This document shows, in pieces, positions 1 through 56,405 of a DNA stretch of 56,405 bases. Each line of letters starts with the position of its first letter. Position 1 is the stretch's first letter. Made by a program: the position numbers and the translations under genes. The notes under the pieces were generated by a model. That model was given only the letters and a program-made list of their open reading frames with translations. It did no database searches and was not told where the DNA came from. The stretch is from an archaeon (lineage in GTDB: Archaea; Thermoplasmatota; Thermoplasmata; Methanomassiliicoccales; Methanomethylophilaceae). The stretch is taken from NCBI GenBank assembly GCA_024399195.1, contig JAKSHW010000001.1:1-56405 (forward strand). Direction: 5' to 3'.

Positions 1-54
1 AGCGCGTGACTGAAGATCACGAGGTCGCTGGTTCGAACCCGGCTGGCGGCACCA
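1..54 (+). tRNA. tRNA-Phe (GAA), 5' part outside window
   Basis: Only the 3' part is present. The anticodon stem is 5-9 paired with 17-21 around a seven-base loop, with anticodon GAA at 12-14. The T-arm stem is 27-31 with 39-43 around TTCGAAC. The 3' acceptor strand is 44-50, the discriminator A is at 51 and CCA is encoded at 52-54. The D-arm and 5' acceptor strand lie before the window. Confidence 0.93.
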
Positions 55-155
55 TCCTTTTATTCCGTTTCAATTTCGAAAGCTGTCTGTTTCGTTTGTG
101 GTCGTTTGGTTGTCATATTCTCTGTGGATAGATTGGTCTGTAAGGTGGAATATTG

Positions 156-329
156 ATGGAGACTATCGTTCAGGATGAGATTCTCATCGATATCGGTGGT
201 TCCAATATGCCTTTGCTCGAAGTCATCACGCGCATAGAGCAGTACCGTCTAGATCCGATGTACAAGGACAGGGAGATCTTTCTCGATGGAGACCGTAATG
301 CGATCGTTGCACGTCTCAAGGTGAAGTGA
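156..329 (+). CDS. 57-aa hypothetical protein coupled to DUF531 gene
   Basis: An ATG at 156 opens 57 codons ending in TGA at 327-329. The next gene starts with an ATG at 329 that shares the last base of this stop, so the two are probably translationally coupled. The product is soluble, acidic in its first half, and has no cysteine cluster, membrane segment or motif I recognise. A GGTGG six bases before the ATG could be the ribosome binding site. I do not know its function. The coupling suggests co-expression with the putative SPOUT-type DUF531 protein. Confidence 0.6.
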   Translation: METIVQDEILIDIGGSNMPLLEVITRIEQYRLDPMYKDREIFLDGDRNAIVARLKVK

Positions 330-889
330 TGGTCTACGAAAAAGGTGGACATAGGGGCCGGATGACCCTAGGGCTTTACAATGCGTATGATCCTAAGACC
401 TTCCGTGAACCCCATCGTCGTGTGATCGCACGTGCAGGCGATCTTGCAATGGCATTCAACATGAACCTTGCGTTATTCGGTTTTCCCATTCCTGATGATT
501 GTAAAACCCCTAAGGAGATAGCCGATTACATCGCAGGGACGACAAGTATAGGTGCACACGGTGACAACTTCGTTCAACTTGCAAACCTTGGTAGGTTCCA
601 CACTTTTCCTTTTCCCGCCAAAGGGTTTCCACCTCAACTAGGTAAGGTCGTCCTTACGACCTGTAGGCCTGAACCTAGAAAACAGTATTCTACCGCCCAG
701 CTTGCAGATATGGTGGAGAACGGTCAAAGCATCCTGTTGGTGTTCGGTATCGGCCCTCATGGGACACCTAAGGAGATCCATGCGATGTCCGAGATCGATT
801 TCGAAGTGACCGGTGGAAACTTCTCCCTTGAGACATGTACCGCATTAGGTGCGGTATGCGGTGCATTGGATTGCAAGCTCAATAAGTGA
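329..889 (+). CDS. DUF531 family protein (archaeal, putative SPOUT-like)
   Basis: This 186-residue protein matches the archaeal DUF531 family: a LGLYNAYDP opening strand, an RRVIARAGDLA helix, and the FNMNLALFGFP segment followed by a glycine-rich C-terminal half with VFGIGPHGTPKEI. DUF531 has been regarded as a possible SPOUT-fold RNA methyltransferase, but the activity is unproven. The ATG at 329 is preferred over the GTG at 326 because an AAGGTGA Shine-Dalgarno sequence lies five bases upstream and it gives a one-base overlap with the preceding ORF. The gene ends near a hairpin shared with the convergent ferredoxin genes. Confidence 0.85.
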   Translation: MVYEKGGHRGRMTLGLYNAYDPKTFREPHRRVIARAGDLAMAFNMNLALFGFPIPDDCKTPKEIADYIAGTTSIGAHGDNFVQLANLGRFHTFPFPAKGFPPQLGKVVLTTCRPEPRKQYSTAQLADMVENGQSILLVFGIGPHGTPKEIHAMSEIDFEVTGGNFSLETCTALGAVCGALDCKLNK

Positions 890-930
890 GACCGAACACC
901 GGTTCCTAAGCTAGATGATACAAAAATGAA

Positions 931-955
931 CCAGACCGGGAAAGTCCCAGTCTGG
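931..955. terminator. Hairpin between convergent DUF531 and ferredoxin genes
   Basis: CCAGAC...GTCTGG forms the base and GGGA/TCCC the top of a hairpin with one C-A mismatch and a three-base loop. It lies 42 bases after the DUF531 stop and 20 bases after the ferredoxin stop on the other strand, so it could serve both transcripts. Confidence 0.5.
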
Positions 956-974
956 TAGTAATGTGATTTAACAA

Positions 975-1139
975 TCAGTTCTCGATTGCTTCAGAGGGGC
1001 ACTCGTCGATGCATGCTCCGCAGTCGACGCATTTGCCCTCGTCGATGACTGCGATGTCTTCTACGGCGATTGCTCCCTGGGGGCAGGCGTCAACGCATGC
1101 TCCGCAGGCGACACAGTTGTCTGCGACGATTTTGACCAT
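975..1139 (-). CDS. 2[4Fe-4S] ferredoxin, copy 1
   Basis: A 54-residue bacterial-type ferredoxin with two CxxCxxCxxxCP motifs: [12 protein letters not shown] in the N-terminal half and [12 protein letters not shown] in the C-terminal half. Each would hold one [4Fe-4S] cluster. Such small soluble ferredoxins carry low-potential electrons in methanogens. Nothing here shows which partner is used, although hdrD lies 6 kb away. The start follows a GGTGG five bases upstream. It is the second gene of a tandem pair differing from copy 2 at only four bases, with one amino-acid change (Val/Ile at residue 5). Confidence 0.95.
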
Positions 1140-1152
1140 TAGAACCACCTAT

Positions 1153-1317
1153 TTAGTTCTCGATTGCCTCAGAGGGGCACTCGTCAATGCATGCTCCGCA
1201 GTCGACGCATTTGCCCTCGTCGATGACTGCGATGTCTTCTACGGCGATTGCTCCCTGGGGGCAGGCGTCAACGCATGCTCCGCAGGCGACACAGTTGTCT
1301 GCGATGATTTTGACCAT
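1153..1317 (-). CDS. 2[4Fe-4S] ferredoxin, copy 2
   Basis: This is the promoter-proximal member of the tandem ferredoxin pair, 54 residues with the same two CxxCxxCxxxCP cluster motifs. It is transcribed first, from a TATA element near 1390-1403, and a good AAAGGAG Shine-Dalgarno precedes the ATG. It ends TAA where copy 1 ends TGA. Only 13 bp separate the two copies. The near identity points to a recent duplication or ongoing gene conversion, perhaps to raise dosage. Confidence 0.95.
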
Positions 1318-1387
1318 TTGAATTTCTCCTTTGGTTCTTGCTCAGGTAGGTTTGACTGCCTGGGCGGGTTATTTCAAGAATATTTGA

Positions 1388-1403
1388 AATGATATTTATA
1401 TTT
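1388..1403 (-). promoter_or_regulatory. TATA element of ferredoxin operon
   Basis: Read on the minus strand this is an A/T-only stretch containing AAATATAAATAT, about 75 bp upstream of the copy 2 start. It implies a leader of some 45 nt that includes the AAAGGAG site. Confidence 0.55.
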
Positions 1404-1533
1404 ATGCGCGACTGGAACAGTCCTCACGAGTAGGATTCCATTGTTGGTTTTTCAGATGGTTCGGAAAAGGCTCTATCGCCGTGTGTTTTATCGGAATCGT
1501 CTGAAAGCGTTTCTTCGGTATAAGGGAAAAGGT

Positions 1534-1551
1534 AGTGGGCCGAAGCCCACT
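1534..1551 (-). terminator. Terminator hairpin after purM
   Basis: AGTGGGC and GCCCACT form a perfect 7-bp stem around CGAA. On the minus strand it follows the purM stop by 5 nt and is followed by a pyrimidine-rich CCTTTTCCCTT tract. Confidence 0.7.
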
Positions 1552-1556
1552 TGGTT

Positions 1557-2576
1557 TCAATAGTGATCGTAAACGAGGTTGGAGGGTGCGAAGTAGACTC
1601 CGTTTCCTTCCTCGACACGTCCGACGACCTTTGCATTGGGGTTCTCCTTTGCAATGGCCTCCGCATCCTCTTCGGGTGCGATGATGGTGAATCCCATACC
1701 CATGTTGAAGGTCTGGTAGATTTCCTGATCCTCGATGTTTCCGAGCTCTTGAAGCACGTTGAAGATGGGGTTGGGGGTGATGGGGTCGTCGATGGTGTAT
1801 TTCAGGCCTTTTCTCATCCTGAGGATGTTCCTGAGCCCTCCTCCGGTGATGTCCACAAGTCCGTGTACGGTGTGTTTTGCAGTGATTCCAAGGACCTGTT
1901 TGACGTAGATCTCGGTAGGGGTAAGGAGGGTCTTTCCGATGCTTTCGGTAAGTCCAGGAACGGAGTCGGTCAGTTTGATATTGTTTGCCTCTACAACTTT
2001 TCTGGCAAGGGTAAGTCCGTTGGAGTGCATACCGGATGCCTGAAGTGCGATGATGAGGTCTCCTTTCTCACAGGTCTCACCGGTGATGATCTTGTCTTTG
2101 TCTACGACTCCGAGGCAGGTACCGGACAGGTCGAGTCCGTTTACCATCTCGGGAAGGACCGCGATCTCTCCGCCTACGATCTCCATATCGGAAAGTTCTG
2201 CTCCTTTGTTGAGACCTACTCCGACCATCCTGGTGAGATCGTCGTCAGGTTTGTCGATGGCGATGTAATCTACGAAGGAGATAGGTGCCGCATTGACACA
2301 GATGGTGTCGTTGACGTTCATTGCGATACAATCGATTCCGATGGTATCCCATATTCCCAGTTCCTCTGCAATGAGGAGTTTGGTTCCTACTCCGTCGGTA
2401 GCAAGGGTGACATATCTGTCTCCGAAGTCGATAAGGCTTGCGAAAAGTCCGGATTTGCGAACCATCTGTCCGAAACCGGTTCTCTTGTAGGTGAGCTCGT
2501 TCACCAAAGAACCGATGGAACTGGATTTTTTGTCGATGTTGACTCCTGCTTTAGAGTAGGTCCATCCTGCGGTCAT
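1557..2576 (-). CDS. purM: Phosphoribosylformylglycinamidine cyclo-ligase (AIR synthetase)
   Basis: PurM closes the imidazole ring of FGAM with ATP to give AIR in purine synthesis. The 339-residue length fits the family. It opens with the typical YSKAGVNID segment, carries LATDGVGTKLLIA, then the DIVGGEIAVLPEM-like and GMHSNGLTLAR segments, and GLVDITGGGLRNILR near residue 245, all hallmarks of the PurM/SelD/HypE ATP-binding fold. The ATG at 2576 has a GAGG nine bases upstream and a TATA-like AT-rich stretch (2605-2616) in front. The gene stands alone. purD, of the same pathway, lies at 38-39 kb. Confidence 0.96.
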   Translation of the reverse strand: MTAGWTYSKAGVNIDKKSSSIGSLVNELTYKRTGFGQMVRKSGLFASLIDFGDRYVTLATDGVGTKLLIAEELGIWDTIGIDCIAMNVNDTICVNAAPISFVDYIAIDKPDDDLTRMVGVGLNKGAELSDMEIVGGEIAVLPEMVNGLDLSGTCLGVVDKDKIITGETCEKGDLIIALQASGMHSNGLTLARKVVEANNIKLTDSVPGLTESIGKTLLTPTEIYVKQVLGITAKHTVHGLVDITGGGLRNILRMRKGLKYTIDDPITPNPIFNVLQELGNIEDQEIYQTFNMGMGFTIIAPEEDAEAIAKENPNAKVVGRVEEGNGVYFAPSNLVYDHY

Positions 2577-2772
2577 ATCAATCGTTCCTCGGTAGGTTCC
2601 CTTTTATCTAATACTTTGTGGGGACGATGATATTTGGTTTCAGAAGTGGTGGCATAAACCCCTTTCCAGGCTCATCGATGGATAGGGGCAATCTCTCCCT
2701 CGTGGCATTATTCTGATCCCTTACATTTTTATTGATTCAAATGTTAATCCTTTGAAGGAGGTATATTCCAAT

Positions 2773-3336
2773 ATGGACAGACGTACTGTTTTGATTATAG
2801 TTGTGGCGGCAGTGATTCTGATCGTTGCAATCGTAAATTTGACTCCTTCTAAGGTTCAGGATACTGATGTACAGATCACCGAAGTAAGGGTGGATTCAAA
2901 AACTTTGGATCTGTACGATGAAACCACTGGAACTTCTGTATCAGGTGTAGCCTATCTGGAAAAGAACAGCGAGGGTAGGTATTCTATCACGATCGTTACT
3001 TCTCTGAAACGCATAGGGGAATCTTCTCTGATCCAATTTTTCTGTAATCCCGTGTTCGAACCCAAATCCGTGGAATACAGTAACAAGTATGGGGAACCAC
3101 TCACTTACATCAACCATACCGTTGACAACCGTAATACCGCTGTTACATTTGGAGCAGTGGGAACGTATATGACAATAGATGGTTCCTTCATAATCAAATT
3201 CGAACAATACTCTGACATCCCTGTAGATGAAAATTCCATCGAGTTGATCGTTTACGCAGGTGCTGTACAGATGGAGGAACGTGTTCCCGCTGTCCATGAA
3301 GTCTTGAAATTCGATACTTCCAGGTGGGCTTCTTGA
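2773..3336 (+). CDS. Membrane-anchored extracytoplasmic protein, unknown function
   Basis: A 187-residue protein with one N-terminal membrane segment (about residues 5-24, a VLIIVVAAVILIVAIV-type helix after MDRR) and a polar beta-rich remainder expected outside the cell. I recognise no enzyme motif. The ATG at 2773 is chosen over an upstream TTG because a full AAGGAGGT Shine-Dalgarno (2755-2762) is placed correctly for it. A TATA-like ACATTTTTATTG (2725-2736) precedes. It is monocistronic and is followed by the large palindrome at 3341-3530. Confidence 0.75.
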   Translation: MDRRTVLIIVVAAVILIVAIVNLTPSKVQDTDVQITEVRVDSKTLDLYDETTGTSVSGVAYLEKNSEGRYSITIVTSLKRIGESSLIQFFCNPVFEPKSVEYSNKYGEPLTYINHTVDNRNTAVTFGAVGTYMTIDGSFIIKFEQYSDIPVDENSIELIVYAGAVQMEERVPAVHEVLKFDTSRWAS

Positions 3337-3340
3337 ATGC

Positions 3341-3530
3341 AATTCGGAGGATGCCATCAGGATAGAATAGATATCATTGATGTTGTGTCTGCCATATGAG
3401 GTCTTTAGAACTCCATTCGGTTCCTTGTATCATAATTGTGACAAGTGGATCGAACGTGGAAGTAGCAAAAGTTCGGACCTTATGTGGATATTCAGACGAA
3501 CACTATCTGCCTGTTGTAATCCTCCGAATT
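3341..3530. ncRNA. Possible structured RNA: 190-nt nested palindrome
   Basis: No ORF covers this gap. It folds on itself as one consistently nested rod: 3341-3352 pairs perfectly with 3519-3530 (12 bp); 3358-3365 with 3503-3513 (8 bp and a bulge); 3387-3391 with 3493-3497; 3396-3403 with 3476-3483 (8 bp, one G-U); 3409-3412 with 3470-3473; and 3420-3428 with 3441-3455 as the closing hairpin. The pairing is seen in the sequence; that it is an RNA is inference. A DNA-level palindrome or decayed mobile element is possible, though I see no target duplication. It shows no RNase P or SRP RNA signature. Confidence 0.4.
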
Positions 3531-3531
3531 C

Positions 3532-3543
3532 AGTATACTTTTA
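3532..3543 (+). promoter_or_regulatory. TATA element upstream of rlmE
   Basis: AGTATACTTTTA centred about 30 bp before the GTG at 3568. The spacing suggests a short leader and supports that start over the TTG at 3547, which would be too close. Confidence 0.5.
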
Positions 3544-3567
3544 TGTTTGAAGATATTCGGGAGTTCC

Positions 3568-4254
3568 GTGTCCGACCTTCATGACCGTTGGGTGGCAGAG
3601 CGTCACAATGAATACTACTACAAACTAGCCAAAAAATTGGATTATCGTTCCAGAGCATCGTTTAAGCTCCTTCAGATCGATGATCGTTTCGGTATTTTCA
3701 AAGAAGGTCAGTCCGTGGTCGACCTCGGTGCATGTCCTGGTGGATGGTCACAGGTTGCAAAGGAAAGGGTCGGCGAAGATGGAACCGTCATCGGTGTCGA
3801 TCTGAGGTATATTCATCCTTTGGAAGGTGTATCCTTCATTATTGGAGACATAACCGATGATAACACCATGATCAGACTTTTGGATATGGTCGGAGGAAAA
3901 GTAGACGTCGTTCTGTCCGATATGGCACCCAATATCGCAGGGGCGTATTCCATGGACCATGCCCGTTCCGTCGAGCTCTGTATGTATGCTGTAGACGTCT
4001 GTGACCGCATTCTCAAGAACCACGGTAAACTTGTGACAAAGGTCTTTATGGGCGATCTGTTGGAAGGTTATCTCGACGAGTTGAGAAAAAGGTTCGAGAA
4101 CGTCTATGTCCACTCGCCCAAGGCATCCCGTCCGACCTCTTCAGAGGTCTATGTCATTTCCACCAATTTCCTCGGTGCACACAATGTCAAACCTAAGAAA
4201 CTGGTAAGGGAAGAGGTAAAGGCGGAATTCTCTGCGAAAGGCGGGAATTTCTGA
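3568..4254 (+). CDS. rlmE: 23S rRNA (uridine-2'-O)-methyltransferase, RlmE/FtsJ family
   Basis: An SAM-dependent 2'-O-methyltransferase of the FtsJ/RlmE family that modifies the A-loop of 23S rRNA. It shows the family order: DRWVAERHNEYYYKLAKK lead-in, RSRASFKLLQID (catalytic Lys), SAM loop DLGACPGGWSQVA, VVLSDMAPN (catalytic Asp), KLVTKVF (catalytic Lys) and SSEVYVIS (catalytic Glu), giving the K-D-K-E tetrad. I place the start at GTG 3568, preceded by GGGAG and a TATA element at a good distance. A TTG at 3547 would add seven residues. Its stop abuts the stop of the convergent helicase gene. Confidence 0.92.
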   Translation: MSDLHDRWVAERHNEYYYKLAKKLDYRSRASFKLLQIDDRFGIFKEGQSVVDLGACPGGWSQVAKERVGEDGTVIGVDLRYIHPLEGVSFIIGDITDDNTMIRLLDMVGGKVDVVLSDMAPNIAGAYSMDHARSVELCMYAVDVCDRILKNHGKLVTKVFMGDLLEGYLDELRKRFENVYVHSPKASRPTSSEVYVISTNFLGAHNVKPKKLVREEVKAEFSAKGGNF

Positions 4255-6993
4255 TCAGTCCCAGAACTGCTTGGTCTTGGCGTAGTTGACCTCTGCGTTC
4301 ATTATGTCACGCAGCAGTTCATCCTCATCGACGTGCATTCTGCCGAGGATCCTTGCTGCGATTTCGGGACCTATTCCTCTTCCTGCAAGGACAAGGGCCG
4401 CAAGGTTTCCATAGGAGTTCACAAGGTCCGCGTTCTTGGATATTTTCTTATCCTGCAGTGGGGTGCTTTTGGGGGTTCTGAAGTCCTTAATGGTGTCACG
4501 TTCGTATTCTTTCAACAATGCGAGCATGAACCCTCCACACATGGGGCATTTGAACTTTTTCGGAGCGTCTTCCACCCTTAGTCTGCGTTGGTTCTTGCAG
4601 CTCAGACATGATGTGAAAAGGACCTCGTTTCCAAGTCTCTTCTTCATGGCGACAAGGATAGCATGATCTGCACGGGCGGGTTGCATCAGTTCTTTACTGC
4701 GTGTGATCCCTTCCAGACCGATCTTGGAGGTTCCCTGTTCCACTATCTCGATCTTCCCTTCGTTTATGTATTTCAGCGCCAGTTCGGTGTTGGGTATATC
4801 GAGATCTTCGTACAGAACTATGTTGACGGCATCGTTGTATGCGGGTGAATCCTTGTGTATCTCGAACAGTTTCTTGTAATTGATGTATCTGCGGTCCGCG
4901 CCTTTCTCGATTATACCGAATTTCTTGGCTACGTACATGAACCTCCATTTGAGATAGGTGGAGTTCAGTACGGTAAGGCGACAGTAGGCTTCGACCGTTC
5001 CGGGTTTGATGGACTTGAACGTATCTACCACGATGCGTCTATCGATGTTCCTTGGCATTTCCAGGATTATACGGTATGCATCCGTTTCGACACCTACGCT
5101 CTCTCCCAGTCTTGCCATAAGCAATGCGGAGAGGATCTTGGAGAGTGTGTTGTTCACTCTGCTTCCAAAACAGCAGTTTATGATGATGACCCTGTCTCCG
5201 ATCTCCAATGTGATCGTCTTGTCCGAGGGAAGTTTCCATTTCTCTTCCTGGTCGTCCAGATAGGCTACGACTTCCTTTACTGCTTCAGGGTCTCCTGGGT
5301 ATCTGTCGAATGCCCTGGTGCGGCGTAGTTTCCCCACTTCCATGGCTATTTCGAACGGAACAGGGATGTCTGAACCTTGCCATGAGGGGACGTTACCTAT
5401 GTTACGTGCCTCTTCCACCAGAATCTCGTCCTCACGTATCTCTACGACCCTCCAGGTACGGCCTTTGGCGATGAACAACATCTCTTCGCCTTCGAAGGTC
5501 GCTACGAAGCTTTCATCCAAGGTGCCGATGACCGCTCTGGATCCGATATCTCTGACAAGGTATGTCTTTTCGTCAGGGATCATCGAGATGTTCTGATAGA
5601 AATAGTCCATTCCTTTTTTCGAACGTTTCAGAGCCCCGTCGTAGTCTAATAACAGTCTGATGGATTTCAACTGTTCCACAGTGGCATCGAAGGTCTTGCG
5701 TTCCAACGTTCTGAAAGGATATGACCTTTTGACGGTCTCGAAAGCCTGGTCAATGTCGACCGGTCCCGCCATGGTCATTGCAACAAGTTGGTTTGCAAGG
5801 ACTGCAAGCGGATTCTCTCTTCCTGAACTCCACTCCATCTGACGTTCTTCACACCTTCTTGCGACGACCATAGACTCCAACAGTTCGTCCGGAGCGGTGG
5901 CTATGATGACAGATCTAATCTTTCCGCCGATCCTGTGTCCCGCACGTCCCGCCCTTTGGGTCATCCTTGCAACCTGTCTTGGGGAATTGTATTGGATGAC
6001 GAGGTCCGCACTTCCGATATCGATACCGAGTTCGAGGGATGATGTGCAAATGAGGGACTTCAGCTGTTGTGATTTGAACTGGTCTTCGGTCTCCATCCTC
6101 ATTTCTTTGGAAAGGGAACCGTGGTGTACTCCGATGGGATAATTCTCGTCCCACATATGGTATCTTGAAGCCAACCATTCCGCTGTTTCCCTTGTGTTGA
6201 CAAAGAACAGGGTGGATTTCACGCTCTCAATATGTTCTTTGGCACGTACCATTACGGATAGTAGTTCGCTGTTACTTTGGAGTTTATCCAACAGAACGGA
6301 GTCGTTGGTGGGAGTCGGACGTTCGACCTTTATAGAAAAATCCCTGAACGAATCATGTTTGCAGAGCAGGACTTCACGTTTTTCGGATCCTTTGAGATAT
6401 TCTGTGACCTCTTTCAGGTTTCCGACGGTGGCGGACAGCCCTATTCTTTGGAAATCCCCTGCGAATTGCACCAGTCTTTCCAATGCAACGGCCAATTGGG
6501 CTCCCCTTTCGTTTCCTACAAGTTCGTGGATCTCGTCTATGATGACCCATTTTATTTTTTTCAGATGTTCACGCAGATTCTTTCCTGTGAAAAGTACCTG
6601 TAATGTCTCAGGGGTTGTGATCATTATCTGGGGCGGGGCCTTGGATTGTCTTTGTCTTTCGGAAGGCGAGGTGTCTCCGTGTCTGACCCCTACGCTGATT
6701 CCCAATTCGGTACCGAACGAGAGCATCCTACGTTCCATATCCCTGTTCAAGGCTCTCAAGGGGGTGATGTAGAGACAGCGTATTCCAAGGGGGTCACTGT
6801 ATCCTAGAAGGCTATCGAAAATAGGGAGTATCGCGGATTCGGTCTTACCAATTCCCGTGGGTGCGACCACAAGGACGTTCTTTCCGGCCTTGATCTTAGG
6901 GATGGCATCCCTTTGGGGGTCTGTAGGTTCAACTATACCGTTCGCTGAAAGGAGTCTGACAAGTTCAGGTCTTAACAGCGAATCGAACGGCAT
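4255..6993 (-). CDS. Lhr-type superfamily 2 DNA/RNA helicase
   Basis: A 912-residue ATP-dependent helicase of the Lhr group. Residues 40-52 hold Walker A (APTGIGKT), 153-156 the DEIH box, about 190 the SAT motif, and about 345 motif VI (QRAGRAGHR). Between motifs and in the C-terminal half lie the winged-helix and Lhr-core regions. Near residues 795-820 two CxxC pairs (CLSC and CPMC) form a zinc-binding module, followed by a helical tail. Archaeal Lhr proteins are linked to DNA repair and branched-DNA unwinding. The gene is 60 bp downstream of hdrD but separated from it by a strong hairpin. Confidence 0.93.
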   Translation of the reverse strand: MPFDSLLRPELVRLLSANGIVEPTDPQRDAIPKIKAGKNVLVVAPTGIGKTESAILPIFDSLLGYSDPLGIRCLYITPLRALNRDMERRMLSFGTELGISVGVRHGDTSPSERQRQSKAPPQIMITTPETLQVLFTGKNLREHLKKIKWVIIDEIHELVGNERGAQLAVALERLVQFAGDFQRIGLSATVGNLKEVTEYLKGSEKREVLLCKHDSFRDFSIKVERPTPTNDSVLLDKLQSNSELLSVMVRAKEHIESVKSTLFFVNTRETAEWLASRYHMWDENYPIGVHHGSLSKEMRMETEDQFKSQQLKSLICTSSLELGIDIGSADLVIQYNSPRQVARMTQRAGRAGHRIGGKIRSVIIATAPDELLESMVVARRCEERQMEWSSGRENPLAVLANQLVAMTMAGPVDIDQAFETVKRSYPFRTLERKTFDATVEQLKSIRLLLDYDGALKRSKKGMDYFYQNISMIPDEKTYLVRDIGSRAVIGTLDESFVATFEGEEMLFIAKGRTWRVVEIREDEILVEEARNIGNVPSWQGSDIPVPFEIAMEVGKLRRTRAFDRYPGDPEAVKEVVAYLDDQEEKWKLPSDKTITLEIGDRVIIINCCFGSRVNNTLSKILSALLMARLGESVGVETDAYRIILEMPRNIDRRIVVDTFKSIKPGTVEAYCRLTVLNSTYLKWRFMYVAKKFGIIEKGADRRYINYKKLFEIHKDSPAYNDAVNIVLYEDLDIPNTELALKYINEGKIEIVEQGTSKIGLEGITRSKELMQPARADHAILVAMKKRLGNEVLFTSCLSCKNQRRLRVEDAPKKFKCPMCGGFMLALLKEYERDTIKDFRTPKSTPLQDKKISKNADLVNSYGNLAALVLAGRGIGPEIAARILGRMHVDEDELLRDIMNAEVNYAKTKQFWD

Positions 6994-7007
6994 GATTAAG
7001 AAAAGTT

Positions 7008-7035
7008 GCCGACCGAGAGAATGGGCTCGGTCGGC
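7008..7035 (-). terminator. Terminator hairpin after hdrD
   Basis: GCCGACCGAG and CTCGGTCGGC form a perfect 10-bp stem with an eight-base loop, 18 nt after the hdrD stop on the minus strand. A T-rich AACTTTTCTT tract follows. It lies in front of the helicase gene, which must have its own promoter or depend on readthrough. Confidence 0.8.
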
Positions 7036-7053
7036 TTTTGACTTGTTATAGGT

Positions 7054-8250
7054 TTAAGCCTCAGGTTTTGCGGGAGCAGCTTCCTTAGGTGCGGTAACTT
7101 CAAGAAGGATTTCTCCGAGGTCCATGACCTTGATCTTGGAGTTGATTGCCTTTGCACCCTGGGAAAGGTTGGTGACGCAGAAGGGGCATGCGGTAACGAG
7201 GATCTCGGCACCGGTGGACTCAGCCTCTTTGACCCTGTCGGAAGCAATCCTGACAGCGAAGTTGTTGAACTGTCCCTTGTATCCTCCACCTGCACCGCAG
7301 CACATGGAGTTGACCCTGTTCCTCTTCATCTCGATGAGCTCGACACCTTTGATGGCCTTGAGGACGTTCCTGGGGGCATCGTATACGCCCATGTGCCTTC
7401 CAAGGTGGCAGGGGTCGTGGTAGGTGATCTTGTGCTCGAAGGGGTGGTTGATTGCGAGTTTCCTCTCTTTGATGAGCTTCTCGGCGTACTGGGTGAAGTG
7501 GTAGACGTTCTGTCCGACCTTTGCGTAGTAGACACCGAAGTCGGAGGAGATGGTCTTGTAGCATCCGGAGCAGGTCATGACCATGTCCTTTGCACCGATG
7601 GCATCTGCCTTCTCGACGACGTGCTCTGCGCACTCGAGGGTGAGGGAGGTGTTTCCGGTCCTGAGGAGAGGGGAGGTGCAGCACCACTCGTCAGATCCGA
7701 GGGTGTTCATCTTGACTCCGGCCCTGTTGAGGACACGTACACCGGTCTGGGGGATAGCCTGCTGCCTGAAGGATCCAGTGCATCCTGCGAAGAAGACTAC
7801 GTCAGGGATGTCGTACTTGGGAACCTCTGCGGGCCACCAGTCGCCTCTCTTGGCCTGGTTGTCACCGTAGGAGTTGTGGACGGCTGCGATCTTGGTAGCC
7901 ATTCCTTTGTGGGCGGGCATAGGTCCGACACCGTTGGAAACGAGCCAGGTCCTGACGGTCTCCCAAAGCTCCACGAGGGGGATCTTTGCGTGGCAGACTG
8001 CTTCACAGTTTCCGCATCCGGTACATTTGTAGATTGCCTCAACAAAGTAGGGGTTGAGGGATGCGACCCTTTTCAGAGGTTTGTCAAGGGGACCAGCAAC
8101 GTTGATCTGGTTGATGTAGTAGATTTTTCCTCTGGGGGTAACAGACTCCCAAGGGGTCTGTCTGTGTGCCTCACAAACATTAATGCAGTAACCGCACTGT
8201 ACGCAGGCGGTCAGTTCTTTCTCGATGTGGGGGAGCTTCAGTATTTCCAT
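7054..8250 (-). CDS. hdrD: CoB-CoM heterodisulfide reductase subunit D
   Basis: HdrD reduces the CoM-S-S-CoB heterodisulfide formed in the last step of methanogenesis. Two [4Fe-4S] motifs are visible at Cys16/19/22/26 and Cys76/79/82/86. Two CCG domains follow: the first runs from FFAGCTGS through DEWCCTSP to MTCSGCYK, the second from YHDPCHLG through SMCCGAGGG to TACPFCV. These bind the noncubane clusters of the active site. The 398-residue length fits HdrD. No cytochrome partner hdrE is adjacent. In Methanomassiliicoccales HdrD is thought to work with an Fpo-like complex, but no such gene is in the window. The start has AGAGG upstream and a TATA box at 8303-8312. Confidence 0.93.
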   Translation of the reverse strand: MEILKLPHIEKELTACVQCGYCINVCEAHRQTPWESVTPRGKIYYINQINVAGPLDKPLKRVASLNPYFVEAIYKCTGCGNCEAVCHAKIPLVELWETVRTWLVSNGVGPMPAHKGMATKIAAVHNSYGDNQAKRGDWWPAEVPKYDIPDVVFFAGCTGSFRQQAIPQTGVRVLNRAGVKMNTLGSDEWCCTSPLLRTGNTSLTLECAEHVVEKADAIGAKDMVMTCSGCYKTISSDFGVYYAKVGQNVYHFTQYAEKLIKERKLAINHPFEHKITYHDPCHLGRHMGVYDAPRNVLKAIKGVELIEMKRNRVNSMCCGAGGGYKGQFNNFAVRIASDRVKEAESTGAEILVTACPFCVTNLSQGAKAINSKIKVMDLGEILLEVTAPKEAAPAKPEA

Positions 8251-8302
8251 TCTAGTGCCTCTTTTCCCGCAAAAACAGACAGAATATACAGTCCTGCCTG
8301 AA

Positions 8303-8312
8303 TTTAATTAAA
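8303..8312 (-). promoter_or_regulatory. TATA box of hdrD
   Basis: TTTAATTAAA, preceded on the minus strand by a CCACC that could be the BRE, lies 53-62 bp upstream of the hdrD ATG. The predicted leader is about 25-30 nt and contains the AGAGG ribosome binding site. Confidence 0.6.
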
Positions 8313-8457
8313 GGTGGACAAGAAGAATACTATTTTAAGCCTTTTGCATCCTTTATTATATAATTAGTAGAGGAAAGCCATTCCCCAACAATTTTATAGT
8401 TGATTTTTCCAGAAAACCGATTGGTTGGGAAACCATGAACTAAACTTACGGAACAAG

Positions 8458-8475
8458 CGAAAACGACTGTTTTCG
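8458..8475 (-). terminator. Hairpin downstream of tRNA-Met
   Basis: CGAAAAC and GTTTTCG form a perfect 7-bp stem around GACT, 11 nt beyond the encoded CCA on the minus strand. The remaining 8313-8457 is AT-rich and holds no gene I can support. It has a TATA-like TTATTATATAATTA at 8352-8365. Confidence 0.5.
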
Positions 8476-8485
8476 GTAGGATAAG

Positions 8486-8562
8486 TGGTGGGCCCAGCCG
8501 GATTTGAACCGGCGGCCACCCGATTATGAGTCGGGCGCTCTACCTAGCTAAGCTATGAGCCC
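8486..8562 (-). tRNA. tRNA-Met elongator type (CAT; tRNA-Ile2 not excluded)
   Basis: The minus-strand cloverleaf starts GGGCTCA at 8562 and pairs with TGGGCCC; discriminator A and encoded CCA follow. The anticodon loop is CTCATAA with anticodon CAT. The anticodon stem CCCGA/TCGGG lacks the three G-C pairs next to the loop that mark initiator tRNA. CAT could also be the lysidine/agmatidine-modified Ile2 tRNA, which I cannot separate by eye. Confidence 0.9.
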
Positions 8563-8694
8563 TCGCAAGACCTCTATATCCGTCTACGATAAAAAGATAT
8601 GGCTTGCCGACTTTTTACAGTCCGCATAGGCCGACTCAGGCCCTTGTAAGGAGGGGGATGTACGGATAACGGTTCTTGGATCAGTGCGGGGGTC

Positions 8695-9609
8695 ATGATG
8701 GTCGCGGCTGTCATCGGAATCGTGTTCGGAACCGTTTTCGATATGGGCCCTGCGGAGACGTTGGTCAGGCCTGTACTGATGGTCATGGTCTTTCTGGTTT
8801 TTCTGGCAGTGGATCTCGATAGGTTCGGTAACCTGTTCGACGATATCCGTTTCACCCTGTCCTCTGTGTTGTTGAATTTTGTTTGGACCCCTGTTTTGGC
8901 CTTCCTGATAGGTAATATGTTCTTCCCGGATTTATTGGACCTGCGCATCGGTCTGTTGCTTCTTTTGGTGACCCCATGTACTGATTGGTACCTGGTGTTT
9001 ACAGGTTTATCAAAAGGAAACGTCTTTTTGAGCAGTGTCTTATTGCCCATGAACCTGGTCCTTCAGCTGGTTCTGCTACCTGTCTATCTCTCGCTCTTTT
9101 TCGGCGAATCCCTGGGGATGGGGTTCATGGAAGTGTTTTTCGAGTCGATGTTGGCGATCGCGGTTCCGTTGTTGTTCGCGGTCGCGGTCAGGTGCATCGC
9201 ACGTTACGGATCTTTGTCAGAAAGGGTCAGAAACGGATTCGGAAACACCGATCAGGTGCAGTTGGTCCTCTTGAGCGCTGCCATATTCTTCATATTCTCG
9301 GCCAATTCGACGGTGCTTTTAGACAATGTGGGGATATTGGTCTCGCTGGTGCTACCGTTGTTGGTGTTTTTCATTACGAATTATGCGGTATCCGTCATTG
9401 TATCGATGTTGAATGGGTTCGATGTGGCGGATACGACCTCGTTGATTTTCACCGTGTTGGCTAGAAATTCCCCATTGGTGTTGGCGGTGGTCAGTTCGAT
9501 GTTTGTTGACCGTCCTTTGGTTTTGTTGGCTTTGGTCGTAGGGCCGTTGGTAGAGCTCCCTGTACTGTCCATCGTTGCTTCGTACAGATTGAGGTCTGTG
9601 TCAAGGTAG
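8695..9609 (+). CDS. ACR3/bile acid:sodium symporter family transporter
   Basis: A 304-residue protein with eight to ten hydrophobic segments across its length. The signature TPCTDWYLVFTGLSKGN around residue 97 is typical of the ACR3-like branch of the bile acid:sodium symporter family, whose members extrude arsenite or carry organic anions. Nothing here fixes the substrate: there is no arsR, arsC or arsenate gene beside it. The ATG at 8695 is the first possible start in frame. It is the only complete gene in the window ending in TAG; the frame stays open for 36 more codons to TAA at 9718, running across tRNA-Asn on the other strand. Confidence 0.82.
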   Translation: MMVAAVIGIVFGTVFDMGPAETLVRPVLMVMVFLVFLAVDLDRFGNLFDDIRFTLSSVLLNFVWTPVLAFLIGNMFFPDLLDLRIGLLLLLVTPCTDWYLVFTGLSKGNVFLSSVLLPMNLVLQLVLLPVYLSLFFGESLGMGFMEVFFESMLAIAVPLLFAVAVRCIARYGSLSERVRNGFGNTDQVQLVLLSAAIFFIFSANSTVLLDNVGILVSLVLPLLVFFITNYAVSVIVSMLNGFDVADTTSLIFTVLARNSPLVLAVVSSMFVDRPLVLLALVVGPLVELPVLSIVASYRLRSVSR

Positions 9610-9678
9610 AATTCCAATATCTGCGATGGACAGATGATTCCGATGAATGAACCAAGTCACGAAAGTGAAGAAGAAAAG

Positions 9679-9754
9679 TGGCGCCGTCGCACGGGATCGA
9701 ACCGTGGACCTTGTGATTAACAGTCACACGCTCTACCGACTGAGCTACAACGGC
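9679..9754 (-). tRNA. tRNA-Asn (GTT)
   Basis: The minus-strand cloverleaf begins GCCGTTG at 9754 and pairs with CGACGGC, followed by discriminator G and an encoded CCA. The anticodon loop CTGTTAA carries GTT, closed by a TGTGA/TCACA stem. A TATA-like TTTTTTATAGTGG (9775-9787) lies upstream. Confidence 0.96.
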
Positions 9755-9868
9755 TTAGAACCTCCATTACACGACCACTATAAAAAACTAGTGATTGATT
9801 CACAGGAAAATCGATGGATTTGACCCGAAATACGGCTGGGGTAACCTGGTTTTCCGATGGAATAACGT

Positions 9869-10180
9869 TTATTGGCCGTCGGAAAGGCTGTCGCGGATCT
9901 CGTTAGCTCTTTTCACAATGTCGTCGAGACGGGAACTGAGAGCTGACATGAATTCGTCGTACTTCTCGGTGACGACTGCACCTTCGGGGGTGGCCTCGAT
10001 GAGTCCGTCCCTCTCCAGAAGTCTCAGAGAATAGCGTACTTTGTGTTTGGGTATGCCGAGCGTTTCGGAAAGACGGATAATGCCCACGGGTTGGTATTTC
10101 TTAGCTTCCTTGAGCATTCTGATGTGGCGCTCGATAAGGTCCATTTCACCCATGGTTCCGGAAAAGAGTTCGTCGGCCAT
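9869..10180 (-). CDS. Winged-helix DNA-binding protein
   Basis: A 103-residue protein. The middle (about residues 14-60) has the winged-helix pattern: HIRMLKEAKKYQPVGIIRLSETLGIPKHKVRYSLRLLERDGLIE, then a hairpin wing and a C-terminal helix suited to dimerisation. It is likely a transcription regulator or chromatin-associated protein; I cannot name a ligand. The ATG at 10180 gives MADELFSG. An upstream start at 10291 would add 37 residues of low-complexity translation unlike the family. An in-frame ATG (MGEMDL) nine codons further in is also possible. Confidence 0.75.
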   Translation of the reverse strand: MADELFSGTMGEMDLIERHIRMLKEAKKYQPVGIIRLSETLGIPKHKVRYSLRLLERDGLIEATPEGAVVTEKYDEFMSALSSRLDDIVKRANEIRDSLSDGQ

Positions 10181-10274
10181 TACGGGTGGGTAGAATGTCC
10201 TTCCTTTAAGGCTCTTCGTTCGGACAATGGTGGAAAACGCCCACTGTGGACGGAACTGTAATTGGAAAAGGTGA

Positions 10275-10294
10275 ACCGTGGTTTGGTCCACGGT
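10275..10294 (-). terminator. Hairpin after zinc-ribbon gene
   Basis: ACCGTGG and CCACGGT form a perfect 7-bp stem with a six-base loop, 28 nt downstream of the small zinc-ribbon gene on the minus strand. Confidence 0.5.
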
Positions 10295-10321
10295 CCAAAT
10301 GAGGTAGGAGAAATGTACGGT

Positions 10322-10519
10322 TTAACGGCCGTACCACTTCTGGATACCCCACCTTCTGTAGTTTACGTAGAATCCCTGGATAAAGGATCCACAGCAGTCC
10401 AATGCTGCCTGCTCGGCTTCTGCCTCATCGGCCTTTTCGGTACCTTTGGCTTTGAAGACCTTGTTGCAGTTCAGACACTGGAAACACAACGTAAGGGGTG
10501 ATTTCCTGTCGAATCTCAT
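10322..10519 (-). CDS. Small zinc-ribbon-like protein
   Basis: A 65-residue protein with CFQCLNC near residue 12 and a second cysteine pair DCCGS about 27 residues later, so one zinc site is plausible. The middle is an Ala/Glu-rich helix and the end is basic and aromatic. Similar small zinc ribbons occur widely in archaea without assigned function. A TATA-like TTTTTTAATTATG at 10541-10553 would give a leaderless or nearly leaderless transcript from the ATG at 10519. Confidence 0.65.
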   Translation of the reverse strand: MRFDRKSPLTLCFQCLNCNKVFKAKGTEKADEAEAEQAALDCCGSFIQGFYVNYRRWGIQKWYGR

Positions 10520-10645
10520 CGGGTTTCGTTATAATGGGCATAATTAAAAAACTATGGGTAGGTGTGTTTGCCGCGCCTCCTATCTCAGTAATCCGATCAA
10601 TGTTCTGGCACAGGTCAAATGTGGTTTTTCGCACCCTAAACCGAA

Positions 10646-10748
10646 ATAATTCCAATCTAATATCCAACTGTAATTTGTGGATATTCCACACAAAACCGAT
10701 AAAATATCTGGATAATTCCAATCTTGAGTTCTCAAAGCATATATTTTA
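10646..10748. promoter_or_regulatory. Promoter/operator region with 13-bp direct repeat
   Basis: ATAATTCCAATCT occurs at 10646-10658 and again at 10712-10724. Between them TATCCA (10661-10666) and TGGATA (10678-10683) form an inverted pair, and TTTGTGG (10674-10680) faces an imperfect CCACACAAA (10686-10694). The TATA box ATATATTTTA is at 10739-10748, about 25 bp before the start of the HTH gene, so the transcript is probably leaderless. The layout suggests an operator for a dimeric regulator, perhaps the adjacent HTH protein. Confidence 0.45.
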
Positions 10749-10766
10749 GTACACCTATTCCAAGCT

Positions 10767-11276
10767 ATGAGTAGAATCAAAGTTATAAACGAACCCTCCG
10801 AGCTGGTCCCCATGCTCAGAGCGGTAGACACGCCTGTGAAAAGGGCCGTGTTGAAGGAAGTAACTCTTGAGTGGAAAACCGCAGACGAGATCGAAAAGAA
10901 ATACGGTCCCGAAGGACGTGCGGCAACGATCTTCTTCGAGAAAATGAAACTTGTCGAGACCCGTTGGCAGTCCACCGGTGGAAATTTCCCCGAAAAATCC
11001 TATCATTCCTATTACTCTTCTTTTAATATCAATGCCCAGTGGCCCGTATATGAGATCTCTGATGTTCTCGCAGCTGCCATGATGGGCGAAGAGGAGTACG
11101 CCGAGATCGAGGCCAAGATTCTGGAACAGGTCGGTAAAGGCGGTAAATTCTCCGGCGATGTCGCCGAGGTCCTCGGTCTTTCTTCAACTATGCTCAAGAG
11201 TCTTGTTCGCAGGTCCGTGAAAATGGATTACCGCGGTCATAAGATCGAGATACTCAAAGAGAATGACCATGTCTGA
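10767..11276 (+). CDS. HTH-domain transcriptional regulator (ArsR-like)
   Basis: A 169-residue protein with a winged-helix type N-terminal region (residues about 15-70: DTPVKRAVLKEVTLEWKTADEIEKKYG, then a second helix and wing) and a C-terminal part with another helix-turn-helix-like stretch (FSGDVAEVLGLSSTMLKSLVRR, about 130-150). This arrangement resembles archaeal ArsR-type regulators. It is the first gene of an operon with trm56 and an HD hydrolase, and its stop overlaps the trm56 start region by 14 bp. It may control the repeats in its own upstream region. Confidence 0.75.
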   Translation: MSRIKVINEPSELVPMLRAVDTPVKRAVLKEVTLEWKTADEIEKKYGPEGRAATIFFEKMKLVETRWQSTGGNFPEKSYHSYYSSFNINAQWPVYEISDVLAAAMMGEEEYAEIEAKILEQVGKGGKFSGDVAEVLGLSSTMLKSLVRRSVKMDYRGHKIEILKENDHV

Positions 11277-11787
11277 TATCTGGATAATGCGTATCGGACA
11301 CCGTCCCGAGAGGGATAAACGTGTCACGACCCATGTGGCCTTGTCCTCGCGCGCCCTCGGTGCCAAAGGTATCTACGTAGATACCGAGGACCCCGTTCTC
11401 GAGGAGAACGTCAACAGTGTCGTGAAACGTTTCGGTGGGGATTATACAATCAAAACCGGTATAACCTGGCAGGAAGCGACCAAGAACTTCAAGGGTAAGG
11501 TCGTCCACCTCACCATGTACGGTCAGAGGGCCGATGAAGCCATGGCCAAGATCCCCAAGGACGAGGACCTTATGATAATCGTCGGTGCATCCAAGGTTCC
11601 CCCCGAGGTATACCAGCGTGCGGATTTCAACGTGTCCGTTGGAAACCAGCCCCACTCCGAGATAGCCGCATTGGCGATCTTCCTTTACGACTATACCGGC
11701 GGAAGTCATCTTTACGAGGACCGTGATGGTGAAATGACCGTCATCCCCAACGAGAGAGGTAAGACAGTTGTCAACAAAGACGATTGA
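11263..11787 (+). CDS. tRNA (cytidine(56)-2'-O)-methyltransferase aTrm56
   Basis: aTrm56 is the archaeal SPOUT methylase that 2'-O-methylates C56 in the tRNA T-loop. The 174-residue product opens WIMRIGHRPERDKRVTTHVALSSRALGA, the family signature, followed by VHLTMYG, then IIVGASKVPPEVY and the trefoil-knot region SVGNQPHSEIAALAIFL that binds SAM. ATG 11263 and ATG 11269 are both possible starts; either overlaps the HTH gene. It in turn overlaps the HD-domain gene by 20 bp, so the three are one transcription unit. Confidence 0.92.
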   Translation: MTMSDIWIMRIGHRPERDKRVTTHVALSSRALGAKGIYVDTEDPVLEENVNSVVKRFGGDYTIKTGITWQEATKNFKGKVVHLTMYGQRADEAMAKIPKDEDLMIIVGASKVPPEVYQRADFNVSVGNQPHSEIAALAIFLYDYTGGSHLYEDRDGEMTVIPNERGKTVVNKDD

Positions 11788-12352
11788 CGTTCCCTCTGAT
11801 TCCCAGTGTATCGATTTCCTTTGGGAGGCAGGATGCAAGAAACGTGTAGTGGTCCACTGTGCGACCGTCAGGGCCGTAGCCGAGGTAATCGCCGACGGCA
11901 TCCCTGAAGCGGACAAGGACCTTGTCATCGCAGGTGCCCTTCTTCACGACATCGGTCGTTCCAAGGACCACACTATAATGCATGCTTATATCGGATCGCA
12001 GATCGCACAGAAGCTCGGGTTGTGCAACGAGCTTGTGGAGATCATCCGTAAACATACGGGTGCAGGCCTGGACCAGGACGATGTGAAGGAGTTCGGCCTT
12101 CCTGCAGGGGACTATATGCCCTCCACGTTGGAAGAGAAGATCGTGGCCCATGCCGACAACATGGTCAGCGATAACCGTGTAGTATCCTACATGCATTCCG
12201 TAGACAAACTGGCCGGAAAGGGAGCCCAGAAAGGGGCAGACCGTGTGGCCACCCTCCATAAAGAGCTTTCAGGGCTTTTCGGAAGGGATCTCGATACCAT
12301 CATCGATGAGATCGGTGAGTATCCCAAACTGAAAGGTGTGAAAGCCGATTGA
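11768..12352 (+). CDS. HD-domain phosphohydrolase (TIGR00295-type)
   Basis: A 194-residue HD-superfamily protein. The metal-binding residues are the His of VVHCATVRAVAEVI (about residue 30), the HD pair in GALLHDIGRS (about 58), the HA-type segment HTIMHAYIGSQIA (about 69) and the distal Asp in VAHADNMV (about 127). Such enzymes hydrolyse nucleotides or phosphoesters; the substrate here is unknown. It starts with TTG 11768, supported by GAGAGGT seven bases upstream, inside the end of trm56. A terminator hairpin follows at 12360-12387. Confidence 0.88.
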   Translation: MSTKTIDVPSDSQCIDFLWEAGCKKRVVVHCATVRAVAEVIADGIPEADKDLVIAGALLHDIGRSKDHTIMHAYIGSQIAQKLGLCNELVEIIRKHTGAGLDQDDVKEFGLPAGDYMPSTLEEKIVAHADNMVSDNRVVSYMHSVDKLAGKGAQKGADRVATLHKELSGLFGRDLDTIIDEIGEYPKLKGVKAD

Positions 12353-12359
12353 GCCGTCA

Positions 12360-12387
12360 GCATGCCTCCTTTAGACAGGAGGTATGC
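12360..12387 (+). terminator. Terminator hairpin after HTH-trm56-HD operon
   Basis: GCATGCCTCC and GGAGGTATGC form a 10-bp stem with one G-T pair and an eight-base loop, starting 8 nt after the stop. A T-rich tract (CACCTTGTTTCTCTT) follows. Confidence 0.7.
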
Positions 12388-12500
12388 CCGGTTCACCTTG
12401 TTTCTCTTACTGATTCCATCGGACGACCGTCCACACCGTCCCGATTACAGGGAGCCATGTTTTTATCCCTAGACATGATTCTGAACGTTAGGTATCTAAC

Positions 12501-12815
12501 ATGGCAGTAACCGAACTTAACGAGACTACATTCAACGAGTTCACCAAACAGAGCGGAGTCGTTTTCGTAGATTGCTGGGCCCCTTGGTGTGGACCTTGCA
12601 GGAGAATGGGCCCCATCGTGGATGAACTTGCAGAGGACCTTGCAGGAAAAGTCGCTGTCGGAAAACTCAACACCGATGAGAACCAGAACATCGCACGTGA
12701 GTTCAACATCAATGCGATTCCTACCCTTCTTTTCTTCAAGGACGGAGTTCAGCAGGAGCCTCTTGTAGGACTCAGGCCCAAGGACGACATCATCCAGTAC
12801 ATCAACAGCCTCTGA
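12501..12815 (+). CDS. trxA: Thioredoxin
   Basis: A 104-residue thioredoxin with the active-site WCGPC at Cys30/Cys33, the buried Asp24, and the cis-proline segment AIPTLLFF near residue 75. It reduces protein disulfides in the cytosol. It is first in an operon with a thioredoxin reductase-like flavoprotein, whose start lies 10 bp after the trxA stop. A TATA-like TTTTTATCCC at 12460-12469 and an AGGT before the ATG support the start. Confidence 0.96.
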   Translation: MAVTELNETTFNEFTKQSGVVFVDCWAPWCGPCRRMGPIVDELAEDLAGKVAVGKLNTDENQNIAREFNINAIPTLLFFKDGVQQEPLVGLRPKDDIIQYINSL

Positions 12816-12825
12816 AGGGGTTTGA

Positions 12826-13710
12826 ATGAAGACCGATATCGTTGTCATAGGTTCGGGTCCCGCAGGGATCCAGGCGGCGATCCATGCTTCCCGTAAGAAA
12901 GTGGACACTGTGCTTGTAGGAAAAATGAACAACAGTGCCGCCTATGGCACCGATATCGAGAACTATTTCGGCCTCTCGGGAGCCTCTCAGGGAACCGAAC
13001 TTCTTAAAAACGGCCTTGAACAGGTCGAAACCTTCGGATGTAAGGTATTCCAGATGAACGTCCTCGGCCTTTCGAAAGACGCCGACGGATTCCACGTGGA
13101 ACTTGAATCGGGAGAGGACATCGTATGCAAGGCCTTGGTTTTGGCTACCGGAATCACCCGTGTGAAACTCGGGGTTCCCGGCGAGAACACTTTCGGAAAC
13201 GGAAAGGGTGTAAGCTACTGTGCATCATGTGATTGCAATTTCTACAAAGGGAAAGTGGTCATCATCGTCGGTGGACAGTCCGAATCCGCTGTATCGGCGG
13301 AGCTTATGACCCGTTATGCATCGAAGGTCTATTGGATCTCCCCGGTTTTCGATGCGGACCCTTCCCTTGTCAGAAAGGCTTTGGATGCGGGTGTAGAGAC
13401 CATTGAGGCAGGTATCGAGGAGATACTCGGTGAGACCAAGGTGACCTCTGTCAGATTGTCCGACGGACGCATCGTGGAGACCGACGGTGTATTCATCGAA
13501 CTCGGTGGAAAATCCTCTGTAGACCTTGCGATGGACGTGGACCTGATGCCTGAGATGGATGATACCATCAAGGTGGACAGAAAATGCAAGACCGCCGTTG
13601 AAGGCGTCTTTGCCTGTGGGGATGTCACCGGACGTCCTTGGCAGATCGCCAAAGCGGTCGGAGAAGGTGCCGTCGCAGGGCTTTCCGCAGCAGAATATTG
13701 CAGATCGTGA
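12826..13710 (+). CDS. trxB: Thioredoxin reductase-like flavoprotein
   Basis: A 294-residue flavoprotein disulfide reductase. The FAD dinucleotide fold starts at residue 5 (VVIGSGPAGIQAA), the redox pair is Cys132/Cys135 (YCASCDC), and the C-terminal FAD site reads VFACGDVTGRPWQIAKAVGEG. It should reduce the adjacent thioredoxin. The second nucleotide site is atypical: VGGQSESA replaces the usual GGGxSA, and the HRRxxxR element that grips the NADPH 2'-phosphate is replaced by SPVFDADPSLVR. NADPH may therefore not be the donor; F420H2 or another donor is possible. Confidence 0.92.
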   Translation: MKTDIVVIGSGPAGIQAAIHASRKKVDTVLVGKMNNSAAYGTDIENYFGLSGASQGTELLKNGLEQVETFGCKVFQMNVLGLSKDADGFHVELESGEDIVCKALVLATGITRVKLGVPGENTFGNGKGVSYCASCDCNFYKGKVVIIVGGQSESAVSAELMTRYASKVYWISPVFDADPSLVRKALDAGVETIEAGIEEILGETKVTSVRLSDGRIVETDGVFIELGGKSSVDLAMDVDLMPEMDDTIKVDRKCKTAVEGVFACGDVTGRPWQIAKAVGEGAVAGLSAAEYCRS

Positions 13711-14231
13711 TGAATATGACCGTACAAGACCTTATTTCCAATATGCTCAGAGAGGAAGGTGGATTCCAGAAGGCCTTCAAAGATATCCTCGACAATGAGT
13801 TGAAGATATCATTGAATGAGTTCTGTCACCTTGCAGGGGTTTCCCAGAGTACGATGTACAAGATATTGGAGGAGCGCCGTGAACCTAATCTGCGTACGGT
13901 ACGTCATATCATCAAGGCTCTGAACACGGTCCATAACCGTAATTCCGACAAGTACATCGCGGTCATCGCCTCCGCCACTTTCATACAGGGTCTTCCCAAG
14001 ACCCTTGAGACCGAGGCCAACGGTAACGTGATAATCCGCGAATATGCGGTATCCACCGTCGAGGATGCCATAATCGCAGCGGTACGTGCCGAGCGCGATG
14101 GGGCGCTTGGGGTCATATGCGCACCCATTGTCGCCAACACCGTGGAGAAGATCCTTTCGGTACCTGTGTATCCCGTATATCCTCTGGACAGCGTACTTAA
14201 GATTCTCGAACAGGTTAAAAGTAAGTATTGA
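13710..14231 (+). CDS. HTH regulator with C-terminal sensor-like domain
   Basis: A 173-residue protein. Residues about 30-70 form an XRE-type helix-turn-helix (KISLNEFCHLAGVSQSTMYKILEERREPN). From about residue 80 a separate alpha/beta domain follows (YIAVIASATFI, then AVRAERDGALGVICAPIVANTVEKI), which faintly recalls PrpR_N-type sensory domains; that comparison is by eye only. Its ATG shares the last base of the trxB stop, so it is co-translated with the redox pair and may sense or regulate thiol state. An upstream in-frame start inside trxB is rejected because the extension is arginine-rich shadow sequence. Confidence 0.75.
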   Translation: MNMTVQDLISNMLREEGGFQKAFKDILDNELKISLNEFCHLAGVSQSTMYKILEERREPNLRTVRHIIKALNTVHNRNSDKYIAVIASATFIQGLPKTLETEANGNVIIREYAVSTVEDAIIAAVRAERDGALGVICAPIVANTVEKILSVPVYPVYPLDSVLKILEQVKSKY

Positions 14232-14283
14232 CCGATAATAATTAATCTAAAGACTTAAATTGTTTCTTCAATTAGCCAAGGCT

Positions 14284-14745
14284 ATGTTCGAACTCCAGGT
14301 CGTGTCCAACACTCCCATGTCGGGTGTGGACGATGTTCAGGTCATAGCTGAGACCTTCCTTGTGCAGATTGGTTACCTCCCCAAAGGGTATGATCCCCGT
14401 TCCGCAGGGGTCACCACGGTAAAGGACAGTGTACCGTACCGTCTTTTCATGGAATATTTCATGAAGGATCCTGCAAGGATCTGGACCGTCGAGGAGCTTT
14501 CCGTATACCTTGAAACCTCCAAACCCACTGTATACAGACACATCAACAAGCTTCGTTACATGGACCTTCTCGAAAGTGCCGATGTGATGGTGAACGGACA
14601 GAACAGGAAGGGTTTCCGTATACGCTTCGGAAATCTGGTAAAGGCCTGGAGCTTCACCGAGGCGAACGTGCAGCTTGCCATGGAAAATTACAGGAAGACC
14701 GTAGAACACTTCCAGAGACTTATGACCGAACAGGCGGAACAGTGA
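14284..14745 (+). CDS. Winged-helix transcriptional regulator
   Basis: A 153-residue protein. A helix-turn-helix/wing lies at about residues 60-110: MKDPARIWTVEELSVYLETSKPTVYRHINKLRYMDLLES, followed by a basic wing. The N-terminal 50 residues and the C-terminal helix give no recognisable domain. ATG 14284, after CCAAGG, is preferred; a TTG at 14260 would add eight residues. The gene sits 52 bp after the HTH/sensor gene, with a TATA-like TAATAATTAAT between, and its stop overlaps the elp3 start by one base. Confidence 0.78.
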   Translation: MFELQVVSNTPMSGVDDVQVIAETFLVQIGYLPKGYDPRSAGVTTVKDSVPYRLFMEYFMKDPARIWTVEELSVYLETSKPTVYRHINKLRYMDLLESADVMVNGQNRKGFRIRFGNLVKAWSFTEANVQLAMENYRKTVEHFQRLMTEQAEQ

Positions 14746-16280
14746 TGGCAAACGAAATCGCCGAAAGGCTTATCGGAGCTATCCTCAGCGGGGAGGTCAC
14801 GGACCGTGACGGCGTACAGAGGTTGAAGATGCAGCTCTGTTCCAAATACGGTCCTGATAAGGTCCCTCCGAACTCGGAGATCCTTGCATTGGTGTCAGAG
14901 GAGGAACGTAAGAAAGTACTTCCCCTTCTTGTGAAGAAACCCATGCGTACCGCCAGCGGAGTGGCCGTGGTAGCGGTCATGACCTCGCCTTACCCCTGTC
15001 CCCACGGAAAGTGTGCATATTGTCCCGGAGGGGTTTCCAACGATTCTCCCCAGTCTTATACGGGAAAAGAACCTGCGGCGAGACGTGCGGCCATGAACCG
15101 TTTCGACCCTTACGACCAGGTCGAGAGCAGGCTCAGGCAGTTGGAGGAGATCGGTCATGATACGGACAAGATCGACCTCATAATCATGGGTGGAACGTTC
15201 ACCTCACGTGATCCGCAGTATCAGGAATGGTTTGTGAAACGTTGCCTGGAGGCTATGAACGGCCATCCTTCCCCCAATCTCAGAATGGCTCAGGAGGAGA
15301 ACTCCCATTCTGAAAGACGTTGCATAGGTCTGACCGTGGAGACGCGTCCCGACTATTTCTGTAAGGATGTACAGATCGAGAGGATGATGGCGTTGGGGGC
15401 GACCCGTGTGGAACTCGGTGTGCAGATACTTGATGATGACGTTTTGGACAAGGTCAACAGGGGACATGGTGTGGCGGAGACCATCAAGGCGACCAAGGCC
15501 TGCAGGGAACACGGGTTGAAGGTATGTTACCATCTCATGCCTGGACTTCCCGGTTCGTCCCCCGAGAAGGACCTTGAATGTTTCAGACGCTGTTTCGACG
15601 ATCCCGACTTCAGACCGGACATGTTGAAGTTCTATCCTACCTTAGTCGTCGGGGACACGGACCTCACCAGGATGTGGAAGGACGGGGAATACGAACCGTA
15701 TTCCACGGAGACCGCTGTGGACCTTCTGTCGGAGATGAAGGCGATAGTGCCGGACTATGTACGTATACAGCGTATCCAGAGGGATATCCCTGTTCCAGAG
15801 ATCATCTGTGGTATCCTGAAAAGCAATCTCAGACAGCTCGTCCAGAAGAATATGGAGTCCAAAGGTTCCGCCTGCAGGTGTATACGCTGCAGGGAGGTGG
15901 GGCACACAGGTGCGGTCCTCGAGAACATCGACGATGTGAGGATGGAGGTGATGGAATACGAGGCCGCTTCCGGAAAGGAGTACTTCGTGTCGTACACCTA
16001 CCACGATTCCCTGGTCGGATACGTCCGTCTCAGAATCGATTCCAACGACATCGCATCCATAAGGGAACTGAAGGTTTTCGGTAACGAGACCGCGATCGGT
16101 GCGGCCGCAGAGAGTTGGCAACACCGTGGTTTTGGTAGAAAACTATTGGAAAAAGCCGAGTCTATAGCCAGGGAGGCTTCGAAAAAGAAGATCAGGGTCA
16201 CCAGCGGTATCGGGGTGAGGGAATACTATGCTTCCAACGGATACCGTCTGGAGGCCCCGTATATGGTCAAGGACCTCTGA
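14745..16280 (+). CDS. Elp3-type tRNA uridine-34 modifying enzyme (radical SAM + GNAT)
   Basis: Archaeal Elp3 carboxymethylates U34 of tRNA. The 511-residue protein has a radical SAM domain with the unusual long cluster motif CPHGKCAYC (CxxxxCxxC, about residues 87-95), the characteristic GKEPAARRAAMNRFDPY segment, MGGTFTS, and RLxxG-type strands, then a C-terminal GNAT acetyltransferase domain (about 380-511, with HRGFGRKLLEKAE binding acetyl-CoA). The ATG overlaps the stop of the upstream regulator by one base. It converges on cdc48 with a single base between the stop codons. Confidence 0.94.
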   Translation: MANEIAERLIGAILSGEVTDRDGVQRLKMQLCSKYGPDKVPPNSEILALVSEEERKKVLPLLVKKPMRTASGVAVVAVMTSPYPCPHGKCAYCPGGVSNDSPQSYTGKEPAARRAAMNRFDPYDQVESRLRQLEEIGHDTDKIDLIIMGGTFTSRDPQYQEWFVKRCLEAMNGHPSPNLRMAQEENSHSERRCIGLTVETRPDYFCKDVQIERMMALGATRVELGVQILDDDVLDKVNRGHGVAETIKATKACREHGLKVCYHLMPGLPGSSPEKDLECFRRCFDDPDFRPDMLKFYPTLVVGDTDLTRMWKDGEYEPYSTETAVDLLSEMKAIVPDYVRIQRIQRDIPVPEIICGILKSNLRQLVQKNMESKGSACRCIRCREVGHTGAVLENIDDVRMEVMEYEAASGKEYFVSYTYHDSLVGYVRLRIDSNDIASIRELKVFGNETAIGAAAESWQHRGFGRKLLEKAESIAREASKKKIRVTSGIGVREYYASNGYRLEAPYMVKDL

Positions 16281-16281
16281 A

Positions 16282-18504
16282 TCAGGTGTAGAACGAAGAG
16301 GCCCATCTGTCTTTGCGTTTCTGGATCTCGCCGCCCAGTTTCTCGTATGTTTCGAAGACGGCGGGGTCCACCGAAGGCTTCACGGTGTTCAGTGCAGCCT
16401 CGAAATGCCTCATGTAGACACAGTCGATCCTGCTGTCTTCATGGTAGGCGTTCAGGCCTGCCGCCCTGCAGAGGAAGTTTATGTCCGCTCCGACGTAGCC
16501 GTCGGTGAGATCGGACAGTCTTTCCAGGTCCACGTCCTTGCCGAGGGGCATGTTGCGGGTATGTACCTTGAATATGCTGACCCTGGCGTCACGGTTCGGT
16601 TTTCCGATGAGCACCATGCGGTCGATCCTTCCCGGCCTCAGCAAGGCGGAATCTATCATGTCCGGACGGTTGGTCGCCGCCATGACCAGGACATTGTTGA
16701 GCTGTTCGACCCCGTCCAACGAGGTAAGCAGCTGTGCGACGACCTTTTCGTAGACGTCGTTGTCCCCTCTGACAGGGGCTATGGAGTCGATCTCGTCGAA
16801 GAACACGATGGAAGGCGACATCTGTTTGGCACGCTTGAAGATCTTTCTGATGGCCTGTTCGCTCTCTCCGACCCATTTGCTCATGATCTCTGGCCCGTTG
16901 ACCAGTATGAAGTTGGCCCCGGACTCGTTGGCGACGGCTTTCGCTATCAGGGTTTTACCTGTACCGGGGGGCCCGTACAGGAGAAGTCCTTTTCCAGGCG
17001 TTATTCCGAGACGTTCGAAATCCTTCCTGTCTTCACCGGGCATAAGGGTTTCCTTGATTTCCTGACGGATGTCTTCCAATCCACCGATATCCTCCCATGA
17101 AACCTTAGGCACATCCACAGAAACCTCCCTCATGCCGCTCGGTTCCACATCCCCCAAGGCATCCATGAAATCCTTCATGTTGACCTTCAGTCTTTCGAGG
17201 ACCTCTCCAGGCACGGCTCCGTCTACATCCACATCGTCGATGTATCTGTTCAGGCACTTCATGGCGGATTCACGTGCAAGTGCGGCAATGTCCGCCCCTA
17301 CGAACCCCTGCGTTATCTTTGCGAGCTCATCGAGGTCTACATCGTCGTCGAGAGGCATGTTCCTTGTATGGACCTCCAGGATCGATCTTCTTCCCGCCTT
17401 TCCCGGGATTCCGATCTCGACCTCTCTGTCGAATCTGCCCGGGCGCCTCAGGGCGGGATCGATGGAGTCCTCGCGGTTGGTCGCTCCGATGACGATCACA
17501 TTCCCTCTTCCTCCGAGACCGTCCATCATGGTCAGTAGCTGTGCCACGATCCTGTGTTCCTGTTCTCCGTAGACGTTGTTGCGGTTGGGTGCTATGGAAT
17601 CGATCTCGTCAAGGAAAAGGATGCTCGGGGAATTTTTCTCTGCGGTCTCGAATATGGACCTGAGCTTGTTCTCGCTCTCTCCGTAGTATTTTCCGATGAA
17701 CTCCGGGCCGCGTATGGAATAGAAATTGGCACCGGACTCGTTGGCCAAGGCCTCCGCGATAAGGGTCTTTCCCGTCCCGGGAGGACCGTACAGGAGTACA
17801 CCCTTCGGTGCGGATACACCCATTTTCTTGAAAAGTTCAGGATGTTTCAGCGGGAGCTCGACCATATCACGGACCTTCCTCAGCTCGTCTTTCAGTCCAC
17901 CGATGTCATCGTAGGTCGTGGTCTTGTTGTCCCTGCCCACGGCCTGTGCCGTATCCCCCTTTGAGGGGTTCTTCTTTTTTCCTGCGGGGGTCTCGAGGAT
18001 GACCAGATCGGTGATGGACGATATGACGACCGGGCCCTGTGGCAACGTGGACGTCACCGTGAACGTGGAACGGTTTCCCATCAGGGAGATATTGGGCACG
18101 GTGATGTCCAATCCGTTTATGACGGGGCGGCCGATAAGGTTGCTTTTGAATATCTCTCCGAATCCAGGTTCGATGGCAAGGCTGCTGCCTTCGGGAATCT
18201 TCGGTACGAGCACGACCTTCATGGCCTTAGGTGGGTCGCATCTGCGAACCTTCACCTTTTCCCCCGGGGTTATCTCGGCACTGGTCCTCGTCAGACCGTC
18301 TATCCTTATCACGTTCGTACCTTCGTCCTCGGCATCGCTTTTGAATACCTTTGCGACGACCGTCCTTTTTCCTTCGATCAGGATGATGTCGCCTATAGAG
18401 AGGTTCAGCTGGGCGTACGACTGGGGGTCAAGACGGGCTCTGCCGGACCCTGCCTCCGACAAACGTTTCGGAATATCCACCTTCATAACGAGAAAATCGG
18501 CCAT
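16282..18504 (-). CDS. Cdc48/VAT-type AAA+ ATPase
   Basis: A 740-residue hexameric unfoldase feeding proteins to the proteasome. The N-domain (residues 1-180: double-psi barrel and four-stranded clam) precedes two AAA modules. D1 has Walker A GPPGTGKTLIA near residue 235 and Walker B ILFLDEIDSIAPNR; D2 has GPPGTGKTLIA near 510 and IVFFDEIDSIAPVRG. Arginine-finger segments RRPGRFDRE and LRPGRIDRM follow. The ATG at 18504 lies about 25 bp from a TATA box, so the mRNA is likely leaderless. Confidence 0.96.
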   Translation of the reverse strand: MADFLVMKVDIPKRLSEAGSGRARLDPQSYAQLNLSIGDIILIEGKRTVVAKVFKSDAEDEGTNVIRIDGLTRTSAEITPGEKVKVRRCDPPKAMKVVLVPKIPEGSSLAIEPGFGEIFKSNLIGRPVINGLDITVPNISLMGNRSTFTVTSTLPQGPVVISSITDLVILETPAGKKKNPSKGDTAQAVGRDNKTTTYDDIGGLKDELRKVRDMVELPLKHPELFKKMGVSAPKGVLLYGPPGTGKTLIAEALANESGANFYSIRGPEFIGKYYGESENKLRSIFETAEKNSPSILFLDEIDSIAPNRNNVYGEQEHRIVAQLLTMMDGLGGRGNVIVIGATNREDSIDPALRRPGRFDREVEIGIPGKAGRRSILEVHTRNMPLDDDVDLDELAKITQGFVGADIAALARESAMKCLNRYIDDVDVDGAVPGEVLERLKVNMKDFMDALGDVEPSGMREVSVDVPKVSWEDIGGLEDIRQEIKETLMPGEDRKDFERLGITPGKGLLLYGPPGTGKTLIAKAVANESGANFILVNGPEIMSKWVGESEQAIRKIFKRAKQMSPSIVFFDEIDSIAPVRGDNDVYEKVVAQLLTSLDGVEQLNNVLVMAATNRPDMIDSALLRPGRIDRMVLIGKPNRDARVSIFKVHTRNMPLGKDVDLERLSDLTDGYVGADINFLCRAAGLNAYHEDSRIDCVYMRHFEAALNTVKPSVDPAVFETYEKLGGEIQKRKDRWASSFYT

Positions 18505-18526
18505 TTGACAGGGTTAAGGGATTGCA

Positions 18527-18535
18527 CTTATATAC
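18527..18535 (-). promoter_or_regulatory. TATA box of cdc48
   Basis: Minus-strand GTATATAAG lies 23-31 bp upstream of the cdc48 ATG, at the spacing of a leaderless archaeal promoter. Confidence 0.65.
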
Positions 18536-18588
18536 AGAATTCATAATATCCTGCCTGTAGTTTCTGAGCAAGGAAACCGTCCTAGATA

Positions 18589-18600
18589 GTTATATATACT
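18589..18600 (+). promoter_or_regulatory. TATA box of tRNA-Lys
   Basis: GTTATATATACT lies about 42-53 bp upstream of the tRNA-Lys 5' end, leaving a short 5' leader for RNase P. Confidence 0.6.
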
Positions 18601-18641
18601 AGATAGGGTTGTACGGTTTTTACTAGCTTTAAGACAACAAT

Positions 18642-18715
18642 GGGCCTGTAGCTCAGCTAGGTAGAGCATCTGACTTTTAATCAGGTGGTCGGGGGTTCGA
18701 ATCCCCTCAGGCCCG
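18642..18715 (+). tRNA. tRNA-Lys (TTT)
   Basis: GGGCCTG at the 5' end pairs with CAGGCCC, discriminator G at 18715, no encoded CCA. The anticodon loop CTTTTAA gives TTT. T-stem GGGGG/CCCCT closes TTCGAAT. It lies just upstream of the RNA polymerase operon, and T-rich tracts at 18752-18776 (seven and five consecutive T) probably end its transcript. Confidence 0.96.
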
Positions 18716-18824
18716 CTGGGATCTTCATGAGCGATCGACGGCGGATCAAGTATGAGGAGCGGTTTTTTTGGTATTTTTGAGTGTTCCCATAGACCGAATT
18801 GGGAGTTAGAGGATCGGTGAAAAT

Positions 18825-19088
18825 TTGGCAGCAGAAACTACGTTCAACATACTTGAGCACAGGCTCGTACCCGAGCATCACCTCCTGACCGAAGAGGAAG
18901 CTAACAAAGTCTTGGATCAGTGGAATATTACGCGCGATCAGCTTCCTAAAATCAAAAGCGGAGACGCGGCCCTTAGAGTTCTCGAAGAGATTCACGGCCC
19001 TATCGAGGAAGGCAGCGTCATTAAAATCGTGAGAAAAAGCGAGACTGCACAGGAATTCGTTTCATACAGGCTCGTTACTAAAGGGTGA
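18825..19088 (+). CDS. rpoH: RNA polymerase subunit H (Rpb5-like)
   Basis: An 87-residue archaeal RpoH, the equivalent of the C-terminal domain of eukaryotic Rpb5. Visible signatures are LEHRLVPEHHLLTEEEANKVL at the start, LPKIKSGDAALR in the middle, and VIKIVRKSETAQEFVSYRLV at the end. It starts with TTG, preceded by a GGTGA Shine-Dalgarno. It heads the conserved archaeal order rpoH-rpoB-rpoA1-rpoA2-rpl30e-nusA. Confidence 0.96.
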   Translation: MAAETTFNILEHRLVPEHHLLTEEEANKVLDQWNITRDQLPKIKSGDAALRVLEEIHGPIEEGSVIKIVRKSETAQEFVSYRLVTKG

Positions 19089-19092
19089 TTAA

Positions 19093-22000
19093 TTGAGGGA
19101 CCTTGTAAATCTTTATTTTAGGGACCACAACATCGTCAACCACCACGTAGAGTCTTTCAACGATTTCCTTTGCACCTCTGACAATCCCAACAGCAGGATG
19201 CAGAAGATCGTCGACGACATCAGGGTGCCTACCGACGATGCACTTCGTGGTATCATCAAGCTTGACCCCGAGCGTACCGGTGGAAGGGACATCGAGATTC
19301 GTATCGGAAGAAAGAGGGCAGCCGACGGGTCTATCGATCCCCAGGCCAAACCTACCATCAAAATCGAGGACCCCAAGGTCATCGAGGCCAACGGTTACAG
19401 CCATGAGGTCACCCCCATGGAAGCCAGGCTCAGGAACCTGAACTACCTGTCCCCCGTATACGTCCGTTTCGAGGTTTGGGAGGACGGACAGGAGAGGGAG
19501 ATCGAAAACGGAGGATGGGTCCGCATCGGTGACCTTCCCATGATGGTCAAATCCAAGGGATGCAACCTCTACAAGTCCAAGCTTGAGGCAACCCTCGAGC
19601 ACGCCCTTACCGACGACGACTACCTTGCCGAGCTCGTCAAACAGAAAGAGGACCCCAGGGAGCCTGGAGGATACTTCATCATCGGTGGAACCGAGAGGGT
19701 TCTCATCACCCTTGAGGACCTTGCCCCCAACAGGGTAATGGTAGAGTACAACGAGAAGTACGGTGCTGCTGTCGAGACCGCCAAGGTCTTCTCCCAGAAA
19801 GAGGGATACCGTGCACTCACCCAGGTCGAGAAGAAGAAAGACGGTACCCTTATGGTCTCCGTCCCTGTGATCTCCGGAGAGATTCCCCTCATCGCCCTGA
19901 TGAAAGCCCTCGGAATGGAGTCCGACAGGGACATTCACTCCGTCATCGTCGCCAACGACAAAGAGATGGAGAACATCGTTTTCGCCAACATCGAGAACTC
20001 CTACGACGACAAGACCTGGGCACCTAACGGATTCCACACCCAGGCCGACGCCATCGCATACCTCGAGAGGAACTTCGCCGCAGGACAGGCGAAAGAGTAC
20101 AGGACCAAGAAGGTCGAGTCCATCCTCGACAGGTCCCTGCTTCCCCACCTCGGTGACTCCAAAGAGGACAGGCTCAAGAAAGCCATCTTCCTCGGCCGTA
20201 TCGCCAGGTCCGTTCTCGAGCTCTCCCTCGGAAAGAGGAAAGAGGACGACAAGGACCACTACGCAAGCAAGAGGCTCAAGCTGTCCGGTGACCTTATGGA
20301 GGATCTCTTCAGGACTAGCTTCTCCGCTCTTATGAAGGACCTGAAATACCAGCTCGAGAGGAACGTCGGCAGGAAGAAGAACGAGTACAGTATCGCATCT
20401 TCCATCAGGCCCGACCTGTTCACCCACAAGCTCCTCCACGCCCTTGCCACCGGTAACTGGGTCGGAGGACGCGCAGGAGTTTCCCAGCTTCTCGACAGGA
20501 CCTCTAACATGTCCGCCATGTCCCACCTTAGGAGGGTCACTTCTTCCCTTACCAGGTCCCAGCCTCACTTCGAGGCACGTGACCTTCACTCCACCCAGTG
20601 GGGTAGGCTCTGTCCTTCTGAGACCCCTGAGGGTCAGAACTGCGGTCTTGTGAAGAACGCCGCGCTCATCATCGACGTCTCCCACGAGTGTCCCGAATCC
20701 GAGACCCTTAAGGTCCTTCAGGACTTCGGACTCAACCCCGTCAACGACGAGGACACCAAGGTGTTCGTCAACGGAGACCTCGTCGGTACCTTCGTAGACC
20801 CTGCAAAGGTCGTTTCCGACATCAGGGACCGCAGGAGGTTCGGACTCATCTCCACCTACATCAACATCCGTTACGACGAGGAGATGAACGAGATCCTCAT
20901 CAACAGCGATGACGGCAGGCTCAGAAGACCTCTCCTCATCATCAAAGGCGGAGAGACCGTCCTTACCAGGAAGCACGTAGAAGGCTACCGTGAGGGCAAG
21001 ATCGCTTGGGACGACCTCTTCCACGAGGGTATCATCGAGTGGATCGATGCGGAAGAGGAAGAGGATGCGTTCGTCCTTGTCGCTCCTTACGACCTGCCTC
21101 GCAGGTGCCCCTGCTGTGACCACGCTCTGTCCGAGACCGATGTGGATTGGAAGAACCCCGGTCAGTCCTCCGCAGGATGCGAACTCGAATGTAAATGGTG
21201 CCACAACGTGTTCACCGAGGCCACCAAGATCACCTCCGAGTACACCCACATGGAGGTCGACCCCATGATCATCCTCGGAGTCGCGGCCGGTATCGTTCCC
21301 TACCCCGAGCACAACTCCGCACCTCGTGTCACCATGGGTGCAGGTATGGCAAAACAGGCTCTCGGTATCGCAGCGGCCAACTACCGTATCAGGCCCGATA
21401 CCCGTGGACACGTCATGCACTACCCCCAGGTGCCTATGGTCCAGACCCAGACCATGGACTTCATCGGATACAAGTACAGGCCTGCAGGACAGAACTTCTG
21501 TATCGCGGTCATGTGCTACCACGGATACAACATCGAGGATGCGATCGTCATGAACAAGTCCTCCGTCCAGAGAGGACTCGGAAGGACCACCTTCATGAGG
21601 TCCTACCGTGCCGAGGAGCGCCGCTACCCCGGAGGACAGGAAGACCACTTCGAGATCCCCTCCCCCGACATAGCCGGAGTCCGCGTCGACGAGGCGTACA
21701 TGTCCCTCGGAGAGGACGGTCTTATCTCCCCTGAGTCCTACGTCAAGGGATCCGATGTCCTTATCGGAAAGACCTCTCCCCCCAGGTTCCTTGAGGAAGA
21801 GAGCGAGTACTTCAGCGCCCAGAAGAGGCGTGAGACCTCCGTCACCGTCAGGCCCGGAGAGAAAGGATACATCGATTCCGTCGTCATCACCGAGAGCGAG
21901 AACGGTTCCAGGCTCGTCCGTGTCAAGGTCAGGGACGAAAGGATCCCCGAACTCGGTGACAAGTTCTGTTCCAGGTTCGGTCAGAAAGGAGTCGTCGGAA

Positions 22001-22695
22001 GGCTTGTCGAACAGTGTGACATGCCCTTCACTTCCGATGGAGTCACCCCCGATATCGTCGTCAACCCCCACGGTATTCCTTCCCGTATGACCATCGGACA
22101 CGTTCTCGAGATGATCGCAGGTAAGGTCGGTTCCATGGAGGCCCGTACCATCGACGGTACCGCGTTCTCCGGAGAGTCCGAGGATTCCATCCGTGACGGT
22201 CTCGTAAGGAACGGATTCGCACGTTCTGGTAAAGAGATCATGTACGACGGAAGGACCGGACGCATGATGCAGATCGATGTCTACACCGGTGTCATCTTCT
22301 ACGAGAAACTGCACCACATGGTCAGTGGAAAGCTCCATGTCAGGTCCAGAGGTCCCGTCCAGATCCTCACCAGGCAGCCTACCGAAGGACGTTCCAGGCA
22401 GGGAGGTCTCAGGTTCGGAGAGATGGAGCGTGACTGTCTTATCGGTCACGGTGTCGCGATGGTCATCAAAGACCGTCTCCTCGACGAATCCGACGGTACC
22501 CAGCAGTATGTCTGCGGTGAGCCCAACTGCGGACACATCGCCATCCTTGACAGGCGCGGACAGCTCTACTGTCCTGTCTGTGGAAACAATTCAAGCATCC
22601 ACCTCGTACAGACCTCCTATGCGTTCAAGCTGCTCATGGATGAGCTTCTGTCGCTCGGAGTCGCTATGAGGCTTCAGCTGGAGGATCTTTCATGA
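19093..22695 (+). CDS. rpoB: RNA polymerase subunit B (unsplit Rpb2-like)
   Basis: The 1,200-residue second-largest RNA polymerase subunit is in one piece, not split into B' and B'' as in many methanogens. Landmarks are SQLLDRTNxMS-type fork region with THLRRVTSSL, CPSETPEGQNCGLVKN, the GYNIEDAIVMNKSS active-site segment, the basic KFCSRFGQKGVVG region, and a C-terminal zinc ribbon CGEPNCGH...CPVCGN ahead of the clamp segment. A second four-cysteine cluster (CPCC...CKWC) lies around residue 675-705. It starts with TTG at 19093 after GGGTGA, 4 bp from rpoH, and overlaps rpoA1 by 4 bp. Confidence 0.98.
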   Translation: MRDLVNLYFRDHNIVNHHVESFNDFLCTSDNPNSRMQKIVDDIRVPTDDALRGIIKLDPERTGGRDIEIRIGRKRAADGSIDPQAKPTIKIEDPKVIEANGYSHEVTPMEARLRNLNYLSPVYVRFEVWEDGQEREIENGGWVRIGDLPMMVKSKGCNLYKSKLEATLEHALTDDDYLAELVKQKEDPREPGGYFIIGGTERVLITLEDLAPNRVMVEYNEKYGAAVETAKVFSQKEGYRALTQVEKKKDGTLMVSVPVISGEIPLIALMKALGMESDRDIHSVIVANDKEMENIVFANIENSYDDKTWAPNGFHTQADAIAYLERNFAAGQAKEYRTKKVESILDRSLLPHLGDSKEDRLKKAIFLGRIARSVLELSLGKRKEDDKDHYASKRLKLSGDLMEDLFRTSFSALMKDLKYQLERNVGRKKNEYSIASSIRPDLFTHKLLHALATGNWVGGRAGVSQLLDRTSNMSAMSHLRRVTSSLTRSQPHFEARDLHSTQWGRLCPSETPEGQNCGLVKNAALIIDVSHECPESETLKVLQDFGLNPVNDEDTKVFVNGDLVGTFVDPAKVVSDIRDRRRFGLISTYINIRYDEEMNEILINSDDGRLRRPLLIIKGGETVLTRKHVEGYREGKIAWDDLFHEGIIEWIDAEEEEDAFVLVAPYDLPRRCPCCDHALSETDVDWKNPGQSSAGCELECKWCHNVFTEATKITSEYTHMEVDPMIILGVAAGIVPYPEHNSAPRVTMGAGMAKQALGIAAANYRIRPDTRGHVMHYPQVPMVQTQTMDFIGYKYRPAGQNFCIAVMCYHGYNIEDAIVMNKSSVQRGLGRTTFMRSYRAEERRYPGGQEDHFEIPSPDIAGVRVDEAYMSLGEDGLISPESYVKGSDVLIGKTSPPRFLEEESEYFSAQKRRETSVTVRPGEKGYIDSVVITESENGSRLVRVKVRDERIPELGDKFCSRFGQKGVVGRLVEQCDMPFTSDGVTPDIVVNPHGIPSRMTIGHVLEMIAGKVGSMEARTIDGTAFSGESEDSIRDGLVRNGFARSGKEIMYDGRTGRMMQIDVYTGVIFYEKLHHMVSGKLHVRSRGPVQILTRQPTEGRSRQGGLRFGEMERDCLIGHGVAMVIKDRLLDESDGTQQYVCGEPNCGHIAILDRRGQLYCPVCGNNSSIHLVQTSYAFKLLMDELLSLGVAMRLQLEDLS

Positions 22696-25691
22696 ACAAC
22701 GTCACCAAAAAGATTGGATCGATCAAATTCTCCTGCGTCTCCCCTGAGGAGATCAGGAAAATGTCCGCTGTGAAGATCATTACCGCTGACACCTATGATG
22801 ATGAGGGTTACCCCATCCAGGGCGGTCTTATGGACCCCCACATGGGTGTCATCGAGCCCGGTCTCCGCTGTAAGACCTGCGGATGCAAGGTAGACGAGTG
22901 TCCCGGTCACTTCGGACACATCGACCTCGCCCTCCCCGTCATCCACGTCGGTTTCATCAAAGACATCAAGCTCATGCTCGAGTCCACCTGCCGCGAGTGC
23001 GGAAGGCTTATGCTTCCTCCCGAGGATATCCAGGCCAGGCTCGACAGGCTCAACACCATCGCAGATCTCGGTGGAGACACCATCGACCAGAAACTGTTCA
23101 GCAAATCCACCGCCAAGGACGCATCCTCCAAAGGAGTCTGCCCCCACTGCGGTAAAGAACAGATCAAGATCAAGCTCGACAAGCCCACCACCTTCAGGGA
23201 GGTCACCAACAATAACAACAAGCTGACCGCCAAAGAGGTCCGTGAGAGGCTCGAGCGCATCAGCGACGACGACCTCAGGGCCCTCGGAATGGACCCCACC
23301 ACCTGCAGGCCCGAGTGGATGGTCCTCACCGCACTCGCAGTTCCCCCTGTGACCGTGAGGCCCTCCATCACCCTCGACTCCGGAGACAGATCCGAGGATG
23401 ACCTTACCCACAAGCTCGTCGATGTCCTCAGGATCAACCAGAGGCTCAGAGAGAACCGTGATACCGGTGCACCTCAGCTTATCGTCGAGGATCTCTGGGA
23501 GCTTCTCCAGTACCACGTCACCACCTACTTCGACAACCAGACCTCCGGAATCCCCCCTGCGAGGCACAGGTCCGGTAGGCCCCTCAAGACCCTTGCCCAG
23601 AGGCTTAAGGGTAAAGAGGGACGTTTCAGGTCCAACCTGTCCGGTAAACGTGTCAACTTCTCGTCCCGTACCGTTATCTCCCCCGACCCCAACCTGTCCA
23701 TCAACCAGGTCGGTGTGCCTGTCGTAGGTGCAAGGGAGCTTACCGTGCCCGTACACGTCAACGAGCACAACATCGAGACCATGAGGGCCCTCGTAAGGCG
23801 TGGACCTATGGCGTTCAAGAGGTTCCTCACCCCCGCATGCAACGGCGAACCCGAGTACTACGACATCGACTCCGCCAGGGATTACATCTCCAGGGAGCAC
23901 AGTCCCGTCGAGTTCGACAAGGACTACCTTACCGGTGTCAACTATGTCATCAGGTCCGACGGAAGGAGGATCAGGGTCACTCTCGACAACTGTGAGACCG
24001 TCGCAGAGGGTATCGGAATCGACTACACCATCGAGAGGCAGCTCATCAACGGAGATGTCGTTCTCTTCAACAGGCAGCCTTCTCTGCACAGGATGTCCAT
24101 CATGGCCCACCGTGTCAGGGTCATGCCTGGAAAGACCTTCAGGTTCAACCTGACCGACTGTGCACCTTACAACGCGGATTTCGATGGAGATGAGATGAAC
24201 CTTCACGTCCTGCAGAGCGATGAGGCACGTGCAGAGGCACGTATCCTTATGCAGGTTCAGGAGAACATCCTCTCTCCCAGGTACGGAGGACCTATCATCG
24301 GAGGTATCCACGACCACATTTCCGGTTCGTACTACCTTACCCACGGTGACGTCCGCTTCAACCGTTACGAAGCGATGAACATCATCTACAAGCTCAGCGA
24401 CGTAGGACTTTTCGACCCCAACCAGTCCGAGGTCCTCGAAGAGCTCAGGCTTAACGCCGATGATGCACGCGAAGTTCCCGAGCCCAGCGGATACGACGAG
24501 GACGGAGAACCCTATTGGACCGGTAAGGACCTCTTCTCCATCGCCCTCCCCAAGGACCTCAATCTCACCTACAGGGCAGCCGTCTGTCAGTGCGGTAACC
24601 CCTGCGAAGGACAGTCCGAGGGCGGAGTCTGCCCCTGGGACGGATATGTGAAGATCCGCAACGGAAAGCTCATCACCGGAACCATCGATGAGAAAGGTAT
24701 CGGAAACAGCAAGGGTAAGATCCTCGAGAGGATCGCCCGTGACTATGGATCCAGCCGTGCGGCCAAGTTCCTTTACGATGCCACCAGGCTTGCACTCGGT
24801 GCCGTCATGAACCACGGATTCTCCACCGGTATCGGTGACGAGGATATTCCCGAGGATGCACAGAAACAGATCAACGAGAACAGTCTCGAGTGCGTAAGGC
24901 AGGTCAACGAGCTTGTCGTGTCCTACAACGAGGGAAGCCTCCAGCAGATGCCTGGAAGGTCTCTCAGGGAGACCCTTGAGGTGAAAGCCATGGGTATCCT
25001 CGCAAGCGCCCGTGACCAGGCCGGTAAGATCGCAGGAAACTACCTCGGTATGTCCAACCCTGCGGTCATCATGGCAAAGACCGGTGCCCGTGGTTCCATG
25101 CTCAACCTGTCCCAGATGGCAGGTTGTGTCGGACAGCAGGCTATCCGTGGAGAGAGGATCGCACGTGGATACTGGAACAGGACCCTTCCCCACTTCCAGA
25201 AGGGAGACCTCGGAGCATACGCCAGAGGTTTCTGTTCCGACTCCTACAAGTCCGGACTCACTCCTACCGAGTTCTTCTTCCATGCAATGGGAGGAAGAGA
25301 GGGTCTTGTCGATACTGCGGTCCGTACTTCCAGGTCCGGTTACATGCAGAGGCGTCTCATTTCCGCACTTGAGGATCTTAAACTCACCTCCGATGGAACC
25401 ATCAGGAACACTGTAGGAACCATTGTTCAGTTCAAATACGGAGAGGACGGAATCGACCCCGCAAGGGCCGTCCGTGGAAAGGCAATCGATCTCAACGATC
25501 TCTTCGCAGAGGTTCTTGGAGACAGGGCCGACGAGCTTCTCAAACTGAACGAGAAGGAGAACAAGGGAGACGACTACGGATCCCGTGAGAAGGATCTCGA
25601 ATCCTACGAACTCGAAGACTACGACAGCGATGGCGGAGACGAGGACAGTACGGATTACGACGAAGGCGGAGACGACTACGGAGGCGAGTGA
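22692..25691 (+). CDS. rpoA1: RNA polymerase subunit A' (RpoA1)
   Basis: The N-terminal part of the largest RNA polymerase subunit, 999 residues. The catalytic Mg-binding loop [12 protein letters not shown] is near residue 500. Zinc motifs [17 protein letters not shown] are near 57-73, and [13 protein letters not shown] precedes the active site. It is about 100 residues longer than many archaeal A' chains; the extra length includes a 40-residue C-terminal tail almost wholly of Asp, Glu, Gly, Ser and Tyr (about 955-999). ATG overlaps the rpoB stop in an ATGA. Confidence 0.98.
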
Positions 25692-25692
25692 A

Positions 25693-27258
25693 ATGGCAAA
25701 GAAAGATACGATTAGGGCGCTCGTCAAGAGGGAGATCAGCGAAGAAATTGCAACCCTCCTTGCAAACAAGTTCAACACCCTCGGCGGAATCGCCGAGGCA
25801 GGTGTCGACGGTATCATCGCGGTCGGTGTATCCGCTGAGCAGGCATCACTCGTGATTGAGAAAGTCGGTAAGCGCAGCACCTCTTCCCGCACCTCTTCCA
25901 AGAAAGCGGCGGCCGCAAGCGAGGAGATCGCAGAGCCTAGCATCAAACTGGAAGAAGTTACCGAGGTCCGTGACCTCAGTGAGACCGAGATCAAACTCAA
26001 GGCACTCGCTGACAAGTTCGGATTCGTCTTCCCTCCCAAGATCATCTACGACATCGCCTCCAGGATCGAGAACGCAGACCTCACCGAGGAGCAGCTCGAG
26101 CAGATCATGGTAGTCGCGAACAGGATGTACACCTCCCACCTGATGGACCAGAACGAGTCCGCAGGAGTCATGGCTGCCCATTCCATCGGTGAGCCTGGTA
26201 CCCAGATGAACCTGCGTACCTTCCACTTTGCAGGAGTCGCATCGGTTTCAGTTACGCAGGGTCTGCCCCGTCTCATCGAGATCGTGGATGCCAGGCGTGA
26301 ACCCAGTACTCCTTCCATGCACATCCCCCTCAAAGGACTTGCAGGACAGGACGAGGCTCTTGCAGAGCGTGTGGCCTCCGAGATCGAGATCACCTCTCTT
26401 CTTGATGTCGCGAAGATTCTGACCGATATCAACAACATGAGGCTGATCATCGTTCCCGAGCCCAGCAAGATGAACAAGCGCGGTGTGACCGTCGATGACA
26501 TCGTCGAGAAACTCGGAAAGATCAAGGCGGTACGTGGAAACGTCACCAAGACCACCGCCTTCCTTGATGACAACATCGCCCACACTTCCAGCGAGTATAA
26601 CGTCGAGATCACTACCACCGAATCTTCCTACAAGAAGCTTCAGCAGATGTTCGACGCTGTCAAGAACGCCAAGTTGAAGGGAGTTGACGGAATCAAGAGG
26701 GCAATCCTCGAGAAGAGCAAGACCACCGGACTTTACACCATCATCACCGAGGGTAGCAACCTCAGGGAGATCCTCGCCATCGACGGTGTCGATTCCGCGA
26801 ACGTCATGACCAACTCCGTTCTCGAGGTCGCCGAGGTGTTCGGTATCGAGGCGGCCAGGAACTCGATCGTCCATGAGGCGGTCACCACTCTCAGTGAGGC
26901 CGGTCTGGATGTCGATATCAGGCACATCATGCTTGTCGCAGACCTTATGACCAACGACGGTACCGTCAGGGCCATCGGTAGGCACGGAGTTTCCGGAAAG
27001 AAGTCCTCCGTCCTTGCCAGGGCAGCATTCGAGATCACCGCCGCACACCTGCTCCATGCAGCAATGGTCGGAGAGGTCGACAACCTTGAGGGAGTTACCG
27101 AGAACATCATCGTCGGACAGCCTGTCACCCTTGGTACCGGTGCCGTCAACTTGGAATACTCTCCCAAGAAATCCCTTGCAACTCCTAAAGAACGCCCTTA
27201 TTACAAGAGCGAAGAATCAAACTCAGATGAGACTCCCGTAGAGGAGTCTGTTCAGTAA
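25693..27258 (+). CDS. rpoA2: RNA polymerase subunit A'' (RpoA2) with N-terminal HhH extension
   Basis: The C-terminal part of the largest RNA polymerase subunit, 521 residues against about 390-400 usually. The core starts near residue 100 ([13 protein letters not shown]) and contains the bridge/trigger region [21 protein letters not shown] and, later, NDIxxVL-type and ALGRHGVSG-like segments. The added N-terminal 90 residues look like one helix-hairpin-helix domain ([20 protein letters not shown], then [12 protein letters not shown]) joined by a Ser/Lys/Ala-rich linker. The ATG 2 bp after the rpoA1 stop is the only sensible start. A hydrophilic C-terminal tail is also present. Confidence 0.97.
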
Positions 27259-27291
27259 ACCGTTTAACATCAATTACAAAGAGGAATCAAA

Positions 27292-27576
27292 ATGAGCGAA
27301 GAAATCGATGTAGGTAGAGCACTTAAAGCAGCAATCGCAACCGGAGAGGTTGAGTTCGGAGTCGACCAGACCGTCAAAGCAGTCAAGGCTGGAAAAGCAC
27401 AGATGATCGTCATCTCTGCAAACTGCCCCAACGCATTCCTTGTTGAGAACAAAGACGTCAAATGCCACGTCTACAGTGGAAACAACATGGAGCTCGGAGC
27501 TCTCTGCGGAAAGCCTTTCTCTGTATCCGCCCTCGCTATCATTGACAAGGGTACTTCCAACATCCTTACGCTGTGA
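27292..27576 (+). CDS. rpl30e: Ribosomal protein L30e
   Basis: A 94-residue L7Ae/L30e-family protein in its usual archaeal place after rpoA2. The fold is visible as EEIDVGRALKAAIATGEVEFG, then TVKAVKAGKAQMIVISANCP and the closing VYSGNNMELGALCGKPFSVSALAI segment. It binds 23S rRNA kink-turns. A GAGG seven to ten bases upstream supports the ATG. It overlaps the nusA frame if the GTG at 27573 is used. Confidence 0.96.
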   Translation: MSEEIDVGRALKAAIATGEVEFGVDQTVKAVKAGKAQMIVISANCPNAFLVENKDVKCHVYSGNNMELGALCGKPFSVSALAIIDKGTSNILTL

Positions 27577-27581
27577 GTCCC

Positions 27582-28010
27582 ATGGCTGCAGAAATCGTAC
27601 TTACGGAGGAGACCCTGCGTTACATCGCACTGTTCCAGCAGTTGACCCACACCAATGCGGTAGACTGTATGGAAACCGAGGAGAAATTAGTCTTCGTCGT
27701 CGAGAAAGGACAGGGAAACATCGCCGTCGGTAAAAAGGGAGAGCACGTCATCAAACTGAAAGAGATGACCGGAAAGAACATCCAGGTCGTCGAGTACTCG
27801 GAGGAACCCGAGCAGTTTGTGAAGAACGTCTTCCACATTTACGGTCCCCAGAAAGTCGTCATTGAGCAGCGTGGAGACATCACCCACGCCACTATCACCG
27901 TGGACCCCAAGCTTAAAGGACGCGCCATTGGAAAGGCTGGAAAGAACCTGCGCATCGCTAGGGATATCGTCAACAGACACCACGAGATCCAGAGCATCAG
28001 CGTAGACTGA
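27582..28010 (+). CDS. NusA-like transcription termination/antitermination factor
   Basis: A 142-residue archaeal NusA homologue made of two KH domains only, without the S1 domain of bacteria. KH1 shows the GxxG loop in IAVGKKGEHVIKLKEMTGKNIQVV and KH2 in KGRAIGKAGKNLRIARDIVNRHH. It binds RNA and probably the polymerase or rRNA. ATG 27582 gives the family-typical start MAAEIVLTEETLRYI; a GTG at 27573 overlapping the L30e stop is an alternative. It ends the operon: no rps12, rps7 or elongation factor genes follow. Confidence 0.93.
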   Translation: MAAEIVLTEETLRYIALFQQLTHTNAVDCMETEEKLVFVVEKGQGNIAVGKKGEHVIKLKEMTGKNIQVVEYSEEPEQFVKNVFHIYGPQKVVIEQRGDITHATITVDPKLKGRAIGKAGKNLRIARDIVNRHHEIQSISVD

Positions 28011-28030
28011 AGGTCTTAAAAAACCGTTTA

Positions 28031-28055
28031 TATGGCCCCCTTGCCGGGGGTCATA
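28031..28055. terminator. Bidirectional terminator hairpin
   Basis: TATGGCCCCC and CGGGGGTCATA form a ten-pair stem with one G-T pair around TTGC. It lies 20 bases after the nusA stop and is followed by GTTTTAT; the radical-SAM gene ends 7 bases away on the other strand. Confidence 0.75.
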
Positions 28056-28061
28056 GTTTTA

Positions 28062-29129
28062 TCAATATTTCGAAATGGGAGTGCGTTCCACTTCGAGTCT
28101 GTCTTCGGTGGGGTACTCTTCCACTATGTAGCATTTATAGGGGAGCTCTGCACCGATCTCTTCAAGGATCCATGAAGCGATCTCCAATCTTTTACGGTCC
28201 TCGTCTTTGAACATCAGTTCGTCGGGAACCTCGTACTCGTTGCGAAGAAGGTCCATGGCCTCATCGAGGTTTTTGTGATAGATCAGTCCTTTGATTATAG
28301 TGCCGTCCTCGGTTATCACATCATATTCTTTAGCGATGTGTTCCGCTCTGCGGATAAGTCTGTTCCTAAGCTGTACACTGTCTTTAAAAGTGGATGAACA
28401 GAAGTGGATAGGGTAGTCTTTCAGCCTGAACATGACGTTTATGGCGACATCTTCGGCACCCAATACCGCGGACGATAGTTCGTCCTTTACAAGGAAGTTA
28501 TGGGTCTTCATCATGTCCCAGTTGCTTTCGGAGAATTCCAGTTCGTTGAGGTTCATGAACTTCACTCCCACCTCGAAAGCGTATTTGGCAAGAGCGTAGG
28601 TTTCCTCCTCCTTTCCAGGAAGGGCAGGCACTTCCACTCCGACATCCATCTTTACGGTTTTTACGATCTCCGCCAACTGGGTCTTTTCCATACAGGTCCA
28701 AAGGGACTCTATGGGATGGTACCTTATTTCGTCCAATCCTGCCTTTTCCAGTTCTATGGCGTTGTCCAGGTCGATGACCGCGGTATACATGTGGATGTGG
28801 TGTTCCTTTCCGAAACGTTCCTTCAGGAGACGGATGAAATGGATGGTACGTTCCATGTTCTCCGAGGGGTCCCCTCCGGTTATGCCGGTACCTTCCGCTT
28901 CCATGGACAGGGCTTCGTTGATGACCTCTTCGTCTGTAGTGACCCTGCCTTCGTTGGCATATATCACGTCTTTTCCTTTTTTCTCAGCGGATATGGGGCA
29001 GTAGAAACAGCCGGCTTTGCATCTGCCGGTGACAAGCAGGACCATTTTGGAACCTTTGATGCAGTATTCGCATCCTTTGGCCAATTCACCGTTTGCGGCA
29101 GATCCGGAATCGAATCTTTGGAAGGGCAT
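28062..29129 (-). CDS. Radical SAM protein (COG2108-type, uncharacterised)
   Basis: A 355-residue radical SAM enzyme. The cluster motif is CKAGCFYCP (CxxxCxxC) near residue 38-45, followed by the glycine-rich SAM segment GTGITGGDPS near 80-89. A further cysteine pair GCEYC stands at about 19-23, before the canonical motif. The sequence resembles the archaeal group described as related to pyruvate formate-lyase activating enzyme, whose reaction is unknown. It is divergent from pyrF with 51 bp between the starts, including an ACATTTAATAAG promoter element. Confidence 0.85.
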   Translation of the reverse strand: MPFQRFDSGSAANGELAKGCEYCIKGSKMVLLVTGRCKAGCFYCPISAEKKGKDVIYANEGRVTTDEEVINEALSMEAEGTGITGGDPSENMERTIHFIRLLKERFGKEHHIHMYTAVIDLDNAIELEKAGLDEIRYHPIESLWTCMEKTQLAEIVKTVKMDVGVEVPALPGKEEETYALAKYAFEVGVKFMNLNELEFSESNWDMMKTHNFLVKDELSSAVLGAEDVAINVMFRLKDYPIHFCSSTFKDSVQLRNRLIRRAEHIAKEYDVITEDGTIIKGLIYHKNLDEAMDLLRNEYEVPDELMFKDEDRKRLEIASWILEEIGAELPYKCYIVEEYPTEDRLEVERTPISKY

Positions 29130-29180
29130 GTCTGCCGATAGTCACTAACATTTAATAAGAATCGTTAGAATGAATCCTAC

Positions 29181-29828
29181 ATGAGAAAAAGCTCCCGCCT
29201 CGTACTGGCACTTGACGAGACCGATAAGGCTAAAGCACTGTCCATCGCCGAATCCGTTTCCGGAATTGTGGACGCCATCAAGATCAACTGGCCCCTTGTC
29301 CTGTCCGCAGGTCCTGAAATGATCACGGAACTGTCGAAGTATTCCGATGTAATCTGTGATTTCAAGGTAGCAGACATCCCTAACACCGTACACCTCATCG
29401 TAGAAGGGTCCCTCAACAGAGGTGCTTCCGCGGTCATCGTCCATGCGTTCCCTGGAAGCGATTCCCTCAAAGAGGCCGTACAGGTCGCCAAAGGAAGGGG
29501 AAAGATCTATGCCGTCACCGAGATGAGCCATCCTGGAGGAAAAGAGTTCACCGCCCCCAATGCGGAAGCGATGGCACGTATGGGTGTGGAATGCGGTGTG
29601 GACGGATTCATAGCCCCTGCCACCAGGCCTGAGAGGATCTCCGCCATTAGGGAGATTATCGGTGACTTGGAGATATTATCCCCCGGAGTCGGTGCACAGG
29701 GCGGAAAAGCCTCCGATGCCATAGCGGCGGGTGCCGATTATGTGATTGTAGGGCGTGCTATTTATAAATCCAACGACCCGAAAAGCGTTGCCGAATCATA
29801 CGCTGAAGATATTTGTAAAATATTATGA
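29181..29828 (+). CDS. pyrF: Orotidine 5'-phosphate decarboxylase
   Basis: PyrF converts OMP to UMP in pyrimidine synthesis. The 215-residue TIM barrel starts LVLALDET, has the AIKINWPLVL lysine strand, the catalytic DFKVADIPNT (Asp-Lys-Asp), IVHAFPGSDS, and the phosphate-binding LSPGVGAQGG and DYVIVGRAIY segments. The archaeal short form is typical. It is monocistronic, and 140 bp of T-rich leader with a strong AT element separates it from the STT3-like gene. Confidence 0.96.
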   Translation: MRKSSRLVLALDETDKAKALSIAESVSGIVDAIKINWPLVLSAGPEMITELSKYSDVICDFKVADIPNTVHLIVEGSLNRGASAVIVHAFPGSDSLKEAVQVAKGRGKIYAVTEMSHPGGKEFTAPNAEAMARMGVECGVDGFIAPATRPERISAIREIIGDLEILSPGVGAQGGKASDAIAAGADYVIVGRAIYKSNDPKSVAESYAEDICKIL

Positions 29829-29890
29829 CCCAGTGTCATAGAAGGCACTATAAACCATTTACCCCTCCCTATTCTTCTTTACTTCCTCTT

Positions 29891-29912
29891 GATATTATTT
29901 TATAATAAACCA
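29891..29912 (+). promoter_or_regulatory. AT-rich promoter of STT3-like operon
   Basis: ATTATTTTATAATAAACC lies about 60-80 bp before the STT3-like ATG, after a pyrimidine-rich run on the coding strand (29858-29886). An AGGAG at 29957-29961 is the ribosome binding site. Confidence 0.5.
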
Positions 29913-29969
29913 TTAAATAGAGAACGGCAATGTTCGGATATTCTACTTTCCTGTTTAGGAGATATAGAA

Positions 29970-32900
29970 ATGCGCGATTTTGCTAATAAAAAAACCACTC
30001 CCGCCGGTGCTGAAGGCGGGACTTCCGCGAGTAAAGACGATAGCGGAAGCTGGTTCAGCAAGAATTGGCGCTTGGTCTGCTTGTTTGCGATCGTCCTAGT
30101 CGCATTCCTGATTAGGTTCGTGTTCGCATACGGAATATCCGCAGGGGACAATTACGCCCTGTCCGGATCAAGCGCATCTAGCCACCTTCGTGTGATCATG
30201 GAGATCATGGCGGGTACCTACGACCCTGCCAACCAGGCCATGGTCAACTACCCGTATGGTGCTTTCAGTACGTCCGGCCCTGCCTTCGATTACCTGATGG
30301 CTGGTATCGCATCGATTGTTTCCGCAACTGGAATCAGCAATGCAACCGCTGCAGCAGGTACCCTTGCCTGGTCCGCACCCATTCTGGGAGCCCTCACCTG
30401 CATTCCTGTGTACCTCCTCGCAAAGAGGATGTTCAAGGGAGACGAGACCATCGCTGTCGTCTCTGCGCTTTTCTACGCACTGTTCGCAGTCCTGATCATG
30501 ACCACTCCCTTCTCCAACGGTACCGAGTTCCCCTTCGTCGGATTCCTCATCGCAGTCCTCGTCTACCTCCTCACCGTCATCTACGACCGTGCAGACAAGG
30601 CAGGACTCGTCGGATTCCAGGGTGTGAAGGACAAATCCGTCCTCATTCCCGTGATCGTCGCAGGACTCATCTTCGGCGTCATCGTTCTTTCCTGGACCGA
30701 GTTCAGGATCCTCGTCATCGCCGCCGCTGCAATGATGCTCGTCGCCCTTGTCCTCCAGCGTATCGGTGGAAGGGACATGGCGTTCACCGTCGTTGTCTCC
30801 AACCTGATCGTCGTTATCGGTATCGCAATCGGTGCCGTCTACTACCTCGTTGCAGGTCTTTGGGACGATGTGTTCTCCGGAGGATGCCTCATCGCAGTGC
30901 TTGCTCTGGTCTACTCCTTCGCTTTCCTCGCAGTCGAGAAAAAGCCTTGGGTCATCACCATCCCCGTCTTCGCGATCATCATCATCGCCGTCGCGGCAGT
31001 CATCGCCGTAGCCATGCCCGAACTTTCCGCGGCAATGCTCGACGGTAACAGTGCCTACATCGGATCCCTCATGGCATCCCTTGGAAACACCACCACCCTT
31101 GTACGTATCTCCACCATGGCATCCTACTACGGATGGCTCACCATGTGGTTCCCCCTCCTCGTCGGAGTCTGGATGCTTTACAAATACCGCAGCCACTCCA
31201 AGAGCAGGCTTTACGTCTTCACCATGCTCTGGACCTTCGCCATGTTCTTCATGAGCTGGTTCTCCACCGCATACGCATACGTCACCGGTACTGTCTTCGC
31301 AGTTTCCGCCGGTTACCTTCTCGTCACCGTCATCAGGGAGGTCAACGTCCGTTCCTACTTCAAGTCCCTCAGGGGCAACGGATTCTCCGCAGGTGCCAAG
31401 AAAGCCCTTAACTTCTTCCCTCTTGCAACCGTCCTCGTCGTCGTGTTCCTTGTCGCAGCACCCACCGCAGTCTACGCGGTCGGAGCAGCGGTCCCCAACA
31501 ACGACTCCCCCATCGACTACTTCGATGGATACGGCTACAACATCAACACTTCCGACTCCAACCTCATCTCCTCCGCATGGGACTCCTATGCGAACAAGGA
31601 CAAGGACGGAGCCCTCGTAACCTGGTACGGTTACTCCGATTCCGCCACCACTGTAGGCGGCTTCAACTCCGTCACCAGCGTCAATGGTGGAGGAACCGCA
31701 GCAATGTCCTCTACCCTGCTCTCTACCGGTTCCAGTGGAGCTATCGCCTCCTTCATCGTTCGTCTCGTTGAGGGTTCCCCCGCTAACTTCACCAAGACCT
31801 TCTCCGATGTCATCGGAAACGATGAGGCCGGAAAGCTCGTCAAGCTCTTCGACGTCGACAACGCAAAAGCCTACATCTTCGAGAACCCCGCGGACTTCTC
31901 CGGTCTCAAGAAAGAGCTCAGCGATGACACCGCCATCTACCATGCCGCTGTCGCATACATGCAGAAGAACCTGTCCTCCTCCAAGATCACCGAACTCTAC
32001 AACGCCGTTTGCAAAGAGTCCGGAAACAAGATCGGTTACGTCGAGGTAGACACCTCCTTCCTGCCCACCTACACCAACTCCTCCAGCTACCTGTCCACTC
32101 TCGGATACTTCGGTGACTACAGCATCAACGAGTATGGAATCGTTACCGAGTTCTGCACCTGGAACGCTCTTAGCAACTACTACATGCAGAACTACGGATA
32201 CGCACCCATCTACTACAGCGATGCCATGTACGAGACCTTCCTCTGGAACGCTCTCATCGGTATCACCCCCGCCGACACCGGCAGCAGCAACTCCCTTGAG
32301 CTTATCCAGGCACTCGCTCTCAGCGATGGAACTGTAAAAGCCATCCCCGGTTACGGACTTGAGAACTTCAAGGTCGCATACTGGCATGTCATGTACAACC
32401 CCGCATCCGATGCAACCAACTCCTCCGAGGGCTGGGTCGACATGGACGGATTCGAGGCAATCTCCAAGCAGAACGCCGAAGGCGGTATGATCAACTACTT
32501 CGCCTCCCTCGTCGTCCTCGAGTACGATGGAACCACCTCCGCACCTGTGACCTCCTACAGCGGTACCGTTATCGACACCGATGGAAAACCCATCAAAGGT
32601 ATCAAGGTCGTCGCTTACGAGAAGGCTGGATACGACACTTCCGGAGCTACCGGATACGTCCCCAGGAGCACCGTCTACACCGACGCAGAAGGTAAGTTCA
32701 CCATCTCCGTCACCGCTTCCAACAGCAAGGAAGTCCTCGTGAAATACTTCGCAGGATCCGTTGCACTCCGTGATGGATTCGCAATCGCGACCACCGAGGA
32801 TCTTTCTAACCTCGATCTCGTCCTGGACAGCAGTTCCTTCGCGGGAACCGTCTTCGTCACCGACGACACCGTGTTCGAGTCCACCTTCGGAACCATCAAC

Positions 32901-35804
32901 CTCGTTGCTACCGGAGTCGCTTCCGGTAACGTCTACAAGGCTAATGTGGAGTCCGATGGATCCTTCACTTTCGGAAAGATGATCCCTGACATCTACTCCG
33001 TCGCAGTACAGTCTCAGGACTACTCCGCCCTTACTACCGTCACCGTCGATGTGACCGCAGGCGATGTCACCAACGCCCACATCTCCGCAGCAGGAGCTAC
33101 CATCACTGTCAGGCTCACTGACATCTACAACAACTCCTCCTTCGTTAACGACAACACCTACATCCAGGTAGTCGAGAGCACCGGTCTTTACAAGGTCACC
33201 ATAAAGGCAGACACCGTCACCAAGACCGTCAAGGTCCCTGCAACCTCCACCAACCAGACCTATTATGTCTACGTCGATGGAGATTACACTTCTATTAACT
33301 ACGGAACCGCAAGCGTCAAGTCCGGCGGATCCGCATCCGTGTCCATCTCCGTCGTCGAGAACAACCACAACGACGTCCTCGGTGGAGCACAGTACATGAA
33401 CCTCGCCCTTACCCTCTCCTCTTCCGAGAACGGTATCAACGCCCCCTTCACCGGCAAGCTCTTCAGCGAGATCGGTGACCTCGCATCCTCTATGCCCTTC
33501 ACCAAATACTTCCTCTCTTACGAGAACGGAAGCTACAAGGTCAATGGAGATGCAGCATACACCGTCTCCGGTAAGCTCAGCACCGGAAAGGCCGGAACCG
33601 TCGCATTCGTAAACGGTGAGAAGCAGTATGTCTTCACCGCTGCAAACGATGGAGCCTACAAGGCGATCATCCCTGCAGGCACCTATGTGCTCTACGCGTT
33701 CGACACTACCGGAAAGGTCGCACTTACCTTCGACTACAAGGTATCTGCAGACAAGACCGAGGACATCGTCCTTGAAGAGGGAGCTACCTTCACCGCATCG
33801 ATGAAGTACCAGAACCGCACCAGTTCCTCCTCGACCCAGGGTCTTGGATACATCGGTGTATCTGCAGTTCTCGACAACAACGGTAAATCCGTCACCCTTT
33901 ACGGAGCGACCGTCTCCACCAGTTCCACCAGCACCAACGGTATTGCCACCTTCTACGCCCCCAAGGGCTACGATGTGACCCTTACCTCCCTTGTCAAGAG
34001 CGATGAGAACTCCGTCTTCGCATTCAAGGAAGCCTTCACCAAGGTGTTCAAGTCCGATGTCGAGAGCAAATCCGTCGTATGGACCATCAATTACACCGCC
34101 GCAGACGACAAGAACGCCAGTGTCAACCCCATCGATATCGAGGTATACGCGGGCGATGAGCTTCTTACCGGCACCTACAAGGACGCATTCGTCGCAAGTG
34201 CAAGCAGTGCGACCAAATACACCGTGGAAGACGGAAAGATCGTCAACATGATCCCCGGAAGGTACAACGTCACCATCAGTGACGACACCCACTACTTCAA
34301 CGGAAGTGTCACCGTCTACCCCAACTCTACCAAGGTCACCCTCGACATCGTCGAGATCTTCAAGGTAAGTATCACCAAGGACTCTGCAAACGAACTCGAG
34401 TGCATCGCCATCCCCAACGAGAATGGAGATGAGGGAGAGATCGACTACGACTCCGCATCACCCTCTGTCAAAGAGAATGTATACTATCTCCAGACCGGAT
34501 TCTCCTACTACTTCGTCCTCTCCCCCATCGTGACCACCGAGTCCGATGACAAGGATGACGAGTCCGATGTCTTCGAGTACCACAAGGCCTACTTCAGTCC
34601 TGTCGTGTCCGAAGCAACGACCATCGATTTCACCAAAGCAACCATCCGTGACACCGCCGTTATCAGTGGATACCTCGGATCCAAGTGCGAGGGTACCATC
34701 ATCGCCCAGTTCGAGGGTGCAGAGGTCTATGCGACCGTCGAGGACGGAGAGTACAGCATGGAAGTCTGCGCAGGAGTGTCCATCACCCTTGTTGCAAAGG
34801 CAACCAGCACCGTCGGCAACAAGACCTTCGTACAGTCCTTCGCTGACAAGGTCATCAATGCACTCGATGCAAAGGCAAAGGTCACCGTCAACTTCTCCGC
34901 AGACGATTCTGAAGAGAAGAACAAGGACTTCGCCATCGTCGATGTAACTTCCGCCAAGTTCAAAGAGGGAGTCGCAGAGATGAAGCTCACTGTCACCAAC
35001 AACGGTAAGTTCGCAGAGACCTTCAAGGTCACCGGAACCTCCGCACTCATCCTTGACCAGCTTTACGTCGTCAACATCGCTGCTGGCAAGACCGCAACCA
35101 TCGACATCAAAGGTCACTACAACTCCAACACGATCGGTGAGGGTAACGAGAACCTCTACCTTAACATCGAGACCTTCTCCGGATCCAAGTACGGAAAGGC
35201 CATCATGCCTGCAGGTTCGTTCGAAGTAGATGCATCCAAGACTCTCGACATTTCCGTTTCCGGAATGGAGGGAGCATCTGCAGATGCCATCAACGGATAT
35301 GCCTACAAGTATGCAGTAACCTTCGACAACAAAGCATCCTCCGCCGCCATGGTCACCATCGACGCGATCACTGTCCTTGATAACGGATGGACCGCATACC
35401 TCTGTGACTCCACCGGATCCAACATCAAGGCCCTTGGAAGCACTTACACCGTCAACGGACTTGCAAAAGACACTATCTATGTCATGGTCCTCAATGACAA
35501 CAAAGAGACCAAGAACGTTCCCGACATGTCTTTCACCGTCACACCTGCTGGAGGATGCAACGGAATCAAAGCCGCTGAGGAATCCTCTGTGATCGTGGTC
35601 CAGGACAATGTCGCCAAGATCACTCTCAAGGCATACGATATGGACCTTGAGGTCGAGGATGCATCCGTTTCCGGTAACAACACCGACAACGAGAAGAAGG
35701 AGGTCTCCATGGCCTTCTGGGCTCTTGCTATCCTGTCTGTTCTCGGTCTCCTGGTCTTCATCTGGGCCGGACTTAAGAGGGGGGTATTCTCACGCAAAAA
35801 CTGA
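29970..35804 (+). CDS. STT3/AglB-like membrane protein with giant beta-sandwich region
   Basis: A 1,944-residue protein. After a polar 30-residue start come about 13 membrane helices (residues 33-500) in STT3 order. The first extracytoplasmic loop ends SHLR, like the DPYYHxR loop of oligosaccharyltransferases. A degenerate WWDYG (TWYGYSD) lies near residue 548. By eye the expected acidic residues are absent: Ser for the loop-1 Asp, GTE where DxD is expected, TMAS for TIxE, and no Asp in WWDYG. From about residue 860 to 1,900 it has repeated CarboxypepD_reg/Ig-like modules (for example SGTVIDTDGKPIKGIKV), then a C-terminal helix and basic tail RGVFSRKN. ATG follows AGGAG. Confidence 0.8.
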   Translation: MRDFANKKTTPAGAEGGTSASKDDSGSWFSKNWRLVCLFAIVLVAFLIRFVFAYGISAGDNYALSGSSASSHLRVIMEIMAGTYDPANQAMVNYPYGAFSTSGPAFDYLMAGIASIVSATGISNATAAAGTLAWSAPILGALTCIPVYLLAKRMFKGDETIAVVSALFYALFAVLIMTTPFSNGTEFPFVGFLIAVLVYLLTVIYDRADKAGLVGFQGVKDKSVLIPVIVAGLIFGVIVLSWTEFRILVIAAAAMMLVALVLQRIGGRDMAFTVVVSNLIVVIGIAIGAVYYLVAGLWDDVFSGGCLIAVLALVYSFAFLAVEKKPWVITIPVFAIIIIAVAAVIAVAMPELSAAMLDGNSAYIGSLMASLGNTTTLVRISTMASYYGWLTMWFPLLVGVWMLYKYRSHSKSRLYVFTMLWTFAMFFMSWFSTAYAYVTGTVFAVSAGYLLVTVIREVNVRSYFKSLRGNGFSAGAKKALNFFPLATVLVVVFLVAAPTAVYAVGAAVPNNDSPIDYFDGYGYNINTSDSNLISSAWDSYANKDKDGALVTWYGYSDSATTVGGFNSVTSVNGGGTAAMSSTLLSTGSSGAIASFIVRLVEGSPANFTKTFSDVIGNDEAGKLVKLFDVDNAKAYIFENPADFSGLKKELSDDTAIYHAAVAYMQKNLSSSKITELYNAVCKESGNKIGYVEVDTSFLPTYTNSSSYLSTLGYFGDYSINEYGIVTEFCTWNALSNYYMQNYGYAPIYYSDAMYETFLWNALIGITPADTGSSNSLELIQALALSDGTVKAIPGYGLENFKVAYWHVMYNPASDATNSSEGWVDMDGFEAISKQNAEGGMINYFASLVVLEYDGTTSAPVTSYSGTVIDTDGKPIKGIKVVAYEKAGYDTSGATGYVPRSTVYTDAEGKFTISVTASNSKEVLVKYFAGSVALRDGFAIATTEDLSNLDLVLDSSSFAGTVFVTDDTVFESTFGTINLVATGVASGNVYKANVESDGSFTFGKMIPDIYSVAVQSQDYSALTTVTVDVTAGDVTNAHISAAGATITVRLTDIYNNSSFVNDNTYIQVVESTGLYKVTIKADTVTKTVKVPATSTNQTYYVYVDGDYTSINYGTASVKSGGSASVSISVVENNHNDVLGGAQYMNLALTLSSSENGINAPFTGKLFSEIGDLASSMPFTKYFLSYENGSYKVNGDAAYTVSGKLSTGKAGTVAFVNGEKQYVFTAANDGAYKAIIPAGTYVLYAFDTTGKVALTFDYKVSADKTEDIVLEEGATFTASMKYQNRTSSSSTQGLGYIGVSAVLDNNGKSVTLYGATVSTSSTSTNGIATFYAPKGYDVTLTSLVKSDENSVFAFKEAFTKVFKSDVESKSVVWTINYTAADDKNASVNPIDIEVYAGDELLTGTYKDAFVASASSATKYTVEDGKIVNMIPGRYNVTISDDTHYFNGSVTVYPNSTKVTLDIVEIFKVSITKDSANELECIAIPNENGDEGEIDYDSASPSVKENVYYLQTGFSYYFVLSPIVTTESDDKDDESDVFEYHKAYFSPVVSEATTIDFTKATIRDTAVISGYLGSKCEGTIIAQFEGAEVYATVEDGEYSMEVCAGVSITLVAKATSTVGNKTFVQSFADKVINALDAKAKVTVNFSADDSEEKNKDFAIVDVTSAKFKEGVAEMKLTVTNNGKFAETFKVTGTSALILDQLYVVNIAAGKTATIDIKGHYNSNTIGEGNENLYLNIETFSGSKYGKAIMPAGSFEVDASKTLDISVSGMEGASADAINGYAYKYAVTFDNKASSAAMVTIDAITVLDNGWTAYLCDSTGSNIKALGSTYTVNGLAKDTIYVMVLNDNKETKNVPDMSFTVTPAGGCNGIKAAEESSVIVVQDNVAKITLKAYDMDLEVEDASVSGNNTDNEKKEVSMAFWALAILSVLGLLVFIWAGLKRGVFSRKN

Positions 35805-36622
35805 AATTCGCAATATTCGCCGTATTGGTGATGCTCTTCTCCGGAGCGGCAGCAGTCGTCGCAGACGACTCTGCCGCCTTCTCGGCGACCATCACTGATG
35901 ATTCCGGATTGGATTACCAGATCGTCGAGCCCAAGGGTTCCTTGACCTACACTCTTACCTACACCGAGGAAGAGGAAGGTCTCAAGAGCTACTCCGCTAC
36001 CTACAATGCAACCATCAACGCCAGCACTGGAAGTGTCAGCACTTCTTCCGGATCCCTTACTGAGAAGGTCGGAAAGACCCTCACTGTAACTGCTCCTGAG
36101 GATACCGGCACCTACAAGCTTACCGTCGTCATCACCGAGAAGTACACTGTAGAGATCCCCGCCACTGACGACAAGGCTGCAGAGACCGTCGAGAAGAGCA
36201 GGACCCTTACTGTCGAGGAGATGTTCAAGGTCGTCGAGCCTATCGAGCTTAAAGTCACCGTGAAGAACAACGGACACGTCGACATCATCGACGCAGATGT
36301 CAGCTTCTTCGTTGATGGAGTAAAGATCGAAGACAGTAACACAACCTACTCTGTAGCTGTCGGAGAGACCACTGACATCACCTACAAGTACCTCACTGAC
36401 AAACTCAGTGCAGGATCCCACACCTTCCAGGTCAAGCCCTCCGAGAACGCAAGTGTCGGAGTGCTCGGACTCGATGAGGAGCACACCTTCTACATCGACC
36501 AGGGAAGCACTGACTACATGTCCTACATCATGGCGATCATCTTCATCGTCATCCTGATCGGATGTGCATGGGTTCTCCGCAAGCCTGTAAAGAACTACGG
36601 AAAGCCCAAGAACAGGCGTTAA
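35801..36622 (+). CDS. CARDB-like surface protein with C-terminal anchor
   Basis: A 273-residue secreted and anchored protein. A signal peptide (MKFAIFAVLVMLFSG, cut near ADD) is followed by a Thr/Ser-rich region, a CARDB-like beta-sandwich (IELKVTVKNNGHVDIIDADVSFFVDG, about residues 145-230), a membrane helix near 240-260 and a basic tail. No ATG or GTG gives a full signal peptide: CTG at 35801 does, and forms CTGA with the STT3-like stop, like the common ATGA overlap. A TTG at 35825 would cut the signal short. It shares topology and operon with the STT3-like protein and may be its partner. Confidence 0.75.
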   Translation: MKFAIFAVLVMLFSGAAAVVADDSAAFSATITDDSGLDYQIVEPKGSLTYTLTYTEEEEGLKSYSATYNATINASTGSVSTSSGSLTEKVGKTLTVTAPEDTGTYKLTVVITEKYTVEIPATDDKAAETVEKSRTLTVEEMFKVVEPIELKVTVKNNGHVDIIDADVSFFVDGVKIEDSNTTYSVAVGETTDITYKYLTDKLSAGSHTFQVKPSENASVGVLGLDEEHTFYIDQGSTDYMSYIMAIIFIVILIGCAWVLRKPVKNYGKPKNRR

Positions 36623-36630
36623 ACTTCATC

Positions 36631-36678
36631 AGGGGCTTCGGCCCCTTCAACCTGTCCCCCATTTTTTGGGAGACAGGT
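36631..36678. terminator. Two tandem terminator hairpins
   Basis: AGGGGC-TTCG-GCCCCT at 36631-36646 is a perfect stem-loop. ACCTGTC...GACAGGT at 36650-36678 forms a second stem, enclosing CCC/GGG, followed by GTTTTTAG. They separate the STT3-like operon from the convergent purD-truA-translin operon. Confidence 0.8.
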
Positions 36679-36688
36679 GTTTTTAGAA

Positions 36689-37297
36689 TCAACAATCGGT
36701 TTTGATACGTGTCATCGTTACAGCGGCGGTAAGGTCCGAACGGGATTTTTCCATGATGCTGCGGGCGATGTCCTGTTTACGTCTTGTGGGTGCTACGACC
36801 TCTTTAACGTCCAGGGTGTTCAGGGATTCGTAAAGGGTCTCCATGATGTCGAAAAGACCTCTTGCCTTATCGACGTCCCCTGACATCAATGCTGTCAACA
36901 TGTCCCTTCTGAGCTCTCCTATGGCGTCTGCAAGGCCTTCTATCCACGACGAGGGGAATACATCAAGGTCCAGGAAGGTAGGGATCTCTTGGCCGTGGAG
37001 GGCATAATCGTAGATCACGGTCTCGGCGAACTCCCCCATTGCAGATTCCACATTGGTACTGTACAACACTTTGGGAAAAGCCGATACCGACTCGACCAGA
37101 ACCGCAAGGTCCCCCGATATCGAGTCTATAAGTTCGGGATCCCTTTGACCGACATGTATTCCATGGATGGCCTTTTTGGTTTTACGGATGATCATACGTG
37201 AAAGTTCGAATGCCTTCTCGTATGCTTTTTCTTCTTCCATCAAGGCTTTCTCGGCTAAAGAGACCTGGTCCTGAATATGCATAGATGGGGAATTCAC
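36689..37297 (-). CDS. Translin-family protein (predicted RNA-binding)
   Basis: A 202-residue, almost wholly helical protein of the archaeal translin family. Recognisable stretches are EKAFELSRMIIRKTKKAIHGIH near the start and the ETVIYDYAL and DYVIGLADAIGELRR-like helices that in translins line the nucleic-acid cavity. Archaeal translins are single-stranded RNA/DNA-binding proteins of unclear role. The start is GTG 37297, overlapping the truA stop in GTGA; ATG 37282 would shorten it by five residues. It is the last gene of the purD-truA-translin operon. Confidence 0.85.
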   Translation of the reverse strand: MNSPSMHIQDQVSLAEKALMEEEKAYEKAFELSRMIIRKTKKAIHGIHVGQRDPELIDSISGDLAVLVESVSAFPKVLYSTNVESAMGEFAETVIYDYALHGQEIPTFLDLDVFPSSWIEGLADAIGELRRDMLTALMSGDVDKARGLFDIMETLYESLNTLDVKEVVAPTRRKQDIARSIMEKSRSDLTAAVTMTRIKTDC

Positions 37298-38082
37298 ATC
37301 AACGATTTATGGAATTCCAAACGAAGTTCGTCTTCGTACAGGTCACGCCTGAGATTTTTGCCGTAAGGGCATTCCGGGGGTTTGGGGAATTCAAGGTCGG
37401 GATAGGTGACATCGAGAAGGGTGAGTCCTGTGGATTTGGCAAGACCGAACGTGCAGTCTTTTCCGGCAAGGGCCTGTTTGACATCGTCTATGGAAGACAT
37501 GCCTTGTCCCACCTGGATAACCGCGGCCATTATCCTGCGGATCTGATGCCAAAGGAAATAGTTGGCCTTGAACTCGGTTATTACCAATCCGTTGTCATGG
37601 GTGACCTTGACGTAATCCAATTCCATCACAGTGCTTTTCCCGGTCTCGTTCTTTGCAAAACGTTTGAAGTCATGGTGTCCTTCGAACAGTTTTGCAGCCT
37701 GTTCGAATCTTTCCACGTCTATACGGTAGTCTGGGAAACTGTATCTGTAGAACCGTTTGTCGGCGATACGGGGATTGAACGTGTCGGGGATTTCCACTGC
37801 GGATCTGAAATAAACCCCTTTGGAGACCGCATTGAAGGCACGTAGGAGAAGGAAAAGGTCCTTGAACTCGGTATAGAACGTTATGACGTTGCCGAGAGCA
37901 CTGACCCCTGTATCGGTGCGACTGGCGAACTTGAGGTCCACTTTGTCGTCCGGAACATGGTCTACCAATCTCAGTTTTTCCAGAATCTCCCCGGCGACCG
38001 TACGAAGCTCCGGGGAAGGTTGGATCTGGGAACCGTTGAATCCGGTCCCCAGGTAAGCTATTTTGACGGCTACGCGCCTCAT
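37294..38082 (-). CDS. truA: tRNA pseudouridine synthase A
   Basis: TruA makes pseudouridine at positions 38-40 of tRNA. The 262-residue protein shows KIAYLGTGFNGSQIQP at the start, the catalytic-Asp motif FASRTDTGVSALGN (Asp near residue 57), the RFYRYSF strand and FLWHQIRRIMAAVIQVG near 175. The end, CPYGKNLRRDLYEDE, is usual in archaeal members. The ATG overlaps the purD stop and the stop overlaps the translin start, each by 4 bp. Confidence 0.95.
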   Translation of the reverse strand: MRRVAVKIAYLGTGFNGSQIQPSPELRTVAGEILEKLRLVDHVPDDKVDLKFASRTDTGVSALGNVITFYTEFKDLFLLLRAFNAVSKGVYFRSAVEIPDTFNPRIADKRFYRYSFPDYRIDVERFEQAAKLFEGHHDFKRFAKNETGKSTVMELDYVKVTHDNGLVITEFKANYFLWHQIRRIMAAVIQVGQGMSSIDDVKQALAGKDCTFGLAKSTGLTLLDVTYPDLEFPKPPECPYGKNLRRDLYEDELRLEFHKSLM

Positions 38083-39404
38083 TGTCCGCGAAGCTGTTTC
38101 ATGTGGTCAACCCTTTTCTGGATAAGGGCGGCCGTACCGATGTCGTGACGGATGTAGATGGCATCGCATTTGATGTATCCAAGTGCTGCCTCACAGTTCC
38201 TCTCGGCATCTTCGAGGGTGTCTCCGGCACCTACGACACCGATGGAACGGGACGTTCCGGTAACGAGGGTACCGTCTTCCTTCTCATCGATGGAACCGTA
38301 ATATGCGATGGCCCCTGCGTTCTTGATGCCGTCGATGTCCACGGTGATGGTGTGTCCGGATTCGGAACGTACGCCGTATCCTGTGGGGACGATGTATTTG
38401 CAGACGGTTGCTTTGTTGGCAAAGGTCACGTCGTTCTTGATCTTTCCACCGCTCATCCATTTGATAACTTCGGAGAAGTCGGAGGTGATGAGGGTCAGAA
38501 CGTTCATTGCCTCGGGGTCTCCGAACCTGGCGTTGATCTCGATGATCTTGGGCCCGTCTTTGGTGAGCATGAACTGTCCGTACATGGTTCCACGGTAGGG
38601 GCATCCTTCCTCTGCAAGGGCTTTGACAATGCTCTCTACGATGGAAAGTGCTTTTGCACGGTCTTCCTCGGTCACGAAGGGCAGAAGGTGGTCTGCATCG
38701 CTGTAAGAGCCCATTCCTCCGGTATTAGGTCCTTCATCGCCCTCGTAGGCCCTTTTATGGTCCTGTACGAGAGGCATAGGGATGATCTCGCTTCCGTTGG
38801 TGAACACCATCTGGGTGAATTCCTCTCCGACGGCCTTCTCTTCGATGATGACCTTTCCGCCACCTACGTTTCCATCGAAGATCTCGTTGATGTAGTCGAT
38901 GGCATCATCGATGGTCTTGAGCTGGTCCCCCATGACCTTGACACCTTTTCCACCGGTGAGTCCGACGGGTTTGACCGCAAAATCATAGGGGGCGTTCTTG
39001 ACGTATTCGATAGCCTCGTCGGCGGTCTCACAGCTCTTGAACCCGAGGTTTCCCTCGATGTTGTGGTTCTGGACAAGGTTCCTCATAAAGGTCTTGGAGG
39101 TTTCGATGCGTGCTGCGGCCTGGGTAGGCGAGGCGCATTTGATGCCGATGTTCTCAAGGGCATCGACGACTCCTGCGGACAGGGGGGCCTCGGGACCTAC
39201 GAACGCATACTCGATCTGGTTCTCGATGGCAAAGTCGCAGATAGTGTCTACATCGCTTTCTCCGCAGTTCAGAATCTTCTTCGCCCTGGCTTTTATACCA
39301 GGGTTGGTGTTTTTCATGACTGCATAGATTTCGACGTCGCAACGAGCAAGTGCTTCAATGGCAGCATGCTCCCTGGCGCCGCCTCCGATGGTAAGTATCT
39401 TCAT
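38079..39404 (-). CDS. purD: Phosphoribosylamine-glycine ligase (GAR synthetase)
   Basis: PurD joins glycine to phosphoribosylamine with ATP, the second step of purine synthesis. The 441-residue protein begins with the KILTIGGGAREHA loop, has FVGPEAPLSAGVVD, the ATP-grasp lysine segment FAVKPVGLTGGKGVKV, the GMGSYS turn and the metal-binding EINARFGDPEAM. It heads the operon. A TATA-like CTAAAAATAAACC lies at about 39430-39442 and a weak AAGGTCGA before the ATG. Confidence 0.97.
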   Translation of the reverse strand: MKILTIGGGAREHAAIEALARCDVEIYAVMKNTNPGIKARAKKILNCGESDVDTICDFAIENQIEYAFVGPEAPLSAGVVDALENIGIKCASPTQAAARIETSKTFMRNLVQNHNIEGNLGFKSCETADEAIEYVKNAPYDFAVKPVGLTGGKGVKVMGDQLKTIDDAIDYINEIFDGNVGGGKVIIEEKAVGEEFTQMVFTNGSEIIPMPLVQDHKRAYEGDEGPNTGGMGSYSDADHLLPFVTEEDRAKALSIVESIVKALAEEGCPYRGTMYGQFMLTKDGPKIIEINARFGDPEAMNVLTLITSDFSEVIKWMSGGKIKNDVTFANKATVCKYIVPTGYGVRSESGHTITVDIDGIKNAGAIAYYGSIDEKEDGTLVTGTSRSIGVVGAGDTLEDAERNCEAALGYIKCDAIYIRHDIGTAALIQKRVDHMKQLRGQ

Positions 39405-39466
39405 ATGTACTCGACCTTAGTAAGCCGTGGGTTTATTTTTAGATTGTCTGAACAACGGTGTACTGT

Positions 39467-40117
39467 TCAGAGGTCCATCGCTTTGATTATCTCGTCCACA
39501 CCGGTCAGTTTGCGTGCACTGCAGGTGTACATGGACTTCAGTCCACCGGTCAGTTTGGAGTAGTCCCCGATGATGACCTGGGGGTCTACGCCTACAGCAT
39601 CGGCGATGTCCATCTTGTTGAGGATGGCGAGATCGGAGTGCTGGAAGACCGCGTGGTGTTTCCTGACCATGTCGTCACCTTCGGTGGTGGAGATGACCAC
39701 GACCCTGTAATCGGTTCCGAGAGGGAAGTCCGCGGGGCACACGAGGTTACCTACGTTCTCCACGAGGATCACATCATAGTTGTCGAGGTCGATTGAGTCA
39801 AGGGATTTCCTTACGAGGTTCGCATCGAGATGGCATTCTTTTCCGGTATTGCAGTTAACGGAATCGAGGCCTGCGGCCTTGAATCTCTTGTAGTCGTCAT
39901 CACCGGTGACATCCCCTGCGATGACGCAGACTTTCTTGCCGTTCTCGGCGAGTTTCTTTCCGATCTCGATGATAAGGGCGGTCTTTCCTGCTCCGATGGA
40001 ACCCATGAAGTCGACGGATTTGATGCCGTGCTCTTTCATAATGTGGTAGTTCTCATGGGCTTTTCTGCTGTTGGCCCTGAGTACATCGGTTTCCATTCCG
40101 GCCTGAATAATGTGCAT
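39467..40117 (-). CDS. hypB: Hydrogenase nickel incorporation protein HypB
   Basis: HypB is the GTPase that helps HypA deliver nickel to [NiFe]-hydrogenase. The 216-residue protein shows Walker A GSIGAGKTALI near residue 40-49, the metal/switch Cys-His segment NTGKECHLDANLV, VENVGNLVCP, and the guanine-specifying NKMD followed by the SARKLTG loop. It lacks the histidine-rich N-terminal stretch found in some bacteria. The start at 40117 follows GAGGG. A dyad GTTACA-N16-TGTAAC lies 15-42 bp upstream over the putative TATA region. No hydrogenase genes are in the window; hypE is at 53.7 kb. Confidence 0.95.
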   Translation of the reverse strand: MHIIQAGMETDVLRANSRKAHENYHIMKEHGIKSVDFMGSIGAGKTALIIEIGKKLAENGKKVCVIAGDVTGDDDYKRFKAAGLDSVNCNTGKECHLDANLVRKSLDSIDLDNYDVILVENVGNLVCPADFPLGTDYRVVVISTTEGDDMVRKHHAVFQHSDLAILNKMDIADAVGVDPQVIIGDYSKLTGGLKSMYTCSARKLTGVDEIIKAMDL

Positions 40118-40131
40118 GTGGCCCTCATAGT

Positions 40132-40159
40132 GTTACAACTAATAATATACGTATGTAAC
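40132..40159 (-). promoter_or_regulatory. Dyad operator GTTACA-N16-TGTAAC at hypB
   Basis: Perfect six-base half-sites at 40132-40137 and 40154-40159 flank AT-rich AATAATATAC, where a TATA box would sit. The N16 spacing equals that of the E. coli NikR operator (GTATGA-N16-TCATAC). Its position in front of a nickel chaperone gene makes a nickel-responsive operator plausible, but no nikR is in the window. Confidence 0.45.
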
Positions 40160-40262
40160 CTTGGCGTGTGCTTGCTGTACAGTCCAATCATGTGACCATC
40201 GTGCTGCACCGATATGTTGTCGGCTTAGGCTTATTATCTGAATACACATACCGCCGACTATT

Positions 40263-41558
40263 ATGAGCTATGCCGATTTCTTAACCAAGAAACTTACGGG
40301 CGCATCCGCAACCGAGGGTTGTATGCTTTCCGTAGAGGTCAAAGGCAAATCCTACAAAGGCGTCCTCATGCCCCACCATGAGTTCAGTGCCGAGGACATC
40401 CTTATCCTCAAAGTGAAAAGCGGGTATAACATCGGAATCCAGGTAGACCCCGAGTCCACCATATCCGTTCTCGACAGGCCCGTCGAGAGGGTGAGGAACG
40501 AGGTCGAGGACGCACCCAAGGAAGGTCTCAAGACCATAGTCCTCATCGGTACCGGAGGTACTATCGCCTCCTACGTGGACTACCGTACCGGAGCAGTCCA
40601 CCCTGCACTTTCCACTTCCGACATGGTCAACGCCGTGCCTGAGATCAAGGACATCGCCAACCTGAAGGCGAAGGTCCTGTTCTCCATCTTCTCCGAGAAC
40701 ATGACCGTCGAACATTGGCAGAAACTCGCCGAGACGATCGCAGAGGAGATCAACAACGGTGCCGATGCGGTCATCATCCCTCACGGTACCGATACCATGG
40801 GTTACACTGCCGCCGCGGTATCCTTCATGCTCGGGGATGTTCCCAAACCCGTCGTCTTCGTAGGTGCACAGAGGTCTTCCGACAGGCCTTCCTCCGATGC
40901 AAGTTCCAACCTTATGGCGGCCGCAAGGTTCTGTGTAAACGGCGACAGGGCCGGCGTCTTCGTCATCATGCACGACACTCCCGGAGACGATTCCTTCGCG
41001 GTACACTTCGGTACCCGTGTGAGGAAGATGCACACTTCAAGAAGGGATGCGTTCAAGAGCATCAACGTGCCTCCCGTGGCGCACATCGATAAGGACGGAA
41101 AGATCGACTTCCTTTGTGAGGGAAGACGTGTCTCCAACGATAAGGCCGTCGCAAACGTCGGAATGTGCTCCGATGTAGTGCTCCTCCAGTTCTATCCTGG
41201 AATGGACCCCGAGATCTTCAGGGACGTCATCCTCAAGAGCAAGGGAGTGGTCATTTCCGGTTCCGGTCTAGGACACGTTAACGAGAACATGGTCCCCCTC
41301 CTCAAAGAGGCGTGCGATGCAGGCGTTGTCGTGGTCATCACCTCCCAGTGTCTCAACGGAAGGACCAACCTCAACGTCTACAATACCGGAAGGGACATGC
41401 TTGCCGCAGGTGTCGTCACCGTCCAGGACATGCTTCCCGAGACCGCATACGCGAAACTCAAATGGGCGTTGGCCAACACAACCTCGGTGGATGCCGCAAA
41501 GGAGGTCATGAAGAACCCCCTTGCCGACGAGATGAGCGACAGGAGGCTGCTGTTATGA
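40263..41558 (+). CDS. gatD: Glu-tRNA(Gln) amidotransferase subunit D
   Basis: GatD is the archaeal L-asparaginase-type glutaminase that supplies ammonia for making Gln-tRNA(Gln) from Glu-tRNA(Gln). Residues 1-85 are the N-terminal Tudor-like domain; the asparaginase-like part carries the first catalytic Thr in IGTGGTIAS (about 97-104), the second in PHGTDTMGYTA (about 173), and the Lys/Asp of GTRVRKMHTSRRDAF. The 431-residue length is typical. A TATA-like GCTTATTATCTG 23-34 bp before the ATG suggests a leaderless mRNA. The stop overlaps gatE in ATGA. Confidence 0.97.
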   Translation: MSYADFLTKKLTGASATEGCMLSVEVKGKSYKGVLMPHHEFSAEDILILKVKSGYNIGIQVDPESTISVLDRPVERVRNEVEDAPKEGLKTIVLIGTGGTIASYVDYRTGAVHPALSTSDMVNAVPEIKDIANLKAKVLFSIFSENMTVEHWQKLAETIAEEINNGADAVIIPHGTDTMGYTAAAVSFMLGDVPKPVVFVGAQRSSDRPSSDASSNLMAAARFCVNGDRAGVFVIMHDTPGDDSFAVHFGTRVRKMHTSRRDAFKSINVPPVAHIDKDGKIDFLCEGRRVSNDKAVANVGMCSDVVLLQFYPGMDPEIFRDVILKSKGVVISGSGLGHVNENMVPLLKEACDAGVVVVITSQCLNGRTNLNVYNTGRDMLAAGVVTVQDMLPETAYAKLKWALANTTSVDAAKEVMKNPLADEMSDRRLLL

Positions 41559-43426
41559 GCGAAGAGAAATACGAGATGATGTGCGGTATCGAGATCCACC
41601 AGCAGCTCGACACCAAGAAATTGTTCTGTAACTGTGACAGCTCCCTTTCCGAGGAAGGTTCCGGTGACATCTACAGAAGGCTCAGGCCTACCACTTCCGA
41701 GATGGGAGAGGTCGACCGTGCGGCCCTTGCCCAGTTCCTCAGGGGATACGGATACCGTTACCAGTCCTGCCCTTGCGAGACCTGTCTCGTAGAGCTCGAT
41801 GAAGAACCTCCCCATGAGGTCAACGCGGATGCCATGGAGACCACCCTCATCTTCAGCGAACTGGTCAATGCGAGCGTTATAGATGAGATCCAGTTCATGA
41901 GGAAGATCGTCGTGGACGGTTCCAACACCTCCGGTTTCCAGAGGACCTCCCTCATCGCTGTAGACGGTTCCATCGAAGCCATCGGAAGGAAGATCGGAAT
42001 CCTCTCCGTCTGTCTCGAAGAGGATGCCTGCCGTAAGATCGACACCACCGACAGCGATATCATCTGGAGGACCGACCGTCTCGGAATCCCTCTTATCGAG
42101 GTCGCCACCGCCCCCGATATGAGAACCCCTGAGGAGGTCCTCGAGGTCGCAGCCCGTATCGGTTCCCTTCTCAGGGCCACCAAGAGGGTCAAGAGAGGTA
42201 TCGGAACCATTCGTGAAGACCTTAACATCTCCATCCCCGAGGGAGCACGTATCGAGATCAAAGGTGTCCAGGAGCTCAGGCTTCTCCCCGATTTCGTCTC
42301 CAACGAGGTCAAGAGGCAGAAGATGCTCGTAAGGGTCAGGGACATCCTCAAAGAGAGGGGCGTACAGCCTGTAGCCGTCGAGACCATCGACGTCACCGAC
42401 CTCTTCAAGACCTGCGAGGCGAAGATCATCGCATCCGCCCTCAAGGCGAACGGAAAGGTCCTTGCGGTCAAACTTCCCGGATTCGCAGGTGTCATGAACG
42501 GTGACAACAAGACCCTCAGGCTCGGTTCCGAGATGGCACAGTACGCACGTACCGTCGGTGTGAAGGGAATCTTCCACTCCGATGAACTTCCCAACTACGG
42601 TATCGAGCAGGAGTACGTCGACAGTCTCAGGCAGTTCCTTGGAATGACCGGAGAGAACGATGCGTTTGTCATATGTGCGGCATCCGCCAAGAAGGCGAAC
42701 GACGCCCTCGTCCTTGCCGCCAACCGTGCCAACCAGGCCCTCATCGGTGTTCCCGAAGAGACCAGGGACCCCCTGCCCGATGGAACCACCAAGTACTCCA
42801 GGCCTCTTCCCGGAGCCGCAAGGATGTATCCTGAGACCGATGTTCCTCCCACCAGGATAACCGAAGCCCGTCTCAACAGGATCAAGAACAACCTTCCCGA
42901 GTTCCCTGAACAGATCGAGGCACGTCTTGTCAAGACCTACGGCATCAACGCACAGCAGGCGAAACAGATCGTCAGGCAGGGCCGTGACGACCTCTTCTGC
43001 CAGATCGCCGATGAGTTCGGACTTTCCGCCGTTGCGGCAACCACTTTCCAGAACACCTTCCAGGAGCTGGAACACGAGGGTGTCGACACCGACCTCCTGA
43101 CCTACGATGACCTGTACAGCGTCTTCGCAGGGCTCAAGGCGAACAAGTTCGCCAAGGAAGCCATTCCTGCGATTCTCAAAGAGATGGTCGGAGGACTCGA
43201 TCTGGAACAGATCATCAAGAAACTGGGTCTTTCCGCTGTCGATGCAGGAGAGGCCGCCGCCATCATCGAGAAGATCGTCAACGAGCGTGCGGACTTCGTA
43301 CGTTCCAAGGGTCTCGGAGCCATCGGTCCCCTCATGGGCCCTGTCATGGGTGCCCTCAGGGGTAAGATCGATGGAAAGCAGGCCAACGACCTTCTTTCCG
43401 CAGCGATCAAGAAGCTTCTCGGATGA
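41555..43426 (+). CDS. gatE: Glu-tRNA(Gln) amidotransferase subunit E
   Basis: GatE binds Glu-tRNA(Gln), phosphorylates the Glu and transfers ammonia from GatD. The 623-residue protein begins CGIEIHQQLDTKKLFC and has the CPCETCLVELDEEPPHEVN segment with conserved cysteines and a B-type kinase core (RKIVVDGSNTSGFQRTSLIA). An AspRS-like insert occurs in the middle (PEETRDPLPDGTTKYSRPLPG, about 410-430). A YqeY-like helical tail closes with LGAIGPLMGPVMG. The ATG at 41555 overlaps the gatD stop. Confidence 0.97.
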   Translation: MSEEKYEMMCGIEIHQQLDTKKLFCNCDSSLSEEGSGDIYRRLRPTTSEMGEVDRAALAQFLRGYGYRYQSCPCETCLVELDEEPPHEVNADAMETTLIFSELVNASVIDEIQFMRKIVVDGSNTSGFQRTSLIAVDGSIEAIGRKIGILSVCLEEDACRKIDTTDSDIIWRTDRLGIPLIEVATAPDMRTPEEVLEVAARIGSLLRATKRVKRGIGTIREDLNISIPEGARIEIKGVQELRLLPDFVSNEVKRQKMLVRVRDILKERGVQPVAVETIDVTDLFKTCEAKIIASALKANGKVLAVKLPGFAGVMNGDNKTLRLGSEMAQYARTVGVKGIFHSDELPNYGIEQEYVDSLRQFLGMTGENDAFVICAASAKKANDALVLAANRANQALIGVPEETRDPLPDGTTKYSRPLPGAARMYPETDVPPTRITEARLNRIKNNLPEFPEQIEARLVKTYGINAQQAKQIVRQGRDDLFCQIADEFGLSAVAATTFQNTFQELEHEGVDTDLLTYDDLYSVFAGLKANKFAKEAIPAILKEMVGGLDLEQIIKKLGLSAVDAGEAAAIIEKIVNERADFVRSKGLGAIGPLMGPVMGALRGKIDGKQANDLLSAAIKKLLG

Positions 43427-43451
43427 AACCCATTCCCCCTTCGGGGGGTTT
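43427..43451. terminator. Hairpin between gatE and methyltransferase
   Basis: AAACCC...GGGTTT with an inner CCCCC-TTC-GGGGG stem-loop (43435-43448) sits between the convergent stops and can end both transcripts. Confidence 0.65.
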
Positions 43452-43455
43452 ATCT

Positions 43456-44022
43456 TTAGATTTTTATCTCAAGGATCTGGAGTTTTTCAAAGAACAGCGG
43501 GAGCTCTCCGAGGACGTTCACTTCCTTGTCTCCGAGCACTTCCTTCAATCTGTCCTGGTCCATCAAAGAGGATACTACGACGACCACCCTTCCTCCGTCC
43601 AAAAGGTGTTCGGGAGCATGTGCCAGTAGTTCGGGTAAAGGACCTAAACCGTCGGATCCTCCCGACCATGCTTTGGCCAATTCCCCCTCGTCGTCCACAG
43701 GAAGATAAGGTAGATTGAAAAGTATCGTATGGAATTTTTCCGTTATGGACGAGTACACATCGGTGTCCCTGACATCGATGGTCACACCGTTTGATTCGGC
43801 GTTTTTCCTCGACAAGGCCACTGCCCTGGGGTTTATGTCTCCGCATATGACCTCGGCACCGTTCAATGCACAGTGGATGGAGACCACTCCTGATCCGCAT
43901 CCGACTTCCAGAACCTTCTCTCCTTCGAAGATGTTCAGCGATTCGATGAACAGGATGCTGTCTTCCGAAGGGGGGTACACTTCGGGATCTTCGGATATTG
44001 TCAGTTCGGGATGGTATTCCAT
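43456..44022 (-). CDS. HemK/Mtq2-type N5-glutamine methyltransferase
   Basis: A 188-residue Rossmann-fold SAM methylase. It begins VYPPSEDSILFIESL, has the SAM-binding EVGCGSGVVSIHCA (about 41-54), GDINPRAVALSRKNA, and the glutamine-binding NLPYLP (about 107), the NPPY motif variant of the archaeal/eukaryal HemK2-Mtq2 group. That group methylates the GGQ glutamine of release factors. The first residue is the ATG at 44022. It is a single gene between gatE and the divergent MBL gene. Confidence 0.9.
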   Translation of the reverse strand: MEYHPELTISEDPEVYPPSEDSILFIESLNIFEGEKVLEVGCGSGVVSIHCALNGAEVICGDINPRAVALSRKNAESNGVTIDVRDTDVYSSITEKFHTILFNLPYLPVDDEGELAKAWSGGSDGLGPLPELLAHAPEHLLDGGRVVVVVSSLMDQDRLKEVLGDKEVNVLGELPLFFEKLQILEIKI

Positions 44023-44084
44023 GGTAGGGTACCATCGCAGTTGGCTACAATAAAGTTATGTGGTTGCATCATCATTGTGACTCC

Positions 44085-44687
44085 ATGACCTCGATCGATG
44101 TTCTTGTGATCGGAGGGCTTTCCCGTAAAGAGGACGGCTCGGTCGATCCGAAACAGACCTGGTCCACGTCTACGCTCATCCGTACGGAAGACGGACACAA
44201 CATTGTCGTGGATACAAGTCAGGATTACATGAAGGCAGGCATAAAGACCTCCTTGAAACAGATCGGTAAAGTGTTCCCTGAGGATATCGATATGCTCGTT
44301 CTTACTCATATGCATGGGGACCATATCGGTAACAACGGTCTGTTCAAGAACGCCCGCATCTATGTGCATGCGGGGGAGGAGAACATCCCTGATGGGGCGG
44401 TCGTGGTCGATAAGGATATGGACATCGCAAAGGGTGTACGTCTCGTAGGAACTCCCGGTCACACCACTGGGTCTATGAGCGTGTTCGTAAAAGCGGACAA
44501 AAAGTACGCCATCGTAGGCGATGCCATGCCGTTGCAGGATAACTATCTGAAGATGGTCCCTCCTGCATCCAACTGTGACGAAGAGCTTGCGAAGGATAGT
44601 ATGAAGAAGATCATCGAATTCGCGGACGTCATCGTCCCTGGACATGATGCTCCTTTCATCACGAAGGTACGCGGTTCGCGTCACTGA
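44085..44687 (+). CDS. MBL-fold metal-dependent hydrolase
   Basis: A 200-residue metallo-beta-lactamase-fold protein. Metal ligands are visible in LTHMHGDHIGN (HxHxDH, about residue 81-86), VGTPGHTTGSMS (about 131), GDAMP (Asp, about 152) and PGHDAPF (about 188). The short form without extra domains resembles small-thioester or MBLAC1-like hydrolases; I cannot give the substrate. ATG 44085 (MTSIDVLVIGG) is preferred; an in-frame ATG at 44058 adds nine residues rich in His. The phospholipase-D-like gene follows 18 bp later. Confidence 0.87.
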   Translation: MTSIDVLVIGGLSRKEDGSVDPKQTWSTSTLIRTEDGHNIVVDTSQDYMKAGIKTSLKQIGKVFPEDIDMLVLTHMHGDHIGNNGLFKNARIYVHAGEENIPDGAVVVDKDMDIAKGVRLVGTPGHTTGSMSVFVKADKKYAIVGDAMPLQDNYLKMVPPASNCDEELAKDSMKKIIEFADVIVPGHDAPFITKVRGSRH

Positions 44688-44705
44688 ATCATAGGATGGG
44701 AAACT

Positions 44706-46046
44706 ATGGCACAAAAGAACGACAAATTCAACGATGCGTATAGAACGACCAGTTCTATCGCCCATGATATCGGAAAGGCAACCGGCATCAAAAGCAGTTC
44801 CAAAGGTGGAAAACTTCTGGGAGCACTTGCTGTCATTGCGGCAGTTGTGATCGTAATATTCTCGGGATCTTCGTTGGTTTCCGACGATCCCGTCTCCTCT
44901 AATGACCCTGTCACTCCGATTACTCCTGTCACTCCGAATGACCCAGTGCCTGATAGTGGTAATTACGAATTCCTTAGTGACTTTGTTACCTACGATGCCA
45001 CTGTCACCCCTTTCACTTTCCCTGAGAGCAGGGGAATCCCCGTGTATGACGCCATCAAGAACGCCAAGCACAGCATCTCCATATCGATTTATCTCCTCAG
45101 TTCCAAGAACGTGCTCGCCCTTCTGAACGAGCGCGTCCTCGACAAAATCGAAGTCAGGGTGCTTGTGGACGGAACTCCTCTCGGGGTAAATACCGAAGAT
45201 GAGTTCTCTTATCTCCTGATGATGGACAAAAACGGAGCGGACGTCAGGGTCATAAACTACACAGGAGTTCCTCAGAAAGAATGCAGGTACGTCTACAACC
45301 ATAGCAAGTATATGGTCGTCGACGATGAGACCGTCGTCGTCACCTCTGAGAACTGGACCACAGGCAACATGTCCTCCAACAGTGGAAACCGTGGTTGGGG
45401 CGTCGTCGTCGAGAGCAATGAATACGCCGCGTACATGAACTCCATCTTCGAGAAGGACTTCACCACCGAGCACGGCGATGTGAAGGAGATCGAGTACTGC
45501 TGGGACGAGCCTTGCAAGGACCCTGTGACCTACACCGAGGTCAAACCCCTGAAAGGTTTCGAGACCAAGACATACGCCGCCACGGTGTCCCCTGTACACT
45601 CCCCCGACACCTCCTTCGCGGGAATGAAGGCTTTCATCAACAGTGCGAAGGAGAGGCTCTACATCGAGGAGCTCAGCTTCGGTGCACCCTACAGCAACCT
45701 CGAAGGTGACAATCCCGCCAAATGGCTTGCGGACCTCGCTAAAAAGGGCGTGGACGTCAAAGCAGTCCTCGATTGCAAAGAGTCCGATGCGAACCAGAAG
45801 GTCGTCGACATGTTCAACAAGGAGACCTCCGTCAAGGCGGCCGCCATCACTGGAGGTACCGGTTTCGGAACCACCCACAACAAGGGGATCATCGCAGACA
45901 GCATGAGCTGGGTCGGATCGATCAACATGACCAAGAGCTCCGTCGAGAAGAACCGTGAGGTCTCCGTCATGATCTATTCCGAGGCCATCGCAGAGTACTT
46001 CGCCGGTTATTTCAACACCGATTTTGATAAAAACTACAAAGTCTGA
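44706..46046 (+). CDS. Membrane-anchored phospholipase D-family protein
   Basis: A 446-residue protein with a 35-residue cytoplasmic start, one membrane helix (about 36-55), a Pro/Thr/Val linker of VTP-type repeats (about 62-80), and two PLD domains outside the cell. The catalytic HxKx4D motifs are HSKYMVVD near residue 199 and HNKGIIAD near 391, both intact and both followed by the usual Asn-Trp/Met-Thr segment. The family includes phospholipases, cardiolipin synthases and nucleases; an external nuclease or lipase is equally possible. It probably shares a transcript with the MBL gene. Confidence 0.88.
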   Translation: MAQKNDKFNDAYRTTSSIAHDIGKATGIKSSSKGGKLLGALAVIAAVVIVIFSGSSLVSDDPVSSNDPVTPITPVTPNDPVPDSGNYEFLSDFVTYDATVTPFTFPESRGIPVYDAIKNAKHSISISIYLLSSKNVLALLNERVLDKIEVRVLVDGTPLGVNTEDEFSYLLMMDKNGADVRVINYTGVPQKECRYVYNHSKYMVVDDETVVVTSENWTTGNMSSNSGNRGWGVVVESNEYAAYMNSIFEKDFTTEHGDVKEIEYCWDEPCKDPVTYTEVKPLKGFETKTYAATVSPVHSPDTSFAGMKAFINSAKERLYIEELSFGAPYSNLEGDNPAKWLADLAKKGVDVKAVLDCKESDANQKVVDMFNKETSVKAAAITGGTGFGTTHNKGIIADSMSWVGSINMTKSSVEKNREVSVMIYSEAIAEYFAGYFNTDFDKNYKV

Positions 46047-46057
46047 AATACGGTCCG

Positions 46058-46078
46058 CCATGGTTGTTCAGACCATGG
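46058..46078 (+). terminator. Hairpin after PLD gene
   Basis: CCATGGT and ACCATGG form a perfect 7-bp stem with a seven-base loop, 11 nt after the stop. ACGG/CCGT outside it can extend the stem. Confidence 0.55.
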
Positions 46079-46166
46079 TAGGCCGTTCTTCGGCATATGC
46101 TTAAAAGCAAGATAGGATACCTAGAACTAAGAGTAGTTGCGGGAAAGGTCCGCAGCAGGTGATATT

Positions 46167-46850
46167 ATGGTAACAGAAACTCCGGAATATATCTACTACG
46201 AGTGTTCAGAATGTGACGATGTGACAGAGCACACCATTCTCAGAGGAAAGATGGGCAATGCCAATGTCACCGGTACGTTCCGTTGCACCGGATGTGGTCA
46301 CGTCTTCACTGGAACGATCAAACTTCCCAAGGAACTTCCTGTAAAAGTGATGCTCAGTACCGGTGATGTTACCGAGACCACTGAGACCGTCCTTATGGAA
46401 GATGAGATCGTAGCTGTGGGCGACGAGTTCGATCTCGATGATGGAAGGCACGTCTGTATAACCTTCATCGATGTCGAAGATGGAAGCAGGAGAAAGAAAG
46501 TCCCTGCTCCCGAGGTCAAGGCCCTTTGGGTGAAGAACTACGACGTTCTCCAGATCAAGGTCTCCGTAAACGATTACAAGAAGACCTATCCCATGCTTTG
46601 TGATGCCGAACCCGATGACGAGTTCACCGTCGGAATGTACATGCATTTCGATATGTGGGACTGTGTCATCCACGCCATCAAGACCAAGGACAAGCTCATG
46701 AGAAGAGGTACCACCGAGGCAAGGAACATAGTTCGTGTCTATGCCAAGATCAGGCACAGGGACGGTTCCGATTCCATCGGTGACGACGGTCAGGACTTCG
46801 ACGAGGATTTCGAGTTCGCCGACGATGCTGTAATGGACTTCGACGACTGA
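46167..46850 (+). CDS. HVO_0476-family zinc finger protein
   Basis: A 227-residue protein matching the archaeal HVO_0476 family: an N-terminal zinc ribbon (CSECDDVTEHTILRG, then FRCTGCGH about 25 residues later), a beta-rich middle with GDEFDLDDGRHVCITFIDVEDG-like segments, and a very acidic C-terminal tail of Asp, Glu and Phe. Function is unknown; the zinc ribbon suggests nucleic-acid or ribosome contact. The ATG at 46167 has AGGTGAT upstream, and a TATA-like GCTTAAAAG lies near 46096-46104. Confidence 0.85.
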   Translation: MVTETPEYIYYECSECDDVTEHTILRGKMGNANVTGTFRCTGCGHVFTGTIKLPKELPVKVMLSTGDVTETTETVLMEDEIVAVGDEFDLDDGRHVCITFIDVEDGSRRKKVPAPEVKALWVKNYDVLQIKVSVNDYKKTYPMLCDAEPDDEFTVGMYMHFDMWDCVIHAIKTKDKLMRRGTTEARNIVRVYAKIRHRDGSDSIGDDGQDFDEDFEFADDAVMDFDD

Positions 46851-46867
46851 GTTCGATAAAACATCAA

Positions 46868-46903
46868 ATGACGGGCAGTCAGGAATCAACGGCTGTCCGT
46901 CAT
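46868..46903. terminator. Hairpin between convergent genes
   Basis: ATGACGG-G-CAG pairs with CTG-T-CCGTCAT, loop of 14. It is followed by GATTTTACTTT on the plus strand and lies between the zinc-finger gene and the HAD gene. Confidence 0.65.
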
Positions 46904-46912
46904 GATTTTACT

Positions 46913-47581
46913 TTAGGGTTTTTGAGGAAGGATGTAATCCAATACATCCGCGATATTCTCCGATACCACCGTGTGGTTTGCGGCTTCCGATGTATACGGG
47001 TCCGTGGGGTTCATCGCAATAGAAAGTCCTGATGTCTGGAACATCGAGATGTCGGTGAAGGAGTTCCCGATGGACACTGTGCGTTCGGGGGTTGTGTCGT
47101 ATTTTTTTATGAACTCTTTCACAGTAAGCCCTTTGTTGGAAAGATCTACATTGCGGATGCCTTCACCGGTAAGGACACCGTTTCCGTCGGTCTCCACATG
47201 GTCTGCGATGACCTCGTCGAATCCGAACTCGTTCATGAGCATCTTGGCGGCGATCTCCAATCCTCCGCTGATTATGACGCAGGTCATTCCATTGTCTTTC
47301 AGTGTGGCGACTGTTTCCTGGATTCCCTCGATAAGGGGGATGTCATGGAACATCTTGATCAGGTCGGTTTCGGATATGTCCTGTTTTGCGCCTTTCCATC
47401 CCGCGATGTCACGACGCATGAACTCGGGTTCGTCGATCTCCTGGTTTATGAACGCCTGATAGTTCGCCTCGTTGTCTACTCCGAGACAGTCGTGGACCCA
47501 TTTCCAAGTGCTTCTGACTCTGGTCAATGTACCGTCCATATCGAAACAGACAAGGTCGTAGTCTCTGCCCATGGGTACCAT
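46913..47581 (-). CDS. HAD-superfamily phosphatase, phosphoserine phosphatase-like
   Basis: A 222-residue HAD-IB protein. Motif I is DMDGTLT (nucleophile Asp near residue 14), motif II VIISGG near 100, Lys of motif III in LSNKGLTVKEF near 149, motif IV GNSFTDISMF near 173. The helical cap, with EFMRRDIAGWKG, is the SerB type. Phosphoserine phosphatase is likely, but HAD-IB enzymes also take other small phosphoesters. ATG 47581 or ATG 47572 (MGRDYDLVCFD) may be the start. It is 22 bp downstream of the small gene at 47604-47957. Confidence 0.82.
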   Translation of the reverse strand: MVPMGRDYDLVCFDMDGTLTRVRSTWKWVHDCLGVDNEANYQAFINQEIDEPEFMRRDIAGWKGAKQDISETDLIKMFHDIPLIEGIQETVATLKDNGMTCVIISGGLEIAAKMLMNEFGFDEVIADHVETDGNGVLTGEGIRNVDLSNKGLTVKEFIKKYDTTPERTVSIGNSFTDISMFQTSGLSIAMNPTDPYTSEAANHTVVSENIADVLDYILPQKP

Positions 47582-47603
47582 ATTGCGGTCGGTGATAAAT
47601 CAA

Positions 47604-47957
47604 TCATCCCTTGGAACGCAGGGACAGGATGTCGAAGGTGGTTTCCGTCGATTCCAAGGTCTTACGGTTGAAAACCAACGTCTTTCCGGAATCGTATCTG
47701 ACCACGATGACCTCCGGGACGGAAGGGTGCACAACGGCCTGGTATCTTCCGAATTCCTTGTTCTCGAACATCCCTGCATATCTTTCATCGTTACGTGCAC
47801 CTGTCACAAGTATTCCGAGATCTATCGAACGTCTCAGTTCCAGTGACTCGACATCGGAATATTTCGGACTCGCATTTACGAACCCTACTCTGACCGAGAA
47901 CCTGTCTCCGTCAAAGGTCACATCCTGTCTTTTCAGTTCCGTTGTTCTTTTCTTCAC
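47604..47957 (-). CDS. Hypothetical protein, possibly PH-domain-like
   Basis: A 117-residue soluble protein starting at GTG 47957. The strand pattern (TFDGDRFSVRVGFVNASPKY, then RRSIDLGILVTGARND, and EVIVVRYDSGKTLVFN before a last helix) recalls bacterial PH-like domains, a comparison by eye only. No catalytic motif is visible. It is upstream of and probably co-transcribed with the HAD phosphatase, and divergent from traB. Confidence 0.6.
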   Translation of the reverse strand: MKKRTTELKRQDVTFDGDRFSVRVGFVNASPKYSDVESLELRRSIDLGILVTGARNDERYAGMFENKEFGRYQAVVHPSVPEVIVVRYDSGKTLVFNRKTLESTETTFDILSLRSKG

Positions 47958-48053
47958 ATGGAGACGTCCGTTCCAAGGTTCATAAGGGCGGTACCGTACA
48001 TGTATGACTGACCGTCCCCGTGAGGTTTAAACGTATATCTGCATACTAGGGCG

Positions 48054-48809
48054 ATGCTTACTATCATCGGCACCGGACACGTCTTCAATATCGGGGACCC
48101 TATTCTGTTCATTACCAAACAGTGCTGGCCCCAGGCCGTATGTGTTGAACTCGATGACATGAGGTACCATGCTTTGGTGGGTGATAGGGAAGCTTTGAGA
48201 AAGGACATGATCGCACACGGTATCGATCCGGACGCCAGTCAGGAGGAACGTATGAAGAACGCTCCCAAGGTGTACCGTCAGAGTGCGAAATACCAGGAAA
48301 AGATATCCTCTAAGAACAAAGTGTCCGCGGCATCGGACATGGCGGCCGCCATTGCAGGTGGAAAGTCCGTGGATGCCGAGATCTTCTGTATCGACATCGA
48401 CGCACAGGACGCCATGCAGCGTATGTGGGACGAGATGTCGTTCTCCGAACGTACCCGTTACAAGATGTCCGGTATCTCGGACAATCTGTTCGGAAAGAGG
48501 AAAGTGGACAAGACCCAGTCCAAGTACTATTCCGATAGAGAGGCCCAGGTGGAGGAAATGCGTCGCAAGTATCCCACCTTGGTGAAGATCCTCATCGATG
48601 AAAGGAACACGCATATGGCGGAGCGTATTGTGGAAACCGCAAGGAAATACGAACGTGTCGTCGCCGTCATAGGGGACGCCCATGTGGACGGTGTTCTGAA
48701 ACTGCTTCCGTCCGACATCTCCGTTAGGACCGTCAGACTCGAAGAGCTTGTAGACCCTGTGAAGGTCAAAGAGCTTAAAACCAAATTCTGGGAGACCGGT
48801 GAAGAATGA
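48054..48809 (+). CDS. TraB/PrgY-like protein, soluble form
   Basis: A 251-residue protein of the TraB/PrgY group, related to Tiki-type proteases. It carries the N-terminal GTGHVF motif (residues 6-11), a conserved ELDDMRY segment near 30 with the acidic residue, and GDAHVDGVLK near 210-219. Archaeal TraB proteins are usually longer and end in membrane helices; this one stops after the catalytic-type domain with a charged tail, so it should be cytosolic. A TATA-like AAACGTATATCT 14-25 bp before the ATG suggests a leaderless transcript. It overlaps thyX by 4 bp. Confidence 0.82.
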   Translation: MLTIIGTGHVFNIGDPILFITKQCWPQAVCVELDDMRYHALVGDREALRKDMIAHGIDPDASQEERMKNAPKVYRQSAKYQEKISSKNKVSAASDMAAAIAGGKSVDAEIFCIDIDAQDAMQRMWDEMSFSERTRYKMSGISDNLFGKRKVDKTQSKYYSDREAQVEEMRRKYPTLVKILIDERNTHMAERIVETARKYERVVAVIGDAHVDGVLKLLPSDISVRTVRLEELVDPVKVKELKTKFWETGEE

Positions 48810-49486
48810 AAGTAACGTTATTGGCCCATACTCCTGATGCAGACCGCATCTGTGCCGCGGCTGCAAGGTCATGCTATTCAGACAAACCATCCTCCACTTT
48901 GGTGGAGACCATGAAGAACCCTGCCAAGATGCTTGCGAACGTCGTGTCCATGGGACATCATTCCGTTATCGAGCATGCGACATTCACCTTCTGCATTGAA
49001 GGTGTATCCCGTTCCCTCACCCATCAGCTTGTGAGGCACAGGATCGCTTCTTTTTCCCAACAGTCTCAGAGGTATGTTTCTTTGCAGGAAGCTACCTATG
49101 TGGTCCCTGATTCGGTCATGGAGGTAGAAGGCGCCGAAGAGATCTATAGGAACGCCATGGACGCCGCCTGGAAGGCGTACAACGACCTTGAGGCCCTCGG
49201 TATCCTCGCAGAGGATGCAAGATATGTCCTTCCCAACGGATGCACCACCAACATCACCGTTACGATGAATGCCCGTGAGCTCATGCATATGTTCTCCCTC
49301 AGGTGCTGCAACCGTGCACAGTGGGAGATCAGGCAGATGGCGGACGAGATGCTCAGGCTCTGCAAGGAAGCATGTCCCGTGATTTTCGCCTATGGGGGCC
49401 CTGCATGCGTCAGAGGGCCCTGTCCTGAGGGTGAAAAATGCTGTGGAAACCCCCGTAAGGATCTGATCACGCCTGAAAGCGAATGA
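48806..49486 (+). CDS. thyX: Flavin-dependent thymidylate synthase
   Basis: ThyX makes dTMP from dUMP with methylene-folate or an archaeal pterin, using FAD. The 226-residue protein has SMGHHSVIEHATFTFCIEGVSR-like flavin-binding segments, the ThyX signature RHRIASFSQQSQRY (RHRxxS) and the catalytic region MNARELMHMFSLRCCNRAQWEIR. A cysteine-rich tail (CVRGPCPEGEKCCGN) follows, which is unusual outside methanogens. The ATG overlaps the traB stop in ATGA. Confidence 0.96.
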   Translation: MKVTLLAHTPDADRICAAAARSCYSDKPSSTLVETMKNPAKMLANVVSMGHHSVIEHATFTFCIEGVSRSLTHQLVRHRIASFSQQSQRYVSLQEATYVVPDSVMEVEGAEEIYRNAMDAAWKAYNDLEALGILAEDARYVLPNGCTTNITVTMNARELMHMFSLRCCNRAQWEIRQMADEMLRLCKEACPVIFAYGGPACVRGPCPEGEKCCGNPRKDLITPESE

Positions 49487-49533
49487 CAGATTTATATAGT
49501 GAGTCCCCATCCTCGATTCACTCGGTGAAAGAT

Positions 49534-49725
49534 ATGGGAAGAATAAGACCCACCTACATCAAGAGAGTATCCATCGAACTCATCAACAAGTATCCTCAGG
49601 CTTTCAACAAGGACTTCAACAACAACAAAGAAATGGTTGCTGCCCTTACTGATGTCCAGACTGTCCCCATGAGGAACAAGATCGCAGGATACATCACTCG
49701 CTACCTTTCTCACCCTGAGGCTTAA
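49534..49725 (+). CDS. 30S ribosomal protein S17e
   Basis: A 63-residue S17e: MGRIRPTYIKRVSIELINKYP, then the FNKDFNNNKEMVAAL and RNKIAGYITRYL segments of the family. The ATG at 49534 has GGTGA six bases upstream; a longer in-frame ORF from 49483 adds sequence foreign to S17e. It lies 47 bp after thyX and is followed by tRNA-Arg. Confidence 0.95.
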   Translation: MGRIRPTYIKRVSIELINKYPQAFNKDFNNNKEMVAALTDVQTVPMRNKIAGYITRYLSHPEA

Positions 49726-49784
49726 AGGTAGAAACCCTTTCCCCATCCGAAAGGATAGGATTCCGCATTAAAACACAAACACAA

Positions 49785-49861
49785 GGACGTATGGGGTAGC
49801 TTGGATATCCTGGGAGCTTGCGGAGCTTTTGACTTGGGTTCGAATCCCAGTACGTCCGCCA
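49785..49861 (+). tRNA. tRNA-Arg (GCG)
   Basis: GGACGTA pairs with TACGTCC; discriminator G, encoded CCA at 49859-49861. The anticodon stem GGAGC/GCTTT holds loop TTGCGGA, anticodon GCG. The T-loop is TTCGAAT. The stem has two G-T pairs. Its D-arm is closely similar to that of the other Arg tRNA at 54.8 kb. Confidence 0.9.
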
Positions 49862-49976
49862 TACTTTTTTATTATTCTTCAACTGAATTTCGTTGTTGTC
49901 TGTCGGACTCCGTTATGTTTAAAAATGTCCACAGGCCTGTTTTACCATGACCTGTGTGAAAGGGTTTGGGAAAAGA

Positions 49977-51956
49977 TCATTCGGAAACGGGTTCCGAAAA
50001 GGTCTTTTCTGTTTTTTCATCGTCCTCAGAATCAGGTTCGGGCCAGACCTTCCTGACGACCTCCAACGATCCGGGGGGGATGATCCTGGAGATCTCCTCC
50101 TCGGGGACCTCGAACATCTTTGCGATCTCTCCGGAGATCCTCATGTTCTTTTCTTTGGACGGGCGGATGATAATGTATTTCTCGCATCCTTTCTCGATGA
50201 CGGTCGTGGGTGCGCACATGATCTTCCTTTCGTTCTGATAGGTTATCTCACCGATACCCATCTCTACGGGGAGATGGTGTTCGTAATTCCTTTTTCCACG
50301 GATGATGAACGCACCTTTTGGAACGAATTCTCCGGCATTGGGGGTTTTACTGACCTGATCGGGGTAGACCCAGAACGCCCCTCCCTCAGAGGATCCGGCC
50401 ATCCAGGCCTTGGACTGAGACAGTGCGAACCAACAGGCCTCTCTGTATTCTTCGGGAGTGGCCTTCAATCCGTCTTTGAGGATGACGGAAGGTGCACCGT
50501 GTATGTCCGCGTGGGCGTAGATGTCGTTGTCTTCCTTCATGTGTTTCTTGACGATACTGTCGTTGGAACGTGTGTCCCTTCCGGCTATGACAAGTTTACC
50601 TTGGGATGTTATGAACCATTTGTATACCTCGAACCAGAACTTCTTGGTGGGTTTGGCCTTGGTCAGTTCATGCATCTTCATTTTCTCGAAACCTTTCTGT
50701 CTCTTCTCGAGTTCGGCAAGACTATCTTTCAGTGCTTTTTCGGCATTGTCTGCTTTTTCGGATTCCTTCTTCCCCTTCGCATAGAGGTCCGATGCGTTCG
50801 CATCTATTCCCTTGGTGTAATCGAGTGCCACGGAGAGGTATCCTATCTTCATCGCCACCTCGTTCTTCGAGGGTTCGATGTAGTCTACATAGGGTATCTT
50901 GAGTGCCCCTTCAGTGAGCTTCTCCCATGAGAGCTTTTTACTCTGTTCGTCAAGGACCGCAAGGAGCTCGGTGACCTTCTGGTATTCGGTGTACAGGGAG
51001 TCCGCCTGGGCTTTCAGCATTTCAGACCTCTGCCTGTACTGTTCTACCGTTTCCTGTTGTTTCGAGACCCTTTTCTTGAGTTTTTCGATCTCGGGGTCCA
51101 CGAATTCTTTGATGCTTTCTTTCTCGAGTTTTTCAAGATATTTCGAGATCGCTTCCGAGATGGTCGTGGTCCTCTCGATCTCACAATCATCGTGGATGGT
51201 GAGATTCACAGGTGCCAGATCCACGATCTCTCCGTCTTTGCGGAACAGGGTGGGTTCCGAACCTTTGGAGATCTGTTCGGCGATACTTTTCATGGCCTTG
51301 TACATCTCCGAAATGGCAATGTCCGTCACTTCGGTCGCAGGTACGGATTTTTCACACCCTGCACGTTTACAGACCTCTTCTGCATATTGTCCTCCGAGAT
51401 TGTTGACCGTAGCAAGGGTCCTTACAGTATCCGATTCGGAGGTTCTGAAAACCGTCTTGAACTCCTCTTCCGTGCTGGTGAGAGGGTCGAACCTGGGTTT
51501 CGGCATGATATAGTCTTCACCGGGACGTGTGGTCCTGTCACGGAAGTTTTTCTGTACCAGGCAGTTGACGATCTTTCCGTCTTTGACCACAAGTACGTTT
51601 CCTCCTCCGAACATTTCGAAGATGATCTTGTAATCCCCATCGGATTTGAATGCCTCGAGTATAACCATACGGTCGAATCCGGCCTGGTACGCTTTACCTA
51701 CACGTGCATTATCCAGATATTTTCTCAGAAATGTAGCGAACGAAGTGGGTGTGGTCGGGATATCAGGGTGGACCTGGGGAATATACAGCCATTTTCTATC
51801 TTTGAAGTAAAGATCCACTTTTCCGTTTTTGGTGTTAATGCGGAAGAGCACGTTTCCCGCACCCCACTGGTAGATCTTGTCCAGATGAGCGCCTTCGAAT
51901 TCCGCCAGTTCTGTTATGAGGGAGCTTACGTCAAACGAGCTCATTTCCTTCTTCAT
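49977..51956 (-). CDS. RqcH/NEMF-type ribosome quality control protein
   Basis: A 659-residue NFACT-family protein. NFACT-N occupies about residues 1-230 (SSLITELAEFEGAHLDKIYQWG, then RPGEDYIMPKPRFDP), a HhH-like section follows, a long coiled coil runs about 290-460 (EKLKKRVSKQQETVEQYRQRSE), and NFACT-R ends it (FWFEVYKWFITSQGKLVIAGRDTRSND, about 450-560). Archaeal RqcH binds obstructed 50S subunits and adds C-terminal alanine tails. A GATTTATAACC element at 51977-51987 suggests a leaderless start at ATG 51956; ATG 51944 is an alternative. Confidence 0.93.
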   Translation of the reverse strand: MKKEMSSFDVSSLITELAEFEGAHLDKIYQWGAGNVLFRINTKNGKVDLYFKDRKWLYIPQVHPDIPTTPTSFATFLRKYLDNARVGKAYQAGFDRMVILEAFKSDGDYKIIFEMFGGGNVLVVKDGKIVNCLVQKNFRDRTTRPGEDYIMPKPRFDPLTSTEEEFKTVFRTSESDTVRTLATVNNLGGQYAEEVCKRAGCEKSVPATEVTDIAISEMYKAMKSIAEQISKGSEPTLFRKDGEIVDLAPVNLTIHDDCEIERTTTISEAISKYLEKLEKESIKEFVDPEIEKLKKRVSKQQETVEQYRQRSEMLKAQADSLYTEYQKVTELLAVLDEQSKKLSWEKLTEGALKIPYVDYIEPSKNEVAMKIGYLSVALDYTKGIDANASDLYAKGKKESEKADNAEKALKDSLAELEKRQKGFEKMKMHELTKAKPTKKFWFEVYKWFITSQGKLVIAGRDTRSNDSIVKKHMKEDNDIYAHADIHGAPSVILKDGLKATPEEYREACWFALSQSKAWMAGSSEGGAFWVYPDQVSKTPNAGEFVPKGAFIIRGKRNYEHHLPVEMGIGEITYQNERKIMCAPTTVIEKGCEKYIIIRPSKEKNMRISGEIAKMFEVPEEEISRIIPPGSLEVVRKVWPEPDSEDDEKTEKTFSEPVSE

Positions 51957-51976
51957 GTTTTTTTGAGTATCCTAGG

Positions 51977-52132
51977 CGGTTATAAATCTGTTCAGATAAG
52001 GTTGGTTCAACGTGGTCTCTATCTTGGTTGTATATTTTCACCGAATTCTGTGTATTTCAATTAATCCAATAGTAATATATTGTAATATCAACAAATAAGA
52101 TTTTATACTATGTCTATATACTTCAGTTTACT
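51977..52132. promoter_or_regulatory. AT-rich divergent promoter region of rqcH and tRNA-Thr
   Basis: No ORF is supported here. The minus-strand TATA element GATTTATAACC (51977-51987) serves rqcH. TTTTATACTATGTCTATATA near 52101-52120 is the likely promoter of tRNA-Thr. The stretch TAATATATTGTAATATC between them is a near-palindromic AT run. Confidence 0.5.
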
Positions 52133-52207
52133 GCCGCGGTGGCTAAGGGGTATAGCGACGCCTTGGTAAGGCGTAGGCCGAGGGTTCAATTCCCTCCCGT
52201 GGCTCCA
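52133..52207 (+). tRNA. tRNA-Thr (GGT)
   Basis: GCCGCGG pairs with CCGTGGC (one G-T), discriminator T, encoded CCA at 52205-52207. The anticodon stem ACGCC/GGCGT holds TTGGTAA, anticodon GGT. The T-loop is TTCAATT. Confidence 0.95.
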
Positions 52208-52345
52208 TTCTTCTCTTATTTTGCTTTCGTTCTTTCAACGTTCCATTGTTCTGTTTTATCTGTCTGGTTTTCGCAATGAGGGTTTTTCCACCACGGTTGT
52301 TGTGAAATCGCACGTTAATCTGTGGGAAAAGTCGATCGGTCCGTT

Positions 52346-52388
52346 GTAAAAAATCCAGGGCACAGACCGTTTTCTGTTGCCTGTACCC
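52346..52388 (-). terminator. Terminator of DUF1015 gene
   Basis: On the minus strand GGGTACAG pairs with CTGTGCCC, 12 nt after the stop, and is followed at 52346-52353 by CTGGATTTTTT with six T. The rest of 52208-52345 shows no gene. Confidence 0.7.
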
Positions 52389-52399
52389 TTGAAGTAGGT

Positions 52400-53596
52400 T
52401 TATTCCTGGTCCATTCTGTAGAATACGAATCCAGACCAGATCTTGGGATAGAAGAAGGTGGTTTTCTTAGGCATCTTCTTTCCTTTTCCTGCGAGTTCCC
52501 AGATCGTCTCGAGTTTGGGAGCGTTCAGGATGATCGCTGCATCGTGTTTCTTTTCAGCAATGGTCTTTTTCACAGACTCATAATCCGCATCGTAGGTGAT
52601 CTTGGATTTTCCCTCATCGGATTTGTATACGCCGTAGAGGACGTTTTCCTGTGCGGAATACGTATCGATGGCCATCATGGCATTATCGATGCCATCTGGA
52701 TTGTCCAGAAGAAGGCATTTGCCGGATCTGAAGACCATTCCGAAAAGATGGTCTTTCAACTGGGCCTCCATATCTTCCAGAGTGACCTCCTGTACTTTCA
52801 TTTTCTTGGAGATCTTCTTTACGGCGGAGGTCTCTCCGATGTCCTCGGCATCGATGTACCTGTGGGTCGGGCGGACGATGAGCCCGCTGTCCTCCGAGGA
52901 GATGAGGGTGCAGAGGACGTACTGTTTGGCCTCGCAGTCGGGATTCTCTTTCGCATATTCGAGAGCGGTTTCGTATCTGTGGTGACCGTCTGCTATGAGC
53001 ACGTTCTGATCCTTCAGTTTCTCGGTTATGGCCGCACATGTGGCCTCATCGTAGATCCTGTAGAATCTGTGCTCCACGCCGTTCTCTTCTTCCACCCTGT
53101 ATATGAGCCTAGCTTCCGCCTCTACTTTTCTGCTGAGTTCCGCCCCCAGTCCGGGATAGATGCCCATGATAGATTCGAAATGGGTCTCGGCATCTCTGAG
53201 GAGGTTCAGTCTGTCGGATTTCACTTTGGCGAAGGTCTGTTCGTGAGGGATGATGTGGCCTTCCGAATATTCCTCGGTTTTGAGGATACCTACTATGCCT
53301 CTTCTGCAACAGTTCTTTCCGTTATCAACGAAATTCTGTTCATAGAAGTAGAACGAAGGGGTGTCCTGTTTGAGGTATTTATCGGCGATCATTTCCTCCA
53401 TGAGTTTCTTCGAATCCGTGTACCTCTTGTCCTTATCGGGGGACATGGTGAGGTGTGTGACGTTATGGGGATCGACCTGGAGTTTTTTGAGAAGTTCATC
53501 GTCGATCACGTCATAGGGTGGGGATACACGGCTTGTAATGGTCTCTCCGATGGCCAGTGCGGGCCTGAGACCTTTGAAAGGAAGAAAAGTCACCAT
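52400..53596 (-). CDS. DUF1015 family protein
   Basis: A 398-residue protein of the DUF1015 family, starting FLPFKGLRPALAI and containing SPPYDVID, FYFYEQNF, IIPHEQTFAKVKSDRLNLL and the most conserved segment IADGHHRYETALEY near residue 203, where the two His could bind metal or phosphate. Family function is unproven; it is often found near serine or amino-acid genes, which is not the case here. The ATG at 53596 is preceded by an inverted repeat with a TATA-like core. Confidence 0.88.
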   Translation of the reverse strand: MVTFLPFKGLRPALAIGETITSRVSPPYDVIDDELLKKLQVDPHNVTHLTMSPDKDKRYTDSKKLMEEMIADKYLKQDTPSFYFYEQNFVDNGKNCCRRGIVGILKTEEYSEGHIIPHEQTFAKVKSDRLNLLRDAETHFESIMGIYPGLGAELSRKVEAEARLIYRVEEENGVEHRFYRIYDEATCAAITEKLKDQNVLIADGHHRYETALEYAKENPDCEAKQYVLCTLISSEDSGLIVRPTHRYIDAEDIGETSAVKKISKKMKVQEVTLEDMEAQLKDHLFGMVFRSGKCLLLDNPDGIDNAMMAIDTYSAQENVLYGVYKSDEGKSKITYDADYESVKKTIAEKKHDAAIILNAPKLETIWELAGKGKKMPKKTTFFYPKIWSGFVFYRMDQE

Positions 53597-53619
53597 TGAT
53601 ATTACCGAAAAGTGCGATA

Positions 53620-53654
53620 GGGGTGTTTCCTATATCTAAGTTGAGAAACACCCC
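53620..53654 (-). promoter_or_regulatory. 10-bp inverted repeat around TATA core, DUF1015 promoter
   Basis: GGGGTGTTTC (53620-53629) and GAAACACCCC (53645-53654) are perfect complements; the 15-base spacer holds CTTAGATATAG on the minus strand, 34-45 bp before the DUF1015 ATG. It also starts 16 nt after the hypE stop, so it may be a hypE terminator, a promoter operator, or both. Confidence 0.55.
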
Positions 53655-53670
53655 TTGGAGTAAAGGGATT

Positions 53671-54717
53671 TCAACAGATCCTGGGAACAGGGTCTCCGGA
53701 CGGAGGTTCAAGGATCCTCTTTCCACCGACCTCGGTCTTGAGGACCACGCGTGCGGGACCGTCGACCGCCCTTCCGATGATGGCGGCATCTTTTCCTTCG
53801 GGAGTGGCTTTGATGGCTTTGAGGACCTCTTCTGCCATTTCGGGGACTACTGAGAAGACGCATTTACCTTCGTTTCCGATGTTGAGAGGTTCGATACCAA
53901 GGAGTTCGCAGGCGTTTTCCACGCCGTCCCTGATGGGAATATTTGCTTCATCGATGTCGAGCTGGCATTTGGATTTGGAAGCCCATTCGTTGAGGGTGTT
54001 TGCAAGTCCTCCCCTGGTGGGATCCTTCATTGCAACGACTCCTCCGACCCTCAGGGCTTTCTCGATCATCTTGTTGAGGGGCTGTACATCGCTCTGTACG
54101 TTGCTCTCGAACCCGTATCCTTCACGGAAGGAGAGAAGGGCGACACCGTGGTCTCCCATGTATCCGGAGACGATGATAACATCTCCGGGGCGGGTGTTAC
54201 CGTCCGCACACCATCTGCTCGCCACAGGACGGTACGAGTTGGCGACCTGCATATCATGGTCAAGGTAGTCAGGTCTCTTTCCGATCGCCGCGGTGGTGAT
54301 GACCATCTTGTCGAGTTCACCTGCACCCATGACCTTTGTGTCACCGGTGACGATAGGTACGCCTGCGTATTCGGCGGTTTTACCCATGCTTTCCATAACT
54401 TTGTCCACTGTTTCGGAGTCGAGTCCCTCTTCAAGGACAACGGAACTTGCGATTCCGATAGGTTTCGCACCCATTACGGAGATGTCGTTGACGGTTCCGG
54501 AAACGGCGATCTTTCCGATGTCTCCTCCGGGGAAGAAAAGGGGATTGACGGTATGTCCGTCGATAGTGAAGACGACATCGTCCACAACAGCGGAGTCGTC
54601 CAATGAATCAAGAGGGATCTCAGCGGTCATTTTAGGGAAATGGCTGGTAATATGTTTGGAGATGAACTCCTGCATGAGCTCTCCTCCTGCTCCATCATTC
54701 ATGACTACTTTTGACAT
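53671..54717 (-). CDS. hypE: Hydrogenase expression/formation protein HypE
   Basis: HypE dehydrates the carbamoyl group on its C-terminal cysteine to the cyanide ligand of [NiFe]-hydrogenases. The 348-residue protein has MNDGAGGELMQEFI at the start, DDSAVVDD, the GDIGKIAVSGTVNDISVMGA ATP-binding segment, DPTRGGLANTLNE, and ends PRIC with the essential terminal Cys. It is PurM-related. ATG 54717 fits a leaderless transcript from CTTTAATCA near 54745; a GTG at 54732 would add five residues. No other hyp gene is adjacent. Confidence 0.95.
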   Translation of the reverse strand: MSKVVMNDGAGGELMQEFISKHITSHFPKMTAEIPLDSLDDSAVVDDVVFTIDGHTVNPLFFPGGDIGKIAVSGTVNDISVMGAKPIGIASSVVLEEGLDSETVDKVMESMGKTAEYAGVPIVTGDTKVMGAGELDKMVITTAAIGKRPDYLDHDMQVANSYRPVASRWCADGNTRPGDVIIVSGYMGDHGVALLSFREGYGFESNVQSDVQPLNKMIEKALRVGGVVAMKDPTRGGLANTLNEWASKSKCQLDIDEANIPIRDGVENACELLGIEPLNIGNEGKCVFSVVPEMAEEVLKAIKATPEGKDAAIIGRAVDGPARVVLKTEVGGKRILEPPSGDPVPRIC

Positions 54718-54852
54718 TGCGTGGTTATTCACAAGGTCTGATTAAAGGGTATGGCTAGGCCACAAAACCATATTGATGCCCATTTGGTTGTTTTGTTCGA
54801 TATAATTCGGGGTTCAGCCTAAAAATTAATAGTGTATTGCAATGGGGATGTA

Positions 54853-54927
54853 GGACCTATGGGGTAGCATGGATTATTCTCTCAGCCTTCGGAGCTGAGG
54901 TCCCGGGTTCAAATCCCGGTAGGTCCG
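54853..54927 (+). tRNA. tRNA-Arg (TCG)
   Basis: GGACCTA pairs with TAGGTCC; discriminator G; the genome continues CCT so CCA is not encoded. The anticodon stem TCAGC/GCTGA holds loop CTTCGGA, anticodon TCG. The T-loop is TTCAAAT. An AAAATTAATA element at about 54823-54832 is the likely promoter. Confidence 0.95.
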
Positions 54928-55020
54928 CCTGTTCCGAACAATCGTTTATCGATTACAATAGGGTTCGTTGACTTATCGAAAATTAGCTTATTACGATTAT
55001 TACAGTCCATTCTGGGTTTT

Positions 55021-55076
55021 GGATTATCTGCCACATTGGGTTTCCAAAACATCAAATACATTTGGAATGGTAATCC
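55021..55076 (+). promoter_or_regulatory. Nested inverted repeats before surface-protein gene
   Basis: TTCCAAA (55042-55048) and TTTGGAA (55061-55067) form a perfect 7-bp dyad with a 12-base spacer. GGATTA (55021-55026) and TAATCC (55071-55076) lie outside it. The pair ends 8 bp before the ATG at 55084, so it could be an operator or a leader hairpin. Confidence 0.4.
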
Positions 55077-55083
55077 AAGAACC

Positions 55084-56405
55084 ATGGACATGAAGGTGTT
55101 GGTCTTGGCCATCATTGCGATCGCAGGTATAGGGCTAGGGATCACGTTCGTGTGGACTGGTTCTTCACAACAGGGAGTAGATATCACTGTGTCTTGTGAC
55201 GAGGGTGTGGATCATGTGACGGGATCCGGGATTCACTGTAAAGATGAGTTCGTGGATCTGTATGCCGAGATCAAGGAGGGATATGCATTCCTGGGATGGT
55301 ACGACAAGGATGGGAAACTTCTCTCGGATAAGAAGGAATACAAGGTCTTTACACAAAGATCAACCGAACTTGTCGTAAAGACCATGGCGGGATATGAAGT
55401 GACCGTTTACACCATGGCGGGAATAGATACCGTGGTCGGGGCAGGAGCACATGGATTTTCCGAGGCCGTTACGTTGGAAGCCACGGTGAAAAACGGATAC
55501 ACCTTTGCCGGATGGTACGGTCTCGATGGGAAGCTCTTGAACGAGGGGCCCTGTTACACCTATGACAAATGTGCCGACATCATCCTGGTGGCGAAAACCA
55601 ATGAGGTAGATGTTGGTAAAGGCGGTATTCATTATATCTGGGAGGATGCGGATGTATGGATCGTCACCGATTGGTATACGGGAGATTATGTGTTTTCCAA
55701 GACTAATTCCACTTTTTCGATGCAGATCTTGTTCCTGGAATCTACAAGATAGAGGTATACGGACCAGGCATGAAGTATTTAGGATCGGATAGACAGTGTG
55801 TCGGTGGAAAGACGGTAAAGGAATTTTCTTGGACTTCCAATATGAATACCTACGATGAATCATGGGTTGTGGACTATAACTATTACTTTATGCATACTCC
55901 GTTAGACTGTCTTCGTGTGCCTTTAACGGCCCATAAGCGTATAACGTTTGTTAACGACATGGCGTATACTGTAAAATCGTGGGCAAAGAACCTCATGGAT
56001 CTGTCACGGGGCATGACTCCCCTGCAAAGGGCCAATTTCGTTTTGGACTTCGTTCAACAATGCATAGTCTATGAATCAGATGAGGATTATTGTGGAGGGG
56101 CGGAGTATTGGAAATCTCCTTGCGAGACTTTGTTCGAGGGTCGGGGGGATTCAGAGGATTCGGCAATTCTGTATTGCTCACTGATGAAATGTATGGGTTA
56201 TGATGTTGCTTTATTGTCGTTCGTCGGGGAGGAATATGTGAATTCCGGAGATATGATGGCCTCTGTGGCTCTACAAAATATTTCCGAGGGGACATATTAT
56301 ACGATTGGCAGTAAAAACTACCTCTGTTGCGATACTGTCAATGATTCCTGTAAAGTAGGTGACAGTCTCGAATACCACAGTAATGTCCATATTCTGATTT
56401 TAAAC
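55084..56405 (+). pseudogene. Surface transglutaminase-like protein gene, frameshifted and cut by window end
   Basis: The first frame (55084-55752, 222 codons) has a membrane helix (residues 4-22) and two tandem Listeria-Bacteroides-type repeats with YAFLGWYDKDGKLL and YTFAGWYGLDGKLL. It ends TAG. The second frame is open from 55716 to the window end (230 codons) and carries a transglutaminase-like domain (LQRANFVLDFVQ, then ETLFEGRGDSEDSAILYCSL). Joining the frames at the T5 run (55713-55717), as if one T were missing, gives a smooth sequence ...TNSTFFDADLVPGIYKIEV. It may be a pseudogene, a sequencing error, or slippage. The usual catalytic Cys is Ser (56151-56153). Confidence 0.7.

What the first reader, a model, noticed from the sequence alone, without database searches (positions are those of the whole stretch)
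29970..35804. STT3-fold protein apparently without oligosaccharyltransferase acidic residues, fused to about 1,000 residues of beta-sandwich modules
Topology and loop positions match AglB/STT3, but by eye the loop-1 Asp (S in SASSHLR), the DxD region (GTE), the TIxE Glu (TMAS) and the Asp of WWDYG (TWYGYSD) are all changed. Ordinary AglB proteins need these for metal and acceptor binding. With the huge extracytoplasmic region and C-terminal anchor this may be a non-glycosylating surface scaffold, or a transferase with another chemistry.
Basis: partly seen in the sequence, partly recalled or inferred. Interest (0 to 1): 0.75.

Follow-up and report, generated by a model that had tools for sequence, protein, structure and literature searches.

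The report
Catalytically gutted archaeal oligosaccharyltransferase, still kept
A whole family of gut methanogens appears to have kept its only copy of AglB, the enzyme that attaches sugars to surface proteins, while losing the residues the enzyme needs for catalysis, so the protein probably now serves a structural role and classical N-glycosylation has probably been abandoned.

Summary
The ORF (29970-35804) is the only STT3/AglB homologue found in its genome. It sits in the ancestral aglB locus, and its predicted fold matches A. fulgidus AglB best. All five catalytic or acceptor-site acids are replaced (S68, T185, F187, T374, G554), as is an invariant Arg (A434).

The giant beta-sandwich region is not part of the oddity. 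AglBs of about 2,000-2,400 aa are usual across the class, including relatives with intact sites. The oddity is lineage-wide loss. Other families of Methanomassiliicoccales, and two basal genera of the window's own family, keep GGSD/DHD/TISE/WWDYG. All other Methanomethylophilaceae sampled (56-sequence clade, long stem branch) have lost the metal site. A WWDYGFEA DNA signature is present in 44 of 52 genomes outside that clade and 0 of 95 others in the family.

Independent evidence agrees. NxT sequons are enriched about 2-fold where the site is intact, weakly or not where it is lost. Glycosyltransferases drop from a median of 19 to 6. The gene remains under purifying selection.

Best reading: a retained pseudo-oligosaccharyltransferase, probably a surface scaffold with a co-encoded CARDB protein. 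The scaffold role is inferred.

The parts
29970..35804 (+). Sole aglB/STT3 orthologue, 1,944 aa; pseudo-oligosaccharyltransferase with giant C-terminal ectodomain
   Evidence: ORF and translation; fold; single copy; start matches orthologues (MRKF...)
30051..31487 (+). STT3/GT-C multi-TM membrane domain (residues 28-506)
   Evidence: Model, Foldseek to AfAglB
30171..30173 (+). First DXD metal Asp replaced: S68 (GGSD in intact orthologues, Asp47 of AfAglB)
   Evidence: residue role PMC8342417
30522..30530 (+). Second DXD (DHD in intact orthologues, Asp161/His163 of AfAglB) replaced by T185-E186-F187
31080..31091 (+). True TIxE position: LGNT (residues 371-374), Glu replaced by T374; intact orthologues TISE
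31269..31271 (+). Arg invariant in all intact orthologues replaced by A434
   Evidence: aligned to the R of GQNRFAYYF in AfAglB
31623..31637 (+). WWDYG acceptor motif degenerate: W552-Y-G-Y-S556
   Evidence: signature scan
31488..32519 (+). Extracytoplasmic globular domain equivalent to the AglB C-terminal globular domain (residues 507-850)
   Evidence: Model; alignment to orthologues
32520..35684 (+). About 1,050 residues of tandem beta-sandwich modules (CarboxypepD_reg-like, below Pfam's cut-off)
35709..35777 (+). C-terminal transmembrane helix, residues 1914-1936, followed by short basic tail
   Evidence: Model
35801..36622 (+). Partner gene: signal peptide, CARDB/Ig-like ectodomain, C-terminal TM; reading frame overlaps the aglB stop by 4 nt (CTG start proposed at 35801; listed ORF start 35825)
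   Evidence: Pfam CARDB; frame and overlap; conserved neighbour order-wide
29181..29828 (+). pyrF (orotidine 5'-phosphate decarboxylase), syntenic anchor upstream of aglB
   Evidence: Pfam; synteny
28062..29129 (-). Radical SAM gene, syntenic anchor
36689..37297 (-). Translin-like gene, syntenic anchor
37294..38082 (-). truA (tRNA pseudouridine synthase), syntenic anchor in the family
38079..39404 (-). purD (GAR synthetase), syntenic anchor

Best explanation
The gene is the vertically inherited aglB of a methanogen of the family Methanomethylophilaceae. In the ancestor of most of this family the enzyme began to lose its metal-binding and sequon-binding residues and an otherwise invariant Arg, and it became a pseudo-oligosaccharyltransferase. 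SHOWN by computation: single copy, ancestral locus, AglB fold, loss of the catalytic positions, relaxed constraint at those positions, continued purifying selection on the whole protein, and faded sequon enrichment. INFERRED: AglB-type N-glycosylation has ceased in this lineage. INFERRED, weaker: the protein is kept because its multi-TM body anchors a roughly 1,000-residue beta-sandwich ectodomain and works with the overlapping CARDB membrane protein as a cell-surface scaffold, a role it already had beside catalysis in Thermoplasmata with active AglB.
For: (1) Orthology: rSAM-pyrF-STT3-CARDB-translin-(truA)-purD order is shared with intact-site families. (2) Intact relatives: GGSD/DHD/TISE/WWDYG in families f2-f6 and f1 genera g10 and g14; lost in the remaining 56-sequence f1 clade, whose stem is 1.43 changes per site against 0.29 for neighbouring stems, with one parsimony loss at DxD position 1. 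(3) Whole order: WWDYGFEA DNA signature in 38/45 non-f1 genomes and 6/7 of g10+g14, but 0/95 other f1 genomes. (4) No other STT3 gene in seven near-complete degenerate-site genomes or G000. (5) Sequons: AglB ectodomains NxT/TxN 173/86 intact versus 349/402 degenerate (Fisher p 1.6e-8; per-protein test); sampled secreted proteins 289/154 in 4 intact genomes versus 170/143 in 3 degenerate, p 0.003; cytosolic controls 0.73-1.16. (6) Glycosyltransferases PF00535+PF00534: median 19 versus 6, consistent with PMC9723798. (7) dN/dS 0.10-0.36 in the STT3 half, 0.11-0.67 in the ectodomain. (8) Former catalytic columns fall to ordinary or poor conservation.
Against: No glycoproteomic data were available. 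One degenerate genome (G017, genus g5, Methanoplasma type) still shows a mild excess, NxT/TxN 118/88. Glycosyltransferases are reduced, not absent, so lipid-linked glycans may still be made. E186 lies in the old second DXD and is kept in 75% of the degenerate clade. WxD is kept in several genera. Active-site state is confounded with family and habitat. The scaffold role has no direct evidence, and the beta-sandwich region diverges faster than the STT3 part.
Confidence: 0.7

Rival explanations
1. It is still a glycosyltransferase with altered chemistry: a metal-independent GT-C enzyme comparable to DPY19 C-mannosyltransferase, or an enzyme using another donor or acceptor, with catalysis by residues such as E186 and conserved loop residues.
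For: The GT-C body is kept under purifying selection. EL1 and second-DXD loop segments have somewhat lower entropy than the TM average. E186 is present in 75% of the degenerate clade. DPY19 structures are among the Foldseek hits (E 1.8e-5).
Against: No acid is invariant in the pocket loops of the clade. First-loop Asp is lost in all but four of the 56 sequences (one more has Glu). Catalytic columns sit at the 32nd-98th entropy percentile. The Arg invariant in intact AglBs becomes Ser, Asp, Ala or Glu. E186 is missing in several members of the window's own genus.
Confidence: 0.12
2. Pseudo-enzyme retained as a chaperone or secretion partner: it still binds nascent peptides or lipid carriers at the membrane and helps folding of surface proteins, without glycosyl transfer.
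For: Whole fold retained. Former active-site loops are not more variable than the rest of the protein. Overlapping CARDB membrane partner retained in the family.
Against: Sequon-binding TIxE and WWDYG are degenerate, so the known peptide-binding mode is gone. No direct evidence of translocon association.
Confidence: 0.2
3. Decaying gene on its way to loss after N-glycosylation became dispensable.
For: Site lost stepwise, stem branch accelerated.
Against: Intact long ORF in nearly all sampled species of about a dozen genera, dN/dS well below 1, partner gene retained. Loss is old relative to family diversification.
Confidence: 0.03
4. Alignment artefact: acids are intact but mis-registered.
Against: Dense intermediate orthologues align the motif blocks with few gaps. 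Intact motifs align to AfAglB.
Confidence: 0.02

Closest known systems
AglB, archaeal oligosaccharyltransferase (A. fulgidus AglB, PDB 3waj/5gmy/7e9s)
   Same: GT-C multi-TM fold plus globular domain; best structural match; a profile including the window protein hits 3waj at E 6e-37
   Different: All metal ligands, the TIxE Glu, the WWDYG Asp and an invariant Arg replaced; about 1,050 extra beta-sandwich residues and a C-terminal TM
Giant AglB of Thermoplasmata (about 2,000-2,400 aa)
   Same: Same length class and, within the order, same locus with CARDB partner
   Different: Orthologues in other families of the order keep GGSD/DHD/TISE/WWDYG; whole protein roughly 200 aa longer there
DPY19 C-mannosyltransferase and other GT-C enzymes
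   Same: GT-C fold; from memory DPY19 works without a metal
   Different: Much weaker structural match; no equivalent conserved catalytic acid in the degenerate clade

Membership tests
STT3/AglB family (by descent and fold) | STT3 GT-C fold and orthology to AglB | tested here: met
STT3/AglB family (by descent and fold) | Pfam PF02516 match | tested here: not met
   profile shortfall from divergence, orthology shown otherwise
Catalytically competent AglB | First DXD metal Asp | tested here: not met
   S68
Catalytically competent AglB | Second DXD (Asp and Asp/His metal ligands) | tested here: not met
   T185 and F187
Catalytically competent AglB | TIxE Glu | tested here: not met
   T374 in LGNT
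Catalytically competent AglB | WWDYG Ser/Thr-binding motif | tested here: not met
   WYGYS
Catalytically competent AglB | Metal binding and glycan transfer to NxS/T | not testable with these tools
   Needs biochemistry
Catalytically competent AglB | Sequon enrichment in secreted proteins of the host lineage (indirect sign of activity) | tested here: inconclusive
   Pooled NxT/TxN 170/143 (binomial p 0.14) in 3 degenerate genomes versus 289/154 in 4 intact ones; G017 keeps a mild excess; the window genome itself was not sampled beyond the window
Pseudoenzyme | Catalytic residues lost, fold kept, gene under purifying selection | tested here: met
   (fold is a prediction)
Pseudoenzyme | No catalytic activity in assay | not testable with these tools
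   Needs biochemistry
Surface scaffold | Surface exposure, abundance, partner binding | not testable with these tools
   Topology inferred from models only

The most novel reading that the evidence does not exclude
An entire family of gut methanogens has converted its only oligosaccharyltransferase into a non-glycosylating surface scaffold, abandoning AglB-type N-glycosylation. A second, partial and independent degeneration (G041 in family f6) would make this a recurrent trajectory.
Probability: 0.5. Interest if true: 0.75.

Novelty: new variant of a known kind. Interest (0 to 1): 0.62.

Why it matters
STT3/AglB is the signature enzyme of N-glycosylation in all domains. I know of no described lineage that keeps the protein, as its only copy, without the catalytic residues, and library searches found none. 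If true, presence of aglB homologues cannot be used as evidence of N-glycosylation, and gut Methanomassiliicoccales become a natural experiment on what OST scaffolds do beyond catalysis. It also extends the reported loss of glycosyltransferases in gut methanogens (PMC9723798). A cultured member, Methanomethylophilus alvi (PMC10673518), makes it testable.

Tried and rejected
Pfam on the whole ORF gave no STT3 hit and phmmer against PDB gave only chance matches; orthologue profiles were needed. 'Fusion as the novelty' was rejected because giant AglBs are class-wide. A genome-contig scan with a very diverse alignment failed and was redone with family sequences. DGGK and DK/MI motif regex scans were uninformative in intact and degenerate sequences alike. 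Foldseek on the ectodomain gave only generic tandem Ig-like proteins with query TM-scores of 0.1 or less. Organism identity of G041, g10 and g14 could not be established.

Full report
WHAT IS THERE. The ORF runs from ATG 29970 to TGA 35804 and encodes 1,944 aa. AlphaFold2 on residues 1-857 with 40 family sequences gave pLDDT 81.4 and pTM 0.71. Foldseek ranks A. fulgidus AglB first (7e9s, E 3.6e-14), followed by other AglB, STT3 and PglB entries. Sequence alone barely shows this: Pfam PF02516 does not match. An orthologue profile that includes this protein hits 3waj at E 6e-37. Residues 851-1944 are predicted as an all-beta string of sandwich modules ending in one TM helix.

WHERE IT LIVES. Matching contig lengths and coordinates identify relatives G001 and G013 as Candidatus Methanomethylophilus (UBA78, 1R26) and G029 as Candidatus Methanoplasma. 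The gene order radical SAM - pyrF - aglB - CARDB protein - translin-like - (truA) - purD is shared with other families of the order, so this is the ancestral aglB, not a paralogue. The CARDB membrane protein frame overlaps the aglB stop by 4 nt in many loci of both groups, which suggests translational coupling; some loci have a TAA stop, where the overlap would not give a standard start codon.

THE RESIDUES. In AfAglB the metal is held by Asp47 (first DXD) and Asp161/His163 (second DXD), with Glu360 of TIXE through water; WWDYG helps bind the sequon Ser/Thr (PMC8342417). Intact orthologues read GGSD, DHD, TISE, WWDYG and align with AfAglB. The window has S68, T185/F187, T374 and G554 at those columns, and A434 at a column that is Arg in all 20 intact orthologues.

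THE LINEAGE PATTERN. Families f2-f6 (one member excepted, see below) and the f1 genera g10 and g14 carry the intact set. All other f1 sequences form one clade (56 rows, SH-aLRT 100) on a stem of 1.43 changes per site, against 0.29 for the neighbouring stems. The tree was a quick search, with the catalytic columns left out. Loss looks stepwise: g7 and g9 keep the first-loop Asp, and several genera keep WxD. The first Asp of the second DXD changes once on the tree. A DNA signature for WWDYGFEA is found in 38/45 genomes outside f1, in 6/7 of g10+g14, and in 0/95 other f1 genomes. One member of another family (G041, L058) has partly degenerate motifs (ADYFGM, WNGYG), an independent change; its TIxE region is ambiguous because of a deletion.

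NO SPARE COPY. A profile of intact AglBs finds only this ORF in G000 and only its orthologue in seven near-complete degenerate-site genomes. G000 is 89% complete, but the seven relatives (99%) are not subject to that doubt.

IS GLYCOSYLATION GONE? If AglB is inactive, sequons should no longer be favoured. Using the reversed tripeptide as control, AglB ectodomains give NxT/TxN 173/86 in intact-site proteins and 349/402 in degenerate ones. A per-protein test agrees (median log2 ratio 0.85 versus -0.26, p 4e-5, not corrected for phylogeny). In sampled secreted proteins the counts are 289/154 in four intact genomes and 170/143 in three degenerate ones. Cytosolic proteins give T-ratios of 0.73-1.16. 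One degenerate genome, G017, keeps a mild excess (118/88), which may be residual or real; this is the main blemish. Glycosyltransferase families PF00535 plus PF00534 have median 19 genes in intact and 6 in degenerate genomes of at least 90% completeness. Reduced glycosyltransferase numbers in gut Methanomassiliicoccales were already reported (PMC9723798). These comparisons are confounded with family and habitat.

WHY KEPT? The gene is not decaying: dN/dS is 0.10-0.36 in the STT3 half and 0.11-0.67 in the ectodomain for closely related pairs, and the long ORF is intact across the family. Constraint at the old active site has relaxed: the catalytic columns are at entropy percentiles 0.32-0.98 in the degenerate clade against 0.02-0.10 in intact ones, and the pocket segments are no longer clearly more conserved than random segments (12% of random sets are as conserved, against 0% in intact AglBs). 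What is preserved is the membrane body, the ectodomain and the co-encoded partner. The simplest account is that AglB in this class had a second, structural role tied to its giant ectodomain, and that this role outlived catalysis. That last step is inference.

WHAT IS NOT SPECIAL. The beta-sandwich extension is ordinary for the class: AglB ORFs of about 2,000-2,400 aa occur throughout the Thermoplasmata genomes sampled.

ALTERNATIVES. A new chemistry cannot be excluded. E186, in the middle of the old second DXD, is present in 75% of the degenerate clade but missing in several species of the window's own genus, and no invariant acid has appeared in the pocket loops. A chaperone-like role is compatible with all data and is the nearest rival. 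Pseudogene decay and mis-alignment are effectively excluded.

VERDICT. A confirmed, lineage-wide, apparently catalytically dead AglB: a new variant of a known kind, well supported as to loss of the site, moderately supported as to loss of N-glycosylation, weakly supported as to its present function.

Noticed in passing
L058 (G041:C2:229000-237000): AglB of an f6 relative with ADYFGM instead of ADHDAM and WNGYG instead of WWDYG while most of its protein stays close to intact AglBs (899 bits): an independent, partial active-site loss.
   Followed up: partly
window 35801-36622: CARDB membrane protein co-encoded with aglB across the order, frame overlapping the aglB stop; a candidate accessory OST subunit not described in the papers I found. 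Probable non-standard CTG start here.
   Followed up: partly
Thermoplasmata class, e.g. G151, G160, G167, G186, G190 (family f11): AglB-like ORFs of about 2,200 aa in family f11 match PF02516 only weakly; their active-site motifs were not checked and may also be divergent.
   Followed up: no
G000 contigs C157, C254, C292, C8: The window's genome has 17 GT2 (PF00535) hits, several in 700-1,500-aa frames, against 0-7 in its f1 relatives; either a surface-glycan cluster or contaminant contigs.
   Followed up: no
L036, L038 (g9) and L040, L041 (g7): Intermediate states: first-loop Asp kept and, in g9, WLDYG or WLDFG kept while DHD and TISE are lost.
   Followed up: partly
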